DNA of 64,000 nt from NCBI RefSeq assembly GCF_019635465.1, contig NZ_JAHBZK010000001.1, positions 248,001 to 312,000 on the forward strand, written 5' to 3'. The number at the start of each line of letters is the position of its first letter. Positions within the stretch are counted from its first letter, which is position 1. The notes under the pieces were generated by a model. That model saw only the letters and a program-made list of their open reading frames with translations. It was not told the origin of the DNA and did no database searches. Positions 1 through 64,000 of the stretch are shown one piece after another. The translations under genes and the position numbers were made by a program. Source of the stretch: Hydrogenophaga sp. Lineage in GTDB: Bacteria > Pseudomonadota > Gammaproteobacteria > Burkholderiales > Burkholderiaceae_C.

Positions 1-43
1 GTGGCAATGAAGACCGCGAAGGCGGGACGCCCCGCTGCCCCGC

Positions 44-460
44 TCACCGCCCACCCGCTGCGGGCGCAGCCAATCGCTTGCTCAAACGGGCGGCCCGCTG
101 ACCGCCCCGCGCGCGCACGGCGCGCACCTGCGCAACCAGCGCCTCGTCCTGCGCGGCGTACTCGGTCTGCTTGATGGCTTCGATCTCGGCGCGGATGCGC
201 TTGATCTCCTGCAGGGTCGCGTCGTCGCGACCGGACGCAGGCAGCGTGCGCTCGGCCAGGTCCACCAACAGGTCGGTGAGCAGCCCGAGCTGGCGCCCGT
301 AGGACGCCACGTCCATGGCCTTGGCCTCGATGCGGCCATTGCCGGCCTCGGGCTTGATGCCCTTGAAGAACGCATTGAACACCGGCTCGATGTCCTGCGC
401 CACGTCGCCACTGAGGGGCAGCCGCCACTGCGGCGCCCAGATCCACAACCAAGGAAACAT
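44..460 (-). CDS. hypothetical protein, about 138 aa
   Basis: I do not recognise this protein. The start chosen (MFPWLWIW) is preceded by a GGGGG Shine-Dalgarno-like run about 6 nt upstream; in-frame codons further upstream would add an unconvincing leader. The N-terminus is Trp-rich (MFPWLWIWAPQW) and could be membrane-associated. The middle (residues about 60-110) is charged and helical, with a heptad-like EIKRIRAEIEAIKQ stretch that suggests a coiled coil. The C-terminus is basic and Ala/Arg-rich (RAARLSKRLAAP). It is divergent from the GbsR-cydAB unit. A regulatory or membrane-associated accessory role is possible, but nothing in the sequence fixes a function. Confidence 0.6.
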   Translation of the reverse strand: MFPWLWIWAPQWRLPLSGDVAQDIEPVFNAFFKGIKPEAGNGRIEAKAMDVASYGRQLGLLTDLLVDLAERTLPASGRDDATLQEIKRIRAEIEAIKQTEYAAQDEALVAQVRAVRARGGQRAARLSKRLAAPAAGGR

Positions 461-571
461 GCCCAACCCCCTGTTGATCGACAAACCAGGGCGCATTGTG
501 TGACCGTCCTGGTGCCAGGCTGCTGACCAGGCGACCACCGATGGGGGGTGAATAACCCCTACATCCTCCTG

Positions 572-596
572 GAATTTCAGAAATTACTGAAAATTC
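572..596. promoter_or_regulatory. palindromic operator candidate upstream of GbsR-cydAB
   Basis: A near-perfect inverted repeat reads GAATTTCAG-N6-CTGAAAATTC, with the core TTTCAG-N6-CTGAAA fully symmetric. It lies 30 bp upstream of the GbsR/MarR gene and in the divergent gap with the small minus-strand gene. Palindromes of this size at this position are typical MarR-superfamily operators, so autoregulation of the regulator and the cydAB genes behind it is the simplest reading. That is an inference. Confidence 0.5.
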
Positions 597-626
597 AGGC
601 CGTCGCGACACCATCCTCTCCACGCC

Positions 627-1211
627 ATGACCTTGCAGGACGAACTTCCGCCCCTCAACCGCGAGTTCATCGCCCACTTCGGCGAAATGGGCAGCCGCTG
701 GGGCATCAACCGCACCGTGGGGCAGATCTATGCCCTGCTCTACCTGTCGCCCGAGCCGCTGTGCGCCGACCAGATCGCCGAGGCCCTGGCCTTCTCGCGT
801 TCCAACGTGAGCATGGGTCTGAAGGAGCTGCAAGCCTGGCGCCTGGTGCGGCTGCGCCATTTCAGCGGCGACCGGCGCGAGTTCTTCGAAGCCCCGCAGG
901 ACGTGTGGGAGATCTTTCGCGTGCTGGCCGAGGAGCGGCGCCGCCGCGAGATCGAACCCACGCTGAGCATGTTGCGCACCGCGCTGCTGCAGTCCCCCGG
1001 CACCGACGCCGAACGCCACGCGCAGCAACGCATGAAGGAAATGCACGACCTCATCGACCGGCTCATGACCTGGTTCGACGACGTGCAAAAGCTCGCCCCC
1101 GAGACGGCCTTGCAACTCATGGGAATGGGTGCGAAGGTCACGCGTGTGCTCGAACTCAAGGACCGGCTCACCGGCAAGTCGCCCGCCGCGCGCGCCGACA
1201 AGGCCGCCTGA
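627..1211 (+). CDS. GbsR/MarR family transcriptional regulator
   Basis: This is a 194-aa winged-helix regulator of the GbsR/MarR type. Residues about 20-95 form the DNA-binding domain, with the segment ADQIAEALAFSRSNVSMGLKEL as helix-turn-helix and the wing at LVRLRHFSGDRREFFEA. The C-terminal half is helical and probably mediates dimerisation. The gene is followed after 32 bp by cydA on the same strand, so it probably controls cydAB and itself through the palindrome just upstream. The inducer is unknown. In Bacillus, GbsR senses choline, but here the neighbourhood argues for respiratory or redox control. Confidence 0.85.
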   Translation: MTLQDELPPLNREFIAHFGEMGSRWGINRTVGQIYALLYLSPEPLCADQIAEALAFSRSNVSMGLKELQAWRLVRLRHFSGDRREFFEAPQDVWEIFRVLAEERRRREIEPTLSMLRTALLQSPGTDAERHAQQRMKEMHDLIDRLMTWFDDVQKLAPETALQLMGMGAKVTRVLELKDRLTGKSPAARADKAA

Positions 1212-1243
1212 ACGTCACTGGCTTTCCCATCAGGACATTTCCC

Positions 1244-2605
1244 ATGGACCTCGACACCCTGTTGCTCTCGCGCTTGCAGTTCGCCGCCAACGTGAGCTTT
1301 CACATCCTGTTCCCCACCATCACCATCGCGCTGTGCTGGTTCCTGCTGTTCTTTCGCATCCGCTATGTGAAGACGCGCGACCCGGCCTGGGAAGAGGCCT
1401 ATTACTTCTGGACCAAGGTGTTCGCACTGACCTTCGCGCTGGGGGTGGTGTCGGGCATCGTGATGAGCTTTCAGTTCGGGACCAACTGGCCCGGCTTCAT
1501 GGAGAAGACCGGCAACATCTCGGGCCCGCTGCTGGGCTACGAAGTGCTCACTGCGTTCTTTCTGGAGGCGAGCTTCCTCGGCATCATGCTGTTCGGGCGC
1601 GGGCGGGTGAGCGAGCGCGTGCACCTGATTGCCACCTCGCTGGTGGCGCTGGGCACCACCCTGTCGGCGTTCTGGATCCTGAGTCTCAACTCCTGGATGC
1701 AGACGCCCGCCGGCTTCGAGATCGTCAACGGCGAGTTCATGCCGGTGGACTGGCTGGCCATCGTCTTCAACCCCTCGTTCCCGTACCGGCTGGCGCACAA
1801 GCTGCTGGCCTCGACGCTCACGGCCTCGTTCCTGATCGCGGGCCTGAGCGCCTGGCAACTCCTCAAGGGCACGGCCACCGCCGGCACCCACCGCGCCATG
1901 CGCGCCGCCGTGTTCGCCGCGGTGATCGCCGCGCCGGTGCAGATCTTCGTGGGCGACCTGCACGGCCTGAACACCTTGCACCACCAGCCCGCCAAGATCG
2001 CCGCCATCGAGGGCATCTGGGAGACAGAGAAGGGCGCGCCGCTCACGCTGTTCGGCTTCCCCGACGAAGCGGCCGGCACCACGCACATGGCGGTCAAGGT
2101 GCCCAAGCTGGGCAGCCTCATCCTCACGCACGAATGGGACGGTGAGCTCAAGGGCATCGCCGACTTCCCCAACGCGCACCCGCCGGTGGCCCCGGTGTTC
2201 TGGGCCTTTCGGGTGATGGTGGGCGTGGGCTCGCTGATGCTGCTGGTGGCCCTGTGGAGCGCCTGGAAGCTGTGGCCACAGCGACGCGACTCCACCACCC
2301 GGCTGCCGCGTCCCACGCTGTGGGCGCTCACCGCCATGGCCTTCTCGGGCTGGGTGGCCACGCTCTCGGGCTGGTACGTGACTGAGATCGGCCGTCAGCC
2401 CTACATCGTCTATGGGCAACTGCACACGGCCGATGTGGCGACCACGCTGGCACCGCCCTACGTGGCCATCACGCTCATGGCCTACCTCATCGTCTACGGC
2501 CTGCTGCTGATCACCTACGTGGGTGTGCTCAAGCACATGGCCGAGCACCCGATCAAGCCCGCACCCGAAGCGCCTTCGGGCGAACTCGGCAAGGCCGGCG
2601 TCTGA
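1244..2605 (+). CDS. cydA: cytochrome bd-type quinol oxidase subunit I, short Q-loop (CIO type)
   Basis: This subunit of 453 aa oxidises quinol and carries the haems of a cytochrome bd oxidase in the inner membrane. The start MDLDTLLLSRLQF puts the conserved haem-ligand His at residue 20. GDLHGLNTLHHQPAKIAAIE and GRQPYIVYGQLHTAD are family signatures. E. coli CydA has about 522 residues; the shorter length and abbreviated region after QPAKIAA indicate a short Q-loop, as in the cyanide-insensitive CioA group. An in-frame extension back to 548 exists but lacks homology, so it was rejected. It is followed by cydB after 15 bp. Confidence 0.95.
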   Translation: MDLDTLLLSRLQFAANVSFHILFPTITIALCWFLLFFRIRYVKTRDPAWEEAYYFWTKVFALTFALGVVSGIVMSFQFGTNWPGFMEKTGNISGPLLGYEVLTAFFLEASFLGIMLFGRGRVSERVHLIATSLVALGTTLSAFWILSLNSWMQTPAGFEIVNGEFMPVDWLAIVFNPSFPYRLAHKLLASTLTASFLIAGLSAWQLLKGTATAGTHRAMRAAVFAAVIAAPVQIFVGDLHGLNTLHHQPAKIAAIEGIWETEKGAPLTLFGFPDEAAGTTHMAVKVPKLGSLILTHEWDGELKGIADFPNAHPPVAPVFWAFRVMVGVGSLMLLVALWSAWKLWPQRRDSTTRLPRPTLWALTAMAFSGWVATLSGWYVTEIGRQPYIVYGQLHTADVATTLAPPYVAITLMAYLIVYGLLLITYVGVLKHMAEHPIKPAPEAPSGELGKAGV

Positions 2606-2620
2606 CCACAGGAGAAGCAC

Positions 2621-3619
2621 ATGACCTGGGCCGAATTCCTCCCCCTGCTCTTCATGGCCGTGATGGGCCTGGCCTTGCTGGCTTACGTGGTGCTCGATGG
2701 CTACGACCTGGGCGTCGGCCTGTTGCTGCCCCTGGGCACCGACGAGCAGAAAGACACCATGATCAGCAGCATCGGGCCCTTCTGGGACGCCAACGAAACC
2801 TGGCTGGTGCTGGGTGTGGGCGTGCTGCTGGTGGCGTTCCCCAAGGCGCACGGCATGGTGCTGCAGGCGCTGTACCTGCCGGTGGCCGTCATGCTGATCG
2901 GCCTGATCCTGCGCGGTGTGGCCTTCGACTTCCGCGTCAAGGCGCCCCTGCCCTACAAGCCGTTCTGGAACGGAGCGTTCTTTGGCGGTTCGCTGGTGGC
3001 CACCATGGCGCAGGGGTGGATGCTGGGCAGCTACATCACCGGTTTCGACAACGGCGGCCTGGGCCTGCTCTTCAGCCTGGGCATTGCGCTCACGCTGCCT
3101 GCGGCCTACGTGCTGCTGGGCGCGGGCTGGCTCATCATGAAAACCGACGGCGAGTTGCAGGCGCGTGCGGTGCACTGGGCGCGACGGGTGTGGTGGCCTA
3201 TGGGCGTCGGGCTGGCTGCCATCTCGCTGGCCACCCCGCTCGTCAACGCCGAGGTGTTTGAGAAGTGGTTCGGCGTGCCGCAGCTGTTTGCCCTGCTGCC
3301 GGTGCCGCTGGTGTGCGCCGCCGCGTTCTTCGCGGTGCGCTGGGTGGTCACCCGCCCGACCGTGGTGGCCGCCGGCTACGGCTGGCTGGTATTCGTGAAC
3401 ACGGTGCTGATCTTCGTGCTTGCCTTCTTCGGCCTGGCCTACAGCATCTTCCCGAACATCGTGATCGGCCGCCTGACGGTGTGGCAGGCCGCTGCCGCCA
3501 CGTCTTCACTCAACGTGATCCTGATCGGCGTGGCCATCACCTTGCCGGTGATCGTGATCTACACGATCTACATGTACCGCGTGTTCTGGGGCAAGGCGCG
3601 GGCGCTGACCTACAACTGA
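2621..3619 (+). CDS. cydB: cytochrome d ubiquinol oxidase subunit II
   Basis: This multi-spanning membrane protein of 332 aa partners CydA in the terminal bd oxidase. Family signatures include LDGYDLGVGLLLPL near residue 30, WDANETWLVLGVGVLL near 60 and the hydrophobic segments throughout. An AGGAG-type ribosome site lies just upstream (acaggagaagc). No small cydX/cioX reading frame follows: the stop is only 18 bp from the convergent guaD end. Together with cydA it gives a high-affinity, proton-conserving but non-pumping oxidase, likely useful under low oxygen or when haem-copper oxidases are inhibited. Confidence 0.95.
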   Translation: MTWAEFLPLLFMAVMGLALLAYVVLDGYDLGVGLLLPLGTDEQKDTMISSIGPFWDANETWLVLGVGVLLVAFPKAHGMVLQALYLPVAVMLIGLILRGVAFDFRVKAPLPYKPFWNGAFFGGSLVATMAQGWMLGSYITGFDNGGLGLLFSLGIALTLPAAYVLLGAGWLIMKTDGELQARAVHWARRVWWPMGVGLAAISLATPLVNAEVFEKWFGVPQLFALLPVPLVCAAAFFAVRWVVTRPTVVAAGYGWLVFVNTVLIFVLAFFGLAYSIFPNIVIGRLTVWQAAAATSSLNVILIGVAITLPVIVIYTIYMYRVFWGKARALTYN

Positions 3620-3637
3620 GCCACTGGCACAGGAGTG

Positions 3638-4921
3638 TCAGCGACCGTCCACCACGGTGCGAATCACCGCGCGATCATCGCCCAGCACGATCAGCGCGAA
3701 GAGAAACTCCTCCAGCGTCTCGGCCTGCGCGGTGCGGCGCGCCAGCAGCGGCGTGGCCGCGGGGTCAAGCACCACGAAGTCGGCCTCGTGCCCCGGCGTG
3801 AGGTTGCCCACCACGCCACCCAGGCCCATGGCCTGTGCCGCGCCGGCCGTGTGCTGCCACCACAGGTTGGACGGCTGCAGCGTGAGCCCAGGCTTGGTCG
3901 CACCCTCGCGCGCCACACCATAGGCCGCCAGCATGGTGGCAAACGGCGAGAAGCTGGTGCCGCCGCCGACGTCACTGGCCAGGCCATGGCGCAGACCGGT
4001 GCGGCGCGCGCCGTCGTAGTCGAAAAAGCCGCTGCCCAGAAACAGGTTGCTGGTCGGGCTGATTGCGGCGGCCGCACCGCGCTCGGCCATCAGCAGGCGA
4101 TCGGTGTCGTCAAGGTGGATGCAATGCGCGTACACCGCGCGCTCGCGCAGCAGGCCGAAGTCCTCGTACACGCCCAGGTAGCTGCGGCTGTCGGGAAACA
4201 GCTCGGCCACCCAACGCACCTCGTCGCGGTTTTCGGCCACGTGCGACTGGATCCACACATCGGGAAAGCGCGCCGCCAGCTCACCCGCACCGCGCAGCTG
4301 GGCCGGCGTGCTGGTGGGCGCAAAGCGCGGCGTGATGGCATATCCCAGGCGATCGACGCCGTGCCAGCGCCGGATCAGTGCCTCGGTGTCGGCCAGACTC
4401 TGCCCGGTCTCATCGCGAACGCCGTCGGGGCTGTGGCGGTCCTGCAGCACCTTGCCGGTGACGAAGCGCAGGCGGCGCTCGCGGGCGGCCTCGAAGGCGG
4501 CATCCACCGAGGCCGGGTGCGAGGTGGCAAAGGTGAGCGCCGTCGTCACGCCGTGGCGCATCAGTTCGTCGAAGAACACCTCGGCCACCTGGCGCGCGTG
4601 CGCGGGGTCGGCAAAGCGCGTCTCCTGTGGAAAGGTGTAGTGCTCGAGCCAGGGGAGCAAACCGTCGGCGGGCGAGCCGATCATCTCGGTTTGCGGGTAG
4701 TGCACGTGCAGGTCGATGAAGCCGGGCGCGATCAGGCGGCCCGGCAGATGCTCGATGGCCACGCCCGCGAAGCGCTCGGCGAGCGCGCCATAGGCACCGA
4801 CTGCGCGCACCACCGCGCGCCCGTTGGCATCCGGCCCGACCACCAGCAGGCCATCTTCGTCGTAGAGGGGAGCGCCGGTGTTGTCGTCAAACCGCAGCAG
4901 GCGCGCGCGATAGGCTTTCAT
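3638..4921 (-). CDS. guaD: guanine deaminase
   Basis: This amidohydrolase of 427 aa converts guanine to xanthine and ammonia. The metal site is visible: LHVHYPQ (residues about 71-77), HVAENRDE near 225, HCIHLDD near 262 and SDVGGGTSFSP near 310. GFIDLHVHYPQTEMIG is characteristic of bacterial GuaD. It is the last gene of the minus-strand purine block, 65 bp behind a BMP-family binding protein, and is convergent with cydB. Xanthine would feed the xdhAB enzyme encoded 10 kb away. Confidence 0.93.
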   Translation of the reverse strand: MKAYRARLLRFDDNTGAPLYDEDGLLVVGPDANGRAVVRAVGAYGALAERFAGVAIEHLPGRLIAPGFIDLHVHYPQTEMIGSPADGLLPWLEHYTFPQETRFADPAHARQVAEVFFDELMRHGVTTALTFATSHPASVDAAFEAARERRLRFVTGKVLQDRHSPDGVRDETGQSLADTEALIRRWHGVDRLGYAITPRFAPTSTPAQLRGAGELAARFPDVWIQSHVAENRDEVRWVAELFPDSRSYLGVYEDFGLLRERAVYAHCIHLDDTDRLLMAERGAAAAISPTSNLFLGSGFFDYDGARRTGLRHGLASDVGGGTSFSPFATMLAAYGVAREGATKPGLTLQPSNLWWQHTAGAAQAMGLGGVVGNLTPGHEADFVVLDPAATPLLARRTAQAETLEEFLFALIVLGDDRAVIRTVVDGR

Positions 4922-4986
4922 GGGCCGGGAGCTTAAGGCCCCGGGACCCGTTCTTCATACGGCGGGCGAAATGTCCGCCATCCCAC

Positions 4987-6087
4987 TCAGCGGTTGACGG
5001 ACCCCAGCACGCCGTCGACGAACCAGTCCATGCCGAGAATCTGCGCATCGCTCAGGCGCTGGCCGGCAGCAATCGCCACCTTGCCTTCGTTGTCGCGCAC
5101 TGGTTGGTCGGCCGCGGCCGCAAACACCGGCAGACGCCCGGCGGCCATGTCGGCCTGGCGCGCCTCGACCTCCTGCTGCACGCTGCGCGGCACCTTGCTG
5201 CCAAAGCCTTCGACGCGGATGAAGCCATCGGCCACACCGCCCCACACGCTCTGGCTGCGCCAGCTGCCGTCGAGCACGGCCTGCACGCGTCTGGTGTAGT
5301 AGTCGCCCCAGCGGTGCGTGACCGCCACCACCTGCGCATCGGGCGCGACGCTGCGCATGTCGGAGTGGTAAGCCACCGCCAGCTTGCCGCGCTCCTGGGC
5401 CGCCACCATCACCGCCGTGCTGCCGGTGTGAAACGCCAGCACCTCGGCGCCCTGGTTCATCAGCGTCATGGCCGCATCGCGCTCGCGTGGCGGGTTGAAC
5501 CACTCGCCCAGAAACACCACCTTGACCGTGGCGCGCGGGTTGACCGAGCGCATGCCCAGCGTGAAGGCATTGATGCCCTGCACCACCTCGGGAATGGGAA
5601 AGCCCGCGACATAGCCCGCCTGCGTGGCCAGGCGGCCGGCCGCCACACCGGCCAGGTAGCGCCCCTCGTAGTAGCGCGCGTTGGCGGCCGACACGTTGGG
5701 CGCCGTCTTGTAGCCGGTGATGGACTCGAACTTCACGTTCGGGAACTCACGCGCCACCTTGAGCGTGGGTTCCATGTAGCCGAAGCTGGGCGTGAAGATG
5801 ATGTGTGCGCCCTGCTGGGCCAGGTCGCGGATCACCCGCTCGGCGTCCGCCCCCTCGGGCACGTTCTCGACGAATTGCGTCTGTACCTTGTCGCCCAGCG
5901 CGGCCTGCACCGCCTGGCGGCCCGATTCGTGCTGGCGCACCCAGCCTGCGGGCGTGAGCGGCGCCACATAGACAAACGCGGCCCTGACCGGTGGCTGCAC
6001 CGCCTGGGCGCGGGCGACAAGGGGGGAGAAAAACACAGCGGCCAGAGCCGGCGCAATGACGCGCCAGGCCGCGAGGTTTTTGTACAT
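4987..6087 (-). CDS. BMP family ABC transporter substrate-binding protein (periplasmic, second copy)
   Basis: This 366-aa protein is a PnrA/Med-type (BMP family) binding protein for nucleosides or purines. The chosen start (MYKNLAAW) has a GAGGAA ribosome site 5 nt upstream; an ATG 15 nt earlier is less well placed. Residues 1-28 form a Sec signal ending in ARA-QA, with no lipobox. It is clearly paralogous to the lipoprotein at 8374-9531: both share the NVP/SVPE..ADAERVIRD, FGYMEP.LKVA and FPIPEV/SIPIPEV segments. It sits in front of guaD and after a terminator, so it is probably transcribed separately from the importer but may share its permeases. Confidence 0.9.
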   Translation of the reverse strand: MYKNLAAWRVIAPALAAVFFSPLVARAQAVQPPVRAAFVYVAPLTPAGWVRQHESGRQAVQAALGDKVQTQFVENVPEGADAERVIRDLAQQGAHIIFTPSFGYMEPTLKVAREFPNVKFESITGYKTAPNVSAANARYYEGRYLAGVAAGRLATQAGYVAGFPIPEVVQGINAFTLGMRSVNPRATVKVVFLGEWFNPPRERDAAMTLMNQGAEVLAFHTGSTAVMVAAQERGKLAVAYHSDMRSVAPDAQVVAVTHRWGDYYTRRVQAVLDGSWRSQSVWGGVADGFIRVEGFGSKVPRSVQQEVEARQADMAAGRLPVFAAAADQPVRDNEGKVAIAAGQRLSDAQILGMDWFVDGVLGSVNR

Positions 6088-6117
6088 GGTGTTCCTCGAC
6101 ATGGCTTCCGGTGAATG

Positions 6118-6150
6118 AAAAACGCGAGCCGGGGAAGCACCGGCTCGCGT
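6118..6150 (-). terminator. Rho-independent terminator after the adenosine/adenine deaminase gene
   Basis: Read on the minus strand, an 11-bp perfect stem (ACGCGAGCCGG / CCGGCTCGCGT) with a 7-nt loop is followed by a run of five T. It lies between the stop of the deaminase gene and the start of the downstream BMP gene. Confidence 0.85.
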
Positions 6151-6171
6151 CAGGGACCGGATTCTACCGGG

Positions 6172-7176
6172 TCAGCCGATCGCTGCGTCGAGGCGAGCCA
6201 TCAGGCGGGAGCGCGTGGGCGGGTCAACGAAGCTGGCCTCGAAACTGTTGCGCGCCAGGGTGATCACGTCGTCGCGCGACAGGTCCAGCGCCTGCACCGT
6301 CTGCACGAAGTTGGCGTTGAGGTAGCCGCCGAAGTAGGCCGGGTCGTCGCTGTTGACCGTGGCGCACAGGCCGGCGTCCAGCAGCTTCTTCATCGGGTGA
6401 TCGCGCAGATCGTTCACCACGCAGAGCTTGAGGTTTGACAGCGGGCACACCGTCAGCGGTGTGCGACGCCGCGCCAGTTCGGCCACCAGCGATGCGTCTT
6501 CCAGGCTGCGCACGCCGTGGTCGATGCGCTCGGCCTGCAAGTCGTTCAGCGCGCTCCAGATGTAGGGGGGCGGCCCCTCTTCGCCCGCGTGGGCCACGAT
6601 GTGCAGGCCCAGTTCGCGACAGCGCGCAAACACGCGCGAGAACTTCTCGGGCGGGTGGCCGACTTCGCTCGAGTCCAGGCCGACGCCGATGAAGTGCTCA
6701 CGGTGCGGCAACGCAGCCGACAGCGTGGCAAACGCGTCTTCTTCGCTGAGGTGGCGCAGAAAGCACAGGATGAGCGCACTGCTCAGGCCGAACTCGGCCT
6801 GCGCCCGAACGCAGGCGCGCTTGAGGCCCGCGATGACCACGCCGATGTCCACGCCACGCGCGGTGTGCGTTTGCGGGTCAAAGAAGATTTCGGTATGGAT
6901 GACGTTGTCGGCGTGGGCGCGTTGCAGGTAGGCCCAGGCCATGTCGAAGAAATCGGCCTCATGCAACAGCACGCTGGCACCGGCGTAATAGATGTCGAGA
7001 AAGCTTTGCAGATCGGTGAAGGCATAGGCCTCGCGCAGCGCCTCGACGCTGGCGTAAGGCAGCTTGACGCCATTGCGCTGCGCCAGGACAAAGATGAGCT
7101 CGGGTTCGAGCGAGCCTTCGATGTGGATGTGCAGTTCGGCCTTGGGCAGGGCGGCGGCGAGTTCGGCAGGTGTCAT
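6172..7176 (-). CDS. add: adenosine deaminase family protein (probably adenine deaminase)
   Basis: This 334-aa metal-dependent deaminase belongs to the adenosine/adenine deaminase family. Zinc ligands and catalytic residues are visible in ELHIHIEGSLEPEL (residues 14-27), HAGEEGPP near 195 and NSDDPAYFGG near 275. The AGEEGPP form, rather than AGE with a ribose-binding context, resembles the proteobacterial subgroup shown to act on adenine (PA0148-like). Adenine to hypoxanthine is therefore more likely than adenosine to inosine, but both fit the family. The gene follows the Rieske oxygenase by 15 bp and ends at a strong terminator. Confidence 0.88.
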   Translation of the reverse strand: MTPAELAAALPKAELHIHIEGSLEPELIFVLAQRNGVKLPYASVEALREAYAFTDLQSFLDIYYAGASVLLHEADFFDMAWAYLQRAHADNVIHTEIFFDPQTHTARGVDIGVVIAGLKRACVRAQAEFGLSSALILCFLRHLSEEDAFATLSAALPHREHFIGVGLDSSEVGHPPEKFSRVFARCRELGLHIVAHAGEEGPPPYIWSALNDLQAERIDHGVRSLEDASLVAELARRRTPLTVCPLSNLKLCVVNDLRDHPMKKLLDAGLCATVNSDDPAYFGGYLNANFVQTVQALDLSRDDVITLARNSFEASFVDPPTRSRLMARLDAAIG

Positions 7177-7191
7177 GTTCGAAGCAAGGGT

Positions 7192-8199
7192 TCAGCAAGT
7201 GCCCAGGGTGATGCCCAGGCGGTGCAGGTAGCGACGGTAGGCGCTGCTCACGCGATCGGCCGGGCCGTGCACTTCGCGGACCGGCCCCATGCGCCCGATC
7301 GGCAGGACCTTGGGCTGCTGCGATTCAACCACCGGGCGGTCCTGGGCGAACACCGTGTCCTGAAACTCGACCACCGACGCCGAGCTGGCCGGGTCATTGT
7401 GGGTCGCCATCACGAACCAGGCGGTGCAGGCTTCATCGCCATCAGGCCGGATGAACAACGCGATGGCGTTGCGCACCGGGTCGCCCTCGCTTGCGTCCTT
7501 GCGCAGTACGGCGGCGTAGGGGTGCGGCACGGTGTAGCCGTAGTCGATCCAGGCGCCGCCGTCGGCGTTGGCGTAGGCGCGGGGTTGCCAGGCACGCGCA
7601 GCGCTCACGCGCACGCCCAGCGGCCCTTCGCTCACCTCGCCGGTCTGCACCTGCGCGTGGCCGCGCTCGCCCAGCCAGCCTTCGTGCACGAAGCCGAAGT
7701 GGCTGAGGTCCAGAAAGTTCTCCACCAGCCTCGGTGCGCTGGTGGCCACGCTGTAGGGGCCACAGATCACGCGCCGCCAGGCGGGGTCATCGGCTTCGGC
7801 AAACGCCGGTGGCGCATCCAGCGGCACCCCGGGTGGCAGGCCGGCCCAGGGCTGCAGCCGAACCCAGATCAGGCCATGCAGTTCGATCGCTTCCACCACC
7901 GTCGCCGCGTGGCCCGACGGTGGGTGAAAGTCGGGCGAGGCCGGCACATGCTGGCAGCGCCCACCGCCTTCGAACTGCCAGCCGTGGTACGGGCATTCCA
8001 GGCGCAAACCGTGCGTGGTGGTGAGCACCCGCCCAAGCGACAGGCGCGCACCGCGGTGCGGACAGCGGTCCACCCAGGCGTGCACGCTGGCATGGTCGCG
8101 CCACAACACCAGCGGCTCGCCCATCAGGTGAATGGCCATCGGCGCGTCACGCAGGGCATGCGCATCGGCCACGGGGTGCCAGAGTTGTCGTTCGATCAT
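7192..8199 (-). CDS. Rieske 2Fe-2S aromatic-ring-hydroxylating oxygenase subunit, purine locus
   Basis: This 335-aa oxygenase has an N-terminal Rieske domain (CPHRGARL near residue 46 and CPYHGWQF near 69, giving the two Cys and two His ligands). Its C-terminal catalytic domain carries the mononuclear iron ligands in ENFLDLSHFGFVH near residue 165. It resembles vanillate O-demethylase-type and N-methylpurine demethylase (Ndm)-type enzymes. No reductase gene is adjacent, so electrons must come from elsewhere. It lies 15 bp before the deaminase gene, which suggests a purine or methylpurine substrate; this is inferred from context. Oddly, the start lacks a Shine-Dalgarno sequence and sits directly behind a terminator-like hairpin. 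Confidence 0.85.
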   Translation of the reverse strand: MIERQLWHPVADAHALRDAPMAIHLMGEPLVLWRDHASVHAWVDRCPHRGARLSLGRVLTTTHGLRLECPYHGWQFEGGGRCQHVPASPDFHPPSGHAATVVEAIELHGLIWVRLQPWAGLPPGVPLDAPPAFAEADDPAWRRVICGPYSVATSAPRLVENFLDLSHFGFVHEGWLGERGHAQVQTGEVSEGPLGVRVSAARAWQPRAYANADGGAWIDYGYTVPHPYAAVLRKDASEGDPVRNAIALFIRPDGDEACTAWFVMATHNDPASSASVVEFQDTVFAQDRPVVESQQPKVLPIGRMGPVREVHGPADRVSSAYRRYLHRLGITLGTC

Positions 8200-8202
8200 G
8201 TG

Positions 8203-8234
8203 TGTGAAAAACAAAAGCCGCCCAAGGGCGGCTT
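8203..8234 (-). terminator. terminator or attenuator immediately upstream of the Rieske oxygenase gene
   Basis: On the minus strand, AAGCCGCCC pairs perfectly with GGGCGGCTT around a two-base loop, followed by TTTTGTTTTT. It should end transcripts from the importer operon. The T-run ends only a few bases before the Rieske start codon at 8199, which leaves no room for a separate promoter or ribosome site. Confidence 0.75.
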
Positions 8235-8265
8235 GTTTGTACGCCAAACGCTGGAGGCGTAGCGA

Positions 8266-8360
8266 GCGGGTGTCAGGCTAGGCGGACGGAGCGCAGGAAC
8301 CGGAACGTACTTCCTGTACGTGAGGATTCCGAGCACCGCCCAACGACGCATGACGCCCGC
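8266..8360. repeat. 95-bp imperfect palindrome, REP-like
   Basis: Outer arms GCGGGTGTCA (8266-8275) and TGACGCCCGC (8351-8360) pair with one mismatch. Inside, GGCGG pairs with CCGCC, and an inner GGAA..ACGTAC / GTACGT..TTCC stem surrounds a short loop. The whole 3' region of the BMP lipoprotein gene is therefore one long foldback. The layout resembles dispersed intergenic palindromes seen in Burkholderiales, but I saw no second copy in this window. Confidence 0.6.
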
Positions 8361-8373
8361 GCAGTAGCCGATC

Positions 8374-9531
8374 TCACTGCGGCACTTTGCCTTCGACGCC
8401 CTTGACATAAAACTTGATGCCACCCAGGAAGGCGTCGTCGGCCTTGGCGTCCTTGGCCAGCACTTCCTTGCCGGCCTGGTCGACGATGGGGCCGGTCCAG
8501 GGGTGGAAGCTGCCGTCCTTGAGGCCGGCTTTGATGGTGTCGATCTTGGCCTTGACTTCGGCGGGCACGTCTTCGGCGATCGAGACGATGTCGATCGATC
8601 CTTCCTTCACACCCCACCACGAGCCGCTGTTGCCCGTCCAGGTGCCGTCCAGCATGTCTTTGGTGGCCTTGATGTAGTACGGACCCCAGTTGATGATGGA
8701 CGACGCCAGGTGGGCCTTGGGGCCGTAGGCGGTCAAATCCGAATCCCAGCCGAAGGCGCGCTTGCCCATCTTCTCGGCGGTCTGCAGCACGGCCGACGAA
8801 TCGGTGTTCTGGAACAGGATGTCGGCGCCGCCGTTGATCAGCGAGGTGGCGGCCTCGGTTTCTTTTGGCGGATCGAACCAGCCGTTGACCCACACCACCT
8901 TGGTCTTGACCTTGGGGTTCATGGACTGCGCACCCAGCGTGAAGCTGTTGATGTTGCGGATCACCTCGGGGATTGGGATCGAGGCCACCACGCCCAGCGT
9001 GTTGCTCTTGGTCATGGCACCGGCAATCACACCCGCCATGTACGCGCCTTCGTAGGTGCGACTGTCGTAGGTGCGCATGTTCTCGGCCTGCTTGTAGCCG
9101 GTGGCGTGCTCGAACTTCACGTCCTTGAAGTCGGCGGCGACCTTGAGCATGGGCTCCATGTAGCCGAAGGTGGTGCCGAAGATCAGCTTGTTGCCGTTGG
9201 ACGCCATGTCGCGGATCACGCGCTCGGCGTCGGCGCTCTCGGGCACGCTCTCCACGAAGCTGGTGACGACCTTGTCACCGAACTCCTTTTCGATCGCCTT
9301 GCGACCGTTGTCGTGCGCGAAGGTCCAGCCGCCGTCGCCCACCGGGCCGACGTAGGCAAAGGCGATCTTCAGCGGCTCGGCCTTGGGCGCCTCGGCGGCG
9401 GCCGGTGCCGGTGCGGGCGCTGCGGCGGGCGCGGCGGCCTCTTCCTTCTTGCCGCAGCCAATCAGCGCGGCGGCGGCCAGCGCGCTCAGCGCGGCGGCCT
9501 TCATCAGGGAACGTTTGTTCAGGTCGGTCAT
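8374..9531 (-). CDS. BMP family lipoprotein, nucleoside/purine ABC transporter substrate-binding
   Basis: This 385-aa binding protein has a lipoprotein signal: a basic start, a hydrophobic stretch, then LIGC with the lipid-anchored Cys at residue 26. An Ala/Pro/Glu-rich linker follows (residues 28-55) before the PnrA/BMP domain beginning at IAFAYVGPVGDGGW. A GAGGA ribosome site precedes the start. It is the last gene of the unit LysR-ATPase-permease-permease-binding protein and is presumably the main receptor of this importer. Substrate is inferred as purine nucleosides or bases from family (YufN/PnrA) and neighbours. Confidence 0.92.
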   Translation of the reverse strand: MTDLNKRSLMKAAALSALAAAALIGCGKKEEAAAPAAAPAPAPAAAEAPKAEPLKIAFAYVGPVGDGGWTFAHDNGRKAIEKEFGDKVVTSFVESVPESADAERVIRDMASNGNKLIFGTTFGYMEPMLKVAADFKDVKFEHATGYKQAENMRTYDSRTYEGAYMAGVIAGAMTKSNTLGVVASIPIPEVIRNINSFTLGAQSMNPKVKTKVVWVNGWFDPPKETEAATSLINGGADILFQNTDSSAVLQTAEKMGKRAFGWDSDLTAYGPKAHLASSIINWGPYYIKATKDMLDGTWTGNSGSWWGVKEGSIDIVSIAEDVPAEVKAKIDTIKAGLKDGSFHPWTGPIVDQAGKEVLAKDAKADDAFLGGIKFYVKGVEGKVPQ

Positions 9532-9597
9532 GGGAATCCTCGGGTCTTGAGGTGGTGGAGAAAGCGGTACAGGTAGGGGGTATCTGGACGGACCAAA

Positions 9598-10518
9598 TTA
9601 TGAACCCGGGTAGAACGGTTTCCCGATCGACGAGGGCATGTTCACGCGGATCCAGGTCGGGTTGCGCGAGATCAGCACCAGCACCACCACCGTGGCCACG
9701 TAGGGCAGCATGGTGAGGAACTGGCTGGGCACCTGCACGCCGATGGCCTGCAGGTGGAACTGCAGCATGGTGACGCCGCCGAACAGGTAAGCACCCAGCA
9801 GCACGCGGGCCGGGCGCCAGGTGGCAAAGGTGGTGAGGGCCAGCGCGATCCAGCCCTTGCCGGCGATCATGCCCTCCACCCACAGCGGGGTGTAGACGGT
9901 AGACACGTAGGCGCCCGCCAGGCCGCACAGGGCGCCACCGGCCATCACCGCGACGAGGCGGATGCGGCGCACCGGGTAGCCCAGCGCGTGCGCCGACTCG
10001 GGGCTTTCGCCCACGCTGCGCAATACCAGGCCGGCGCGCGTGCGGTAGAGGAACCAGATCAGCCCCAGCGCCAGCGCCACGCACACATAGACCATGGGGT
10101 GGTGCCGGAACAGCGCCGGCCCCAGCAGCGGTATGTCGGCCAGGCCCGGGATGGCCCAGCGCACCTGCTCGGGCAGGGTTTCCTGCACGTAGCCGGTACC
10201 GGCAAAGGCCGAGAAACCGGCGCCGAACAGGCTCAAGGCCAGGCCGGTGGCGTACTGGTTGGTGTTGAGCCAGATCACCAGCACGCCAAAGATGGCCGCC
10301 AGCAACGCGCCGGCGCCCATGCCGGCGGCAAAGCCCAGCCAGGTGCTGCCGGTGTGCACCACGGTGGCAAAGCCGGCCAGCGCGGCGCACAGCATCATGC
10401 CCTCGGCGCCCAGGTTGACGATGCCGGCCTTCTCGTTGATGAGCAGGCCCAGCGAGGCGATGGCCAGCACGGTGCCCGCGTTGAGCGTGGCGGCCAGGAG
10501 CAATGCGTAGGATTCCAT
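9598..10518 (-). CDS. ABC transporter permease, BMP/nucleoside type (second permease)
   Basis: This 306-aa inner-membrane permease belongs to the branched-chain amino acid/ribose permease superfamily, YufQ/NupQ-like. Features include LNAGTVLAIASLGLLINEKAGIVNLG at the N-terminus (INEKAGIVNLGAEGMML is the coupling-region signature), about eight hydrophobic segments and a C-terminus rich in membrane helices. It starts 3 bp after the stop of the other permease gene, so the two are translationally linked and likely form a heterodimer. Confidence 0.92.
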   Translation of the reverse strand: MESYALLLAATLNAGTVLAIASLGLLINEKAGIVNLGAEGMMLCAALAGFATVVHTGSTWLGFAAGMGAGALLAAIFGVLVIWLNTNQYATGLALSLFGAGFSAFAGTGYVQETLPEQVRWAIPGLADIPLLGPALFRHHPMVYVCVALALGLIWFLYRTRAGLVLRSVGESPESAHALGYPVRRIRLVAVMAGGALCGLAGAYVSTVYTPLWVEGMIAGKGWIALALTTFATWRPARVLLGAYLFGGVTMLQFHLQAIGVQVPSQFLTMLPYVATVVVLVLISRNPTWIRVNMPSSIGKPFYPGS

Positions 10519-10521
10519 GGC

Positions 10522-11580
10522 TCAGCCTTTCTTCCAGCGCACGCGGTACGCAATCAAGGTGTCGCAGGCCAGCAGCGCGAACAGCAGCAGCCCCTGGAAT
10601 ACCCCGGTGATCGATTTGGGCAGGCCCAGGCGCGACTGCGCCAGCTCGCCACCGATGTAGAACATGCTCATCAGCAGCGCTGAGAACACGATGCCCACCG
10701 GGTGCAGCCGGCCCACGAAGGCCACGATGATGGCGGCGAAGCCATAGCCGGCCGGCACATACGGCGTGAGCTGACCAATCGGGCCCGCCACCTCGAAAGC
10801 CCCGGCCAGACCGGCCGCGCCACCCGAGGTCAGCAACGCCACCCACAGCGCCTTGCGCGAGGAGAAGCCCGCATAGCGCGCCGCCATCGGCGCCAGGCCG
10901 CCCACGATCTGCGCATAGCCCGAGACGGTGCGGAACAGGAACAACCACACCCCACCCACACCCAGCAGCGCAAACAGCAGACCGATGTTCACGCGCGAGC
11001 CGTCCATCAGGCGCGGCATCTGCGCCACGCGCTCGAAGGTCTTGGTCTGCGGGAAGTTGTAGCCACCCGGGTCTTTCCAGGGGCCGTAAACGAGGTAGTT
11101 GAGCACCTGCACCGCCACGTACACCAGCATCAGGCTGACCAGGATCTCGTTGGCGTTGAAGCGGTCGCGCAGCAAGGCGGTGATGCCCGCCCAGAGCATG
11201 CCGCCCAGCATGCCGGCCAGGATGACCGCCGGCACGATCCACACACCCGTGGTCTTGTCGGCCAGCAGCGCCACGCCACCCGCAAAGATGGCGCCGATGA
11301 TGTACTGCCCCTCGGCGCCGATGTTCCACACGTTGGAGCGAAAGCACACCGCCAGACCGAGCGCGATGATCAGCAACGGCGTGGCCTTGACCAGCAGCTC
11401 CGACACCGCATAGCCATTCTTGATCGGCTCCCAGAAGAACACCTGCAGGCCGCGCACCGGGTCTTTGCCCAGGGCCTCGAACAGCAGCACGCCGACGATG
11501 ATGGTGATGAGCAGCGCCAGCAGCGGCGAGGCGTAGCCCCACCAGCGCGAGGGCTGGGGGCGGACTTCAAGCCGCAGCAT
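10522..11580 (-). CDS. ABC transporter permease, BMP/nucleoside type (first permease)
   Basis: This 352-aa permease is YufP/NupP-like. The start MLRLEVRPQPSRWWGY was chosen because upstream codons add a non-homologous Arg/Cys-rich leader. The gene overlaps the 3' end of the ATPase gene by 14 bp. The coupling signature FRSNVWNIGAEGQYIIG is present near residue 95, and multiple transmembrane helices follow. Pairing with the adjacent shorter permease and a double ABC ATPase matches the layout of bacterial nucleoside importers (NupNOPQ/YufNOPQ). Confidence 0.92.
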   Translation of the reverse strand: MLRLEVRPQPSRWWGYASPLLALLITIIVGVLLFEALGKDPVRGLQVFFWEPIKNGYAVSELLVKATPLLIIALGLAVCFRSNVWNIGAEGQYIIGAIFAGGVALLADKTTGVWIVPAVILAGMLGGMLWAGITALLRDRFNANEILVSLMLVYVAVQVLNYLVYGPWKDPGGYNFPQTKTFERVAQMPRLMDGSRVNIGLLFALLGVGGVWLFLFRTVSGYAQIVGGLAPMAARYAGFSSRKALWVALLTSGGAAGLAGAFEVAGPIGQLTPYVPAGYGFAAIIVAFVGRLHPVGIVFSALLMSMFYIGGELAQSRLGLPKSITGVFQGLLLFALLACDTLIAYRVRWKKG

Positions 11581-13129
11581 GCGCGGTCTCCTTGTTCTGG
11601 TGATCTGTCGTCCACAGGCCCGACATCCATTCGCCGATGCGCTCCACGGTGGCATCGGCCCGGTCCATGCTGGGTGACAGGCGCCCCTTGGCGATCACGT
11701 GCAGCCGGTCGCTGATCTCGAACAACTCCTCGAGCTCTTCGCTCACCACCAGCACGGCGCAGCCGGCGTCGCGCAGCGCCAGGATCTCGCCCCGGATCTG
11801 CGCTGCCGCGCCCACGTCCACGCCCCAGGTGGGCTGGCTCACGATCAGCAGCGTCGGCTTGGCCTCGATCTCGCGGCCGACGATGAACTTCTGCAGGTTG
11901 CCACCCGAGAGCGAACGCGCCGCCGCGTCGGGCCCGTTGGCCTTGACCTGGTAGCGCGCAATGATGTCCCTGGCCTGCGCCTTGAGGGCGCCCACACGCA
12001 CCCAGCCACCCACCCCCACCGCGTCGCGGCGCGAGAGCAACAGGTTCTGCGCCAATGACATCGTGGGCACGGCGCCACGCCCCAGCCGCTCCTCGGGCAC
12101 GAAGTGCAGGCCCAGGCCGCGGCGCTTGCCCGGGCTCAGCCGTGCCACGTCCCTGGCGCCCATCGCGATGCTGCCGGCCGGTGCGCGCATGTCCTCGCCC
12201 GACAGGCAGCGCAGCAACTCGCCCTGCCCGTTGCCCGACACGCCCGCGATGCCCACCACCTCGCCCGCGCGCACGGTGAGCGCGATGTCGGCCAGCGCGG
12301 TGCCGAAGGGATCGTCGCTGTCCAGCGTGAGGCCCTTGACCTGCAACACCGGCTCGCCGGCGTGCAGCGGGCGGTGCTCCAGTTCGGGCGGTTCGGCGCC
12401 GATCATCAGGCGAGAGAGCGAGGCGTTGGTCTCTTCGCGCGGGTCGCACACACCGGTGACCTGGCCGCCACGCAGCACGGTGCAAGCCGTGCACAGGGCG
12501 CGGATCTCGTGCAGCTTGTGGCTGATGTAGAGGATGCTGCAGCCCTCGCTGGCCAGCTGCTGCAGCGTGACGAAGAGCCGCTCCACCGCCTGAGGCGTGA
12601 GCACCGACGTCGGTTCATCGAGGATCAGCAATTGCGGGTTGGTGAGCAGGGCCCGGATGATCTCCACCCGTTGCATCTCGCCCACCGACAGGGTGTGCAC
12701 CGGGCGCGCGGGGTCGATCGGCAAACCGTATTCGTCGCCCTTGGCGCGGATGCTCGCGGCCACCTCGGGCAGCGACAGGGATTTGTCCAGACCGAGCCAC
12801 ACGTTCTCGGCCACAGTGAGCGTGTCGAACAGGCTGAAGTGCTGGAACACCATGCTGATGCCCAGCGCGCGCGCGGCCTGCGGGTTGCGCACATGCACCG
12901 GCTGGCCGTTGAACAACACGGCACCCTCGTCGGGCTTGACCGCGCCGTAGATGATCTTCATCAGCGTGGATTTGCCAGCGCCGTTCTCGCCCAGCACGGC
13001 GTGGATCTCGCCAGGCTGCACGGTCAGCGACACGTCGCGGTTGGCCACCACGCCGGGGTAGCGTTTGGTGATGCCGGTGAGTTGCAGGCGGTGGGCGGTG
13101 TGGGGTGTGCTCATCGGCAGGGTCGGCAT
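11567..13129 (-). CDS. ABC transporter ATP-binding protein, two nucleotide-binding domains
   Basis: This 520-aa ATPase contains two fused ABC domains, as in sugar/nucleoside importers (RbsA, YufO). Domain 1 has Walker A GENGAGKST near residue 48, signature LSVGEMQRVE near 150 and Walker B LLILDEPTS near 172. Domain 2 begins about residue 265; its Walker A is degenerate (SGNGQGEL), while the LSGGNLQKF signature is retained, which is typical for the family. A start five codons downstream is equally plausible. It follows the LysR gene by only 9 bp, so regulator and importer are probably one transcript. Confidence 0.93.
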   Translation of the reverse strand: MPTLPMSTPHTAHRLQLTGITKRYPGVVANRDVSLTVQPGEIHAVLGENGAGKSTLMKIIYGAVKPDEGAVLFNGQPVHVRNPQAARALGISMVFQHFSLFDTLTVAENVWLGLDKSLSLPEVAASIRAKGDEYGLPIDPARPVHTLSVGEMQRVEIIRALLTNPQLLILDEPTSVLTPQAVERLFVTLQQLASEGCSILYISHKLHEIRALCTACTVLRGGQVTGVCDPREETNASLSRLMIGAEPPELEHRPLHAGEPVLQVKGLTLDSDDPFGTALADIALTVRAGEVVGIAGVSGNGQGELLRCLSGEDMRAPAGSIAMGARDVARLSPGKRRGLGLHFVPEERLGRGAVPTMSLAQNLLLSRRDAVGVGGWVRVGALKAQARDIIARYQVKANGPDAAARSLSGGNLQKFIVGREIEAKPTLLIVSQPTWGVDVGAAAQIRGEILALRDAGCAVLVVSEELEELFEISDRLHVIAKGRLSPSMDRADATVERIGEWMSGLWTTDHQNKETAHAAA

Positions 13130-13138
13130 CGGGCGACG

Positions 13139-14092
13139 TCAGGCGGCGGCGCGTTGGGTTTCGGGCGCGCGCAGCGAGGCGGCGACGGACTTGATCTGCT
13201 CGCGCAGCCAGCGCGCCGCGTTGGCGCTGTGGGTGCGCTCGTGCCAGAGCTGGTAATACATCATGCGGGGGAACTTCACCGGCGGCGTCAGGATGGTCAC
13301 GGGCAGGCCGCCCACGTAGCGTTCGCAGTACTGGCGCCCGGTGGTGAGCACAAGCAAGCTGCCTGCCACCATGGCCGGAATCAGGCCGAAATGCGGGCAG
13401 CGCGCGCTGATGCGCCGCGTCAGGCCCTGGCCCGCCAACAGCTCGTCGATGATGCCGCGCGCGCCGGGGTGCGTGGGCGTGGGCGCGATGTGCTCGGCCG
13501 CCAGCCAGGCTTCCTGATCCCAGCCGCGGCGCACCGCCGGGTGGTGGTTGGCGACCAGGCTCACCACCTCGTCACCGAACAGGCGGCCCAGGTGCAGGTC
13601 TTCCGGTGGCCGCATCCAGTTGCCGATCACCACGTCCACCGTGCCCTGCGCCAGCCGCGTCCGGTAGTCGGCGTCGCGAGACAGCGGGTGGATGTCGATG
13701 GCGCATTGCGGCGCCGCCGCCTTGATCTGGGTGACCAGCTGCGGCAGGAAGAACGGGTCGAGGTAATCACTGGCCGCCAGGCTGAAGGTGTGGGTGGCCG
13801 TGGCTGGGTCGAAGGCGCGCGCGTCCGAGAACAGCACCTCGGCACTGCGCAGGATGTCGGCCGCGGGCTCGATCATGCGCAGCCCCGCCTCGGTGGGCAC
13901 CATGCCCGAGCCCGAGCGCACCAGCAGCGGGTCGCCCGCCAGCTCGCGCAGCTTCTTGAGCGCCGCACTGACCGCCGGCTGGTACATGCCGAGCTTGATC
14001 GCCGAGCGCGACACGCTGCGTTCGGTGAGCACGGTGTGCAACACACGAATCAGGTGCAGGTCGATGCGATCGAACATGGGGCCGTATTTCAT
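13139..14092 (-). CDS. LysR family transcriptional regulator of the purine locus
   Basis: This LysR-type regulator is about 317 aa from the start MKYGPMFDRIDLHLIR; MFDRID at 14077 is an alternative start. The winged HTH covers residues about 6-65 (ERSVSRSAIKLGMYQPAVSAALKKL), followed by a periplasmic-binding-fold effector domain. It lies between xdhAB (divergent) and the ABC importer (downstream on the same strand) and probably controls both. The effector may be a purine or urate; this is inferred from position only. The codons upstream of 14092 run into the shared promoter region and were rejected. Confidence 0.88.
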   Translation of the reverse strand: MKYGPMFDRIDLHLIRVLHTVLTERSVSRSAIKLGMYQPAVSAALKKLRELAGDPLLVRSGSGMVPTEAGLRMIEPAADILRSAEVLFSDARAFDPATATHTFSLAASDYLDPFFLPQLVTQIKAAAPQCAIDIHPLSRDADYRTRLAQGTVDVVIGNWMRPPEDLHLGRLFGDEVVSLVANHHPAVRRGWDQEAWLAAEHIAPTPTHPGARGIIDELLAGQGLTRRISARCPHFGLIPAMVAGSLLVLTTGRQYCERYVGGLPVTILTPPVKFPRMMYYQLWHERTHSANAARWLREQIKSVAASLRAPETQRAAA

Positions 14093-14135
14093 GCCGGTCT
14101 CGTACCAAGTGGAATCGCCGCAAAGGCATTGGCGA

Positions 14136-14153
14136 CATATGCAAACCCATATG
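14136..14153. promoter_or_regulatory. inverted repeat in the LysR-xdhA divergent region
   Basis: Two CATATG palindromes separated by 6 bp form a larger symmetric element (ATATG-N6-CATAT) in the roughly 94-bp gap between the LysR start and xdhA. Spacing and symmetry fit a LysR-type binding site controlling both directions. Confidence 0.45.
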
Positions 14154-14186
14154 ATGCCCTGAACCCCTGCCGGTATGCTGGTGCGC

Positions 14187-15674
14187 ATGAGTCACGACCT
14201 GCCCAGTCAGCCCCTGAGCTTCTGGCGCCGCGGCGCGCCGGTCACCCTGCCCGCCGTGCCCGCGGACCGCACCCTGCTGCAGGTGCTGCGCGACGACCTG
14301 CACTGCACCGGCACCAAGGAAGGCTGTGGCGAAGGCGACTGCGGTGCCTGCACCGTGGTGCTCGGCGAGGCCGTGGACGGCCAGCTCGAACTCAAGGCGG
14401 TCAACGCCTGCATCAAGATGGCCCATTCGGTGCACGGCCAGGCGGTGTTCACCGTCGAGGACCTGGTCGCCCCCGATGGCGCTCTGCACCCGGTGCAGGA
14501 GGCCATGCACCAGTGCCACGGCAGCCAGTGCGGCTTCTGCACGCCGGGCTTCGTGATGAGTCTGTACGCCCTCTACGAGAACAGTGGCGCCGGCCAGGGC
14601 GTCACCCGCGAGGCCGCCCAGGCCGCGCTGTCGGGCAACTTGTGCCGGTGCACCGGCTACCGCCCGATCCTGGACGCCGCCGAGCGCATGGGCCAGCTGC
14701 CCTGCCCCAGCGCTACCCGGCTTGACCCGGCCGCAGTGCTGCGCGGCCTGCGCACCCTGGGCCCGGCCGCCGACACCGTGTACCAACGCCCGACCTCGCT
14801 GCAGGCCCTGTTGCAGGCGCGCGCCGCGCACCCCAAGGCCCAGGTGATCGCCGGCACCACCGACGTGGGGCTGTGGGTCACCAAGCTGTTCAGGCAGTAC
14901 CCGCAGATCCTGGACGTGACCGGCGCCGCCGAGCTGCGCCACGTGGAGGACTACCCGCACCACATCGCCATCGGCGCGGCGGTCTCGCTGACCGACGCCT
15001 ACGCCGCGCTGGTGGCCGAGCGCCCGCAGCTGGCCAGCTTTGCCCACCGCTTTGCCGGCCTGCCGGTGCGCAACGCGGGCACGCTGGGCGGCAACGTGGC
15101 CAACGGTTCACCGATCGGCGACAGCATGCCCTTGCTGATTGCGCTGGGGGCCAGCGTGGTGCTGATGCGCTGGGACAGCAAGCGACGCGCCATCGCCCAC
15201 CGCGAGCTGCGACTGGAAGACCTGTACACCGGCTACCGGCAGAACGTGATGCGGCCCGACGAGCTGCTGTGCTGGATCAAGGTGCCGCGGCCGACCGCCG
15301 ACGAATTCATGCGCGCCGACAAGATCAGCAAGCGCTTCGAGGACGACATCTCGGCCGTGTGCCTGGCGGTGAACCTGCGCCTGCGCGACGGTGTGGTGGC
15401 CGATGCCTCCATCGGCGTGGGCGGTGTGGCCGCGACGCCGGTGCGCGCGCGCCAGACCGAGGCCGCCCTGCGCGGCCAGCCCTGGAACGCCGACACCGTG
15501 ATGACCGCCGCCGCCGTGCTGCGCGCCGAGTTCAACCCCATCAGCGACATGCGCGCCAGCGCCGACTACCGCCGCGCGGTGCTGGGCAACCTGTTGCGCC
15601 GGCTCTGGCTCGACCACCAGGGCGTCAAGGGCCTGCGGCTCGAAGCGGCGGACCACCTGGAGGTGCCCGCATGA
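14187..15674 (+). CDS. xdhA: xanthine dehydrogenase small subunit (2Fe-2S and FAD)
   Basis: This subunit of about 495 aa passes electrons from the molybdenum site to NAD+. The N-terminal plant-type 2Fe-2S domain has CTGTKEGCGEGDCGAC (residues 40-55). The second cluster domain has CGFCTPGF near 118 and LCRCTGYRPI near 152. The FAD domain follows from about residue 190, with NAGTLGGNVANGSPIGDS near 295. An ATG four codons upstream (14175) is possible. The stop overlaps the xdhB start (ATGA). Hypoxanthine to xanthine to urate is the expected chemistry. Confidence 0.95.
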   Translation: MSHDLPSQPLSFWRRGAPVTLPAVPADRTLLQVLRDDLHCTGTKEGCGEGDCGACTVVLGEAVDGQLELKAVNACIKMAHSVHGQAVFTVEDLVAPDGALHPVQEAMHQCHGSQCGFCTPGFVMSLYALYENSGAGQGVTREAAQAALSGNLCRCTGYRPILDAAERMGQLPCPSATRLDPAAVLRGLRTLGPAADTVYQRPTSLQALLQARAAHPKAQVIAGTTDVGLWVTKLFRQYPQILDVTGAAELRHVEDYPHHIAIGAAVSLTDAYAALVAERPQLASFAHRFAGLPVRNAGTLGGNVANGSPIGDSMPLLIALGASVVLMRWDSKRRAIAHRELRLEDLYTGYRQNVMRPDELLCWIKVPRPTADEFMRADKISKRFEDDISAVCLAVNLRLRDGVVADASIGVGGVAATPVRARQTEAALRGQPWNADTVMTAAAVLRAEFNPISDMRASADYRRAVLGNLLRRLWLDHQGVKGLRLEAADHLEVPA

Positions 15675-17971
15675 ACGCCCCCGAACCCGCACTGATTCAA
15701 TCGGCCACCGCCGCTGGCGTCTCGCGCCCACACGAAAGCGCGCGCGCCCAGGTGGCGGGCTTGGCCACCTACATCGACGACATCCCCGAGGTGCGTGGCA
15801 CCTTGCACGCCGCGCCGGTCTGCTCGCCCGTGGCACATGGCCGCCTGCTCGGCATCGACACCAGCGCCGCGCTGGCATTGCCGGGCGTGCGCGGCTTCAT
15901 CGGCGCCGATCAGGTGCCGGGCGACAAGACGCTCGCCGCCTTCTCGCACGACGAGCCGGTGTTTGCGCAGGACACGGTGCAGTTCATCGGCCAGGTCATC
16001 GGCCTGATCGTGGCCGATGACGTGATGACTGCGCGGCGCGCGGCGCGCCTGGTCAAACCGCGCATCGAGGCGCTGCCACCGGTGCTCAGCGTGCACGAGG
16101 CGCACGAACAGCAGAGCTATGTGCTGCCGCCGGTGCACGTGGCGCGCGGTGACGCGCTGGCCGCGCTCAAGCGCGCAGCGCACGTGATCGAAGGCGAGTT
16201 CGAGGTCGGCGGGCAGGAGCACTTCTACCTGGAAGGCCAGGTGGCCTACGTGCTGCCGCTGGAGCAGAACCAGTGGTGGGTCTACAGCAGCACCCAGCAC
16301 CCGGGCGAGGTGCAGCACTGGGTCTCGCACGCGCTGGGCATTCACAACCACTCAGTCACCGTGGAATGCCGCCGCATGGGCGGTGGCTTCGGCGGCAAGG
16401 AAACCCAGGCCGGGCACCTGGCGGTGTGGGCCGCCGTGGCGGCCAACCACCTGGGCCGCCCGGTCAAGCTGCGGCTCGACCGCGACGACGACTTCATGGT
16501 CACTGGCAAGCGCCACCCGTTTGCCTACCGCTACCGCGTCGGCTTCGGTGCCGACGGCCGCCTGAGCGGCCTGCAACTGCAGATGCTGGTCAACTGCGGC
16601 TTCAGCGCCGACCTGTCGGGCCCGGTGGCCGACCGCGCCATCTTCCATTGCGACAACGCCTACTTCCTGGAAGACGTGGCGGTCGATTCCTTCCGCTGCA
16701 AGACCAACACCCAGAGCCACACCGCGTTTCGCGGCTTCGGCGGTCCGCAGGGGGTGATCGCGATCGAGCGCATCCTGGGCGACATTGCGCGCCACCTGAA
16801 CATCGACCCGCTGCAGGTGCGCCTGCGCAACCTGTACGGCATCGGCGAGCGCGACGTGACGCACTACGACATGGCGGTCGAGGACAACATCCTCGAGCCC
16901 TTGCTCACCACGCTGGCCACCAGCAGCCGCTATGCCGAGCGGCGCGCCGCCATCGACGCCTTCAACGCCACAAGCCCGGTCATCAAGAAGGGCATTGCCC
17001 TCACCCCGGTGAAGTTCGGCATCAGCTTCACCGCCACGCTGTTCAACCAGGCCGGCGCGCTGGTGCACGTGTACACCGACGGCAGCGTGATGGTGAACCA
17101 CGGCGGCACCGAGATGGGCCAGGGCCTGAACACCAAGGTGGCGCAGATCGTGGCCGACGAACTGGGCGTGCCCTTCGAGCGCGTGCTCGCCACCGCGGCC
17201 GACACCAGCAAGGTGCCCAACGCCAGCGCCACCGCGGCCAGCAGCGGCACCGACCTCAACGGCCGAGCGGCCCAGTTCGCCGCGCGCCACGTGCGCGACA
17301 ACCTGGCCGCCTTTGTGGCCGGGCTGGATGCATGCGGCGCGGGCGCGGTGCGCTTCGAAGGCGGGCAGGTGATCACGCCCAGGTCCACCCGCCGCTTCGA
17401 CGAGGTGGTGGGCGCGGCCTACGCCAACCGCATCCAGCTCTGGAGCGACGGCTTCTACCGCACGCCCAAGATCCACTACGACAAGGTGAGCATGAAGGGC
17501 CGGCCCTTCTATTACTTTGCCTACGGCGCGGCGTGCAGCGAGGTCGCCATCGACACGCTCACCGGCGAGAGCCGGGTGCTGGCGGTGGACATCCTCCACG
17601 ACGTGGGTCACAGCATCAACCCGGCCATCGACATCGGCCAGATCGAGGGCGGCTTCATCCAGGGCATGGGCTGGCTCACCACCGAAGAGCTGGTGTGGAA
17701 TGACAAGGGCTACCTGCAGACCCACGCCCCCAGCACCTACAAGATCCCCACCGCCGGCGACCTGCCGCCGCGCTGGAAGGTCGACCTCTGGCCCGAGGCC
17801 AACCGTGAGGACAACGTGCACGGCAGCAAGGCCGTGGGCGAGCCACCCTTCATGCTGGCCATCAGCGTGTACGAAGCGCTGCGCGACGCGGTGGCGCGGG
17901 CCGAAGGCGATCCGCTGGCGATGGACGCGCCGGCCACCGCCGAGACGGTGCTCAAGGCGCTGGGCGGCTGA
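15671..17971 (+). CDS. xdhB: xanthine dehydrogenase molybdopterin-binding subunit
   Basis: This is the 766-aa catalytic subunit. Recognised molybdopterin-site segments are RMGGGFGGKETQAG near residue 238, AFRGFGGPQG near 352, HGGTEMGQGLNTK near 478 and the catalytic Glu in AVGEPPFML near 722. It is translationally coupled to xdhA by an ATGA overlap. No xdhC (cofactor insertion and sulfuration chaperone) follows; the next gene is an unrelated envelope protein, so xdhC must lie elsewhere. It completes oxidation of the hypoxanthine and xanthine produced by the deaminases in this locus. Confidence 0.96.
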   Translation: MNAPEPALIQSATAAGVSRPHESARAQVAGLATYIDDIPEVRGTLHAAPVCSPVAHGRLLGIDTSAALALPGVRGFIGADQVPGDKTLAAFSHDEPVFAQDTVQFIGQVIGLIVADDVMTARRAARLVKPRIEALPPVLSVHEAHEQQSYVLPPVHVARGDALAALKRAAHVIEGEFEVGGQEHFYLEGQVAYVLPLEQNQWWVYSSTQHPGEVQHWVSHALGIHNHSVTVECRRMGGGFGGKETQAGHLAVWAAVAANHLGRPVKLRLDRDDDFMVTGKRHPFAYRYRVGFGADGRLSGLQLQMLVNCGFSADLSGPVADRAIFHCDNAYFLEDVAVDSFRCKTNTQSHTAFRGFGGPQGVIAIERILGDIARHLNIDPLQVRLRNLYGIGERDVTHYDMAVEDNILEPLLTTLATSSRYAERRAAIDAFNATSPVIKKGIALTPVKFGISFTATLFNQAGALVHVYTDGSVMVNHGGTEMGQGLNTKVAQIVADELGVPFERVLATAADTSKVPNASATAASSGTDLNGRAAQFAARHVRDNLAAFVAGLDACGAGAVRFEGGQVITPRSTRRFDEVVGAAYANRIQLWSDGFYRTPKIHYDKVSMKGRPFYYFAYGAACSEVAIDTLTGESRVLAVDILHDVGHSINPAIDIGQIEGGFIQGMGWLTTEELVWNDKGYLQTHAPSTYKIPTAGDLPPRWKVDLWPEANREDNVHGSKAVGEPPFMLAISVYEALRDAVARAEGDPLAMDAPATAETVLKALGG

Positions 17972-18117
17972 TCACCGCTGCGTTACGCAACCGCATCGCC
18001 ATCGCGCTGCCCGGTAAAGCCCGTCGGCAAACTGTTTCAGCCGCGCCGGGTTCGACACGACCGGTTACATGCGCCCCAGCGAGAGCGCCCAGACTGGCGG
18101 CTCGAAAGGAGTGCCTC

Positions 18118-18681
18118 ATGGACAAGTCGATGATCAAAGGCATCGCCCTCGGGGGCGTGGCAATGGTGGTGCTGGGCGCGGGCGCGGTTGGCGGCTATCA
18201 GACCCTGGCCAAACCGCAGAGCGCCAACGTGGTGAGCGTCAAGGAAGTGATGACCACCGTCAGCACGCCGCGCGAGGTGTGCGAGAACGTGGCGGTGCAA
18301 CACCAGGCGCCCGTGAAAGACGAGCACCGCGTGGCCGGTACCGTGGTGGGTGGTCTGGCCGGTGGCCTGCTCGGCAGCACCATCGGCAAGGGCAGCGGCA
18401 AGACCGTGGCCACGGTGGCCGGCGCGGTGGCCGGTGGCTACGCGGGCAACCAGGTGCAGAAGAAGATGCAGCAAAGCGACACGGTCACCAGCACCGAGCG
18501 CCGCTGCCGCACCGTGCAGGACAAATCTCAGAAGCTGCTCGGCTACGACGTGACCTACACGCTCGACGGCCAGAGCGGCAAGGTGCGCACCAGCTACAAA
18601 CCTGGCGCCACGCTGCCGGTGAAGAACGGCCAGATCGACACCACGCCGCCGTCGGACGCACCGGCCAAGGCGCAATCCTGA
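18118..18681 (+). CDS. glycine zipper 2TM domain-containing protein
   Basis: This 187-aa protein has an N-terminal hydrophobic segment (residues 6-28, probable signal anchor) and a glycine-zipper repeat around residues 75-108 (AGTVVGGLAGGLLGSTIGKG and TVAGAVAGGYAGNQVQ). The C-terminal part is polar, with conserved-looking Cys and Tyr residues. Similar SlyB/17-kDa-antigen-like proteins sit in the cell envelope. A GAAAGGAG ribosome site precedes the start. It is a single gene with a 146-bp gap after xdhB. Its exact role is unknown. Confidence 0.85.
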   Translation: MDKSMIKGIALGGVAMVVLGAGAVGGYQTLAKPQSANVVSVKEVMTTVSTPREVCENVAVQHQAPVKDEHRVAGTVVGGLAGGLLGSTIGKGSGKTVATVAGAVAGGYAGNQVQKKMQQSDTVTSTERRCRTVQDKSQKLLGYDVTYTLDGQSGKVRTSYKPGATLPVKNGQIDTTPPSDAPAKAQS

Positions 18682-18828
18682 CGACGGTGAACTGAGGGAC
18701 GGCCGCCGCCGCGGCGCCGGGGTGGTGCCTACAATCGCGCCACCCCCGCATCGCCCCTGCACACCCCGGTCGCAGGGGCCAGCCACGCAGGCGCGCGCCG
18801 CCGGTGGCGCATCGAACCACAGGTCGCC

Positions 18829-19887
18829 ATGCCCCTCAGCGACGATCCCGACGTCATCGTTTTCAACCTCAAGAAGCGCTACACCGGCGTGTCGGCCACG
18901 GTCAACGCCTTGGTGCCGGTGCAACTCACGCAGTGGTCGCTCAACTACTGCGGCACGCCACTGCCACACGGCGTTCCCGGCCTCAGCCTGCGCGAGGCCA
19001 GGGCCATGTCGCGCCGCCCACCCAAGGGCCGTGCGTTTCGCATCTGGCATGTGCGGCGCGACCACGAAATGATGGCCGGGCTGTGGGCGCGCGACGTGCT
19101 GCGCCTGCCCATCAAGCTGGTCTTCACCTCGGCGGCGCAACACCGCCACGGCGCCTTTCCGCGCTGGCTGATCTCGCGCATGGACGCGGTGATCGCCACC
19201 ACGCCGCTGGCAGCGAGCTTCGTGCCCAACACCACCGCGGTCGTGCCACACGGTATCGACCTGCGGCGCTTTTCACCCCCACCCGACAAGCGCACTGCGT
19301 GGGCGGACAGTGGCCTGCCCGGGCAATACGGCATCGGCGTGTTCGGGCGTGTTCGGCCCGACAAGGGCAGCGACGTGTTCGTCGACGCCATGATCGAGGC
19401 CCTGCCCAAACTGCCCGGCTTCACCGCGGTGATCGCGGGCCTGGCGCAGCCGCAGCACCAGGCCTTCGAGCGCGAACTGCGTGAGCGGGTGGCCCGCGCG
19501 GGCCTGAGCGATCGCATCGTCTTCCTGGGTGAGGTACCGGCCGACCAGGTGCACCGCTGGTATCAGCGCTGCCTGCTGTGCGTGGCCTGCCCGCGCTACG
19601 AACCCTTCGGCCTCACGCCCTTCGAGGCCGCGGCCACCGGCTGCGCCCTGGTGTGCTCGCGCACCGGCGCCTTTGCACAACTGGTGACGCCCGGCGTGCA
19701 CGGCGAGCTGGTGGACACCGGTGATGCGCCCGGTCTGGCGGCCGCGGTGCGCGCCGTGCTGGCCGACCCCGAACGCACACTCGCCATGGGCGAGGCCGCG
19801 CGCCAGCGCGTGACCACCGAGTTCTCGATCGAGCGCGAGGCCGAGGGCATCGGCCGCGTCTACCAGCAACTGTTCGACCGCGGCTGA
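18829..19887 (+). CDS. GT4 family glycosyltransferase, LPS core type (LpcC-like)
   Basis: This 352-aa GT-B glycosyltransferase is predicted to act in lipopolysaccharide core assembly at the cytoplasmic face. The C-terminal nucleotide-sugar domain has GVFGRVRPDKGSDVF near residue 165 and the E-x7-E motif in EPFGLTPFEAAATG near 260. The segment IWHVRRDHEMMAGLWARD and the HRHGAFPRWL region resemble LpcC-type mannosyltransferases of Rhizobium; that assignment is from memory of the family. Its stop is directly followed by the waaA start, so the two are coupled. A TACAAT box lies near 18730. Confidence 0.85.
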   Translation: MPLSDDPDVIVFNLKKRYTGVSATVNALVPVQLTQWSLNYCGTPLPHGVPGLSLREARAMSRRPPKGRAFRIWHVRRDHEMMAGLWARDVLRLPIKLVFTSAAQHRHGAFPRWLISRMDAVIATTPLAASFVPNTTAVVPHGIDLRRFSPPPDKRTAWADSGLPGQYGIGVFGRVRPDKGSDVFVDAMIEALPKLPGFTAVIAGLAQPQHQAFERELRERVARAGLSDRIVFLGEVPADQVHRWYQRCLLCVACPRYEPFGLTPFEAAATGCALVCSRTGAFAQLVTPGVHGELVDTGDAPGLAAAVRAVLADPERTLAMGEAARQRVTTEFSIEREAEGIGRVYQQLFDRG

Positions 19888-21180
19888 ATGGCCCAGACAC
19901 TGCGCCAGCGCCTCGCCCTCGGCCTCTACGCGCTGATCACAGCCGCTGCCCGGCCACTGCTGGTGCGCAAGCTACGCCGCCGCGGCCGCCAGGAGCCGCT
20001 GTACCTGCACGCCATCGACGAACGCTTCGGCCTCTACAGCGATGCCACCGACGCGCCGTCGTCAAGCTGGTTCTGGGTGCACGCCGTGTCACTGGGCGAA
20101 ACTCGCGCCGCTGCGGCCCTGATCGCGCGCCTGCGCGCAATGCAACCTGATCTGCGCCTGCTGCTCACGCACGGCACCGCCACCGGCCGCGAGGCCGGCG
20201 CCGCGCTGCTGCGCCCGGGCGACCGCCAGGTGTGGCTGCCGTGGGACGCGCGCGGCCCGGTGCGGCGTTTTCTGCGGCACTTCCGCCCGGTGGTGGGCGT
20301 GCTCATGGAGACCGAGGTCTGGCCGGTGCTGGTCGACGAGTGCGCGCGCGCCGGCGTGCCCTTGCGGCTGGTCAACGCGCGCTTGAGCGACAAGAGCCTG
20401 CGCCAGGCGCAGCGCCTGATGGCCCTGTCGGCGCCGGCGTATGGCGGGCTGGCGGCGGTCTACGCGCAGACCGGGGACGACGCGCAGCGCCTGCGCGCGC
20501 TCGGGGCGCCGGTGCAAGGCGTGTTCGGCAATCTCAAGTTCGACATCACGCCCGACGCGGCCCTGATCGCGCGCGGCCAGGCATGGAAACAGGCGCTGGG
20601 CGGGCGGCGTGTGGTGTTGCTGGCCAGTTCACGCGAAGGCGAAGAACAGGCGTGGCTGCAAGCCTGGCGCGGTGGCACCCGATCCGAACTCGCACTGCTG
20701 GTGCCGCGCCATCCCCAGCGCTTCGATGAGGTCGCCGCCCTGCTGCAGGCCAGCGGGCTGCGTGTGGCACGCCGATCCGCCTGGGGCGATAACCAACCCA
20801 CGCCAGACGACCTGCAGGCGGACGTCTGGCTGGGCGATTCGCTGGGCGAAATGCCCGCGTACTACGCGCTCGCCGACATCGGTCTGCTCGGAGGCAGCTT
20901 CGAACCCCTGGGTGGGCAAAACCTCATCGAAGCCGCGGCCTGCGGCTGCCCCATGGTGGTGGGCCCGCACACATTCAACTTCGCCGAGGCCACCGAGCGT
21001 GCACTGGCGCTGGGTGCCGCTCGCCAGGCCGGGGACATGGCCAGTGGCCTGGCCATGGCGTTGGGCTGGCTGCACGACGAGGTGGCCATGGCCAGCGCCC
21101 GCAAGGCCGCTGCCGCCCTGCCGCAACAAGGGGCCGGCGCGCTCGAACGCACCGCCAGAGGCTTGCTCGGCATCGCCTGA
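19888..21180 (+). CDS. waaA: 3-deoxy-D-manno-octulosonic acid (Kdo) transferase
   Basis: This 430-aa enzyme transfers Kdo from CMP-Kdo to lipid A precursor. An N-terminal hydrophobic anchor is followed by the basic LVRKLRRRGRQE. WVHAVSLGETRAA near residue 55 carries the catalytic Glu. METEVWPVLVDEC lies near 140 and GGSFEPLGGQNLIEAAACG near 335. Length and motifs match WaaA/KdtA. The start ATG immediately follows the glycosyltransferase stop (TGAATG), which implies cotranslation. Confidence 0.95.
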   Translation: MAQTLRQRLALGLYALITAAARPLLVRKLRRRGRQEPLYLHAIDERFGLYSDATDAPSSSWFWVHAVSLGETRAAAALIARLRAMQPDLRLLLTHGTATGREAGAALLRPGDRQVWLPWDARGPVRRFLRHFRPVVGVLMETEVWPVLVDECARAGVPLRLVNARLSDKSLRQAQRLMALSAPAYGGLAAVYAQTGDDAQRLRALGAPVQGVFGNLKFDITPDAALIARGQAWKQALGGRRVVLLASSREGEEQAWLQAWRGGTRSELALLVPRHPQRFDEVAALLQASGLRVARRSAWGDNQPTPDDLQADVWLGDSLGEMPAYYALADIGLLGGSFEPLGGQNLIEAAACGCPMVVGPHTFNFAEATERALALGAARQAGDMASGLAMALGWLHDEVAMASARKAAAALPQQGAGALERTARGLLGIA

Positions 21181-21246
21181 CGGCGCCCGGGCGCTGGCCC
21201 ATCGCAGCCTTCACTGGCATGCTTGCTGCTTCCCGGTGTCACCGAC

Positions 21247-22644
21247 ATGAGCAGCTACCAACACACCATCGGCGGCCAGGTCTGGCGCTTCGCCGACCTG
21301 CGCGACCTCATGGCCAAGGCCACGCCGCTGCGCTCGGGCGATGCGCTGGCCGGGCTGGCCGCCACCTCGTCGGTGCAGCGCATGGCGGCGCGCCTGGCGC
21401 TGGCCGACCTGCCGCTGCGCACCTTCCTCAATGAAGCGCTGATCCCCTACGAGAGCGACGAGGTCACGCGCCTCATCGTCGACTCGCACGACGCAGCGGC
21501 CTTTGCGCCAATTGCGCACCTCACCGTGGGCGCGCTGCGCGACTGGCTGCTCGACGAGCACACCACCCCCGAGGTGCTGGCCGGCGTGCGCAACGGCCTC
21601 ACGCCCGAGATGGTGGCCGCGGTGAGCAAGCTCATGCGCAACCAGGACCTGATCGCAGTGGCGCGCAAGTGCCGCGTGGTCACGGCGTTTCGCGACACCA
21701 TCGGCCTGCCCGGTCGACTGGCCGTGCGCCTGCAACCCAACCACCCGACCGACGATGCGCGCGGCATTGCGGCCAGCATGATCGACGGCCTGCTCTATGG
21801 CTGCGGCGACGCGGTCATCGGCATCAACCCGGCCAGCGACAACATCGGCGTGCTCACCCAACTGGTGCACCGCTTGGGCGAGGTGGTCGAACGGCTGGCG
21901 ATCCCCACCCAGACCTGCGTGCTCACGCACGTGACCAACACGCTGCAGATGATCGAGCAAGGCGCGCCGGTGGACCTGGTGTTCCAGTCCATCGCCGGCA
22001 CCGAGGCGGCCAACGCCGGCTTCGGCGTCAACCTGGCGATACTCAAAGAAGCGCGCGAAGCCGCGCTGTCGCTCAAGCGCGGCACGGTGGGCGACAACGT
22101 CATGTACTTCGAGACCGGCCAGGGCAGCGCGCTGTCGGCCAATGCGCACCACGGCGTGGACCAGCAGACCTGCGAGGTGCGCGCCTACGCGGTGGCCCGC
22201 GCCTTCGGCCCGCTGCTCACCAACACCGTGGTCGGCTTCATCGGCCCCGAGTACCTCTACGACGGCAAGCAGATCGTGCGCGCCGGACTGGAGGACCACT
22301 TCTGCGGCAAGCTGCTGGGCGCACCATTGGGCGTGGACGTCTGCTACACCAACCACGCCGAGGCCGACCAGGACGACATGGACAACCTGCTCACGCTGCT
22401 GGGTGCGGCGGGCGTCAACTTCGTGATGGGCGTGCCGGGGGCGGACGACATCATGCTCAACTACCAGAGCACCTCGTTTCACGACGCGCTCTACCTGCGC
22501 CAGACGCTGGGCCTGCGGCACGCGCCCGAGTTCGAGGCCTGGCTGCAACAGATGCACATCCTCGACGACAGCGGGCGCCTGCTGCCCGGCGGGGCGCAAC
22601 AGGCCGCACTGGCGCGCCTGCAGCAGCTGGGGCTGCCGGCATGA
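21247..22644 (+). CDS. eutB: ethanolamine ammonia-lyase large subunit
   Basis: This 465-aa alpha subunit of the adenosylcobalamin-dependent enzyme splits ethanolamine into acetaldehyde and ammonia. The conserved barrel segments LQPNHPTDDARGIAASM near residue 165, GCGDAVIGINPASDN near 190 and YFETGQGSALSANAHHG near 285 are present. The start MSSYQHT was preferred over an upstream in-frame codon at 21223. Its stop overlaps the eutC start (ATGA). No microcompartment, eutA or eutH genes are nearby, so this is a minimal eutBC arrangement. Confidence 0.95.
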   Translation: MSSYQHTIGGQVWRFADLRDLMAKATPLRSGDALAGLAATSSVQRMAARLALADLPLRTFLNEALIPYESDEVTRLIVDSHDAAAFAPIAHLTVGALRDWLLDEHTTPEVLAGVRNGLTPEMVAAVSKLMRNQDLIAVARKCRVVTAFRDTIGLPGRLAVRLQPNHPTDDARGIAASMIDGLLYGCGDAVIGINPASDNIGVLTQLVHRLGEVVERLAIPTQTCVLTHVTNTLQMIEQGAPVDLVFQSIAGTEAANAGFGVNLAILKEAREAALSLKRGTVGDNVMYFETGQGSALSANAHHGVDQQTCEVRAYAVARAFGPLLTNTVVGFIGPEYLYDGKQIVRAGLEDHFCGKLLGAPLGVDVCYTNHAEADQDDMDNLLTLLGAAGVNFVMGVPGADDIMLNYQSTSFHDALYLRQTLGLRHAPEFEAWLQQMHILDDSGRLLPGGAQQAALARLQQLGLPA

Positions 22645-23429
22645 GCGACAACGGTTCGACAGGCCCCGACCCCTGGCACCACCTGCGCGCGCACACCGCG
22701 GCCCGCATCGCACTCGGCCGTGCGGGCGCCGGGCTGCCCACCCAGGAACTGCTGCGCTTCGGCGTGGCCCATGCGCAGGCGCGCGATGCGGTGCACATGG
22801 CGTTGGATGTGCCCGCGCTCGCCACCAAGCTGCAGGCATTGGGCCTGCCCACGCTGAGCGTTCGCAGCGCCGCCGCCGACCGCGCCACCTACCTGCTGCG
22901 ACCCGACCTGGGGCGCCGCCTGCACCCCGACGATGCGTCTCGCCTGCGTGCGGCCGCACCGGCCGACGGCTGCGACCTGCTGCTGGTCATCGGCGACGGA
23001 CTCTCGTCGCAAGCCATCGAACACCAGGCCGTGCCGCTGGTGCAGGCCATCGTGGCGCAGGCGCCCGCCAGCTGGTCCCTGGGCCCGGTGGTGATCGCCA
23101 CCCAGGCGCGCGTGGCCCTGGGCGACGAGGTGGGTGCGGCGTTCAAGGCGCGGCTGGTGGCCATGCTGATCGGCGAGCGCCCGGGGCTGTCGTCGCCCGA
23201 CAGTCTGGGCATCTACCTCACCTGGGCACCGCAGCCGGGGCGCAGCGACGCGCAGCGCAACTGCATCTCCAACGTGCGCCCCGAAGGCCTGCCGCCGGCA
23301 GCGGCCGCCGCCCGGCTGTGGTGGCTGTGCCGCGAGGCGCGGCTCTTGCAGCTCACGGGCGTGCAGCTCAAGGACCGCAGCGACGACGCCTTGCCGGCGC
23401 CACCTGCAGACACCGCGTTGCCACGCTGA
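22641..23429 (+). CDS. eutC: ethanolamine ammonia-lyase light subunit
   Basis: This 262-aa small subunit completes EutBC and contributes to cobalamin binding. Typical segments are TPARIALGRAGAGLPT-like (TAARIALGRAGAGLPTQ, residues 20-36), HAQARDAVH near 45, DLLLVIGDGLSSQAIE near 115 and GERPGLSSPDSLGIYLTW near 180. It is coupled to eutB by a four-base overlap. The gap to the downstream TRAP gene is 120 bp. Confidence 0.94.
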   Translation: MSDNGSTGPDPWHHLRAHTAARIALGRAGAGLPTQELLRFGVAHAQARDAVHMALDVPALATKLQALGLPTLSVRSAAADRATYLLRPDLGRRLHPDDASRLRAAAPADGCDLLLVIGDGLSSQAIEHQAVPLVQAIVAQAPASWSLGPVVIATQARVALGDEVGAAFKARLVAMLIGERPGLSSPDSLGIYLTWAPQPGRSDAQRNCISNVRPEGLPPAAAAARLWWLCREARLLQLTGVQLKDRSDDALPAPPADTALPR

Positions 23430-23549
23430 TCGCTGGTGCCACTTGCGCACCGCGTGGCCGGTCCACGCCACCAAAGTGAGCGCGCAGAGCGCGCTGGGCA
23501 CGCTCTCTGCTTTGACAGGGTTCCTCAACCGATTCAGTGGAGCCCACCC

Positions 23550-24644
23550 ATGACCCAGCCCCTGCCCGAGTCTGTCGAACCCACGCAAGGCACCGAAGCG
23601 GTGCCTTCGCGGCGCCTGGCGCTCAAGAGCGCCGCCGTCGGCGCCGCGGCACTGAGCGCTGCGCCCTTCGTGCACGCACAGAAGAAGACCGGTATCAAAT
23701 GGCGCATGCAGACCTACGCGGGCGCCGCGCTGGGCGCGCACGTCATCAAGCCCGCCATCGACGCCTTCAACAAGGCCGCCAACGGCGAGATGACCATCGA
23801 GCTGTTCTACGCCGACCAGCTGGTGCCCACCGGCGAGCTGGTGCGCGCCATGCAGAAGGGCACGCTCGACGCCGTGCAGAGCGACGACGACTCCATGGCA
23901 TCGCCCGCCGACGTGCGCGCCTTCGGCGGCTACTTCCCCTTCGCCACCCGCTACAGCCTGGACGTGCCGGTGCTGTTCAACCAGTTCGGCCTCGACAAGA
24001 TCTGGCAGGAGTCGTACTCGAAGGTCGAGAACGTGACCTGGCTCAGCGCCGGCGCCTGGGACCCGTGCCATTTCGCCACCCGCACCCCCATCAACAAGCT
24101 GGCCGACCTCAAGGGCAAGAAGGTCTACACCTTCCCCACCGCGGGCCAGTTCCTCTCGCGCTTCGGTGTGGTGCCGGTGGACATCCCCTACGAAGACGCG
24201 GCCATGGCGCTCAAGACCGGCGAGATCGACGGCGTGGCCTGGAGCGGCATCACCGAGGACTACACCGTGGGCTGGGCCGACGGCACCAAGTACTTCCTCA
24301 CCAACAACATCTCGGGCGCCTGGATCGGCCACTTCTTTGCCAACACGCAGTCGTGGGAGAAGGTGCCGGCCCACCTGCAGACCCTGTTCAAACTGGCCAT
24401 GGACAGCTCGCACTACTACCGTCAGCACTGGTACTGGGGCGGTGAGGCCGAGCTGCGCGTGAACGGTCCGAAGCTCAAACTCACCACCATTCCCGACGCC
24501 GAGTGGGCCACGGTCGAAGCCGAGGCGGTGAAGTTCTGGGACGAGATGGCCAAGAAGAGCCCGACCGCCGCCAAGGTGGTGGCCGTCTTCCGCAAGTACA
24601 ACGCGATGATGGCCAAGGCCGGCAAGCCCTACCGCTACGGTTGA
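23550..24644 (+). CDS. dctP: TRAP transporter solute-binding protein (DctP family)
   Basis: This 364-aa periplasmic receptor belongs to a tripartite ATP-independent transporter. The N-terminus carries a twin-arginine-like signal (SRRLALKSAA, Arg21-Arg22) with a cleavage site near VHA-Q (residue 43), so export through Tat is likely. The mature part is a DctP-type binding fold. Substrate cannot be read from sequence; location after eutBC makes an amine- or C2-related ligand one option and organic acids the default for the family. A TTGACA hexamer at 23512 may belong to a promoter but lacks a clear -10. The stop overlaps the dctQ start by one base. Confidence 0.9.
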   Translation: MTQPLPESVEPTQGTEAVPSRRLALKSAAVGAAALSAAPFVHAQKKTGIKWRMQTYAGAALGAHVIKPAIDAFNKAANGEMTIELFYADQLVPTGELVRAMQKGTLDAVQSDDDSMASPADVRAFGGYFPFATRYSLDVPVLFNQFGLDKIWQESYSKVENVTWLSAGAWDPCHFATRTPINKLADLKGKKVYTFPTAGQFLSRFGVVPVDIPYEDAAMALKTGEIDGVAWSGITEDYTVGWADGTKYFLTNNISGAWIGHFFANTQSWEKVPAHLQTLFKLAMDSSHYYRQHWYWGGEAELRVNGPKLKLTTIPDAEWATVEAEAVKFWDEMAKKSPTAAKVVAVFRKYNAMMAKAGKPYRYG

Positions 24645-25204
24645 TGTCGCACCGGCCAGGTCCGCTCTGGCGCGCCGTGCGCGGTTTCGTGCACGGCGTC
24701 GACGCCATCAATGCCTTCGTCGGCCGCATTGCCATGTGGCTGTTCGTGCTGATGCTGGCGGTGCTGATCTGGGGCATCGTCACCCAGGCCGTGCATGTGC
24801 GCGCCTACTGGGTCATCGAGATGGCCCAGTTCACCATGGCGGCCTACTACCTGCTGGGCGCGGGCTGGACCATGCAGCGCGGCGCGCACGTGCGCATGGA
24901 TGTCTTCTACGCCCGCTGGCCCACGCGCACACGCAGTACGGTCGACAGCCTCACCTCGGTCTTCGTCATCGTCTACCTGGTGATGCTCATCGTGGGCGGC
25001 TGGGAAAGCTCGGCCTACGCGCTGGAAACCGGTCAACGCAGCCGCACCCTGTGGCGACCCTACATGGCCCCCATCAAGATCATCATGACCACCGGCATGG
25101 CGCTCATGCTGCTGCAATGCCTGTCCGAGCTGTGCAAGGACATCGCCCGCGCGCTGGGCAAGCCGTTCGATGAACGAGCGACCGGTGAGGGTGCCGCGCC
25201 ATGA
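24644..25204 (+). CDS. dctQ: TRAP transporter small permease (DctQ family)
   Basis: This 186-aa membrane protein has four predicted transmembrane segments: about residues 29-48, 57-77, 100-122 and 143-163. It is the small integral subunit of the TRAP system. The start ATG is fused with the dctP stop (TGATG) and its own stop overlaps dctM (ATGA), so all three subunits are made in sequence from one message. Confidence 0.9.
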   Translation: MSHRPGPLWRAVRGFVHGVDAINAFVGRIAMWLFVLMLAVLIWGIVTQAVHVRAYWVIEMAQFTMAAYYLLGAGWTMQRGAHVRMDVFYARWPTRTRSTVDSLTSVFVIVYLVMLIVGGWESSAYALETGQRSRTLWRPYMAPIKIIMTTGMALMLLQCLSELCKDIARALGKPFDERATGEGAAP

Positions 25205-26538
25205 GTGTGAGTCTGTCGCCCGAGCTCATCATCCTGATGATGTTCTCGTGCCTGATGCTGCTGATGGCCACCGGCCAACGCGTCTTCGGCGTCATGGGGT
25301 TCGTGGGCGTGGTAGCGGCCATGTGGTTGTGGGGCGGCGACGGCGGAGCCACCGACATGGGCTTCAACGCGGCGATCAAGCTCTACAGCTGGTACCCGAT
25401 GCTCACGCTGCCCATGTTCATCTTCATGGGCTACATGCTGGCCGAGTCGGGCATCGCCGACGACCTGTACCACATGCTGCACGTGTGGATGGGCTCGCTG
25501 CGCGGTGGTCTGGGCGTCGGCACGCTGTTGCTGATGGTGTTGATCTCGTGCATGAACGGCCTGTCGGTCGCCGGCATGGCCATCGGCTGCAGCGTGGCCC
25601 TGCCCGAGCTGGCCAAGCGCCACTACGACAAGCAGATGATCAGCGGCGTCATCCAGGCGGGCAGCTCGCTGGGCATCCTCATGCCGCCCAGCGTGGTGAT
25701 GGTGCTCTACGCCATGATCGCGCGCCAACCCATCGACGCGCTCTGGCTCGCCGGCATCGTGCCCGGCCTGCTGCTGGCCGGCATGTTCCTGGTCTACATC
25801 GTGGTGCGCTGCTGGCTGCAGCCCGAGCTCGGCCCGGCCATTCCGGCGGAGCAGAACAAGCACACCCTCGGCGAGCGGCTCAGAGTGCTCAGCGCCGGCG
25901 TGCTGCCGGTGCTGCTGATGGTGGGCGTGGTGGGCAGCTTCTTCCTGGGCTACGCCAGCCTGGTCGAGAGTTCGGCCATCGGCGCGCTGGCCTCGATCTT
26001 CATCGCCCTGTTCCGGCGCCGGCTCACGCGCACCGTGTTCGTCAATGCGCTGCGCCAGACGCTCAACGCCAGCGCCATGTTCATGTGGATCATGATGGCC
26101 GCGCTGGCCTTTGCCGCGGTGTTCGACGGCCTGGGCGCGGTCAAGGCGGTGGAGGCGATCTTCCTGGAGGACTGGGGCCTGTCGCCGTGGCAGGTATTGG
26201 GGCTGATGATCCTGTCCTTCCTGGTGATGGGCATCTTCCTGGACGACACGGCCATGCTCATCATCGTCGCGCCGCTGTACATCCCCATCATCGACGGCCT
26301 GGGCTTCTCGCCCATCTGGTTTGGCGTGCTGTATGTGCTCACCTGCCAGATCGCCTACCTCACGCCACCCTTTGGCTACAACCTGTTCCTCATGCGCGCC
26401 ATGTCGCCGCCCGAGTTCACGATCAGGGACATCTACCTGTCCATCGTGCCCTTCGTGCTGCTGATGGCCCTGGGCATCGTGCTCATCATGGTGTTCCCGC
26501 AGATCGCGCTCTGGCTGCCTGAGCGGTTCGCCGGCTGA
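25201..26538 (+). CDS. dctM: TRAP transporter large permease (DctM family)
   Basis: This 445-aa channel subunit has about twelve hydrophobic segments. Family signatures include PMFIFMGYMLAESGIADDLY near residue 77, GSSLGILMPPSVVMVLY near 155 and LTPPFGYNLFLMRAM near 390. It uses the ion gradient to drive uptake. It is the last gene of dctPQM; the thiamine riboswitch begins 25 bp after its stop. Confidence 0.94.
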   Translation: MSVSLSPELIILMMFSCLMLLMATGQRVFGVMGFVGVVAAMWLWGGDGGATDMGFNAAIKLYSWYPMLTLPMFIFMGYMLAESGIADDLYHMLHVWMGSLRGGLGVGTLLLMVLISCMNGLSVAGMAIGCSVALPELAKRHYDKQMISGVIQAGSSLGILMPPSVVMVLYAMIARQPIDALWLAGIVPGLLLAGMFLVYIVVRCWLQPELGPAIPAEQNKHTLGERLRVLSAGVLPVLLMVGVVGSFFLGYASLVESSAIGALASIFIALFRRRLTRTVFVNALRQTLNASAMFMWIMMAALAFAAVFDGLGAVKAVEAIFLEDWGLSPWQVLGLMILSFLVMGIFLDDTAMLIIVAPLYIPIIDGLGFSPIWFGVLYVLTCQIAYLTPPFGYNLFLMRAMSPPEFTIRDIYLSIVPFVLLMALGIVLIMVFPQIALWLPERFAG

Positions 26539-26563
26539 GCGCTGATGGCGCTACACTGCGCGC

Positions 26564-26660
26564 CTGCTCCGGGGTGCACAGACGCGAGTCTGGCGCTGAG
26601 ATGGTCGAAAGACCGAACCCGTGAACTTGATCCGGCTAGTACCGGCGAAAGAAGAGCGCA
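26564..26660 (+). promoter_or_regulatory. TPP riboswitch (thi box)
   Basis: Conserved thi-box elements are in order: CCGGGGTGC, GCGCTGAGATGG, ACCCGTGAACTTGATCCGG and CTAGTACCGGCGAAAG. A TACACT -10-like box lies at 26552, so transcription could start at the aptamer. Between aptamer and thiC, a pyrimidine stretch TCCTCC (26733-26738) could pair with the AGGAGA ribosome site (26774-26779). That would give translational control when TPP is bound; the mechanism is inferred. Confidence 0.93.
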
Positions 26661-26679
26661 TGCCCTGAGGGCGTGCTGA

Positions 26680-28686
<2,007 letters not shown>

Positions 28687-28689
28687 GCC

Positions 28690-29775
28690 ATGGCACGCAT
28701 TGCCATCGCCGGCGCCGGCGTGCTGGGGCGGTTGCTGGCTTGGCGGCTGTCGCGCGACGGGCACGCGGTGTCGGTGTTCGACCCGGCACCCGGTCCGCAG
28801 CCACCCGCCATCGGACAGCTTGTCCCTGGCGCGCCACACGCCGCCGGCTTCACCGCCGCGGGCATGCTCAGCCCGCTGGCCGAGCTTGACAACGCCGATG
28901 CGTCGATCGCCCGCCTGGGCTGGCGATCACTGGCGCTGTGGCGCCGGCTGGCCGCCACGCTGAACCGCCACACCGCCACGCCGCTGCTGCGGCTCAACGA
29001 CAGCCTGCTGCTGGCGCATGGCACTGATCGCGGGGCGGCCCAACGCGTGTTGTCGCGTCTGGACGCGCTGCCCGAAGCGCCCCGCGCCGAGGCACTCAAC
29101 ACCGCTCAGCTGAACGCGCTGGAGCCTGCCCTGGCGTCGGGCCTGCTGGGCTGGCGCCTGCCCGGCGAGGGCCAGGTATTGCCGCGCGAGCTGCTGCACA
29201 CACTGGCCACGTTCGCGCCCGGCGTGAAGTGGCATTGGGGCCAGCATGTAGCGAGCGTGGCACCCGGGCAGCTGGTCGACGAGCGTGGCGGTACCCACCG
29301 CGTGGATCTGGCCATCGACGCCCGGGGCCTGGGCGCACGCAGCGAGCTGGCTCTGCGTGGCGTGCGCGGTGAGGTGGTGTGGTTGCACGCGCCGGGCGTG
29401 CCCCTGGCCCGACCGATCCGGCTGCTGCACCCAAGACACCGCGTCTACCTGGTACCGCGCCCGGGCGGGCGCATCGTCGTCGGCGCCAGCGAGATCGAAA
29501 GCGAAGACCGCTCACCGCCGAGCCTGCGCAGCGTGGTCGAGCTGCTGAGCGCCGCGCACAGCGTGCTGCCCGAGCTGGCCGAGGCGCGCATCGAGCACAT
29601 GGAAAGCAACCTGCGCCCGGCGCGCATGGACAACGCGCCGGTCATTGCGTACGAGCCGGGTCTGCTGCGCGTCAACGGGCTGTTCCGCCACGGCTGGCTC
29701 ATCGCGCCCGCGCTGGTCGACGACGCCATGGCGGCGGCGCAGCTGACCTCACCCATGGAGACCAGCCATGTCTGA
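28690..29775 (+). CDS. thiO: FAD-dependent glycine oxidase
   Basis: This 361-aa D-amino-acid-oxidase-type flavoprotein supplies dehydroglycine for thiazole synthesis under aerobic conditions. The FAD-binding GAGVLGRLLAWRLSRDGH fold is at residues 7-24, AAGFTAAGMLSPLAE near 55, and the C-terminal RPARMDNAPVI segment is typical of the family. It overlaps thiS by 8 bp. Presence of ThiO rather than ThiH fits an aerobic lifestyle. Confidence 0.92.
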   Translation: MARIAIAGAGVLGRLLAWRLSRDGHAVSVFDPAPGPQPPAIGQLVPGAPHAAGFTAAGMLSPLAELDNADASIARLGWRSLALWRRLAATLNRHTATPLLRLNDSLLLAHGTDRGAAQRVLSRLDALPEAPRAEALNTAQLNALEPALASGLLGWRLPGEGQVLPRELLHTLATFAPGVKWHWGQHVASVAPGQLVDERGGTHRVDLAIDARGLGARSELALRGVRGEVVWLHAPGVPLARPIRLLHPRHRVYLVPRPGGRIVVGASEIESEDRSPPSLRSVVELLSAAHSVLPELAEARIEHMESNLRPARMDNAPVIAYEPGLLRVNGLFRHGWLIAPALVDDAMAAAQLTSPMETSHV

Positions 29776-29977
29776 ACCGACGCTGTGGCTCAACCAGACA
29801 AGCGTTGCCTGCCCGCCCGGGCTCACGCTCAGCGATCTGCTGCACCGCGAAGGCCTGCCGTCGGAGCGGGTGGCGACCGCCGTCAACGCGCGCCATGTGC
29901 CGCGCGAGGCGCGCGAGACCACCTTGCTGAACCCGGGTGACACCGTGCTTACGTTCGAAGCCATTGTGGGAGGCTGA
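29768..29977 (+). CDS. thiS: sulfur carrier protein
   Basis: This 69-aa ubiquitin-fold carrier ends in the diagnostic Gly-Gly (IVGG), which is adenylated and thiocarboxylated to deliver sulfur to ThiG. PPGLTLSDLL and NARHVPRE segments match ThiS. It overlaps the thiO stop and lies 3 bp before thiG. The activating thiF/moeB and the sulfur donor are not in the window. Confidence 0.93.
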   Translation: MSEPTLWLNQTSVACPPGLTLSDLLHREGLPSERVATAVNARHVPREARETTLLNPGDTVLTFEAIVGG

Positions 29978-29980
29978 TCC

Positions 29981-30790
29981 ATGCAGACACCCGACACACC
30001 CCATCGCTGGCAGGTCTACGGCCGATGCCTCGACAGCCGCTTGATGCTGGGCACCGCCGGCTACCCCTCGCCCGCCGTGCTGCGCAGCGCCATCGACGCC
30101 AGCGGCGCCGGCGTCGTCACCGTGGGATTGCGACGCACCCTGGCGGCCGCGGGGGACAACGGCTTTCTGAGCGAGCTGCTGGCCGACCTGCGCGCGCGCG
30201 GCACGCAACTCCTACCCAACACCGCCGGCTGTCGCAGTGCGCGCGAAGCGATCGCGCTGGCCCACATGGCGCGTGAGCTCTATGGCACGCACTGGATCAA
30301 GCTGGAGGTGGTGGGCGACGAGCACACCTTGCAACCCGACCCCTGGGGCACGGTCGAGGCTGCCGCCGAACTCATGCGCGAGGGCTTTGCCGTGTTTCCC
30401 TACTGCACCGACGACCTCGTGACCTGCCAGCGTTTGCTCGACGTCGGCTGTGAGGTGCTGATGCCCTGGGGTGCGCCCATCGGCTCGGGACAGGGCCTGC
30501 TCAACCCCTGGGCCTTGCGCACGCTGCGCGCGCGCCTGCCCGAGGTGCCGCTGGTGGTGGACGCCGGCATCGGCGCGCCATCGCACGCGGCACAGGCGCT
30601 GGAGCTCGGCTTCGACGCCGTGCTGCTCAACTCGGCGGTGGCGCACGCGCGCGAGCCAATCGCCATGGCACGCGCCTTTGGCGACGCGGTGCGCGCCGGC
30701 CGCCTGGCCTGGACCGCTGGCGTGATGGCACCGCAGGACATGGCCGTGGCCAGCACGCCGGTAGCCGGGCGCCCCATGCTGATCGGGTGA
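29981..30790 (+). CDS. thiG: thiazole synthase
   Basis: This 269-aa TIM-barrel enzyme combines DXP, dehydroglycine and ThiS-thiocarboxylate into thiazole phosphate. Signatures are [13 protein letters not shown] near residue 19, [14 protein letters not shown] near 75, [13 protein letters not shown] near 103, and [15 protein letters not shown] near 160. It sits between thiS and thiE with gaps of 3-5 bp. Confidence 0.96.
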
Positions 30791-30795
30791 GCACC

Positions 30796-31836
30796 ATGGC
30801 CATCGACACCCTTCGCCTGGACGCCACCGAAGCCGCGCGCCGCCTGCACGTCGCCCCCGGGCACACACCCATCCCCATGCTGGCGCGCGTGCTGCGCGAA
30901 CGGGGCGTGGGCGCGGTGGTGATCACCGGCGCCCAGCACGACTGGCTGGACACCCCACACGCCCGCGGCTGGCTCACGCGACCGCGCAGCGGACCAACCG
31001 ATCACGCGCAACGCTTTCAGCAGGCGTTGCGGCAGGGCTGGGTCGCCGCCGACGCTGCCGTGCTGGCGCGACTGCCGGACCGCGCCGATGCCAGCGACCT
31101 GCCGGTGCTGTCTTGCGACGAAGTGCCGCTGGAATGGGTGCCGCCTCGCGAGGCCAATGAAGATCTGGGCGTCTATGCCATCGTCGACAGCGTGGCGCGC
31201 GTGCAGGCCTGCGCGCAGGCGGGCGCGAGGTTGATCCAGCTGCGCGTCAAACGCCCGACCGACGACCCCACCCTGCGCGACGACATCGCCGAGGCCATTC
31301 AAAGTACGCGGGCACAGGGCGCCACTTTGGTGGTCAACGACCACTGGCGCACCGCCCTCGCCCTGGGTGCGCCCGCCCTGCACCTGGGGCAGGAAGACTG
31401 GCTCGGGCTCGCCCGCGAGGATCGCGACCGCCTGGCGGTGGCCCAGCAACAAGGGCTGCGGCTGGGCATGAGCTCGCACAGCCTATGGGAGCTGTGCCGC
31501 GCCCGCGGCGCCCACGCCGACCTGATTGCCTGTGGTCCGGTGTGGCCCACGCTGACCAAGGCCATGCCCTGGCGAGCGCAAGGTCTCGACAACCTGGCCT
31601 GGTGGGTGAAGATGGCCGGACGCCCGGTGGTGGCGATCGGCGGCATCCTTGCGCCTGAGCAGCTCACACAGGCCGCCGCGACGGGAGCGGCAGCGGGTTG
31701 TGTCGTGCGCGGCCTGGGCAGCAACCCCGGCCAGACCCTGCCAGCCTGGCAACAGGCGTGGACAACGGGCCGCCTGCTGCCGCGACCTGGCGCCGGACCC
31801 GCGCCACACCCCACCCTGGGGTCGACACCCACCTGA
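30796..31836 (+). CDS. thiE: thiamine phosphate synthase with N-terminal ThiD-like extension
   Basis: This 346-aa protein has its ThiE domain in residues about 125-325: GVYAIVDS, GARLIQLRVK, VVNDHW, HLGQEDW, GMSSHS, ACGPVWPTLTK and PVVAIGGI. ThiE alone is about 210 aa. The first 120 residues contain VVITGAQHDWLDT and AQRFQQALRQGWVAADAAV, resembling the C-terminal part of the HMP-P kinase ThiD but lacking its GTGCT anion hole. It may be a degenerate fusion. The ATG at 30796 follows GGTGAG; a GTG at 30787 is an alternative start. It is the last gene of the thi operon. Confidence 0.9.
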   Translation: MAIDTLRLDATEAARRLHVAPGHTPIPMLARVLRERGVGAVVITGAQHDWLDTPHARGWLTRPRSGPTDHAQRFQQALRQGWVAADAAVLARLPDRADASDLPVLSCDEVPLEWVPPREANEDLGVYAIVDSVARVQACAQAGARLIQLRVKRPTDDPTLRDDIAEAIQSTRAQGATLVVNDHWRTALALGAPALHLGQEDWLGLAREDRDRLAVAQQQGLRLGMSSHSLWELCRARGAHADLIACGPVWPTLTKAMPWRAQGLDNLAWWVKMAGRPVVAIGGILAPEQLTQAAATGAAAGCVVRGLGSNPGQTLPAWQQAWTTGRLLPRPGAGPAPHPTLGSTPT

Positions 31837-31897
31837 GGGCAAGCGGGTTCCTACAATCCGGCGGCCGCGCCAGAGCGGCGCCTCCGTCCTTGCCCTC

Positions 31898-32371
31898 ATG
31901 ACCGACAACGACCTGCCCGCGTTCGTGCCGACCCCACCCGGGCTGTACCGCCACTACAAAGGCGGCTGGTACGAGGTGCTCGACACCGTGCGCTGCAGCG
32001 AGACCTTGCAGGCCATGGTGGTCTACCGCGCGCTGTACGGCGCGTTCGGCACCTGGGTGCGTCCGGCCGCGATGTTCAACGAGCGCGGAACCTTCGAAGG
32101 CCAGGACCAGCCGCGCTTTCAGCGCGTGAGCGTGGCCAACGTGACCCCGCGCGATCAGGCCAGCGCACAGGCCCTCATTGCCCATCTGCGCACACGGGCC
32201 CGTCAGGTGGGCGTCGACCTCGACAGCGCGTTGCGCGCACCGCCTCCTGAGCCCACCACCTGCTGCGGCCGCGGCTGCAACGGCTGCGTCTGGGAGGGCT
32301 ACCACCATGCGGTGCGTTACTGGGCCGACGACGCATTGGCCGTCCTGGCGCCCCCATCCGCGCGTCCCTGA
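31898..32371 (+). CDS. DUF1653 protein with C-terminal oxidoreductase-like (Cys-rich) motif
   Basis: This 157-aa protein combines two parts. Residues about 12-75 match DUF1653 (GLYRHYKGGWYEVLDTVRCS, MVVYRALYG, WVRPAAMF). Residues about 120-145 carry the CCGRGCNGCVWEGY motif found in oxidoreductase-like small domains, which may bind metal. A TACAAT box at 31852 and the 62-bp gap suggest its own promoter. Function is unknown; the four Cys invite a metal or redox role. Confidence 0.8.
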   Translation: MTDNDLPAFVPTPPGLYRHYKGGWYEVLDTVRCSETLQAMVVYRALYGAFGTWVRPAAMFNERGTFEGQDQPRFQRVSVANVTPRDQASAQALIAHLRTRARQVGVDLDSALRAPPPEPTTCCGRGCNGCVWEGYHHAVRYWADDALAVLAPPSARP

Positions 32372-32427
32372 GCCATCGGGTGCGCGCAGGTGTGACATTT
32401 GGCCGGTGAAGGCACACGTCGCGTCCT

Positions 32428-32433
32428 TATACT
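32428..32433 (+). promoter_or_regulatory. possible -10 box for the KAS III-NadE-like operon
   Basis: TATACT lies about 68 bp upstream of the first gene in a 129-bp gap. No good -35 hexamer sits at 17 bp, so the promoter may be weak or activator-dependent. Confidence 0.3.
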
Positions 32434-32500
32434 GCTTCCGCATTAGAGGCCAGGGCCGACAACGGCCCATCGTGCCCGGACAAGCCTGGAGGGAACCGGT

Positions 32501-33535
32501 TTGAGTCAGTCAAGCATTGGCGGATTTCGCATCGCAGGTGTGAGCACCTGCATGCCGCCCACCACCGTGGACAACCTGGATCCCGCCTTGGGATTTGCAC
32601 CCGAAGACGTGCGCAAGGTGGTCGCCATGGCGGGCGTGCGCGAACGCCGCGTGGTCTCGGACGGCCTGACCTCGGGGGATCTGTGCGAACGCGCTGCTTC
32701 GCGGCTCATGCAGGCACTGGGCTGGGCGCCCGACACCATCACCGCCCTGATCTTTGTCACCCAGACGCCGGACCATTTCCTGCCCTCCACCAGTTGCCTG
32801 CTGCAGCAACGCCTGGGCCTGAGCGATCAGTGCGCCGCCTTCGACGTGGGACTGGGCTGCTCCGGCTACCCCTACGGCCTGTACCTGGCCGCGACGATGC
32901 TGCGCGCCGGTGGGCACCAACGCATCCTGATGCTGCACGGCGAAACCCCCAGCCGCTTTGTCAGCCCGCAAGACCAGGCCACCGTGCTCTTGTTCGGCGA
33001 CGCCGGCTCGGCCACCGCGCTGGAGCTCGATGACGATCCCGCGGCAGGTGGCCATTTCGTGCTGCACACCGATGGCAGCGGGGCCGACGGCCTGATTCTT
33101 CGAGGCGGCGCCTTTCGCGACCGCGAACCCGCCGACCCCCGTCACCGCTACCTTGAGATGGATGGCGCGGCCATCTTCAACTTCACCATCAAGCGCGTGC
33201 CGCCGCTCATTGCCGACACGCTGGCACTGGCCGGCAAGGCGGTCGCCGACGTCGACGCCTACGTGCTTCACCAATCGAACCGTTTCATCATGAAGCACCT
33301 CATGAAGAAATGCGGCCTGCCGGAAGACCGTGTGCCCATCTGCATCGAAGACAGCGGCAATTGTGGTGGCCCGTCGGTGGCGGTGGCCATGACGCAGCGC
33401 CTTGCAACCCCCGCCAAGGGCCAGCGCATGCACTGGATGCTGCTCGGCTACGGCGTCGGCCTGTCCTGGGGATCGGCCCTGGTGCAGATCGACGATCGCA
33501 CGCTGCTGCTGCACGACAACGGCGACGGACTGTGA
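32501..33535 (+). CDS. ketoacyl-ACP synthase III-like protein (FabH family)
   Basis: This 344-aa thiolase-fold enzyme has an intact Cys-His-Asn triad: Cys120 in DVGLGCSGY, His257 in VLHQSNRF and Asn287 in SGNCGGPS. It could condense an acyl starter with malonyl-ACP, or transfer an acyl group. The start is a TTG with a strong GGAGG ribosome site; no ATG fits the conserved N-terminus. The GNCGGPS context differs from housekeeping FabH (GNTSAAS). It opens a seven-gene operon and is 6 bp from an ACP gene, its likely partner. A secondary-metabolite or surface-acyl role is more likely than fatty acid initiation. Confidence 0.88.
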   Translation: MSQSSIGGFRIAGVSTCMPPTTVDNLDPALGFAPEDVRKVVAMAGVRERRVVSDGLTSGDLCERAASRLMQALGWAPDTITALIFVTQTPDHFLPSTSCLLQQRLGLSDQCAAFDVGLGCSGYPYGLYLAATMLRAGGHQRILMLHGETPSRFVSPQDQATVLLFGDAGSATALELDDDPAAGGHFVLHTDGSGADGLILRGGAFRDREPADPRHRYLEMDGAAIFNFTIKRVPPLIADTLALAGKAVADVDAYVLHQSNRFIMKHLMKKCGLPEDRVPICIEDSGNCGGPSVAVAMTQRLATPAKGQRMHWMLLGYGVGLSWGSALVQIDDRTLLLHDNGDGL

Positions 33536-33541
33536 CCTTCG

Positions 33542-33823
33542 ATGGACCCCCACATGAGCAACCCGCCCAAGACGACCATTTCGACCGACGACGCGATGGC
33601 CATGATGGCCCAGTGTTTCAACGTGGCAACGTCGACACTGCACCCGGCGCTGGAACGCGAGGCGATCCCGGACTGGGATTCCATGGGTGCGCTGATGTTG
33701 ATTGCCGAACTGGACGAGCGCTTCGGCATCGAGCTCACCGCAGACGTTTCGCGCGAGATGAAGCGCATCGGCGATGTGCTGGATTTCCTGCGAGCGCATG
33801 GGGCGCTGCGTGACACAGCCTGA
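33542..33823 (+). CDS. acyl carrier protein (first of two in the cluster)
   Basis: This 93-aa carrier has the phosphopantetheine attachment motif DWDSMGALMLIAELDERFGI, with Ser47 as attachment site. An ATG at 33554 is an alternative start. It is 6 bp after the KAS III gene and overlaps the following GNAT-like gene. The motif DSMG rather than DSLD of housekeeping AcpP marks it as a dedicated carrier. No phosphopantetheinyl transferase is in the cluster, so a host enzyme would activate it. Confidence 0.88.
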   Translation: MDPHMSNPPKTTISTDDAMAMMAQCFNVATSTLHPALEREAIPDWDSMGALMLIAELDERFGIELTADVSREMKRIGDVLDFLRAHGALRDTA

Positions 33824-34958
33824 GACCGACCCGGCCCCACCCGCGCGAGTACCCGGGTTGGCGGCGCTGGGTCGCCTTGTTGCGCGCAGTCTGGGCATCG
33901 ACGTATCGACGCTCGAAGCAAGTCTTCAGCCCGTGACCCTGGATGAGCTGCCCGACGTCACCGAGTTTCGGCGCACCCACCTGAGCCTGAGCGACGCCTG
34001 GGACGACCCAGGCTATCTGCAATGGCGCTATCGCCTCGGCCGCGACCAGGGCGGCTTTGGTGAGTTGTGGCGCGTTCGAAGCCAGGGGCGCCTGCTCGCC
34101 ATCCTCGGCCTGGAACAGATGGAGATCATGTTGCAGGGCGAGGTCACGCAGGGCGCGCAGGTGATGGACCTGCTGGTGCATCCCGATGCGCAGGAGTCCG
34201 GCCTCGGCGTCTGGATCAATCAGGCCCTGCTCGCGCGCCAGGCGTTCACCCTGGCCGTGGGCGCCAACCAGAATTCGGCCGGAATTGTGCGTCGGCTGTT
34301 TCTCCCGTTGGCGCCGCGGCTCACGCTCACCCACCTGCTGGACCTGCGCCCGTTCGTGGAGCGTCGCTGGCCCCGACTGGCGCGGCTGCCTCTGGCGACG
34401 AGGCTCGCCAACGTGGGACTGGCGTGTTGGCGGTGGACCCTGCTGCGTCAGGGCGACCGCAACATTGCGCTGCACACGGTGACGCGGCTCGATTCACTGC
34501 CTGCAGAGGGCGGACACGGGCCGAACACTGTGCAGCGCCGCCATTCGGCTGACTACCTGCAACGACGCCTGTTCAACAATCCGCGCCGGGCGCTCTCGGT
34601 GCGCCTGGCCTCACGTGGCGAAGCCGTGATCGGTCTGATCGCCTGGGCGGTGGAGCACGACGACCTGGGTCGCCCCGAACTGCACATCGTCCACTGGCAA
34701 CACGACCAGCCCGACACCTTCATCGCGCTGTTGCAGGACGCAGTGCGGCAGGCCAACGCACTTCGCTGCACCTGCGTGCGCGTGCTCCTGCAAGACCAGG
34801 CGACACAGGACGCCGCCCTGCGCGTGGGCTTTCTGCACGCAAGACACGACCCGGGCCGCCCGTGCGGGGTTCAAGCCAGCGATGCCGATCTGGCGCAACG
34901 CCTGGCCCGCGCAACCTGGTCACTGACCGATCTGACCGATGACAGCGATGGCTACTGA
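33810..34958 (+). CDS. tandem GNAT-like acyltransferase, uncharacterised
   Basis: This protein of about 382 aa appears to hold two related halves. The first (residues about 25-160) has YLQWRYRLGRDQGG and MDLLVHPDAQESGLGVWINQAL, the latter like GNAT motif A. The second (about 245-360) has YLQRRLFNNPRR, then VIGLIAWAVEH and a helix-strand tail. Similar proteins occur in polysaccharide or lipid-modification clusters. The acyl donor could be one of the two ACPs. The GTG start at 33810 overlaps the ACP gene by 14 bp; ATG 33798 is an alternative. Assignment to GNAT is by motif inspection only. Confidence 0.65.
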   Translation: MTQPETDPAPPARVPGLAALGRLVARSLGIDVSTLEASLQPVTLDELPDVTEFRRTHLSLSDAWDDPGYLQWRYRLGRDQGGFGELWRVRSQGRLLAILGLEQMEIMLQGEVTQGAQVMDLLVHPDAQESGLGVWINQALLARQAFTLAVGANQNSAGIVRRLFLPLAPRLTLTHLLDLRPFVERRWPRLARLPLATRLANVGLACWRWTLLRQGDRNIALHTVTRLDSLPAEGGHGPNTVQRRHSADYLQRRLFNNPRRALSVRLASRGEAVIGLIAWAVEHDDLGRPELHIVHWQHDQPDTFIALLQDAVRQANALRCTCVRVLLQDQATQDAALRVGFLHARHDPGRPCGVQASDADLAQRLARATWSLTDLTDDSDGY

Positions 34959-34985
34959 GACCCGCCACAGTGGCGCTGACTGACC

Positions 34986-36926
34986 ATGTGTGGCATTGCC
35001 GGTCTCTTCAACCCCGACCAGACGCCCGACACAGGTGATCTGCGCGCCATGATCCGGGCCATCGCCCACCGCGGGCCCGATGGACAGGGCGTGTTCGTGT
35101 CGGGACCGGTAGGGCTTGCCCACGCCAGGCTTGCCATCATCGATCCGCAAGGGGGTGCACAGCCCATGGCCAGCGCCGATGGCCAGGTACACCTCGTTTT
35201 CAACGGCGAGATCTTCAACTACCTGGAACTGCGCGAGACCTTGCGGGGGATGGGCCACCGCTTCGTCACCGAATCCGACACAGAGGTCTTGCTGCACGCC
35301 TACCTGGCCTGGGGAGACGCGTTCCTCACCCGACTCAATGGCCAGTTCGCGATCGGCTTGTGGGACGCGCGCCGACAACGGCTGCTGCTGGCACGCGACG
35401 GTGTCGGCATCCGGCCACTGTTCTGGACGCGCATGGGGCGCCGACTGGCCTTCGCATCGGAAGCCAAAGCCCTGTTCGCCCTGCCAGAGGTGCCCCGCCG
35501 GCTCGATGCGGCCGGCCTGGCGGGCACCTTTGGATGGTGGGCACCGGTGGCCCCGACCTCTGCCTTTGAGGGCATCCAGGTGCTCCCTCCCGGCCATTGC
35601 CTGGTCGTCGACGCGCAGGGCGAATCGCTGCAACGCTGGTGGGACTGGTCGTTTCCGGACGTCGACCCCTTTGCCCCGGTCGATGAAGACGCGCTGGCCG
35701 ACGAGTTGCACGCCTTGCTGGTCGATGCCGTTCGACTGCAACTGCGCGCCGATGTGCCGGTTGGCGCCTACCTGAGCGGCGGCCTGGACTCCTCGATCAT
35801 CACGACGGTCATTCGCCGCCACACCCAGACCCCGCTGCGCAGCTTCTCGCTGCGCTTCGACGATGCCGAATTCGACGAGGGCAGCGAGCAGCAGGCCATG
35901 GTGGACCACCTAGGCACCACCCATTCCTCGATTGGTTGCAGCCGTCAGGACATCGCCGACGCCTTCGCGCGCACGGTCTGGCACGCCGAAACACCCCTGG
36001 TGCGCACCGCGCCGGCGCCCATGCTGCGGCTGGCCGACAGCGTGAGGGCCGCCGGCTACAAGGTCGTGCTCACCGGCGAAGGCGCCGACGAGGTGTTTGG
36101 CGGCTACGACCTGTTCAAGGAAGCACACATCCGGCGCTTTGTGGCGCGACAGCCCACATCGTCGCGACGCCGTCGTGCGGTTGAGCGGCTGTACCCCTGG
36201 ATGAGCACATCGCCCACCGGGGCCAATGCCCTGTCGCAACACGTCTTCACGCACAGCAGCGTGCCCGCCGACGACCCCTGCTTTGCGCACCAGACGAGGC
36301 TGACCAGCACCCGCCGCGTTCAAGGCTTCTTCACGCGCGAATGGCAGGCCGCAATGGCACAGCACGACCCGGCCGCGCAGTGGCGACAGCAGGTGCCAGC
36401 CGGCTTCGGGCAATGGCAAGCCTTGCAGCGCGACCAGTACGTCGAAGCGCACACCCTGATGAGCGGGTATTTGCTGGCTGCCCAAGGCGACCGGATGGCC
36501 ATGGCGGCCTCGATCGAAGGGCGCTACCCCTACCTCGACCCACGCGTGCTGGCATTTGCCGCCCGGCTGCCCGTGCGTCTGAAGTTGCGCGGCCTGCGCG
36601 AAAAGCTGTTGCTGCGCAAAGCCTTCGCGCACGAATTGCCGGCGCACATCGGCCAACGCGTCAAACAACCCTACCGCTCGCCCGACAGCGCCAGCTTCTT
36701 TGCAGAGGGCAAGGCGCTGCCATGGGTGGCCGATCTGCTGAGCGAGGGCAGCCTGCGCGAGGCCTCGCTGTTCGATCCGGTCGCTGTGTCACGTCTGTCC
36801 GCCAAATGTGCCGCGGGCCGCGCCATCGGTTTCGCCGACAACATGGCCTTCGTTGGCGTGCTGTCCACCATGCTGCTGCACCGGCAGTTCGTGAGCGCAG
36901 ATCTGCCGGCACCGGAGTTGGCATGA
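34986..36926 (+). CDS. asparagine synthetase B-type glutamine-dependent amidotransferase
   Basis: This 646-aa enzyme has an N-terminal class II glutaminase (nucleophile Cys2 in MCGIAGLF, then HRGPDGQG, NGEIFNY and the SDTEVLL loop) and a C-terminal ATP pyrophosphatase (SGGLDSS at residues 264-270, GEGADEVFGGY near 365). It adenylates a carboxylate and amidates it with ammonia from glutamine. In this cluster the substrate is probably not aspartate but a pathway intermediate, as for AsnB homologues in polysaccharide and natural-product clusters. The stop overlaps the ligase start (ATGA). Confidence 0.9.
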   Translation: MCGIAGLFNPDQTPDTGDLRAMIRAIAHRGPDGQGVFVSGPVGLAHARLAIIDPQGGAQPMASADGQVHLVFNGEIFNYLELRETLRGMGHRFVTESDTEVLLHAYLAWGDAFLTRLNGQFAIGLWDARRQRLLLARDGVGIRPLFWTRMGRRLAFASEAKALFALPEVPRRLDAAGLAGTFGWWAPVAPTSAFEGIQVLPPGHCLVVDAQGESLQRWWDWSFPDVDPFAPVDEDALADELHALLVDAVRLQLRADVPVGAYLSGGLDSSIITTVIRRHTQTPLRSFSLRFDDAEFDEGSEQQAMVDHLGTTHSSIGCSRQDIADAFARTVWHAETPLVRTAPAPMLRLADSVRAAGYKVVLTGEGADEVFGGYDLFKEAHIRRFVARQPTSSRRRRAVERLYPWMSTSPTGANALSQHVFTHSSVPADDPCFAHQTRLTSTRRVQGFFTREWQAAMAQHDPAAQWRQQVPAGFGQWQALQRDQYVEAHTLMSGYLLAAQGDRMAMAASIEGRYPYLDPRVLAFAARLPVRLKLRGLREKLLLRKAFAHELPAHIGQRVKQPYRSPDSASFFAEGKALPWVADLLSEGSLREASLFDPVAVSRLSAKCAAGRAIGFADNMAFVGVLSTMLLHRQFVSADLPAPELA

Positions 36927-38452
36927 ACGGCACGCAAACCAACGGCCCCCTGATGCACAGCGCGTTCGAGGCCCTCGCCCTGACGCAGCCTGACAAGACC
37001 GCGCTGGTAGCGGGCGAGCGCCAGGTGAGCTACGGTGCCTTGGCCCGCCTGGCGCAGGGCATGGCCGACAGCCTGCGCGAAGCCGGTATTGCCCCGGGCG
37101 ACAGGGTGGTGGTGTTGCTCGACGGTGGCATCGACTACGTGGCCGCTCTCTACGGCGTGCTCGCCCTGGGCGCGGTGGCCGTGCCGTTGGGTCCGCAGAC
37201 GCGCGCGGCGAAGCTCTCGCATGTCTTGAGCGACACGGGCGCGCGCGCGCTGCTCACCCAGGCCACGCTGGCCAACGTCTGGGCAGGGGCGCTGCCCGAG
37301 CAGGGAACGCCACCCATGGTCTGGTGCCTGGGCGAGACTCCCGCACCGGCAAGACCCTGGCCCGCACCGGCCCACACGTTCCAGGGTTTTGACTCGCCGC
37401 GCAGCCCCGATGAACTGGCGGTGCTCATCTACACCTCCGGCACCACCGGCAACCCCAAAGGCGTGATGCTGACCCACGCCAACATGCTCGCAGCGTGGCG
37501 CGTTGCCCAGTCTTACCTGCAGTTTCGCGACGACGACGTGATCGGCTTGGCCTTGCCGCCCAGCTTCAGCTACGGGCTCTATCACATCGTCATGGGCCTG
37601 GGCCTGGGCGCCACAGTGGTGCTGGAAAACACGGCCGCCTTTCCCGTGCGACTGCTGCAGCGACTGGCATCCCAGCGCGTGACCGTGTTCCCCGCGGTAC
37701 CCATGCTCTGGGCCAGTCTGCTGGCGCAGGACATGGCAGCCCACGACCTGTCGGCGCTGCGCCTGATCACCAATGCCGGCGCCGCCTTGCCACCGGCCCA
37801 CGCACTAATGCTTCAGCAACGACTGCCGGGCGCACGCCTGTTGCTGATGTACGGCCTGACCGAATGCATGCGCGCGAGCTACCTGCCCCACGATGAGTTG
37901 GCGCGCCGCCCCGACAGCGTCGGTCGGGGCCTGCCCTTTCAAGAACACTGGCTGCAGGACGAGCACGGCCAGCGACTGCCACCCGGCAGCACGGGCGAGC
38001 TGGTGGTGCAAGGGGCGCACGTGAGCGTGGGCTACTGGAACGCACCGGCCGCGACCGCCGGGCGCATCGGCGCCGGCCCCGACGGCACACGCATCCTGCG
38101 CACGGGCGACGTTTTTCGCAGCGACGAAGAGGGCTGGCTGTATTGCGTGGGGCGGGTCGACGACATCTTCAAGTCCCGCGGCGAAAAGGTCAGTCCCCAG
38201 GAGGTCGAGCACGCCATCTGCGAGTTGCCGGCCGTGCTCGAAGCCGCCGTCACCAGCATGCCCGACGAGCGTCTGGGCCTGGCCGTGCGCGCCTTCGTGC
38301 AATTGCGCCCTGGCGCTGCACTCAGCGAGCGCGAGGTCATCCGCCATTGCCAGGCACGACTGGAGAGCTGGCTGGTTCCCAGGCTGGTCAGCTTCGTGAC
38401 CGAGCTGCCCCGTACCGAGTCGGGCAAGCTGCGCCGCCGGGACCTGGCCTGA
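36923..38452 (+). CDS. AMP-forming acyl-CoA/acyl-ACP ligase
   Basis: This 509-aa class I adenylate-forming enzyme shows core motifs YTSGTTGNPKGVM near residue 170, YGLTECMRASY near 312, RTGDVFRSDEEGWLYCVGRVDDIFKSRGEKVSP near 390-425 and the C-terminal Lys in TESGKLRRRDL. It activates a carboxylic acid and most likely loads it onto the ACP encoded 55 bp downstream rather than onto CoA. It is coupled to the amidotransferase by a four-base overlap. The acid cannot be predicted by eye. Confidence 0.9.
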   Translation: MNGTQTNGPLMHSAFEALALTQPDKTALVAGERQVSYGALARLAQGMADSLREAGIAPGDRVVVLLDGGIDYVAALYGVLALGAVAVPLGPQTRAAKLSHVLSDTGARALLTQATLANVWAGALPEQGTPPMVWCLGETPAPARPWPAPAHTFQGFDSPRSPDELAVLIYTSGTTGNPKGVMLTHANMLAAWRVAQSYLQFRDDDVIGLALPPSFSYGLYHIVMGLGLGATVVLENTAAFPVRLLQRLASQRVTVFPAVPMLWASLLAQDMAAHDLSALRLITNAGAALPPAHALMLQQRLPGARLLLMYGLTECMRASYLPHDELARRPDSVGRGLPFQEHWLQDEHGQRLPPGSTGELVVQGAHVSVGYWNAPAATAGRIGAGPDGTRILRTGDVFRSDEEGWLYCVGRVDDIFKSRGEKVSPQEVEHAICELPAVLEAAVTSMPDERLGLAVRAFVQLRPGAALSEREVIRHCQARLESWLVPRLVSFVTELPRTESGKLRRRDLA

Positions 38453-38507
38453 CCTTCACCGTCTTCCTCTCACCACTTTCTCACCACTTGTTCACCACAG
38501 GCCGACC

Positions 38508-38765
38508 ATGAACACCATCCGACAAGACGTCCGACGCTACATCGAAGAGAACCTGCTGCTTGGCGCGGGCGCCCGTCTGCCAGAAGACGCCGACTCCTTT
38601 CTCGAATACCAGATCCTCGACTCCACCGGCTTCCTGGAGCTGGTGGCTCACCTCGAGGAGACCTACGGCATCAAGGTCGGCGACGACGAAATGGTGCCCG
38701 AGAACCTCGACTCGCTCGCCGCCATCGAGGCCTTCGTGCTGCGCAAGCAAGAGGCCGCGCAATGA
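38508..38765 (+). CDS. acyl carrier protein (second of two in the cluster)
   Basis: This 85-aa carrier has its attachment Ser39 in YQILDSTGFLELVAHLEETYGI. It differs strongly from the first ACP (ILDSTG versus DWDSMG), which suggests separate partner enzymes: this one with the acyl ligase upstream, the other with KAS III. The stop overlaps the next gene (ATGA). Confidence 0.88.
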   Translation: MNTIRQDVRRYIEENLLLGAGARLPEDADSFLEYQILDSTGFLELVAHLEETYGIKVGDDEMVPENLDSLAAIEAFVLRKQEAAQ

Positions 38766-39736
38766 GCCATCAAGCCCTGGGGCCAGCGTGCCTGAGCATC
38801 GACTACGAGACCGAACTGCAACGCATCGCGGCCTGGATGCCACAGGTGTTGACGCAGAAGCTGCGCCGCCGTGGGCTCGTGGTGGCCATCAGCGGCGGCA
38901 TCGACAGCTCGGTGTGCGCCGCACTGGCCGTGCACGCCCTGGGCCCGAAGCGCGTGTTCGGCCTGCTCATGCCCGAGCGCGACTCCAGCGGCACCAGCAC
39001 GGCGCGCGGGCGGCTGCTGGCGCAGCACCTGGGCATCGAGCACACGGTGCACGACATTGCACCGGCGCTGGAGGCCCTGGGTTGCTACACCCAGCGCGAC
39101 GAGGCCATTCGGCGTGTGGTGCCCGCGTATGGCGAAGGCTGGAAGAACAAGATCGTGATCGCCGGCGGCGTTGATGGCGGCATCAACTACTTCAAGCTGG
39201 TGGTGCGCTCACCCGACGGTGAACAGCAAAGCGTTCGCCTGCCGCTGCGCGAGTACCTGCAGATCGTCGCCGCCACCAACTTCAAGCAGCGCGTGCGCAA
39301 GACCCTGGACTATTTCCACGCCGACCGTTTGAACTACGCCGTGGTGGGCACGCCCAACCGGCTCGAGTACGACCAGGGTTTCTTCGTGAAGAACGGTGAC
39401 GGCGCCGCCGACATCAAGCCGATCGCCCACCTCTACAAGACACAGGTCTATGCGATGGCGCGTCACATGGCATTGCCCGACGAGATCTGCAACGCCGTGC
39501 CGACCACCGACACCTACTCGCTTCCACAGGGTCAGGACGAGTTCTACTTTGCGCTGCCCTACGCACAGATGGACCTCGCGCTGTGGGCACTGAACCACCA
39601 GCGCAGCGCCGACGAACTGGCAACGGCGCTGGGCATCACCGCGGCGCAGGCAGCACGGGTCTTCGACGACATCCGTGCCAAGCGCCGCGCCACCGAGTAC
39701 CTGGCCGGTGCGGCCGAGCTGATGCCCGACGCCTGA
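38762..39736 (+). CDS. NAD-synthetase-like ATP pyrophosphatase of the cluster
   Basis: This 324-aa protein has the N-type ATP pyrophosphatase P-loop AISGGIDSSVCAALAVHALG (residues about 42-61). Other NadE-like blocks follow: GLLMPERDSSGTSTARGRLLA, VGTPNRLEYDQGFFVKNGDGAADIKP and HLYKTQVYAMA. In place of the usual PTADL..GQTDE block it reads PTTDTYSLPQGQDEFYF, so the substrate may not be nicotinate adenine dinucleotide. There is no glutaminase domain. Its place at the end of an ACP/ligase/amidotransferase operon argues for amidation or adenylation of a pathway product. A real NadE role cannot be excluded. Confidence 0.8.
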   Translation: MSHQALGPACLSIDYETELQRIAAWMPQVLTQKLRRRGLVVAISGGIDSSVCAALAVHALGPKRVFGLLMPERDSSGTSTARGRLLAQHLGIEHTVHDIAPALEALGCYTQRDEAIRRVVPAYGEGWKNKIVIAGGVDGGINYFKLVVRSPDGEQQSVRLPLREYLQIVAATNFKQRVRKTLDYFHADRLNYAVVGTPNRLEYDQGFFVKNGDGAADIKPIAHLYKTQVYAMARHMALPDEICNAVPTTDTYSLPQGQDEFYFALPYAQMDLALWALNHQRSADELATALGITAAQAARVFDDIRAKRRATEYLAGAAELMPDA

Positions 39737-39761
39737 GGGCGCGCCCCGAGCCAAAACACGG

Positions 39762-40688
39762 TCAGAGCGCGCGCACTGTCCAGGTGTCGTTGAGCACAGG
39801 CAAGTCGCGCAGCTTGGCCACCGCCATGTCGACGAACAGGCGCACCTTGGCAGCGGCTTTGCGGCCTGCCGGGTAGACCAGTTGCACCGGGATGGGCGGC
39901 GGCTCGTGATCGACCATCACCAGCCGCAAGCGGCCCGCCATCACGTCGTCGGCAACCTGGTAGGACAGGGCCCGGGTGAGGCCACGTCCGGCCACCGCGG
40001 CGGCGATGGCCATTTCGCCGGTGTTGGCCACCAACGGTGTCTGCACCTCGACCGCCGCACGCTCGCCATCCGGAAACAGCGCCCAGGGCGCGCTGGCCGC
40101 GCCCATGGGCGTGAACCCGATGCCCACGTGTCCGGCCAGATCAGCCAGGCTACGCGGCTCGCCGTTCGCGGCCAGGTACTCGGGCGAGGCCACCATCACG
40201 CGCCGCACCGTGCCCACGCGCACCGCCGTCAGGCCGGAGTCGGGCAGGTGCGCAATGCGCACCGCCACGTCGTAACCCTCGTCAACGAGGTGCACGATGC
40301 GATCGACGAACAGGGTGCGCACCTGCACCTTGGCGTGGCTGGCCAGAAAGGCCAGCACCAGCGGCGTGATGTGCAAGCGCCCGAACATCGACGAGGCGGT
40401 GACCGACAGCAGCCCCTGGGGTTCGCGAAAGGAGCCGCCGGCCACGGCCTCGGCCTCGTCGAGCTCGGCGAGCAGGCGACGGCAATCGGCCAGAAAGCGC
40501 TCGCCCACGTCGGTGAATCGCACCCGGCGCGTGGTGCGCACCAGCAGTTGCGCGCCGATGCGCGCCTCGAGCTGGTCCACCGCCCGCGTGACGGCCGGCG
40601 CCGAGTGGCCCAGGCGGCGGGCCGCGCCGGCCAGGTTGCCGGCGTCGGCGACAGCCACCAGCACGCGCATGTGATCGATTCGGTCCAT
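39762..40688 (-). CDS. LysR family transcriptional regulator
   Basis: This 308-aa LysR regulator starts at MDRIDHMRVLVAVADAGN, with the HTH in LAGAARRLGHSAPAVTRAVDQLEARIG (residues about 19-45). It belongs to the subgroup with LLVRTTRRVRFTDVGERFL after the HTH. It is divergent from a glutathione S-transferase gene across a 123-bp gap that contains a perfect inverted repeat 6 bp upstream of its start, which fits autoregulation. The effector is unknown. Confidence 0.9.
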   Translation of the reverse strand: MDRIDHMRVLVAVADAGNLAGAARRLGHSAPAVTRAVDQLEARIGAQLLVRTTRRVRFTDVGERFLADCRRLLAELDEAEAVAGGSFREPQGLLSVTASSMFGRLHITPLVLAFLASHAKVQVRTLFVDRIVHLVDEGYDVAVRIAHLPDSGLTAVRVGTVRRVMVASPEYLAANGEPRSLADLAGHVGIGFTPMGAASAPWALFPDGERAAVEVQTPLVANTGEMAIAAAVAGRGLTRALSYQVADDVMAGRLRLVMVDHEPPPIPVQLVYPAGRKAAAKVRLFVDMAVAKLRDLPVLNDTWTVRAL

Positions 40689-40694
40689 GGTTCT

Positions 40695-40712
40695 TGCATT
40701 CTGTGGAATGCA
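40695..40712. promoter_or_regulatory. perfect inverted repeat between LysR and GST genes
   Basis: TGCATTC-TGTG-GAATGCA has 7-bp arms and a 4-bp centre. A second, weaker ATTC/GAAT pair lies about 30 bp further towards the GST gene. Together they fit LysR recognition and activation sites. Confidence 0.5.
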
Positions 40713-40811
40713 CAAATGTGAATGGCGGGGATTCTGTTCGTGCCGCGGAATTTCTACAGTGCACCCCACCCATGAACCACCCCGACGATGGGGTTTCGCA
40801 CCGGAGCCGAC

Positions 40812-41453
40812 ATGCCACCTCTCGCCACACCCCGCCCCGCACAGCCTCTGCGTCTGCACCGTTTTGCCCTGTCGGGCCACGCCCACCGTGTTGAACTGAT
40901 GCTCAACCTGCTCGACCTGCCGTACGAATGCGTGGACGTGGACCTGACGCAGGGCGCACACCTGCAGCCCGCATTCCTGCAGCTCAACCCCTTCGCCCAG
41001 GTGCCGGTGCTCGAAGACGGCGAGACCGTGCTGCCCGACAGCAACGCCATCCTGCTCTACTTGGTCGAGCGCTACGACCCCGAGGGCCCGTGGTGGCCGA
41101 GCGACGTGCAGCAACGCGCGCAGGTGCAGCGTTGGTTCAGCGTCGCCGCCGGCCCCCTGGCCAGCGGCCCCGCGGCCGCCCGCATTGCCCGCCTGTTCGG
41201 TCGCCCCGACGACCCGCGCGCCCACGAGATCGCCGCGCTGCTGCTGCAACGCATGCAGGCCCATCTGAGCCAGCGCGACTGGCTGGTGGGCGACGGTCCG
41301 ACGCTGGCCGATGTGTCGCTGTACACCTACACCGCACACGCGCCCGAAGGGGGCGTGTCGCTCGCGCCTTACCCGGCGGTGCGCGACTGGCTGGCCCGCG
41401 TCGAGCGGCTGCCCCGCTTCGTACCCATGGCGCGCAAAGCGGCGTCGGCCTGA
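40812..41453 (+). CDS. glutathione S-transferase family protein
   Basis: This 213-aa protein has an N-terminal thioredoxin-fold domain (LRLHRFALSGHAHRVELML, then NPFAQVPVLEDG with the cis-Pro, and LPDSNAILLYL with the glutathione-contacting Asp-Ser) and an all-helical C-terminal domain (GPTLADVSLYTYTAHAPEGG). The start MPPLATP was preferred over an in-frame codon at 40788. It conjugates or isomerises electrophiles with glutathione; the substrate is unknown. The divergent LysR gene is its probable regulator. Confidence 0.9.
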   Translation: MPPLATPRPAQPLRLHRFALSGHAHRVELMLNLLDLPYECVDVDLTQGAHLQPAFLQLNPFAQVPVLEDGETVLPDSNAILLYLVERYDPEGPWWPSDVQQRAQVQRWFSVAAGPLASGPAAARIARLFGRPDDPRAHEIAALLLQRMQAHLSQRDWLVGDGPTLADVSLYTYTAHAPEGGVSLAPYPAVRDWLARVERLPRFVPMARKAASA

Positions 41454-41466
41454 CAGCGGCGGCAGC

Positions 41467-42444
41467 ATGGCCATCCCCACCTTTCACAGCGGCGAGCGCA
41501 GCCTGCAACAGCGCGTGGGTGTCGAAGAGCGGCTGGCCGCCATCGGGCCACAGGTGGTGCGCGACCACATGCCCGATCAGCACCGCGAGCTGTTCGGCAA
41601 GCTGCCCACCCTGATCGTGGGCAGCCTGGACGAACGCGGTCAGGCCTGGGCGTCGATGCTGGTCGGCGCGCCGGGGTTTCTGCAGACGCCCGATGCCTGG
41701 CACATGCGCGTGCAAGCCAGCGTGTCCGCCGACGACCCCCTGGCGGGCGCGCTGCGGGTCGGCGCGCCGCTCGGCCTGCTGGGCATCGAGCCACACACGC
41801 GCCGACGCAACCGCATGAACGGGCAGGTGAGCGCCGTCGAAGACCACGGTTTCAGCCTGCGCGTGGTGCAGAGCTTCGGCAATTGCCCAAAGTACATCCA
41901 GGCGCGCTCACCAGACTGGGTGGACCGCACGCCACTGCCCGCACACACACTGGGCAGCACCCTCGCGGGTGAAGCGCGTGAGCTGTTGGCGCGCGCCGAC
42001 ACGGTGTTCATCGCCAGCGCGGCACCGGGCGCCGGCATGGCAGGCACCACGCCCGACCAGGGTGTGGACGTGTCGCACCGGGGTGGTCCACCCGGCTTTT
42101 TGCGCCTGCGCGACGACGCAGAGGGCACCACGATCACCCTGCCGGACTACCGGGGCAACTTCTTCTTCAACACGCTGGGCAATCTGCTGGAGCGGCCCGA
42201 GGCGGGCCTGCTGTGTGTGGACCCGGACAGCGGCGACGTGCTGCAGATCGCTGTCAGCGCGCGGCTCGACTGGGACGCCGACCTGAGCGACTGGCCTGGC
42301 GCAGAGCGCTTGATCCACCTGCGTGTGCGCCAGCACCTGTGGCGCCCTCAGGCGGTGCCGCTGCGCTGGTCGGCGCCCGAGCCGGCGCCGCAGTTCGCCG
42401 GCTTCAAAACAGCTGTGCCTGGGCCGACAGTGCCTGCGGGTTGA
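41467..42444 (+). CDS. pyridoxamine 5'-phosphate oxidase family protein
   Basis: This 325-aa protein has a flavin-binding split-barrel (PNPOx-like) fold. One copy covers residues about 40-160 (LPTLIVGSLDERGQAWASML, VGAPLGLLGIEPHTRRRNRMNG), and a second related region is at about 165-290 (TVFIASAA, DVSHRGGPPGF, PDYRGNFFFNTLGNL). It lies 13 bp behind the GST gene and may share its promoter. The 3' end overlaps the convergent radical SAM gene by 41 bp. The specific reaction is unknown. Confidence 0.88.
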   Translation: MAIPTFHSGERSLQQRVGVEERLAAIGPQVVRDHMPDQHRELFGKLPTLIVGSLDERGQAWASMLVGAPGFLQTPDAWHMRVQASVSADDPLAGALRVGAPLGLLGIEPHTRRRNRMNGQVSAVEDHGFSLRVVQSFGNCPKYIQARSPDWVDRTPLPAHTLGSTLAGEARELLARADTVFIASAAPGAGMAGTTPDQGVDVSHRGGPPGFLRLRDDAEGTTITLPDYRGNFFFNTLGNLLERPEAGLLCVDPDSGDVLQIAVSARLDWDADLSDWPGAERLIHLRVRQHLWRPQAVPLRWSAPEPAPQFAGFKTAVPGPTVPAG

Positions 42445-43492
42445 AGCGGCTGTTGTCCATGGTGCGTCGGGTGGTTTCGTAGCCCAGGCGGGCGCAGGCC
42501 TTGGTGAATCGCTGTCGCAGCAGGTCGGCCCAGGGGCCGGTGCCTTTCATGCGGGTACCGAAGTCGCTGTCGTAGTCGCGCCCACCGCGCATGTCCTGGA
42601 TGCGGGCCATCACCCGGCCGGCGCGGTCCGGGCAATGCTGCATGAGCCACTGCCGGAACATTGGCGCCAGCTCCCAGGGCAGGCGGATCACCTGGTAGAA
42701 GGCGCGCGTGGCGCCGGCTTCGCGCGCGGCCTCGAGCACCTGCTCCATGTCTTCATTCAGAAATGGGATCTGCGGCGACACACTCACGCCCACGGGCACA
42801 CCCGCCTCGGCCAGCGCGCGGATGGTGCGCAGGCGCCGGTGGGGTGCCGCCGCCCGGGGTTCGAGCACGCGCGCCAGCCTGGCGTCCAGCGTGGTGACCG
42901 TGACGTACACCGCCGCCAGCCCTTGGGCGCCCATGGGCGCCAGCAGATCGATGTCGCGCTCCACACCACTGCCTTTGGTGACGATGGCCAGCGGGTGCTG
43001 GGCGCGGGCCAGCACCGCGATGCAGTCGCGCGTGAGTTTGAGCTCGCGCTCGATGGGTTGGTAGGCGTCGGTCACGGTGCCGATGGCGATGTGCTCGGGC
43101 ACATAGCCCGGGCGCTGCAGCTCGCGGGCCAGCACCTCCGCCAGACCACGTTTGGCCACCAGGCGGGTCTCGAAATCGAGCCCGGGTGAGAGGTTGAGGT
43201 AGCTGTGGCTGGGCCGCGCATAGCAGTAAACGCAGCCGTGCTCGCACCCTCGGTACGGGTTGAGCCCGTGCAGAAAGCCGATGTCGGGTGAGGCGTTGGT
43301 GGTGATGGCGCTTCTGGGGTCTTCCCAGCTGACTGTGGTGGCCGGCGCCGGGTGTTCGTCGGCCTGCCCCGCGTCGAGCGTGCCCCAGCCGTCATCGAAG
43401 GCCTTGCGCTCGGTCGACTCGAAGCGATGGGGCTGGCGAAAGGAAACGCCGCGCCCCTTGAGGGCCGCGACGGGAATGAGGGTGTCGGTCAT
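42404..43492 (-). CDS. PA0069 family radical SAM protein
   Basis: This 362-aa radical SAM enzyme has its cluster motif in GCEHGCVYCYARPSH (CxxxCxxC) near residue 83, preceded by NPYRG. It is homologous to P. aeruginosa PA0069 and to spore-photoproduct-lyase-like proteins (SplB group). A sequence matching the SOS box is 16-31 bp upstream, so expression is probably LexA-controlled and a DNA-damage role is plausible. The substrate is unproven. It overlaps the convergent PNPOx-family gene at the 3' end. Confidence 0.9.
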   Translation of the reverse strand: MTDTLIPVAALKGRGVSFRQPHRFESTERKAFDDGWGTLDAGQADEHPAPATTVSWEDPRSAITTNASPDIGFLHGLNPYRGCEHGCVYCYARPSHSYLNLSPGLDFETRLVAKRGLAEVLARELQRPGYVPEHIAIGTVTDAYQPIERELKLTRDCIAVLARAQHPLAIVTKGSGVERDIDLLAPMGAQGLAAVYVTVTTLDARLARVLEPRAAAPHRRLRTIRALAEAGVPVGVSVSPQIPFLNEDMEQVLEAAREAGATRAFYQVIRLPWELAPMFRQWLMQHCPDRAGRVMARIQDMRGGRDYDSDFGTRMKGTGPWADLLRQRFTKACARLGYETTRRTMDNSRFNPQALSAQAQLF

Positions 43493-43505
43493 GTGAGGCG
43501 CCGAT

Positions 43506-43525
43506 TACTGTATGGATGTACAGCA
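43506..43525 (-). promoter_or_regulatory. LexA (SOS) box
   Basis: TACTGTATGGATGTACAGCA matches the CTGT-N8-ACAG consensus exactly, with the alternating AT core largely kept. It lies just upstream of the radical SAM gene start at 43492, where it would overlap the promoter. Confidence 0.8.
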
Positions 43526-43584
43526 TAGCGGCAGCCATCCTCGGCGGCGACCCCGCCCGTCGCCCTCCCCCCAAAGGCGGGCGC

Positions 43585-44883
43585 TCAGACGATCAGCAGC
43601 GCCCGGAAGTCGTTGACGTTGGTGTGCGTGGGCCCGGTTACCACCAGATCGCCAATGGCCGAGAAGTAGCCATAGGCGTCGTTGCGCTCAAGGTGATCGC
43701 CCGCCTTCAGGCCCAGCGCAGCGGCGCGCGCCAGTGTGTCGGGTGTGACCACGGCGCCGGCGTTGTCTTCCACGCCATCGATGCCGTCGGTGTCGGCCGC
43801 CAGCGCCCACACCCGCGGCTGGCCGCCTAGCGCCTGTGCCAGGCCCAGGCAGAACTCGCCCGCACGACCACCGCGGCCCCTGGGTGCGTCCTCGGGCCGG
43901 GGTTTGACGGTCACGGTGGTCTCGCCGCCACTGAGCAACACGCAGGGCGCAATGAAGGTGCTGCGCCCCAGGGCCACCGATCGCGCCAACGCCGCGTGGA
44001 CCTTGCCCACCTCGCGCGATTCGCCCTCGATCTCGTCGCTGAGGATGTGCGCCGTGAGGCCCAGCGTGCGGGCCGCTTCGGCGGCCGCCTCCAGGCTTTG
44101 CTGCGGCGTGGCGATGAGGTGGGTCTGGTGACCCGCCAGACGCGCATCGCCGGGTTTGGGGGTTTCAAGTTCGCCACGCTCGAGCGACGCGCGCACCGAG
44201 GCAGGCACGGCAATGCGGTAGCGGTCCAGGATGGCCAGCGCATCGGCACAGCTGCTGACGTCGGCCACGGTGGGGCCACTGGCGATCACGCTCACGTCGT
44301 CGCCAGGCACGTCGCTGATGGTGAGTGTGACCACCTGGGCCGGCGCGCAGGCCGCGGCCAGGCGACCGCCCTTGATGCGCGAGAGGTGCTTGCGCACGGT
44401 GTTCATCTCGCCGATGTGTGCGCCACTGAGCAACAGCTCGCGGTTGATGCGCTGCTTGTCTTCGAGCGTGAGGCCCTCGGCCGGCAAGGTCAGCAATGCA
44501 GACCCGCCGCCCGAGATCAGGCACAGCACGAGATCGTCCGCGCCCAAACCTTGCACGAGCCCGAGGATGCGCTGTGCTGCGGCCAGCCCCGCCGCATCGG
44601 GCACCGGGTGCGCGGCCTCCACCACCTCGATGCGCTCGGGCAGGCCCGCAGCCCGAGGCGGCGTGTGGTGATAGCGCGTCACCACCAGGCCCGACAAAGG
44701 CGCGTCAGCGGGCCACAGGGCTTCGACGGCCTGCGCCATCGCGCCACCCGCTTTGCCGGCACCAATGACCACGGTGCGCCCCTTGGGTGGCGGTGGCAGA
44801 AACGTCGCCGTGTTGTGCAACGGCAGGGCGCGGCGCACCGCAGCGTCGTACAGGTGGCGCAGCAGCGCGCGCGGATCGTTCAT
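43585..44883 (-). CDS. ttuD: glycerate 2-kinase (MOFRL family)
   Basis: This 432-aa DUF4147/MOFRL kinase phosphorylates glycerate to 2-phosphoglycerate. Visible features are VIGAGKAGGAMAQAVE near residue 40, LISGGGSALL near 122, HLSRIKGGRLA near 165, SDVPGDDVSVIASGPT near 190, and the C-terminal MOFRL block with DTDGIDG. The ATG at 44883 overlaps the hydroxypyruvate isomerase stop (TGATG), so the two are coupled. They form the lower part of a glyoxylate-to-glycerate route; gcl and glxR are absent here. Confidence 0.92.
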   Translation of the reverse strand: MNDPRALLRHLYDAAVRRALPLHNTATFLPPPPKGRTVVIGAGKAGGAMAQAVEALWPADAPLSGLVVTRYHHTPPRAAGLPERIEVVEAAHPVPDAAGLAAAQRILGLVQGLGADDLVLCLISGGGSALLTLPAEGLTLEDKQRINRELLLSGAHIGEMNTVRKHLSRIKGGRLAAACAPAQVVTLTISDVPGDDVSVIASGPTVADVSSCADALAILDRYRIAVPASVRASLERGELETPKPGDARLAGHQTHLIATPQQSLEAAAEAARTLGLTAHILSDEIEGESREVGKVHAALARSVALGRSTFIAPCVLLSGGETTVTVKPRPEDAPRGRGGRAGEFCLGLAQALGGQPRVWALAADTDGIDGVEDNAGAVVTPDTLARAAALGLKAGDHLERNDAYGYFSAIGDLVVTGPTHTNVNDFRALLIV

Positions 44884-45695
44884 CACAGGCGGCCCCCGTC
44901 CGGGCGGCGCCCGTGCGCGCCCAGCCAGCGCAGCCCGGTCTCGGTGCCGCGGGGGCCTTTGTCGAAGGGGAAGTATTCCAGGCCCACCCAGCCGCCGTAA
45001 CCGCTCGATTCAATGGCGTCGAACACCACCCGCCAGTTCACCTCGCCCGTGCCCGGTTCGCCCCGACCGGGGTTATCGGCGATCTGGATATGCCCGATGC
45101 GCGGCAGCAGCGCGCGCAAGGTACCGATGAGCTCGCCCTGGGTGCGCTGCGCGTGGTACAGGTCGTACTGCAATTTGAGGTGCGAGGCACCCACTGCGCT
45201 GAAAAGCACCAGCGCCTCGTTGATGGAGGCAATGCTGTAGCCCGGCACGTCGCGCGCATTGAGCGGCTCGAGCATCAGCACCAGGTCTTCGCGCGCGGTG
45301 CGCTCGGCCGCGTGGCGCAGGTTGGCCACCAGCGTGGCGTGCGCCTGCTCGCGCGGGATGCCGCTTGGCCATAAGCCGGTCATGGCGTGCAGCCGTGGCA
45401 CGCCCAGCGCCTTGGCGTAGGTGATGGCTTGTTCAAGCCCGGCGCGGAAATCGTCAGTACGGCGCGGGTCGCAGGCAGTGCCGCGATCACCGGCCGCCCA
45501 GTCGCCCGGTGGCAGGTTGTGCAACTGCAGCGTGAGCTGGTTGTCCTGCAAGGCGCGCGCGATGTCGTCGGGCGACTCGGCGTAGGGGAACTGCAGTTCA
45601 ACCGCCTTGAAGCCGGCCTCGCGCGCCGCGGCAAAGCGCTGCAACAAGGGGCGATCGGTGAACAGGGTGCTGAGGTTGGCACAGAATCGGAGCAT
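44883..45695 (-). CDS. hyi: hydroxypyruvate isomerase
   Basis: This 270-aa TIM-barrel enzyme interconverts hydroxypyruvate and tartronate semialdehyde. Metal-site segments are LMLEPLNARDVPGYS near residue 145, LKLQYDLYHAQRTQG near 180, GHIQIADNPGRGEPGTGE near 210 and GLEYFP near 245. The start MLRFCANLS was chosen over an upstream GTG. It is transcribed away from the 8-oxoguanine deaminase gene and into the glycerate kinase gene. Confidence 0.92.
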   Translation of the reverse strand: MLRFCANLSTLFTDRPLLQRFAAAREAGFKAVELQFPYAESPDDIARALQDNQLTLQLHNLPPGDWAAGDRGTACDPRRTDDFRAGLEQAITYAKALGVPRLHAMTGLWPSGIPREQAHATLVANLRHAAERTAREDLVLMLEPLNARDVPGYSIASINEALVLFSAVGASHLKLQYDLYHAQRTQGELIGTLRALLPRIGHIQIADNPGRGEPGTGEVNWRVVFDAIESSGYGGWVGLEYFPFDKGPRGTETGLRWLGAHGRRPDGGRL

Positions 45696-45729
45696 CCCGG
45701 CATTGTCCACGCCCCGACCTCACTTTCGC

Positions 45730-47172
45730 ATGGCCACCCTGCTGATCCACCGCGCCCGCTGCATCGCCACCTTCGACCACGACGACCCCACCCGGTGCAC
45801 CGAGTGGACCGACGCCAGCCTGTTCGCGCGCGACGGCGTGATCGAATGGCTGGGACCATCGGCGCAGTTGCCGCCCGGGCTGCAGGCGGCCGACGAGGTC
45901 ATTCACGCGCAACACCTGCTGGTGGTGCCCGGCCTGGTGAACACCCACCACCACATGTTCCAGAGCCTCACGCGCGCCATTCCCGGTGTGCAGGACGCGG
46001 AGCTCTTCACCTGGCTGCGTGGCCTCTACCCGATCTGGCAGCGCCTGACCCCCGACATGATTCGCGTGTCCACCCAGCTGGCCATGGCCGAGTTGCTGCT
46101 GTCGGGCTGCACCACCTCAAGCGACCACCTCTACCTGTTTCCCAATGGCGCGCGCCTGGACGACAGCATCGAGGCCGCGCAAACCATGGGCATGCGCTTT
46201 GTGGCCACGCGCGGCAGCATGAGCGTGGGCGAGAGCCAGGGCGGCCTGCCACCCGATGCGCTGGTCGAGAACGAGGCGCACATCCTCAAAGACAGCCAGC
46301 GCCTCATCGAGACCTGGCATGGCCCGGCGCACGGCGCCATGCTGCAGATCGCGCTGGCCCCGTGTTCGCCCTTTTCGGTCAGCCCCGAGCTGATGCGCGA
46401 GAGCGCGGCGCTGGCGCGCTCGTTCAAGGGCCAGAGCGTGCGGCTGCACACGCACCTGGCCGAAAACGACCACGACCTGGCCTACAGCCGCGAGAAGTTC
46501 CAGCGCACGCCCACGCAATACGCGCAAGACCTGGGCTGGCTCGGCGACGACGTCTGGCACGCCCACTGCGTGAAGCTCGACGACGAGGGCATCTCGCTCT
46601 TCGCAGCCACCCGCACCGGCGTGGCGCATTGCCCCTGCAGCAACATGCGCCTGGCCTCGGGCATTGCGCCGGTGCGCCGCATGCGCAACGCCGGTGTGCC
46701 GGTGGGCCTGGGGGTGGACGGCAGCGCCAGCAACGACGCCGCACACCTGGTGAACGAAGCCCGTCAGGCCCTGCTGCTGGCGCGCGTGGGCCGCGCCATG
46801 CAGCCTCCCGAGCAGCGCGGGGGCAAGACCTTCTTCGGCTGCGACCTCGGGCCTGCCGAGATGACCGCGCGCGACGCGCTGTGGCTGGCCACGCGCGGCG
46901 GCGCGCAGGTGCTGGGTCGGCGCGACATCGGCGCGCTCGAAGTCGGCCGCTGTGCCGATCTGGCGCTGTTCGACCTCGACTCCCTCGCCATGGCCGGCGG
47001 CGCCGTGCACGACCCGCTGGCCGCGCTGCTGCTGTGTGCCAGCCCGAGCGCACAGCACGTGGTGGTGCACGGCCGGGTGCTGGTGCGCGACGGACAGCTC
47101 ACCATGCTCGACAGCACGCAGTTGGTGGCGCAGCACAACGCCAGCGCACGCGCCCTGATGGCGGGCGCTTGA
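45730..47172 (+). CDS. 8-oxoguanine deaminase
   Basis: This 480-aa amidohydrolase is closest to PA0142-type 8-oxoguanine deaminases, which convert 8-oxoguanine to urate and ammonia; atrazine chlorohydrolase-like enzymes are a more distant alternative. Metal ligands are visible in VNTHHHMFQSLTRA near residue 69, HTHLAENDHD near 240, HAHCVKLDD near 277 and GVDGSASND near 327. It is divergent from the hyi-glycerate kinase pair with only 34 bp between starts. It links oxidised-purine salvage to the purine genes at 3.6-18 kb. Confidence 0.88.
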   Translation: MATLLIHRARCIATFDHDDPTRCTEWTDASLFARDGVIEWLGPSAQLPPGLQAADEVIHAQHLLVVPGLVNTHHHMFQSLTRAIPGVQDAELFTWLRGLYPIWQRLTPDMIRVSTQLAMAELLLSGCTTSSDHLYLFPNGARLDDSIEAAQTMGMRFVATRGSMSVGESQGGLPPDALVENEAHILKDSQRLIETWHGPAHGAMLQIALAPCSPFSVSPELMRESAALARSFKGQSVRLHTHLAENDHDLAYSREKFQRTPTQYAQDLGWLGDDVWHAHCVKLDDEGISLFAATRTGVAHCPCSNMRLASGIAPVRRMRNAGVPVGLGVDGSASNDAAHLVNEARQALLLARVGRAMQPPEQRGGKTFFGCDLGPAEMTARDALWLATRGGAQVLGRRDIGALEVGRCADLALFDLDSLAMAGGAVHDPLAALLLCASPSAQHVVVHGRVLVRDGQLTMLDSTQLVAQHNASARALMAGA

Positions 47173-47234
47173 GCAACGGTGGCCGAGCGTCGAACCCGCA
47201 AGGGGCGAAGTCCGAGGGCATACGGGCGCCGCGA

Positions 47235-47254
47235 GTGCTCGCTCAGGCGAGCAC
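47235..47254. repeat. perfect inverted repeat between convergent genes
   Basis: GTGCTCGC and GCGAGCAC pair around a TCAG loop at the convergent ends of the 8-oxoguanine deaminase and esterase genes. There is no U-run, so it may be a weak transcription boundary only. Confidence 0.4.
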
Positions 47255-47935
47255 GCTCAACAGCCAGCGGTTGATGTCGGCCACTTCCTCGGGGCTGACG
47301 CTGTGCCCCATGGAATAGTCGTGCCACTCGACCGGATGACCCAGCGCCAGCAAGGCGTCGCGCGCGGCCTCACCGCGCGCCGGCACCACGATGTCGTCTT
47401 CTCGCCCATGCCCCATGAACACCGGCAAGCCGTAGCTGGCTTCGCTGCGCTCGGCCGGCATCGTATCGGCCAGTGGCAGGTAACCCGACAGCGCCACCAG
47501 CCCCGCCAGACGCACTGGTGAGCGCAGGCCGGTGAGCAGGGTCATCGCACAGCCCTGCGAGAAACCCATCAGCACGATGCGTTCTGCTGACACCCCGCGC
47601 GCCACCTCGCGCGCAATCAGTGCCTGCACCTGCTGCTGCGACGCGCGCAGGCCGGCTTCGTCTTCGACGCGCGGCAACGCCGGGTCGGCGCTCGGCGGGA
47701 AGATGTCGTACCAGGCGCGCATCGCATAGCCACCATTGATGGTGACCGGGCGCACGGGCGCACTGGGAAATACGAAGCGCAACGGGCCGATCGCCGACAG
47801 GTCGAGCATCTGTGCCACCGGCACGAAGTCGTTGCCATCGGCCCCCAGGCCGTGCAACACGATGACGCTGGCCACGGGCACCGCATCGGGTCCGCCACTC
47901 ACGCCTTCCAACAACTCAAGTTCGGTGTCCTGCAT
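47243..47935 (-). CDS. carboxylesterase, phospholipase/carboxylesterase family
   Basis: This 230-aa alpha/beta hydrolase starts at MQDTELELLEG. It has the oxyanion segment VIVLHGLGADGNDF (residues about 24-37), nucleophile elbow LMGFSQGCAM near residue 122, acid Asp in HGREDDIVVP near 178 and catalytic His in HDYSMGHSV near 207. It is related to P. fluorescens EstB and to acyl-protein thioesterases. The natural substrate is unknown. It is divergent from the hydratase gene with a 40-bp gap. Confidence 0.9.
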   Translation of the reverse strand: MQDTELELLEGVSGGPDAVPVASVIVLHGLGADGNDFVPVAQMLDLSAIGPLRFVFPSAPVRPVTINGGYAMRAWYDIFPPSADPALPRVEDEAGLRASQQQVQALIAREVARGVSAERIVLMGFSQGCAMTLLTGLRSPVRLAGLVALSGYLPLADTMPAERSEASYGLPVFMGHGREDDIVVPARGEAARDALLALGHPVEWHDYSMGHSVSPEEVADINRWLLSVLA

Positions 47936-47975
47936 GGGCTGGCAGCATACGCGCGCCTCGACCACAATGCGCCGC

Positions 47976-48773
47976 ATGACCCCTGACCAACTGCTGCAAC
48001 ACGCCGACCAGGGACTGCCCTGGACCGAACGCCAGAGCGACCTGGCCGACTACAGCCTGGACGCCGCCTACCGCGACGCGCTCACGGTGCGCTCACTGCG
48101 CATCGCGCGCGGCGAGCGCCCGGTGGGCTTCAAGGTCGGCTTCACCAACCGCGGCATCTGGCCGGTGTACCAGGTGTACGCGCCCATCTGGGGCACCGTC
48201 TGGGCGCACAGCGTCGCCTTCTGCGATGGCGAAGGCACGCTCGACCTGCGCAACACCTGCGAGCCGCGCATCGAACCCGAGGCGGTGTTCGGCTTTCGCG
48301 CCTCGCCTCCCAACGATCCGACCATGGCGGATCTGTTTGACGCGCTGGAATGGGTGGCCCCGGGTTTCGAGATCGTGCAATCGCACCTGCCCGGCTGGAA
48401 GTTCGCCGCGCCCGACACGGTGGCCGACGGCGGGCTGCATGCGCGGCTGCTGGTGGGCGCGCGCCGGTCGGTGCGCGAAATCGCCGACAGCGCGGTCAAC
48501 CTCGACGCCCAGTTGGCCGGCGCGGGCGTGGTGCTGGCGCGCGACGGCGCCGCGGTGGAGCAGGGTCGGGGCCTCAACGTGCTCGATGGCCCCATGCAGG
48601 CGCTGTGGCACTTCGTGAAGGAGCTGCAGCGCTGCCCCGGCGCGCCCAGCCTGCAACCCGGCGATCTGGTCACCACCGGCACCTGGACCGATGCCTGGCC
48701 AGTGACGCCTGGCCAGACCTGGCACGCGGCCTTCGATGCGCCGCTGACGCCGCTCACCCTGCGGCTGGAGTGA
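47976..48773 (+). CDS. 2-keto-4-pentenoate hydratase family protein
   Basis: This 265-aa protein belongs to the hydratase/decarboxylase branch of the FAH superfamily. Metal-binding acids are in CEPRIEPEAVFGF near residue 95 and GFEIVQSHLPGWKF near 128; the block GLNVLDGPMQALWHFVKEL precedes the C-terminal substrate loop GDLVTTGTWTDAWPV. It may hydrate 2-oxopent-4-enoate or decarboxylate 4-oxalocrotonate-type acids. No meta-cleavage genes are nearby, so its pathway is open. A start three codons upstream (47967) is possible. Confidence 0.85.
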   Translation: MTPDQLLQHADQGLPWTERQSDLADYSLDAAYRDALTVRSLRIARGERPVGFKVGFTNRGIWPVYQVYAPIWGTVWAHSVAFCDGEGTLDLRNTCEPRIEPEAVFGFRASPPNDPTMADLFDALEWVAPGFEIVQSHLPGWKFAAPDTVADGGLHARLLVGARRSVREIADSAVNLDAQLAGAGVVLARDGAAVEQGRGLNVLDGPMQALWHFVKELQRCPGAPSLQPGDLVTTGTWTDAWPVTPGQTWHAAFDAPLTPLTLRLE

Positions 48774-48869
48774 GCTCTCCAATCGCGCCGCAGCACGGGG
48801 AAAACCCACGGTGGTCATTGCGCCGGATTCGGTAGCCTCGGCAGGTTCGAAGCCCAGGAGACCCGCTCA

Positions 48870-50561
<1,692 letters not shown>

Positions 50562-50582
50562 CGCTGCCGCTACCATCGCGGC

Positions 50583-51560
50583 ATGCACATACTGCTTACC
50601 GGCGCCGCCGGCTTCATCGGCATGCACACCGCGCAGCGATTGCTGGCGCGCGGTGACACCGTCACCGGCATCGACAACCTCAACACCTACTACGACCCGG
50701 CCCTCAAGCAGGCGCGGCTTGACGCCCTGCAAGGCGCGCCGGGTTTTCGCTTCGAGCGGCTCGATGTGGCCGACCGCAGCGGCATGGAGGCGTTGTTCTC
50801 GCGCCAGCCTTTCGACGCGGTGGTGCACCTGGCGGCGCAAGCGGGCGTGCGCTACTCCATCACCCATCCGCACGCCTACCTCGAGAGCAACCTCACCGGC
50901 TTTGGCCATGTGCTCGAAGGCTGCCGTGCCCAGGGCGTGAAGCACCTGGTCTACGCGTCAAGCTCCAGCGTGTACGGGGGCAACACCAAAATGCCGTTCG
51001 AGGAGAGCGACCCGGTCGATCACCCGGTGAGCCTGTACGCCGCCACCAAGAAGGCCAATGAGCTGATGGCGCACACCTACAGCCACCTCTACCGGCTGCC
51101 CGCCACGGGTTTGCGCTTCTTCACCGTGTACGGCCCGTGGGGCCGGCCCGACATGGCGTATTTCTCGTTCACCAAGGCGGTGCTCGAAGGCCGCACCATC
51201 GACGTCTTCAACCACGGCGACATGAAGCGCGACTTCACCTACATCGACGACATCGTCGAAGGCGTGGTGCGCGTGCTCGACAAACCCGCCACACCCTCTA
51301 CGCCAGAGGGCGCACCCCATCGGGTGTTCAACATCGGCAACCACGACCCGGTCCAGCTGATGGATTTCATCGCTTGCATCGAAAAAGCCACCGGCCGCGA
51401 AGCGACCAAACGCCTGCTGCCCATGCAACCCGGCGACGTACCTGCCACCTACGCCAGCACCCGCGCGTTGCACGACTGGGTGGGCTTTGCGCCCGCCACG
51501 CCCCTGGCCGAGGGCATTGACCGTTTTGTGGCCTGGTACCGCGCCTACTACGGCGTCTGA
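50583..51560 (+). CDS. NAD-dependent epimerase, probably UDP-glucuronate 4-epimerase
   Basis: This 325-aa extended SDR has the NAD site TGAAGFIGMHTAQRLL (residues 6-21), the DNLNTYYDPALKQARL segment typical of UDP-glucuronate epimerases (residues 32-47), the Ser in ASSSSVYGGN near 123 and the catalytic YAATKKANE near 149. It would supply UDP-galacturonate for surface polysaccharide. No other polysaccharide genes adjoin. The 3' end overlaps the convergent phosphatase gene by 13 bp. Confidence 0.9.
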   Translation: MHILLTGAAGFIGMHTAQRLLARGDTVTGIDNLNTYYDPALKQARLDALQGAPGFRFERLDVADRSGMEALFSRQPFDAVVHLAAQAGVRYSITHPHAYLESNLTGFGHVLEGCRAQGVKHLVYASSSSVYGGNTKMPFEESDPVDHPVSLYAATKKANELMAHTYSHLYRLPATGLRFFTVYGPWGRPDMAYFSFTKAVLEGRTIDVFNHGDMKRDFTYIDDIVEGVVRVLDKPATPSTPEGAPHRVFNIGNHDPVQLMDFIACIEKATGREATKRLLPMQPGDVPATYASTRALHDWVGFAPATPLAEGIDRFVAWYRAYYGV

Positions 51561-52030
51561 GGCGCAGCACCCAGCAAGCGGTCGAGCACCGGGCCGCTGG
51601 CTTGCTCGCACAGGCCCAGCACCAGTTCGAACCCCTCGATCGGCCCGTAGTAAGGGTCCGGCACTTCGCGTTCACCCAGGCCTGCGTACTGCAGGTACAG
51701 GTGCACCTTGCCAACATGCGCGGGCGGGCAGCGACGCTGCAGATGGCGCAGGTTGCTCTTGTCCATGGCCAGGATCAGATCGAAGCGCTCGAAATCCGCA
51801 TCGGTGATGCCGCGCGCTCGCTCTGCCGCAATGGCGCCGTACCCACGCGCCTGGGCCAGGCGTTGTGCGCGCCGGTCAGCGGCTTCACCTTCGTGACCGT
51901 CGTACACGCCGGCGGAATCCACCGACACATCGGCCTGGCGCCCGCGCCGCGCCACTTCCGACTGCAACACCGCGCTCGCCATTGGCGAGCGGCAGATGTT
52001 GCCCATGCAAACCATCAGTACCTGAACCAT
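51548..52030 (-). CDS. low-molecular-weight protein tyrosine phosphatase
   Basis: This 160-aa phosphatase has the CX5R active site CMGNICRS (Cys8, Arg14) at the N-terminus and the general-acid loop DPYYG near residue 128. The start MVQVLMVCMGN is fixed by this motif; in-frame codons upstream were rejected. Such enzymes often regulate exopolysaccharide tyrosine kinases; here the only sugar gene nearby is the convergent epimerase. Confidence 0.93.
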   Translation of the reverse strand: MVQVLMVCMGNICRSPMASAVLQSEVARRGRQADVSVDSAGVYDGHEGEAADRRAQRLAQARGYGAIAAERARGITDADFERFDLILAMDKSNLRHLQRRCPPAHVGKVHLYLQYAGLGEREVPDPYYGPIEGFELVLGLCEQASGPVLDRLLGAAPQTP

Positions 52031-52060
52031 GCGGCGAGCATAACGGCGGGCAACAGGCAC

Positions 52061-52084
52061 AAAAAAGCCCGCACGCGGCGGGCT
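52061..52084 (-). terminator. Rho-independent terminator of the H-NS-type gene
   Basis: On the minus strand AGCCCGC pairs with GCGGGCT around a CGCGT loop, followed by six T. It is 20 bp beyond the H-NS-type gene stop. Confidence 0.85.
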
Positions 52085-52103
52085 CGGATGAAGGCGGTGA
52101 ACC

Positions 52104-52400
52104 TCAGATGCGGAAAGCGTCCAGGCTCTTGCCAGCCGCCAGCACGTCGCGCACCCATTGCGGCTTGCGCCCCGGGCCACCGGCCCAGAGTTCGCCGTTG
52201 GGGCCACGGTACTTGGGCGCCGCCGCCGGCTTGGCCGCGCGTTTGGTGCTGGTGCCACCCAAATCGGCCACGGTGATGCCGTATTGCTTCATCTTGGCCT
52301 TGATATCAGTAATCACGCCAGCCAACTCGTCTTTGCGAGCTTGCTCGGCCTGCGCCATCAGCGATTGCGCCTGGGCCATCAACTCGGAATACGTTGCCAT
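52104..52400 (-). CDS. H-NS family nucleoid-associated protein
   Basis: This 98-aa protein has an N-terminal helical oligomerisation part (residues 1-45) and a C-terminal DNA-binding part with YRGPNGELWAGGPGRKPQWV (residues about 64-83), the beta-proteobacterial H-NS signature. An Ala/Lys/Pro-rich linker joins them. Its own terminator follows. It probably silences AT-rich or acquired DNA and shapes the nucleoid. Confidence 0.93.
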   Translation of the reverse strand: MATYSELMAQAQSLMAQAEQARKDELAGVITDIKAKMKQYGITVADLGGTSTKRAAKPAAAPKYRGPNGELWAGGPGRKPQWVRDVLAAGKSLDAFRI

Positions 52401-52479
52401 TGATTGTTCCTTTTCGCCTTATGGAATGTTGACCAACCGGGGCACTGGTCACGTGCCAGCGCGCATTGTATTGGCGAAT

Positions 52480-53454
52480 TCAGCGGCCAGCGATGAAATT
52501 TTGCAATTCGGGCGGCAATTCGGTCTGCAATTGCAAGCTCTGTTGCGAAACCGGGTGCGTCAGCCGCAATCGCCAGGCGTGCAGAAACATGCGCTTGAGG
52601 CCCGCCCGCGCCAATTGCCGGTTGCGCTCGAAATCGCCGTATTTGTCGTCACCCGCAATCGGGTGACCCGCGCTGGCCAGATGCACCCGGATCTGGTGCG
52701 TACGCCCGGTCTTGATGGTGACTTCGAGCAGACTCAGCGCTGGCAGGCCGTCAGCACCTGCTGGCCACACCTGCGAGACCTTGACGAGTGTGATCGCTCG
52801 CATGCCGTCAGGGTCGTCGCTCGAGGTCACCCGCACCCGGCGTTCGCCGTCGGCGAGCAAGAACTTGTGCAGCGGCTGGTCAATCACCTTTTGATTGGCT
52901 GGCCACTCCCCCAACACCAGCGCCAGATAAGTCTTTCCGGTCTCGCGTTCGCGAAATTGGTCCTGCAGCGCCTTGAGGGCACTCTTTTTCTTGGCCACCA
53001 GCAGCAGGCCGCTGGTTTCGCGATCGAGGCGGTGCACCAATTCGAGCAGACGGGCGGTGGGCCGGGCCCGGCGCAATTGTTCGATCACTCCGAAGCTCAC
53101 GCCGCTGCCGCCATGCACGGCCACGCCAGCGGGCTTGTCAATCGCCAGCAAGACCTCGTCCTCGAAAACAACAGGAAATTCGCGCGGCGGGGCGGGGTTG
53201 TCGGCCTTTTCTTCGGCGCGGGCCGACAGGCGAATCGGCGGAATGCGCAACACATCGCCGGTATTGACGCGGTCATCGGCCGCCACCCGCCCCTTGTTTC
53301 GACGGACTTCGCCCGAGCGAATGATGCGGTAGATGTGCGTCTTGGGCACGCCCTTGAGGTGGCGCACCAGGAAGTTGTCGAGGCGCTGGCCGTCGGATTC
53401 CTCATCGACAGTGAGGTGGCGGACGGCAGGCGGGTCGGAAGGGCTCATTGGCAC
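52480..53454 (-). CDS. rluC: 23S rRNA pseudouridine synthase RluC
   Basis: This 324-aa enzyme has an S4 RNA-binding domain (residues about 22-70, GQRLDNFLVRHL and RSGEVRRNKGRV) and a catalytic RluA-family domain with the Asp in VHRLDRETSGLLLVAKK near residue 146. IKTGRTHQIRVHLASAGHPIAGD follows near 248. RluC modifies U955, U2504 and U2580 in E. coli. An internal ATG at 53448 is an alternative start. It is divergent from rne, a conserved pairing. Confidence 0.93.
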   Translation of the reverse strand: MPMSPSDPPAVRHLTVDEESDGQRLDNFLVRHLKGVPKTHIYRIIRSGEVRRNKGRVAADDRVNTGDVLRIPPIRLSARAEEKADNPAPPREFPVVFEDEVLLAIDKPAGVAVHGGSGVSFGVIEQLRRARPTARLLELVHRLDRETSGLLLVAKKKSALKALQDQFRERETGKTYLALVLGEWPANQKVIDQPLHKFLLADGERRVRVTSSDDPDGMRAITLVKVSQVWPAGADGLPALSLLEVTIKTGRTHQIRVHLASAGHPIAGDDKYGDFERNRQLARAGLKRMFLHAWRLRLTHPVSQQSLQLQTELPPELQNFIAGR

Positions 53455-53477
53455 ACCACGACAAGGAACGACGTGTC

Positions 53478-53483
53478 TATAAT
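53478..53483 (+). promoter_or_regulatory. -10 box of the rne promoter
   Basis: A perfect TATAAT lies in the rluC-rne gap, 537 bp before the rne start. A TTGGCA hexamer exists at 53448 but its spacing (24 bp) is too long, so the -35 is weak or unusual. Confidence 0.6.
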
Positions 53484-53489
53484 GCGCGA

Positions 53490-54019
53490 CGCCCGTTGTG
53501 TGCTGTAAGTGGTTGATTTGCCTCGGAGTTTAAGGCAGCACCCACCACAGTGGCTGGCCCGGAGATGCCGGGGGCCCAGCGGGCAAAGGTGGCCAGCCCT
53601 GGCACCCGGCTCGAACGAGCGATCACAACGCAGCAATCCACGCGAGGTGATCGGCCCTCAGCGCCGGCGGACGCCAGGGTGGAATCCGCAGACCCACAGC
53701 GAACAAACAACGGAATACCCCATCGCTCAGGCGCCGACCAAGTGCCGCCTGAGCGAGGACGAAGAGACACAGCGAAGCCCGCGGCCAGATCCATGTCCAC
53801 GACACACATCCAGCCCGCTTTGCCCTGCATCCGACTCCACGCGCCCATGCCCGACCCGGCGCGGCGTCGCAGCGCCTGACGCGCGACGCCCCTCCAACGC
53901 CCGGTCACGGCTCTCCGGCAATTCCTCCTGCGTTCGTTGCGTGTGCGGCTTCCCGGCCTGACGGGTGGCCCGGGCACGTGTGCCCTCTGCCACCGTGTGT
54001 GCACGCAAGGAAACGCAAC
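53490..54019 (+). other. long GC-rich 5' leader of rne
   Basis: About 530 nt separate the predicted transcription start from the rne start codon, without a convincing gene. RNase E messages have long structured leaders used for autoregulation in E. coli. Here GGCTGGCC (53552-53559) can pair either with GGGCCCAGC (53572-53580) or with GGCCAGCC (53591-53598), so two mutually exclusive stems are possible. An open frame at 53509-53961 exists but looks like unselected GC-rich sequence. Confidence 0.6.
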
Positions 54020-56935
54020 ATGAAACGCATGCTGATCAATGCCACGCAGGCCGAAGAGCGCCGCCTGGCCATCGTCGACGGGCAGAAACTGCTCGACTAC
54101 GAGATCGAAATCGAGGGGCGCGAACAGCGCAAGGGCAACATCTACAAGGCCGTCGTCACCCGCGTCGAGCCCTCGCTGGAAGCCTGCTTCGTCGACTACG
54201 GCGAAGACCGCCACGGCTTCCTGCCCTTCAAGGAAATCGCCCGCCAGTTCTTCCAGGGCAATGTGTCGCCGTCGCAGGCGCGCATCCAGGACGTCATCAA
54301 GGAAGGCCAGGAACTGATCGTTCAGGTCGAAAAGGAAGAGCGCGGCAACAAGGGCGCGGCGCTGACCACCTTCATCAGCCTGGCCGGGCGCTATGTGGTG
54401 CTGATGCCCAACAACCCGCGCGGCGGTGGCGTGAGCCGGCGCATCGAAGGCGATGAACGCGCAGAACTCAAGGCCGCCCTCGACCAGCTCGAGTACCCCA
54501 ACGGCATGAGCATCATTGCCCGCACCGCGGGCATCGGCCGCGAGGCGCCCGAGCTGCAGTGGGACCTGAACTACTTGCTCAAACTCTGGAGCGCCATCGA
54601 CGGCGCCGCCAAAGAGGGCAAAGGCGCCTTCCTGATCTACCAGGAGTCGAGCCTGGTGATCCGCGCCATCCGCGACTACTTCAACAGCGACATCGGCGAG
54701 ATCCTCATCGACACCGATGACATCTACGAGCAGGCGCACCAGTTCATGAGCCACGTGATGCCCGAGCACGGGCACCGCGTGAAACGCTATCGCGACGACG
54801 CACCGCTGTTCAGCCGCTTCCAGATCGAGCACCAGATCGAGACCGCCTACAGCCGCATCGTGCAGCTGCCCAGTGGCGGCGCGATCGTGATCGACCAGAC
54901 CGAAGCGCTGGTGGCGGTGGACGTGAACTCGGCGCGCGCCATCAAGGGGGGCGACATCGAAGAAACCGCCACGCGCACCAACCTGGAAGCCGCCGACGAA
55001 GTGGCCCGCCAGGCCCGCCTGCGCGACCTGGGTGGCCTGATCGTTATCGACTTCATCGACATGGAGGAGAGCAAGAACCGCCGCGAGGTCGAGAACCGCC
55101 TGCGCGATGCGCTGCGCCAGGACCGCGCCCGCGTGCAGTTCGCCTCCATCAGCAAGTTCGGCCTGCTGGAGATGAGCCGCCAGCGCTTGAAGCCCATGCT
55201 CAGCGAAGGCGCGTCCATCCCCTGCCCGCGCTGTGGTGGCTCCGGCCACATCCGCGACACCGAGTCGTCTGCGCTGCAGATCCTGCGCGTCATCCAGGAG
55301 GAATCGCTCAAGGACAGCACGGCCGCTGTGCTGGTGCAGGTGCCGGTCGAGGTCGCCAGCTTCCTGCTCAACGAAAAGCGCACCGAGATCACCAAGATCG
55401 AACTCAAGCAGCGCATCAGCGTGCTGCTGGTGCCCAACAAGTCGCTCGACACCCCCAACTACAAGCTCGAGCGCCTCAAGCACGACGATCCGCGTCTGGA
55501 CAATCTGGACTCCAGCTACAAGCTGGCCGAAGAAGTCGACGACGTCGCCAGCTTCACGCGCCGCAGCCAAGAGCGCACCAACAAGCAAGAACCGGTCATC
55601 AAAGGCGTGCTGCCGGATGCGCCGGCCCCCGTGGCCGTGCCCAAGGCCGAGCAACCCGCTGTGGCCCCGGCGGCACCCGTCGCATCGGCGCCGGTGGCCG
55701 CTGCGCCGGCCGAATCCGGCTTCTTCGGCTGGCTCAAAGGCCTGTTCGGCGGCGCCGCTGCGCCGGCACCTGCCGCGCCGGCGGCCGCTTCGGCTCAACC
55801 CGCTGCCCGCGAAGCGGCCAAAGGCGACGGCCGACGTGACGGGCGCGATGGCGGCCGTGGTCGCCGTGGCGGACGCACCGGCGAAGCGCGTCAGGGAGGT
55901 CGCGACGGCCAGCGCGAAGGCGCGGCAGACGCACAGGCCCGCGGTGGACGTGGCGACAACCGGCGCGGCGAAGCCAAGGGCGAAGGCCGCCAGGACAACC
56001 GTGGTGAAGGTCAACGCGGTGAGGGCCAACGCAATGACGGTCAACGCGGTGAAGGCCGCCGCCCGGATCGCCGCAACGAGCGCCGCGACAACGCGCCCGC
56101 CGACACCACGGCCAGCGCCGCGCCAGCCACCGAAGGCCAGGACAACGCCACCGAGCAGGCACCGCGACGCGAGCGCGGTGAGCGCGGAGGTCGAGGGCGC
56201 GAGCGCGGCGGTGACCGCGATCGCCGCCGCCAGGACGACGCCGACAACGCCCGCGTGGCCGACGCCAGCGCAACGGCCGACACCGCAGCCACCGCAGTGA
56301 CGGGCGACGCCCCCGCTGACGCCGCCGGCAGCGAAGCGCCCCGCGAACGCCGCAGCCGCGACCGCTATGGCCGCGACCGCCGCGATCGCCGTGACCGTCC
56401 CGCGCGCGAAGGCGCCGAGGTCAGCGCAGAGGCCGGCGATACGCAACCCATGGCTTACGACGGTGAACCGGCCGCTGAAACCGTGGTGGCGGACGACACC
56501 CCGCCGGTGCGCAGCTACTTCACCATGCCGGCCGCTGCCGCCCCGGTGACACCTGCTTCACCCGCCGCTGACGCCGCCGCAGAACCGGTGGTGACCGAGG
56601 CCGCTGCGCGCACGTTGGCTGCTCCGGCCGCTCCGGTCGCTCCGGTCGCTGCAGCGTCCTCCGCTGCCCCTGCCCTGACAGCCCTGCCAAAGGTTCAGCC
56701 CTTCAGCCTCAGCGTGGCGGACCTGCAAGCTGTGGCCGCATCGAGCGGTCTGGAGTGGGTCAACTCCGACGCCGAGAAAGTGGCCCAGGTGCAAGCCGCC
56801 ATCGCGGCCGAACCCAAGCCGGTGCACGTGCCCCGTGAGCCGCGCCCGCCAGTGGTGGTGGACGAAGGCCCGCTGGTGCTGGTCGAAACGCGAAAGGACC
56901 TGCGCGACATGGCGCTGCCGTTCGAGCAGAACTGA
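54020..56935 (+). CDS. rne: ribonuclease E
   Basis: This 971-aa endoribonuclease is the core of the RNA degradosome. The catalytic half has the S1 domain (about residues 39-118), active-site Asp in [14 protein letters not shown] near 300 and IDFIDMEE near 343, and the Zn-link CPRCGGSGH near 403. From about residue 525 the protein is low-complexity: Ala/Pro-rich, then Arg/Gly/Glu-rich (repeated [10 protein letters not shown] and RDRRDRRDR units), then Ala/Pro/Val, ending in the conserved tail [14 protein letters not shown]. The start [10 protein letters not shown] is canonical. It ends at a strong terminator. Confidence 0.96.
55980..56070 (+). repeat. tandem near-repeats encoding GEGQR-like units in RNase E
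   Basis: Within rne, 15-18 bp units of the form GGTGAGGGCCAACGC, GGTGAAGGTCAACGC and GACGGTCAACGC recur several times in tandem, encoding Gly-Glu-Gly-Gln-Arg variants in the disordered RNA- or protein-binding tail. Confidence 0.6.
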
Positions 56936-56957
56936 GCCCGCTGTCGCAATCGCACTG

Positions 56958-56982
56958 AGGCCGGCGCAAGCCGGCCTTTTTC
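56958..56982 (+). terminator. Rho-independent terminator of rne
   Basis: AGGCCGGC and GCCGGCCT pair perfectly around a GCAA tetraloop, followed by TTTTT, 23 bp after the rne stop. Confidence 0.9.
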
Positions 56983-57082
56983 ATGGGTGATCGCGTTGAT
57001 CGTGGGTGGCGGGTGATGGATGGCCCGCCAGTCTGGTCGCTCACGCGATCGCGCAGGCGTGCCAAAAGCGTCGCATGGGAAG

Positions 57083-58423
57083 TCAGTCGATCGACGCCGC
57101 CTGCCGCCAGGCGTCAAGGGCTGCGCTCACATCGCCCCGCTCTTCGGCAAGCGCCGCCAGGGCTCGCCATGTGCGTCGACGCAGCACCGGGTGCGTCAGG
57201 TCGTGGCGGGCTTGCCCCAACAACTGAGCGGCCTTGCCCCACAGCTGCCGTTGCCGGCAGGCCTGGCCTGCCAGGTACTTCAGATGGGCGTTCTGCGGCC
57301 ACTGGCGTTGCAGTTGCTCCAGAGCGGCCAGGTCGGCCGCATCGATGTCGGTCAGCGTCGGCTCCATCGCCAGCGTCAGACGCGCCTGTTGCGAGGGTTC
57401 GAGAGCGGCGAACGCCTGCATCAGGGGGGCCAACCAAGTCTGCACCGGCAATCGGGTACGTGGCAAGGCGCTGGTGCTGTCAGCAAACCCAGCGGATGCC
57501 GCCGGTGCATCGGCTTGCTCCTCATCGGCGAGCCGCTGCGCCCGTTCGGCTGCGGCCAAGGCCACGTCGGGGCTTGCTCGCTCGGCAGGGTCCAGGGCAT
57601 TCCACACGCGCTGCAGTTGCGCCACGTCGTGCGCTTCGCGCAACGCGTCCAGGGCCAGGCCCTGCACGATGCTGCGCGCCGCTTCGGGCGAGAACGCGCG
57701 GTGCTTGGCCAGCAGCCTGGCGGTTTCCAGGGCCTCGCTGGTGGCGTCACCCAGGCGGGCCACCCGCAGCTTCAGGCGCAGCGCCTGCACCCGGCGGGCC
57801 GCGCCCTGGGGCAACTCGGCCAGGCGCGTGCGCGCGGCCAGCGGATCGCGGTCTTCCACTGCCCAACGCACGGCACGCAACAGCGCGCCCTCGATCACTT
57901 CGGGCGCGGCCTGCTGCACGCTCGGTGCCAACGCGGCTTGCAGATGTTCGTCGCGGCGCTGCCGGTTCTGCAAGGCGTGAGCACTTTCGGCCAGCAGCAG
58001 ATTCGCCAGCGCCTGCAACTGCTCGCGCCGCGGCCAGTCTTCGCCCGCACGGCCCTTGAGGTGATCCAGGGCATTCTGTGCCGCGGTCTGCGCACGCACG
58101 AAACGGCCGGCGAGTTGGTTGGACAGCGCGTCAAGCACCCAACCAACGACGGCGCGCTCGAGCTGATGGCTGCGCCAGCGCCTGGCCTGCAGCGGCAGTT
58201 CGCGCAGCAGCGACAGCCCCCGAAGCGCCGCGTGCAGCACCACGAAGCCTGCCACCAAGGCAAAGAGCACGAAATTGAAGGAGACGTCAAAGCGCCAGGG
58301 CGGCCAGAACAGCGTGACGGTTGCGCGGTTGTCGCCCACCAACAGCGCCAGCGCCACCGCCACCGCGGCCAGCCCCAGCAGCCAGAACACACTGCGCATG
58401 GCACCCCGTTGCCGCTGCCGCAT
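57083..58423 (-). CDS. hemY: HemY-like heme biosynthesis membrane protein
   Basis: This 446-aa inner-membrane protein has two N-terminal transmembrane segments (residues about 9-29 and 48-71, HemY_N) and then a TPR-like helical region rich in Ala/Leu/Arg repeats. Its ATG overlaps the hemX stop (TGATG), which supports the start MRQRQRG over an internal ATG at 58399. Function is not firmly known; this HemY is not the Gram-positive coproporphyrinogen oxidase of the same name. It is last in hemC-hemD-hemX-hemY. Confidence 0.9.
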   Translation of the reverse strand: MRQRQRGAMRSVFWLLGLAAVAVALALLVGDNRATVTLFWPPWRFDVSFNFVLFALVAGFVVLHAALRGLSLLRELPLQARRWRSHQLERAVVGWVLDALSNQLAGRFVRAQTAAQNALDHLKGRAGEDWPRREQLQALANLLLAESAHALQNRQRRDEHLQAALAPSVQQAAPEVIEGALLRAVRWAVEDRDPLAARTRLAELPQGAARRVQALRLKLRVARLGDATSEALETARLLAKHRAFSPEAARSIVQGLALDALREAHDVAQLQRVWNALDPAERASPDVALAAAERAQRLADEEQADAPAASAGFADSTSALPRTRLPVQTWLAPLMQAFAALEPSQQARLTLAMEPTLTDIDAADLAALEQLQRQWPQNAHLKYLAGQACRQRQLWGKAAQLLGQARHDLTHPVLRRRTWRALAALAEERGDVSAALDAWRQAASID

Positions 58424-59574
58424 CAGCGACCTCCTGCGGCGGCAGCCAGCGCGGCCAGGGTTTCGTCGGGGCGAGGCAGGTCCTGGGCGACCAGATCGCG
58501 CCGCAGGCGCTCCAGACTGGCTGTAGCACCAATCACCGCGGGCGACTTGCCGTCGAAATAGCGCTTGAGCCGGGCCTCGGCCGCCGCCACGTCCGACTGA
58601 CTGGCGGGCATTTGCCGGGCCAGCAAGGCCAGGCGCGCATTGAGCAATTGCAGCTTGAGGTTCTCGCGCAGGAAGAAGGCCTGCTCGGGCGCCAGCAAGG
58701 CCGCGTCGGGCTGGTCGATGCGGCTCACCCGCACCAGGTCGCGCGCGGCGAGCAAGGTGTCATCGACCGCGCCCGACCACCAACGCCGCCATTGCGACAG
58801 GGTCTGGCGCCAATCGGCGGGGCCGTCTTGCGCCTGGGGCGAGGCAGGCGCCGCCTCGGTGGCGGGCATGGCCTGAGCCGGTTCGACAGGCGCATCGTGC
58901 CCCACCGCGTTGGCCACCGGCCAGGTATCCACCTGGCGAATCAATTCGTCGATCTGCTGGGCCAGCGCAGGTATGTCGGCCAGCGCGGTGGCGCGGATGC
59001 GGTCGATGTCGCGCGCAATCGCGCGCTGGATTGGGTTGAGCCGGGGCTGTGCTGCACGCGCAATGCGCTGATCGGCCGCCTGCAACGCCGCTACCAGCGG
59101 CTGTGCGCTGCCGGTGAGCTGAGCGTGTTGAAGCGCCACACGCAAGGTGGCCTCCAGGTCTTGCACCAGGTGGTCATCGCGGGTGCGGGACAGCGACAGC
59201 ATCAGCTCCTCGAGCTGGCTGCGCTGAAGACTGACCTCGGACAGCCGAACCTCGGCCACGCCCAGGCGTGCCTGAAGCTCCTGCGCCGTGGCTTCGGCCT
59301 GTGAGGCCAGGGTGCGCGCCTCAACCGCCTGCGACTGCGCCTCACGGCTTTGTCGCGCCAGCTCTTCCTGGGTGAAGGACAGTCGCTGCCAGATCAGGGC
59401 ACTGACGGCCAGGGCGCCCAAGCCGAACAGCACACCCAGCCACCCCACCCAGGACACGCCCCCACGCGTCGGCGTGGGCGCAATCGGGGAGGGCATGGGT
59501 GGAGCGCTGGCAACGGCGGGCGCCTGCGTTGCGGGCGCACTGCCCGGGGTCGAATCTGGGGTGGTGTCGTTCAT
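58423..59574 (-). CDS. hemX: HemX-like membrane protein (annotated uroporphyrinogen-III C-methyltransferase)
   Basis: This 383-aa protein has a Pro/Ala/Thr-rich cytoplasmic N-terminus, one transmembrane segment (GWLGVLFGLGALAVSALIW, residues about 44-62), a coiled-coil stretch (about 65-130) and a HemX domain. Despite the common name, no SAM-binding methyltransferase motif is visible. It is thought to help haem-pathway enzymes at the membrane. It overlaps hemD by four bases and hemY by one. Confidence 0.9.
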   Translation of the reverse strand: MNDTTPDSTPGSAPATQAPAVASAPPMPSPIAPTPTRGGVSWVGWLGVLFGLGALAVSALIWQRLSFTQEELARQSREAQSQAVEARTLASQAEATAQELQARLGVAEVRLSEVSLQRSQLEELMLSLSRTRDDHLVQDLEATLRVALQHAQLTGSAQPLVAALQAADQRIARAAQPRLNPIQRAIARDIDRIRATALADIPALAQQIDELIRQVDTWPVANAVGHDAPVEPAQAMPATEAAPASPQAQDGPADWRQTLSQWRRWWSGAVDDTLLAARDLVRVSRIDQPDAALLAPEQAFFLRENLKLQLLNARLALLARQMPASQSDVAAAEARLKRYFDGKSPAVIGATASLERLRRDLVAQDLPRPDETLAALAAAAGGR

Positions 59575-60410
59575 GGTGGGCAGGCCAGCGATTCTAGGGC
59601 GCGCACGACATCGGCGAGGACGGCGCGCGCCTGAATCACCCGCGCGAATCCCAGCTCGCGCGCCGCCTGTGCAATGCGTGGGTGCGTGGCCAGCGCAGTG
59701 GCACGGGCACCCTCCGGCCACACCCCCCGCAATGCCCGCAACGATTCGCTGCTGCTGAGCAGCCAGACGTTGCCATCGCCGCTGAACGACTGCACGCGCT
59801 CACGTTCTGCCATGTCCAGCGCGACCACCGTGCGCTGGTAGGCGACGCAGGCGTTGATCTCAGCACCCGCCGCGCGGCATTGCTCGACCAGCCATTCGCG
59901 GCCATTGCCGGCCAACCGACCTTCATTGGGCTCATCGGTTGCGCCGCGCACCACCAGCACGCGGCTGTCGGGCGCCAGCTGCGACCGCACCACCGGCCAC
60001 AGGTGCTCGGAGTCAAACTGCGCAGCGTCCGCTGGCGGCATGTCGATGCGATCGTCGCCGATGCCCAGCGGCCACAAGGCCTGCGACAGTGCTCTCGCGG
60101 TGCCGGGCCCGGGTGCCCAGAAGCGCGCATGGCCCGGCCCGGGCGCCACGGCATCGGCGAAGAAATGCTGAACAGCGGCGGCACTCACAAACATGAGCGC
60201 GTCCTGAGACGTCCAGGCGCGGCGCCAGTGCGTCAGTTGCTCGCGGTCTTGCGGCGCTTGTGGCTCGTCAATGCGCAACAGGGGTAGCGCTTCGACCGAC
60301 CAACCCCGTTCGCGCAGCGATTTCACCCAGCGTGTCGCGTCGGGCTCGGGCCGCGTGACGATCACGCGCGGCAAGCGCGCGTTGGCGGCGGGTTCCGGCG
60401 CCGCACTCAC
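59571..60410 (-). CDS. hemD: uroporphyrinogen-III synthase
   Basis: This 279-aa enzyme cyclises and inverts hydroxymethylbilane to uroporphyrinogen III. Weakly conserved family features are visible: VIVTRPEPDATRWVKSLRERGWSVEALPLLRI at residues 15-46, DALMFVSAAAVQHFF near 70 and VWLLSSSESLRAL near 215. It lies 3 bp behind hemC and overlaps hemX, so the three are cotranslated. Confidence 0.92.
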   Translation of the reverse strand: MSAAPEPAANARLPRVIVTRPEPDATRWVKSLRERGWSVEALPLLRIDEPQAPQDREQLTHWRRAWTSQDALMFVSAAAVQHFFADAVAPGPGHARFWAPGPGTARALSQALWPLGIGDDRIDMPPADAAQFDSEHLWPVVRSQLAPDSRVLVVRGATDEPNEGRLAGNGREWLVEQCRAAGAEINACVAYQRTVVALDMAERERVQSFSGDGNVWLLSSSESLRALRGVWPEGARATALATHPRIAQAARELGFARVIQARAVLADVVRALESLACPP

Positions 60411-60413
60411 CGC

Positions 60414-61361
60414 TCAGGCTCCCGACGCCACGCGCGCTCCACCGGCCTGCAGGGCGGCAGCCACGCGCGCACCCAGTGCCTCGGCGGCGCCGAGGTCGGC
60501 CACGGCGTCCTGGCACTCGGCCCGCACCAGCGCGCCGGCGCTGTCGGCGTCTCCCCAAGCCGCGCGCAGGCGCAAATGCTCGCCCTGCCAATCGGCATGC
60601 GCCGCCAGCGGCATGGAGCAACTGCCGCCCATGGCGCGCGAGACGGTGCGCTCGGCGGCCACGCGCAGCCAGGTGCCCATGTGCGCCAGAGGCCGCAGGG
60701 CGTCGACGAGGTCGTGGCGATCGGCCCGCACCTCGATACCCAGCGCGCCCTGACCGGCCGCCGGCAAGGATTGCTCGGGCTCGAAGATCGCGCGGATGCG
60801 CTCGCCCAGGCCGAGGCGCTTGAGGCCCGCGGCGGCCAGCACGATGGCGTGGTACTGCCCGTCATCGAGCTTGCGCAAACGCGTATCCAGGTTGCCCCGC
60901 AGCGGTTCGATGCGCACATCCGTGCGCCCCAGCTGCGACAGCGCATCGCGCAGCAGCACCATGCGCCGCAGGCTGGAGGTGCCAACCACCGCATTGGGTG
61001 GCAGGCTTTGCAGATCGGCGCACACCGGGGACACCCAGGCGTCGCGCGGGTCTTCGCGCTCCATCACGCAGGCCAGCGCAAACCCGGGCGGCAGCTCCAT
61101 GGGCACGTCCTTGAGCGAGTGCACGGCGATGTCGGCACGGCCGTCCTCCAGGGCGAGCTCGAGCTCCTTGACGAACAGGCCCTTGCCGCCCACCTTGGAC
61201 AGCGTGCGGTCCAGGATCTGATCGCCCAGCGTGGTCATGCCCAGCAGGTTCACCCGGTGGCCCTGCGCCTCGAGCAAGGCCTTGACGTGCTCGGCCTGCC
61301 ACAAGGCCAGGCGGCTTTCACGGGTGGCAATGGTGATGGCCTGGGGCGGGGAGGAAGGCAT
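60414..61361 (-). CDS. hemC: hydroxymethylbilane synthase (porphobilinogen deaminase)
   Basis: This 315-aa enzyme joins four porphobilinogens. [15 protein letters not shown] (residues 12-26), [12 protein letters not shown] near 60, [14 protein letters not shown] near 80, GTSSLRR near 128 and the dipyrromethane-cofactor Cys in [12 protein letters not shown] near 244 are present. The start [10 protein letters not shown] is preceded by GGAAGG-type purines on its strand; longer in-frame versions run into the ppc promoter region. It is divergent from ppc across 139 bp. Confidence 0.95.
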
Positions 61362-61500
61362 GGGGAAGTCGCTTTCGCGTGGACTGACGCCCGTCTGACG
61401 CGGGCCTGCAAGGCGTACCCCGTTGGTAACCAACAGAGGCGCGAGCGATGCTAGCATGGCCCTCGCCTGCAACGCCTCCTGCGCGACCGCGCGATCCCCC

Positions 61501-64000
61501 ATGAGCCGAACCCCACCGCGCACCCCGCGCAGCGACGACAAGGACCGCCCTCTCATCGACGACATCCGCCTGCTCGGACGCATCCTGGGGGACGTGATCC
61601 GCGAGCAGGAAGGCGAAGCCGCCTTCGACCTGATCGAGCGCATCCGCCAGCTGTCGGTGGCCTTTCGGCGCAACGCCGATCGCGAGGCCGACAAGGCCCT
61701 CAAGAAGCTGCTCAAGGGACTCAGCGCCGACCAGACGGTGAGCGTGATCCGCGCCTTCACCTACTTCAGCCATTTGGCCAACCTGGCCGAGGACCGCCAC
61801 CACATCCGCCGCCGCGCCGTGCACGAACGCGCGGGCGGGCTGCAGACGGGCAGCCTGGCGCTGGCGCTGCAACGCCTGCAGGCGGCCGACATCACCCCCG
61901 ACGCGGTGGCCTTCACGCTGGCCCATTCACACCTGTCACCGGTGCTCACGGCGCACCCCACCGAGGTGCAACGCAAAAGCATCCTCGATGCCGAGCGCGC
62001 CATTGCGCGCCTGCTGGCCGAGCGCGACGATGCGGTACCGCGCGAGCAGGCCGCCATCGAGTTGCAGATGCGTGCCCGCGTCACGCAGCTGTGGCAGACC
62101 CGGCTGCTGCGCTTCACCAAGCTCAGCGTGGCCGACGAAATCGAAAACGCGCTGAGCTACTACGAGAGCACCTTCCTTACCCAGATTCCGCGCCTGTACG
62201 CCGAGCTCGAGGCCGGCCTGGGCCTGCCGGTGGCGCCCTTCCTGCGCATGGGCCAGTGGATTGGCGGCGACCGCGACGGCAACCCCAATGTGACGGCCGC
62301 CACGCTCGAACTCGCGCTGCAGCGCCAGGCCGAACTCGCCCTGCGCCACCACCTCACGCAGGTGCACATGCTCGGCGGCGAGCTGTCGATGTCGGGCATG
62401 CTGGTCGGCGCCAGCCCCGCCATGCAGGCCCTGGCCAAGCGCTCCCCCGACACCAATGCGCACCGCCAGGACGAGCCCTACCGACGCGCACTGACCGGCA
62501 TGTACGCGCGCCTGGCGGCCACGCTCACCGCCCTCACCGGGGGTGAAGCGGCGCGCCACGCGGTTGCGCCGCAAGACCCCTACCCCGACGCCCAGGCCTT
62601 TCTGAGCGATCTGCGCACCATCGAGTCGTCGCTGCTGGCGCACCACGGCGGCGCCCTGGTCGACGCCCGCCTGCGCCCGCTGATCCGGGCGGTCGAGGTG
62701 TTCGGCTTTCACCTGGCCACCGTCGACCTGCGGCAAAGCTCCGACCAGCACGAACGCGTGATCGCCGAGCTGCTGTCGGTGGCCCACATCGAGCCCGGCT
62801 ACAGCGCCCTGGACGAAACCGCCAAGCGCGAGGTGCTGCTGCGCGTGCTCGACGACGTGCGCCCGCTGCGCGTGCCCGCACACGCCTACAGCGAGCACAC
62901 GGTGGGCGAGCTGGCCATCTTCGACGCCGCCCGCATCGGGCGCGAGCGCTTCGGCACCCTGGCCATCCGTCACGCCATCATCAGCCACACCGAAACGGTG
63001 AGTGATCTGCTCGAGGTGCTGGTGCTGCAGAAAGAGGCCGGCCTGATGCGCGGGACACTCGGCGCTGACGCGCTGACCGACCTCATCGTCGTGCCGCTGT
63101 TCGAGACCATTGAAGACCTGCGCAACGCCGCACCCATCCTGCGCGAGTACTACGCCCTGCCCGGTGTGCGCGCCATGGTGCAACGCGGCGCCAGCGATGG
63201 CTACGGCGAGCAGGACGTCATGCTCGGCTACTCCGACAGCAACAAGGACGGCGGCATCTTCACCAGCAACTGGGAGCTGTACCGCGCAGAGACCGCCCTG
63301 GTGGCGCTGTTCGACGACATGAACAGTGACCACGAGTCGCCCATTCGCCTGCGCATGTTCCACGGCCGCGGCGGCACCGTCGGCCGCGGTGGCGGCCCCA
63401 GCTACCAGGCCATCCTGGCGCAGCCACCGGGCACCGTGCGCGGGCAGATCCGCCTCACCGAACAGGGCGAGGTGATCGGCGCCAAGTACGCCAACCCCGA
63501 AATCGGCCGCCGCAACCTGGAAACCCTGGTCGCCGCCGCCCTCGAAGCCACGCTGCTGCAACCCACCAAGGAGGCGCCGTCAGCCTTCCTCAAGGCCGCC
63601 GAGTCGCTGTCGCAGGCCAGCATGGCCGCCTACCGTGCGCTGGTCTACGACACGCCGCGCTTCGCTGAGTATTTCTTCAGCGCCACGCCGATCCGCGAGA
63701 TCGCCGAACTCAACATCGGCTCGCGCCCGGCCTCGCGCAAGGCCACCGGCCGCATCGAAGACCTGCGCGCCATTCCCTGGGGATTCAGCTGGGGCCAGTG
63801 CCGGCTCACCCTGCCCGGTTGGTACGGCTTTGGTTCGGCGGTCGCCGCCTTCGTCGCCGAGGACCCGAAGCACGCCGCCCTGCTCAAGCGCATGCAGCGC
63901 GACTGGCCCTTCTTCAACACGCTGCTGTCCAACATGGACATGGTGGTGGCCAAGAGCGACATGGCCCTGGCCTCGCTCTACACCGAAATGGTCGACGACA
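61501..64000 (+). CDS. ppc: phosphoenolpyruvate carboxylase, 3' end beyond window
   Basis: The first 833 residues are present; the reading frame is open at the right edge (a full enzyme has about 930). PEPC carboxylates PEP to oxaloacetate to refill the TCA cycle. Catalytic His is in [12 protein letters not shown] near residue 153, [10 protein letters not shown] near 577 and the glycine-rich loop [19 protein letters not shown] near 620. The start MSRTPPRTP was chosen as the first ATG before the conserved [18 protein letters not shown] block. Confidence 0.95.

Follow-up and report, generated by a model that had tools for sequence, protein, structure and literature searches.

What might be made by a row of seven genes that sets two carrier proteins and an acid ligase beside homologues of AsnB and NAD synthase? 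Within the window (the whole stretch of 64,000 nucleotides of Hydrogenophaga sp. DNA analysed here), seven open reading frames follow one another on the forward (+) strand at 32501-39736, neighbours overlapping or lying at most 55 bp apart. We found no description of the seven-gene set in the open-licence PMC literature, where absence is no proof, in agreement with an earlier sequence-only reading that knew of no described pathway with this exact set.

The seven genes and their products

The AsnB/AMP-ligase and ACP2/NadE-like junctions are ATGA overlaps, 55 bp separate the AMP-ligase gene from ACP2, and the tandem GNAT gene shares 14-50 nt with ACP1, the extent varying with its start codon. 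One flank carries ThiC, an FAD oxidoreductase at the ThiO position, ThiG and ThiE, with a DUF1653/Oxidored-like gene between these thiamine genes and the operon, and the other carries LysR and GST genes. All open reading frames were found as the sequence-only reading had described them, on one strand with ATGA overlaps or gaps of at most 55 bp, and the flanking genes match the thiamine operon and the LysR/GST pair that it had named as brackets. A promoter and terminator scan gave no excess over shuffled sequences.

Protein families were assigned by Pfam/NCBIfam profile matches. The first gene (32501-33535, +), with a TTG start and GGAGG closely upstream, encodes a FabH-like beta-ketoacyl-ACP synthase III (KAS III) that scores over the cut-offs of PF08541/PF08545 and has 4efi as its closest solved chain (E 1.1e-81). 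The Cys-His-Asn active site of the KAS III (FabH) class is present, its motifs GCSG, HQSN and GNCGG being found in 11/11, 11/11 and 10/11 sequences, the window's included. ACP1 (33554-33823, +; an ATG at 33542 is also possible), with its serine in DWDSMGAL, reaches 17.6 bits on PF00550 (E 0.0047), under the cut-off of 20.8, and lies under the cut-offs of the NCBIfam ACP models too; its WDS motif recurs in 6/6 cluster members. The third protein (33810-34958 from a GTG, +; ATG at 33798 or 33774 possible) has neither a Pfam nor an NCBIfam match, and its assignment comes from the predicted fold. The best Foldseek matches of the structure model (pLDDT 82.7) are N-myristoyltransferases and the acetyltransferase 3n7z, with E values down to 1.5e-11, TM scores of 0.44-0.54 and rmsd of 4.6-10.9. 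Judged by this predicted fold, which is that of the superfamily, the product is a tandem GNAT, as the earlier suggestion of a GNAT-like transferase would have it.

The AsnB-type glutamine amidotransferase/synthetase (34986-36926, +) shows the MCGI start and an SGGLDSS loop and scores 486.7 bits on TIGR01536 (cut-off 267.1). It lies under the cut-offs both of the XrtA/PEP-CTERM amidotransferase model TIGR03108, the WbpS group (391.7 of 816.9 bits), and of the NAGGN amidotransferase model TIGR03104 (340 of 570.1 bits), and its closest solved chain is the hydroxyamidotransferase 7ylz. The AMP-ligase (36923-38452, +) is a class I adenylate-forming acid ligase by PF00501/PF13193; its best NCBIfam family is the exosortase-A-associated ligase TIGR03098 (363.5 bits, under the cut-off of 592.35). 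ACP2 (38508-38765, +), with its serine in ILDSTGFLEL, is an acyl/peptidyl carrier protein (PF00550, 24.3 bits, cut-off 20.8); peptidyl carrier proteins, PltL for one, are among its structurally solved relatives.

An arginine directly follows the YGxTE motif in 93/93 aligned ligases. This invariant residue may be a feature of the wider ligase family and is therefore weak evidence for a dicarboxylic acid as substrate. NRPS adenylation domains use an aspartate for alpha-amino acids. At the corresponding column, Asp stands in 29/93 aligned ligases and is absent in 64/93, and an NRPS-like alpha-amino-acid code for the ligase is thus unsupported as a rule.

Two separable modules

Comparison with related loci shows that the operon consists of two separable modules, A (KAS III, ACP1 and the tandem GNAT) and B (AsnB, ligase, ACP2 and the NadE-like protein). 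Sixty-two related loci extend 7 kb or more upstream of NadE; the ligase is found within 7.5 kb in 61 of them, ACP2 in all 62 and AsnB in 51, while in the other 11 no AsnB lies within that distance. The cassette occurs in 15/398 genomes sampled over the phylum, and in 13 further carriers from this sample the ligase is found in 13/13, within about 2.2 kb, and ACP2 and AsnB in 12/13 each. Because this four-gene core recurs at nearly every NadE-like locus, the grouping is more than chance. Co-occurrence in other genomes, which the sequence-only reading had proposed as its test, is therefore widespread for the core, while all seven families stand together in 6/96 other loci and in the same order once; these 96 include L034, identical to L020, and L057, which overlaps L021. 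Genes in the relatives' loci are our own picks of open reading frames, and each neighbour cluster takes its label from a single representative.

Module A is the rarer of the two and can stand alone. KAS III is present in 10/96 related loci, and in one genome the KAS III/ACP1/GNAT trio and the cassette lie on different contigs, which is why we treat the modules as separate; a single linear route from ACP2 through KAS III to ACP1, as had been supposed from the sequence, is not supported. The module A GNAT was found in 3/200 family genomes, all of them NadE-like carriers (p 2e-4), and, with the host left out, in 2/199 (p 0.003). Its family is homologous to a GNAT family beside 28 other cassettes (hhalign 99.1%), and a tandem GNAT was found in only 24/49 loci with room on both sides. 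In two loci that lack the module A GNAT (L019 and L035), a gene of the aminoglycoside-3-N-acetyltransferase type adjoins a KAS/reductase/ACP set. Homology to GNATs could not be demonstrated for the hypothetical gene upstream of AsnB in Rhizobiales (L003-L005), and the gene of 285-286 aa after NadE in L036 and L042 has no informative Pfam match.

Proposed amide chemistry and the candidate product

The last gene (38762-39736, +) encodes a NadE-like ammonia ligase. It belongs to the PRK00876 subfamily, scoring 487.9 bits on NF002048 (cut-off 313); only the window's protein was scored on this model, and what is said below of the subfamily as a whole draws on the gene context that the homologues have in common. 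Residues 20-108 and 167-305 match PF02540 (profile positions 3-90 and 97-233), and about 50 extra residues near 108-167 are absent from that profile. The structure model (pLDDT 84.4) finds the NAD synthetase 2e18 as its best Foldseek match, in keeping with a NAD synthase fold, and the adenylation P-loop SGGxDS is conserved in 97/97 NadE-like sequences. The earlier view of AsnB and NadE as amide-forming homologues is supported.

Another NAD synthase is encoded in 25/26 NadE-like carriers, in 3 of these identified by a partial match to PF02540 within a long frame, and the NadE-like protein is thus an extra paralogue of NAD synthase in nearly all carriers. A role as the only NAD synthase is rejected for these 25, the exception being the host, in whose 88% complete assembly no second NAD synthase was found. 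A plain NAD synthase kept as a back-up, its gene placed in the operon by chance, we consider very improbable: its NCBI family name, NAD(+) synthase, its intact adenylation motifs and the search of the incomplete host genome would favour such a role, but the linkage to the ligase (61/62 loci and 13/13 sampled carriers) and to ACP2 (62/62), the second synthase in other carriers and the residues absent from PF02540 all argue against it.

It is possible, if rather doubtful, that the PRK00876 subfamily is a carrier-dependent amide synthetase and not a NAD synthase; it would turn the free carboxylate of an ACP2-bound acid into an amide, N-methylation by a PrmC-like protein, a paralogue of the glutamine methyltransferase that acts on release factors, might follow, and the tandem GNAT would pass the group to an amino sugar. 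Under such an activity the acid could be, for example, dicarboxylic and recognised by the ligase's invariant arginine. A PrmC-like gene accompanies 16/62 loci and 6/13 of the phylum sample; in 8/8 genomes it comes on top of at least one further HemK-family gene, and its NPPY motif reads LPPY or APPY in 8/23.

For the operon as a whole, we tentatively favour, with confidence a little short of even, a scheme in which the two modules build modified acyl groups and place them on an amino-sugar residue in a surface polysaccharide. The ligase would adenylate a small organic acid and load it onto ACP2; the NadE-like enzyme would adenylate a carboxylate of the loaded acid (or of the sugar), which ammonia would convert into a carboxamide; AsnB would act in the same pathway as a glutamine-fed amidotransferase, perhaps with a uronic acid as its substrate, like WbpS; and the PrmC-like methyltransferase of many relatives could N-methylate the amide afterwards. 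KAS III would join an acyl starter and a malonyl unit on ACP1, and the tandem GNAT would move the finished acyl group from its carrier to an amine. A ketoreductase-type SDR accompanies KAS III in some relatives. The scheme draws on gene content, predicted folds, conservation, module separability, genome-level co-occurrence and NadE-like paralogy, and from these we infer the substrates, the amide product, the N-methylation and the amino-sugar acceptor. The loading step has a counterpart in print: in passages of PMC7232532, the homologous S. meliloti ligase SMb20650 is reported to acylate the ACP SMb20651, in accord with the acid-loading pair that the sequence-only reading saw in ligase and ACP2.

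The polysaccharide context comes from the relatives. The operon itself has no sugar-biosynthesis, glycosyltransferase or exporter gene, and the remark that no glycosyltransferase is included holds for it; related cassettes, in contrast, are often in or near polysaccharide loci. Polysaccharide-type genes lie near the cassette in 35 of 80 loci, though not in the window. These 80 are the best of 563 and so overrepresent close relatives, which makes the phylum sample the fairer one; one representative of each of 11 neighbour clusters was HMM-checked for these labels. An EPS-type cluster was not seen in the other 45 of these best 80, Thiomonas-type loci among them, and the S. meliloti and Rhizobium cassettes adjoin minCDE. 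In Azospirillum, an O-antigen ligase, three glycosyltransferases, a deacetylase, ACP, ligase, AsnB, NadE and GNAT form one row. Among seven neighbour clusters that we class as XrtA-type, only the representative of the deacetylase TIGR03006 exceeds its cut-off (11/80 loci, best 80 of 563), five fall under theirs, partly as incomplete sequences, and FemAB is assigned by Pfam only. A frame that by eye looked like a sugar nucleotidyltransferase (L035:16584-17402) has no Pfam match. The host's own EPS cluster has eight XrtA-associated families over cut-off, and true members of TIGR03108 and TIGR03019 are encoded at a locus other than the operon, a gene on G000:C29 (not the operon AsnB) scoring 1035 bits on TIGR03108. 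Locus L019 adjoins an exosortase (G197:C1:617774-618544). As a rule, exosortase dependence is rejected: PF09721 is not enriched in NadE-like carriers (9/13 vs 93/187 others, p 0.25), and no exosortase was found in the 88% complete host genome. A PEP-CTERM motif search gave no matches anywhere, its controls being equally blank, and therefore carries no weight.

A small secreted or intracellular metabolite made without a polysaccharide (for instance an acyl amino acid that has been amidated, or a compound resembling a dipeptide), comparable to the NAGGN osmolyte or to the products of small carrier-protein pathways, is an unlikely product in our estimate, yet several observations suit it: the missing glycosyltransferase and exporter, the 340 bits of AsnB on TIGR03104, the resemblance of ACP2 and ligase to peptidyl carriers and NRPS adenylation domains, the hydroxyamidotransferase closest to AsnB, and the S. 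meliloti and Thiomonas-type cassettes, which lie outside glycan loci in the regions examined. That score, however, is under its cut-off of 570.1, the GNAT-like protein lacks an NCBIfam match, and 35 of the best 80 of 563 loci have polysaccharide-type neighbours. Less probable still is a modified acyl chain of a membrane lipid or LPS, in which the ligase would load fatty acids onto ACP2, KAS III would elongate them and the GNAT would acylate an amino headgroup. ACP2 somewhat resembles the ACP model for ornithine lipids, NF052616 (40.8 bits), the GNAT fold resembles N-myristoyltransferase, and the S. meliloti ligase is predicted to be a long-chain fatty acyl ligase (PMC7232532). However, the same source states that SMb20650 is unable to substitute for FadD with long-chain acids, NF052616 stays under its cut-off of 130, and AsnB and NadE would be left without a role.

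The names AsnB, ACP, AMP-ligase and NAD synthase conceal this proteobacterial cassette. If the favoured polysaccharide scheme is correct, a polysaccharide substituent (an amidated, perhaps N-methylated acyl group) is to be discovered in soil, plant-associated and symbiotic bacteria, including S. meliloti. Many genes named nadE would then be misannotated, and metabolic models would count the wrong NAD synthase. Were PRK00876 an amide synthetase, there would be a new route to polysaccharide amide substituents and an annotation to be corrected family-wide.

Comparison with known systems

NAGGN biosynthesis pairs an AsnO-type amidotransferase with a GNAT. The operon shares an AsnB and GNAT pair and a match to TIGR03104, but its AsnB lies under that family's cut-off, and a carrier, a ligase and NadE are not known to be part of the NAGGN pathway. 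The S. meliloti replicon pSymB shares with the operon a row of AsnB, ACP, ligase and NadE genes, in that order on pSymB, but lacks module A. From its description, we take this locus to be SMb20650/SMb20651; the pSymB record carries no gene tags. The ligase-ACP pair goes back to Ramos-Vega 2009, as cited in PMC7232532, and the passages considered give no product for the cassette.

In flagellin-glycan islands (PMC4875605), fatty-acid-type enzymes (ACP, a CaiC-like ligase, FabG and FabZ) likewise stand beside glycan genes, but the portion of the paper covered here names neither AsnB nor a NadE-like enzyme. The Wbp/Vim pathway of the T9SS linking sugar differs in that neither a carrier protein or ligase nor NadE or KAS III is named in the passages of PMC7468200 considered here (the term 'acyl carrier' is absent from that text), and the operon differs from it in an AsnB under the TIGR03108 cut-off and a GNAT that has no NCBIfam match. 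What the two have in common is an AsnB-type enzyme (there the amidotransferase WbpS) and a GNAT-type enzyme (there the transferase VimA), which in the Wbp/Vim pathway modify an amino sugar, and in the same text a connection with PEP-CTERM/exosortase loci is pointed out by the authors.

Operon content and its third gene

The seven genes that the sequence-only reading had proposed at 32501-39736 are all present as it stated, and the operon is real, conserved and composed of two modules: KAS III, a first carrier protein (ACP1) and a tandem GNAT (module A), followed by a cassette of AsnB, AMP-ligase, a second carrier protein (ACP2) and a NadE-like protein (module B). Pfam and NCBIfam matched KAS III, two weak carrier proteins, AsnB, AMP-ligase and the NadE-like protein, the last gene belonging to NCBI subfamily PRK00876 (487.9 bits vs a cut-off of 313), and returned no family for the third gene. 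The AlphaFold model of the latter, built from eight sequences (mean pLDDT 82.7), resembles tandem-GNAT acyltransferases, both N-myristoyltransferases and the acetyltransferase 3n7z (E values as low as 1.5e-11, TM 0.44-0.54), so that its earlier description as 'tandem GNAT-like' was correct. Another family of ~350 residues, found in the neighbourhoods of 28 of the 97 compared sequences, is homologous to the operon GNAT (profile comparison: 99.1%, E 4.9e-19); a Rhizobiales hypothetical protein upstream of AsnB had no demonstrable relation to the GNATs.

The host genome comprises 3.9 Mb in 29 contigs and is 88% complete; judged by the NadE-like protein, the nearest relative with a name among the matches listed is a Hydrogenophaga MAG (85%). 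No paper describing the gene set was found in the open-licence PMC literature, and the operon is, as far as searched, undescribed.

Two separable but linked modules

The window was compared with 96 loci (4 plasmid, 12 host-family and the best 80 of 563 from a contig scan). The expectation that the seven genes co-occur held for the core of AsnB, ligase, ACP2 and NadE, found together in nearly all 96 loci, but far less for the whole set: all seven families meet in 6 of 96 (L026, L039, L041, L048, L054 and L100), and only L041, from Pseudoxanthomonas wuyuanensis, matches the window's gene order. Of the 80 scan loci, 62 extend 7 kb or more upstream of NadE; counting genes within 7.5 kb, NadE is accompanied there by ligase (61/62), ACP2 (62/62), AsnB (51/62), a PrmC-like methyltransferase (16/62), KAS III (7/62) and ACP1 (7/62). 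A tandem GNAT of either family was found in 24 of the 49 such loci with room on both sides. Of all 96 loci, 10 have a KAS III homologue. Genome G033 carries a stand-alone KAS III-ACP1-tandem-GNAT operon (L123:7864-10439, contig C9), its NadE cassette lying on a different contig. The window's GNAT is present in 3 of 200 host-family genomes, all within the 13 NadE carriers (p 2e-4 with the host counted; 2/199, p 0.003 without it; both uncorrected for kinship). Taken together, the loci comparison, the stand-alone trio and the confinement of the GNAT to NadE carriers in the host family show that the modules are separable yet linked.

A sample of 398 genomes over the phylum, fairer than the loci comparison, yielded the NadE-like protein at E <= 1e-80 in 15, two of them already known (the host and G091); in the 13 further carriers, the ligase lies within ~2.2 kb in 13, while ACP2 and AsnB were seen in 12 each and a PrmC-like gene in six. 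Among 300 genomes of the host order, the protein reached E <= 1e-50 in two; these belong to the host family, and no carrier was found elsewhere in the order.

Between the first ACP2 and NadE, the identical loci L020 and L034 (7218-8549) hold a PrmC-like gene followed by fragments of a second ligase and ACP2, an arrangement suggestive of duplication and later decay within the cassette.

Enzymes of the cassette

The arginine right after the YGxTE motif is invariant in 93 aligned ligases, 64 of which lack the aspartate that an amino-acid-adenylating enzyme would be expected to have; a small acid as substrate would be our guess. The cassette is also present on S. meliloti pSymB, where we take its ligase and carrier to be SMb20650 and SMb20651, although the record has no tags. 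PMC7232532 describes this pair as cotranscribed, with the carrier becoming acylated through the ligase in E. coli, and FadD as not replaceable by the ligase. The homologous smb20650 is listed as down-regulated under Myxococcus xanthus predation (PMC10315480). A second AMP-binding enzyme of the window (48870-50561) has ~30% identity to the operon ligase.

The NadE-like protein is a paralogue: a further NAD synthase is present in 25 of 26 carriers examined, in eight by the glutamine-dependent model over its cut-off and in 17 by PF02540, three of these being only partial matches in frames of 695-876 residues. The host is the sole exception, no other NAD synthase having been found in its 88% complete genome. 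The adenylation motifs are retained (SGGxDS 97/97, TNxKQRxRK 95/97), and the model overall resembles NAD synthetases; residues 108-167 stand in place of six PF02540 positions, the ~50 extra residues being predicted as a helix and three strands (model pLDDT 84.4). The protein is still expected to activate a carboxylate and join ammonia to it, presumably with a different substrate.

In 8/8 genomes tested, the PrmC-like neighbour comes in addition to one or more further genes of the HemK family, all over cut-off, and one member itself narrowly exceeds the PrmC cut-off (199.7 vs 199.1). Because PrmC enzymes methylate the glutamine amide nitrogen, a methylated carboxamide, which this enzyme would form, is an attractive candidate product. 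The idea is weakened by the altered NPPY motif, retained in 15 of 23 proteins and replaced by LPPY or APPY in eight (duplicates L034 and L057 counted). LPPY is found in the PrmC-like proteins of Thiomonas-type cassettes (L023, L024, L047, L059, L076, L079 and L096), near which AsnB was not seen.

Genomic setting and known glycan pathways

Polysaccharide-type neighbours occur at 35 of the 80 loci, and 17 have clusters that we labelled XrtA (exosortase A)-type. When one representative of each of 11 neighbour clusters was checked by HMM, glycosyltransferases, deacetylases and FemAB were clear; among XrtA models, only the deacetylase TIGR03006 exceeded its cut-off, and its cluster occurs in 11 of 80 loci. 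Azospirillum thermophilum has an O-antigen ligase, three glycosyltransferases, a deacetylase, ACP, ligase, AsnB, NadE and GNAT in a row. In L035, module A stands with a FabA-like dehydratase, reductases, a sugar-type C-methyltransferase and an epimerase identified by eye only, and an exosortase lies near L019. Four KAS loci lack the module A GNAT; in two of the four (L019:3985-4875 and L035:1792-2742), an aminoglycoside-3-N-acetyltransferase-type gene, possibly a swapped acyltransferase, adjoins the KAS/reductase/ACP1 set. On another contig than the operon, the host has an EPS cluster (G000:C29:1-38000; L150, L151) with eight exosortase-A-associated families over cut-off, among its products a deacetylase, FemAB (TIGR03019), an ATPase, a true amidotransferase (TIGR03108), an O-glycosylation ligase, and chain-length, kinase and export proteins; despite this cluster, the 88% complete genome yielded no exosortase.

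No glycan cluster was seen around the cassettes of S. meliloti, a Rhizobium or the Thiomonas-type loci. Our leading but tentative reading is that the operon makes an acyl substituent that carries an amide and is destined for a surface glycan; the main rival, production of a small metabolite, seems to us less likely. Fatty-acid-type enzymes inside glycan islands have been described (PMC4875605).

In the Wbp/Vim pathway (PMC7468200), a uronamide is formed by WbpS, an enzyme of AsnB type, and the putative N-acetyltransferase VimA has been proposed to attach an amino acid to an amino sugar; the authors of that study also speculate on PEP-CTERM systems. By analogy, the operon may work partly in this manner; however, its AsnB falls below the TIGR03108 cut-off, and its carrier, ligase, NadE and KAS III are additions to that pathway.
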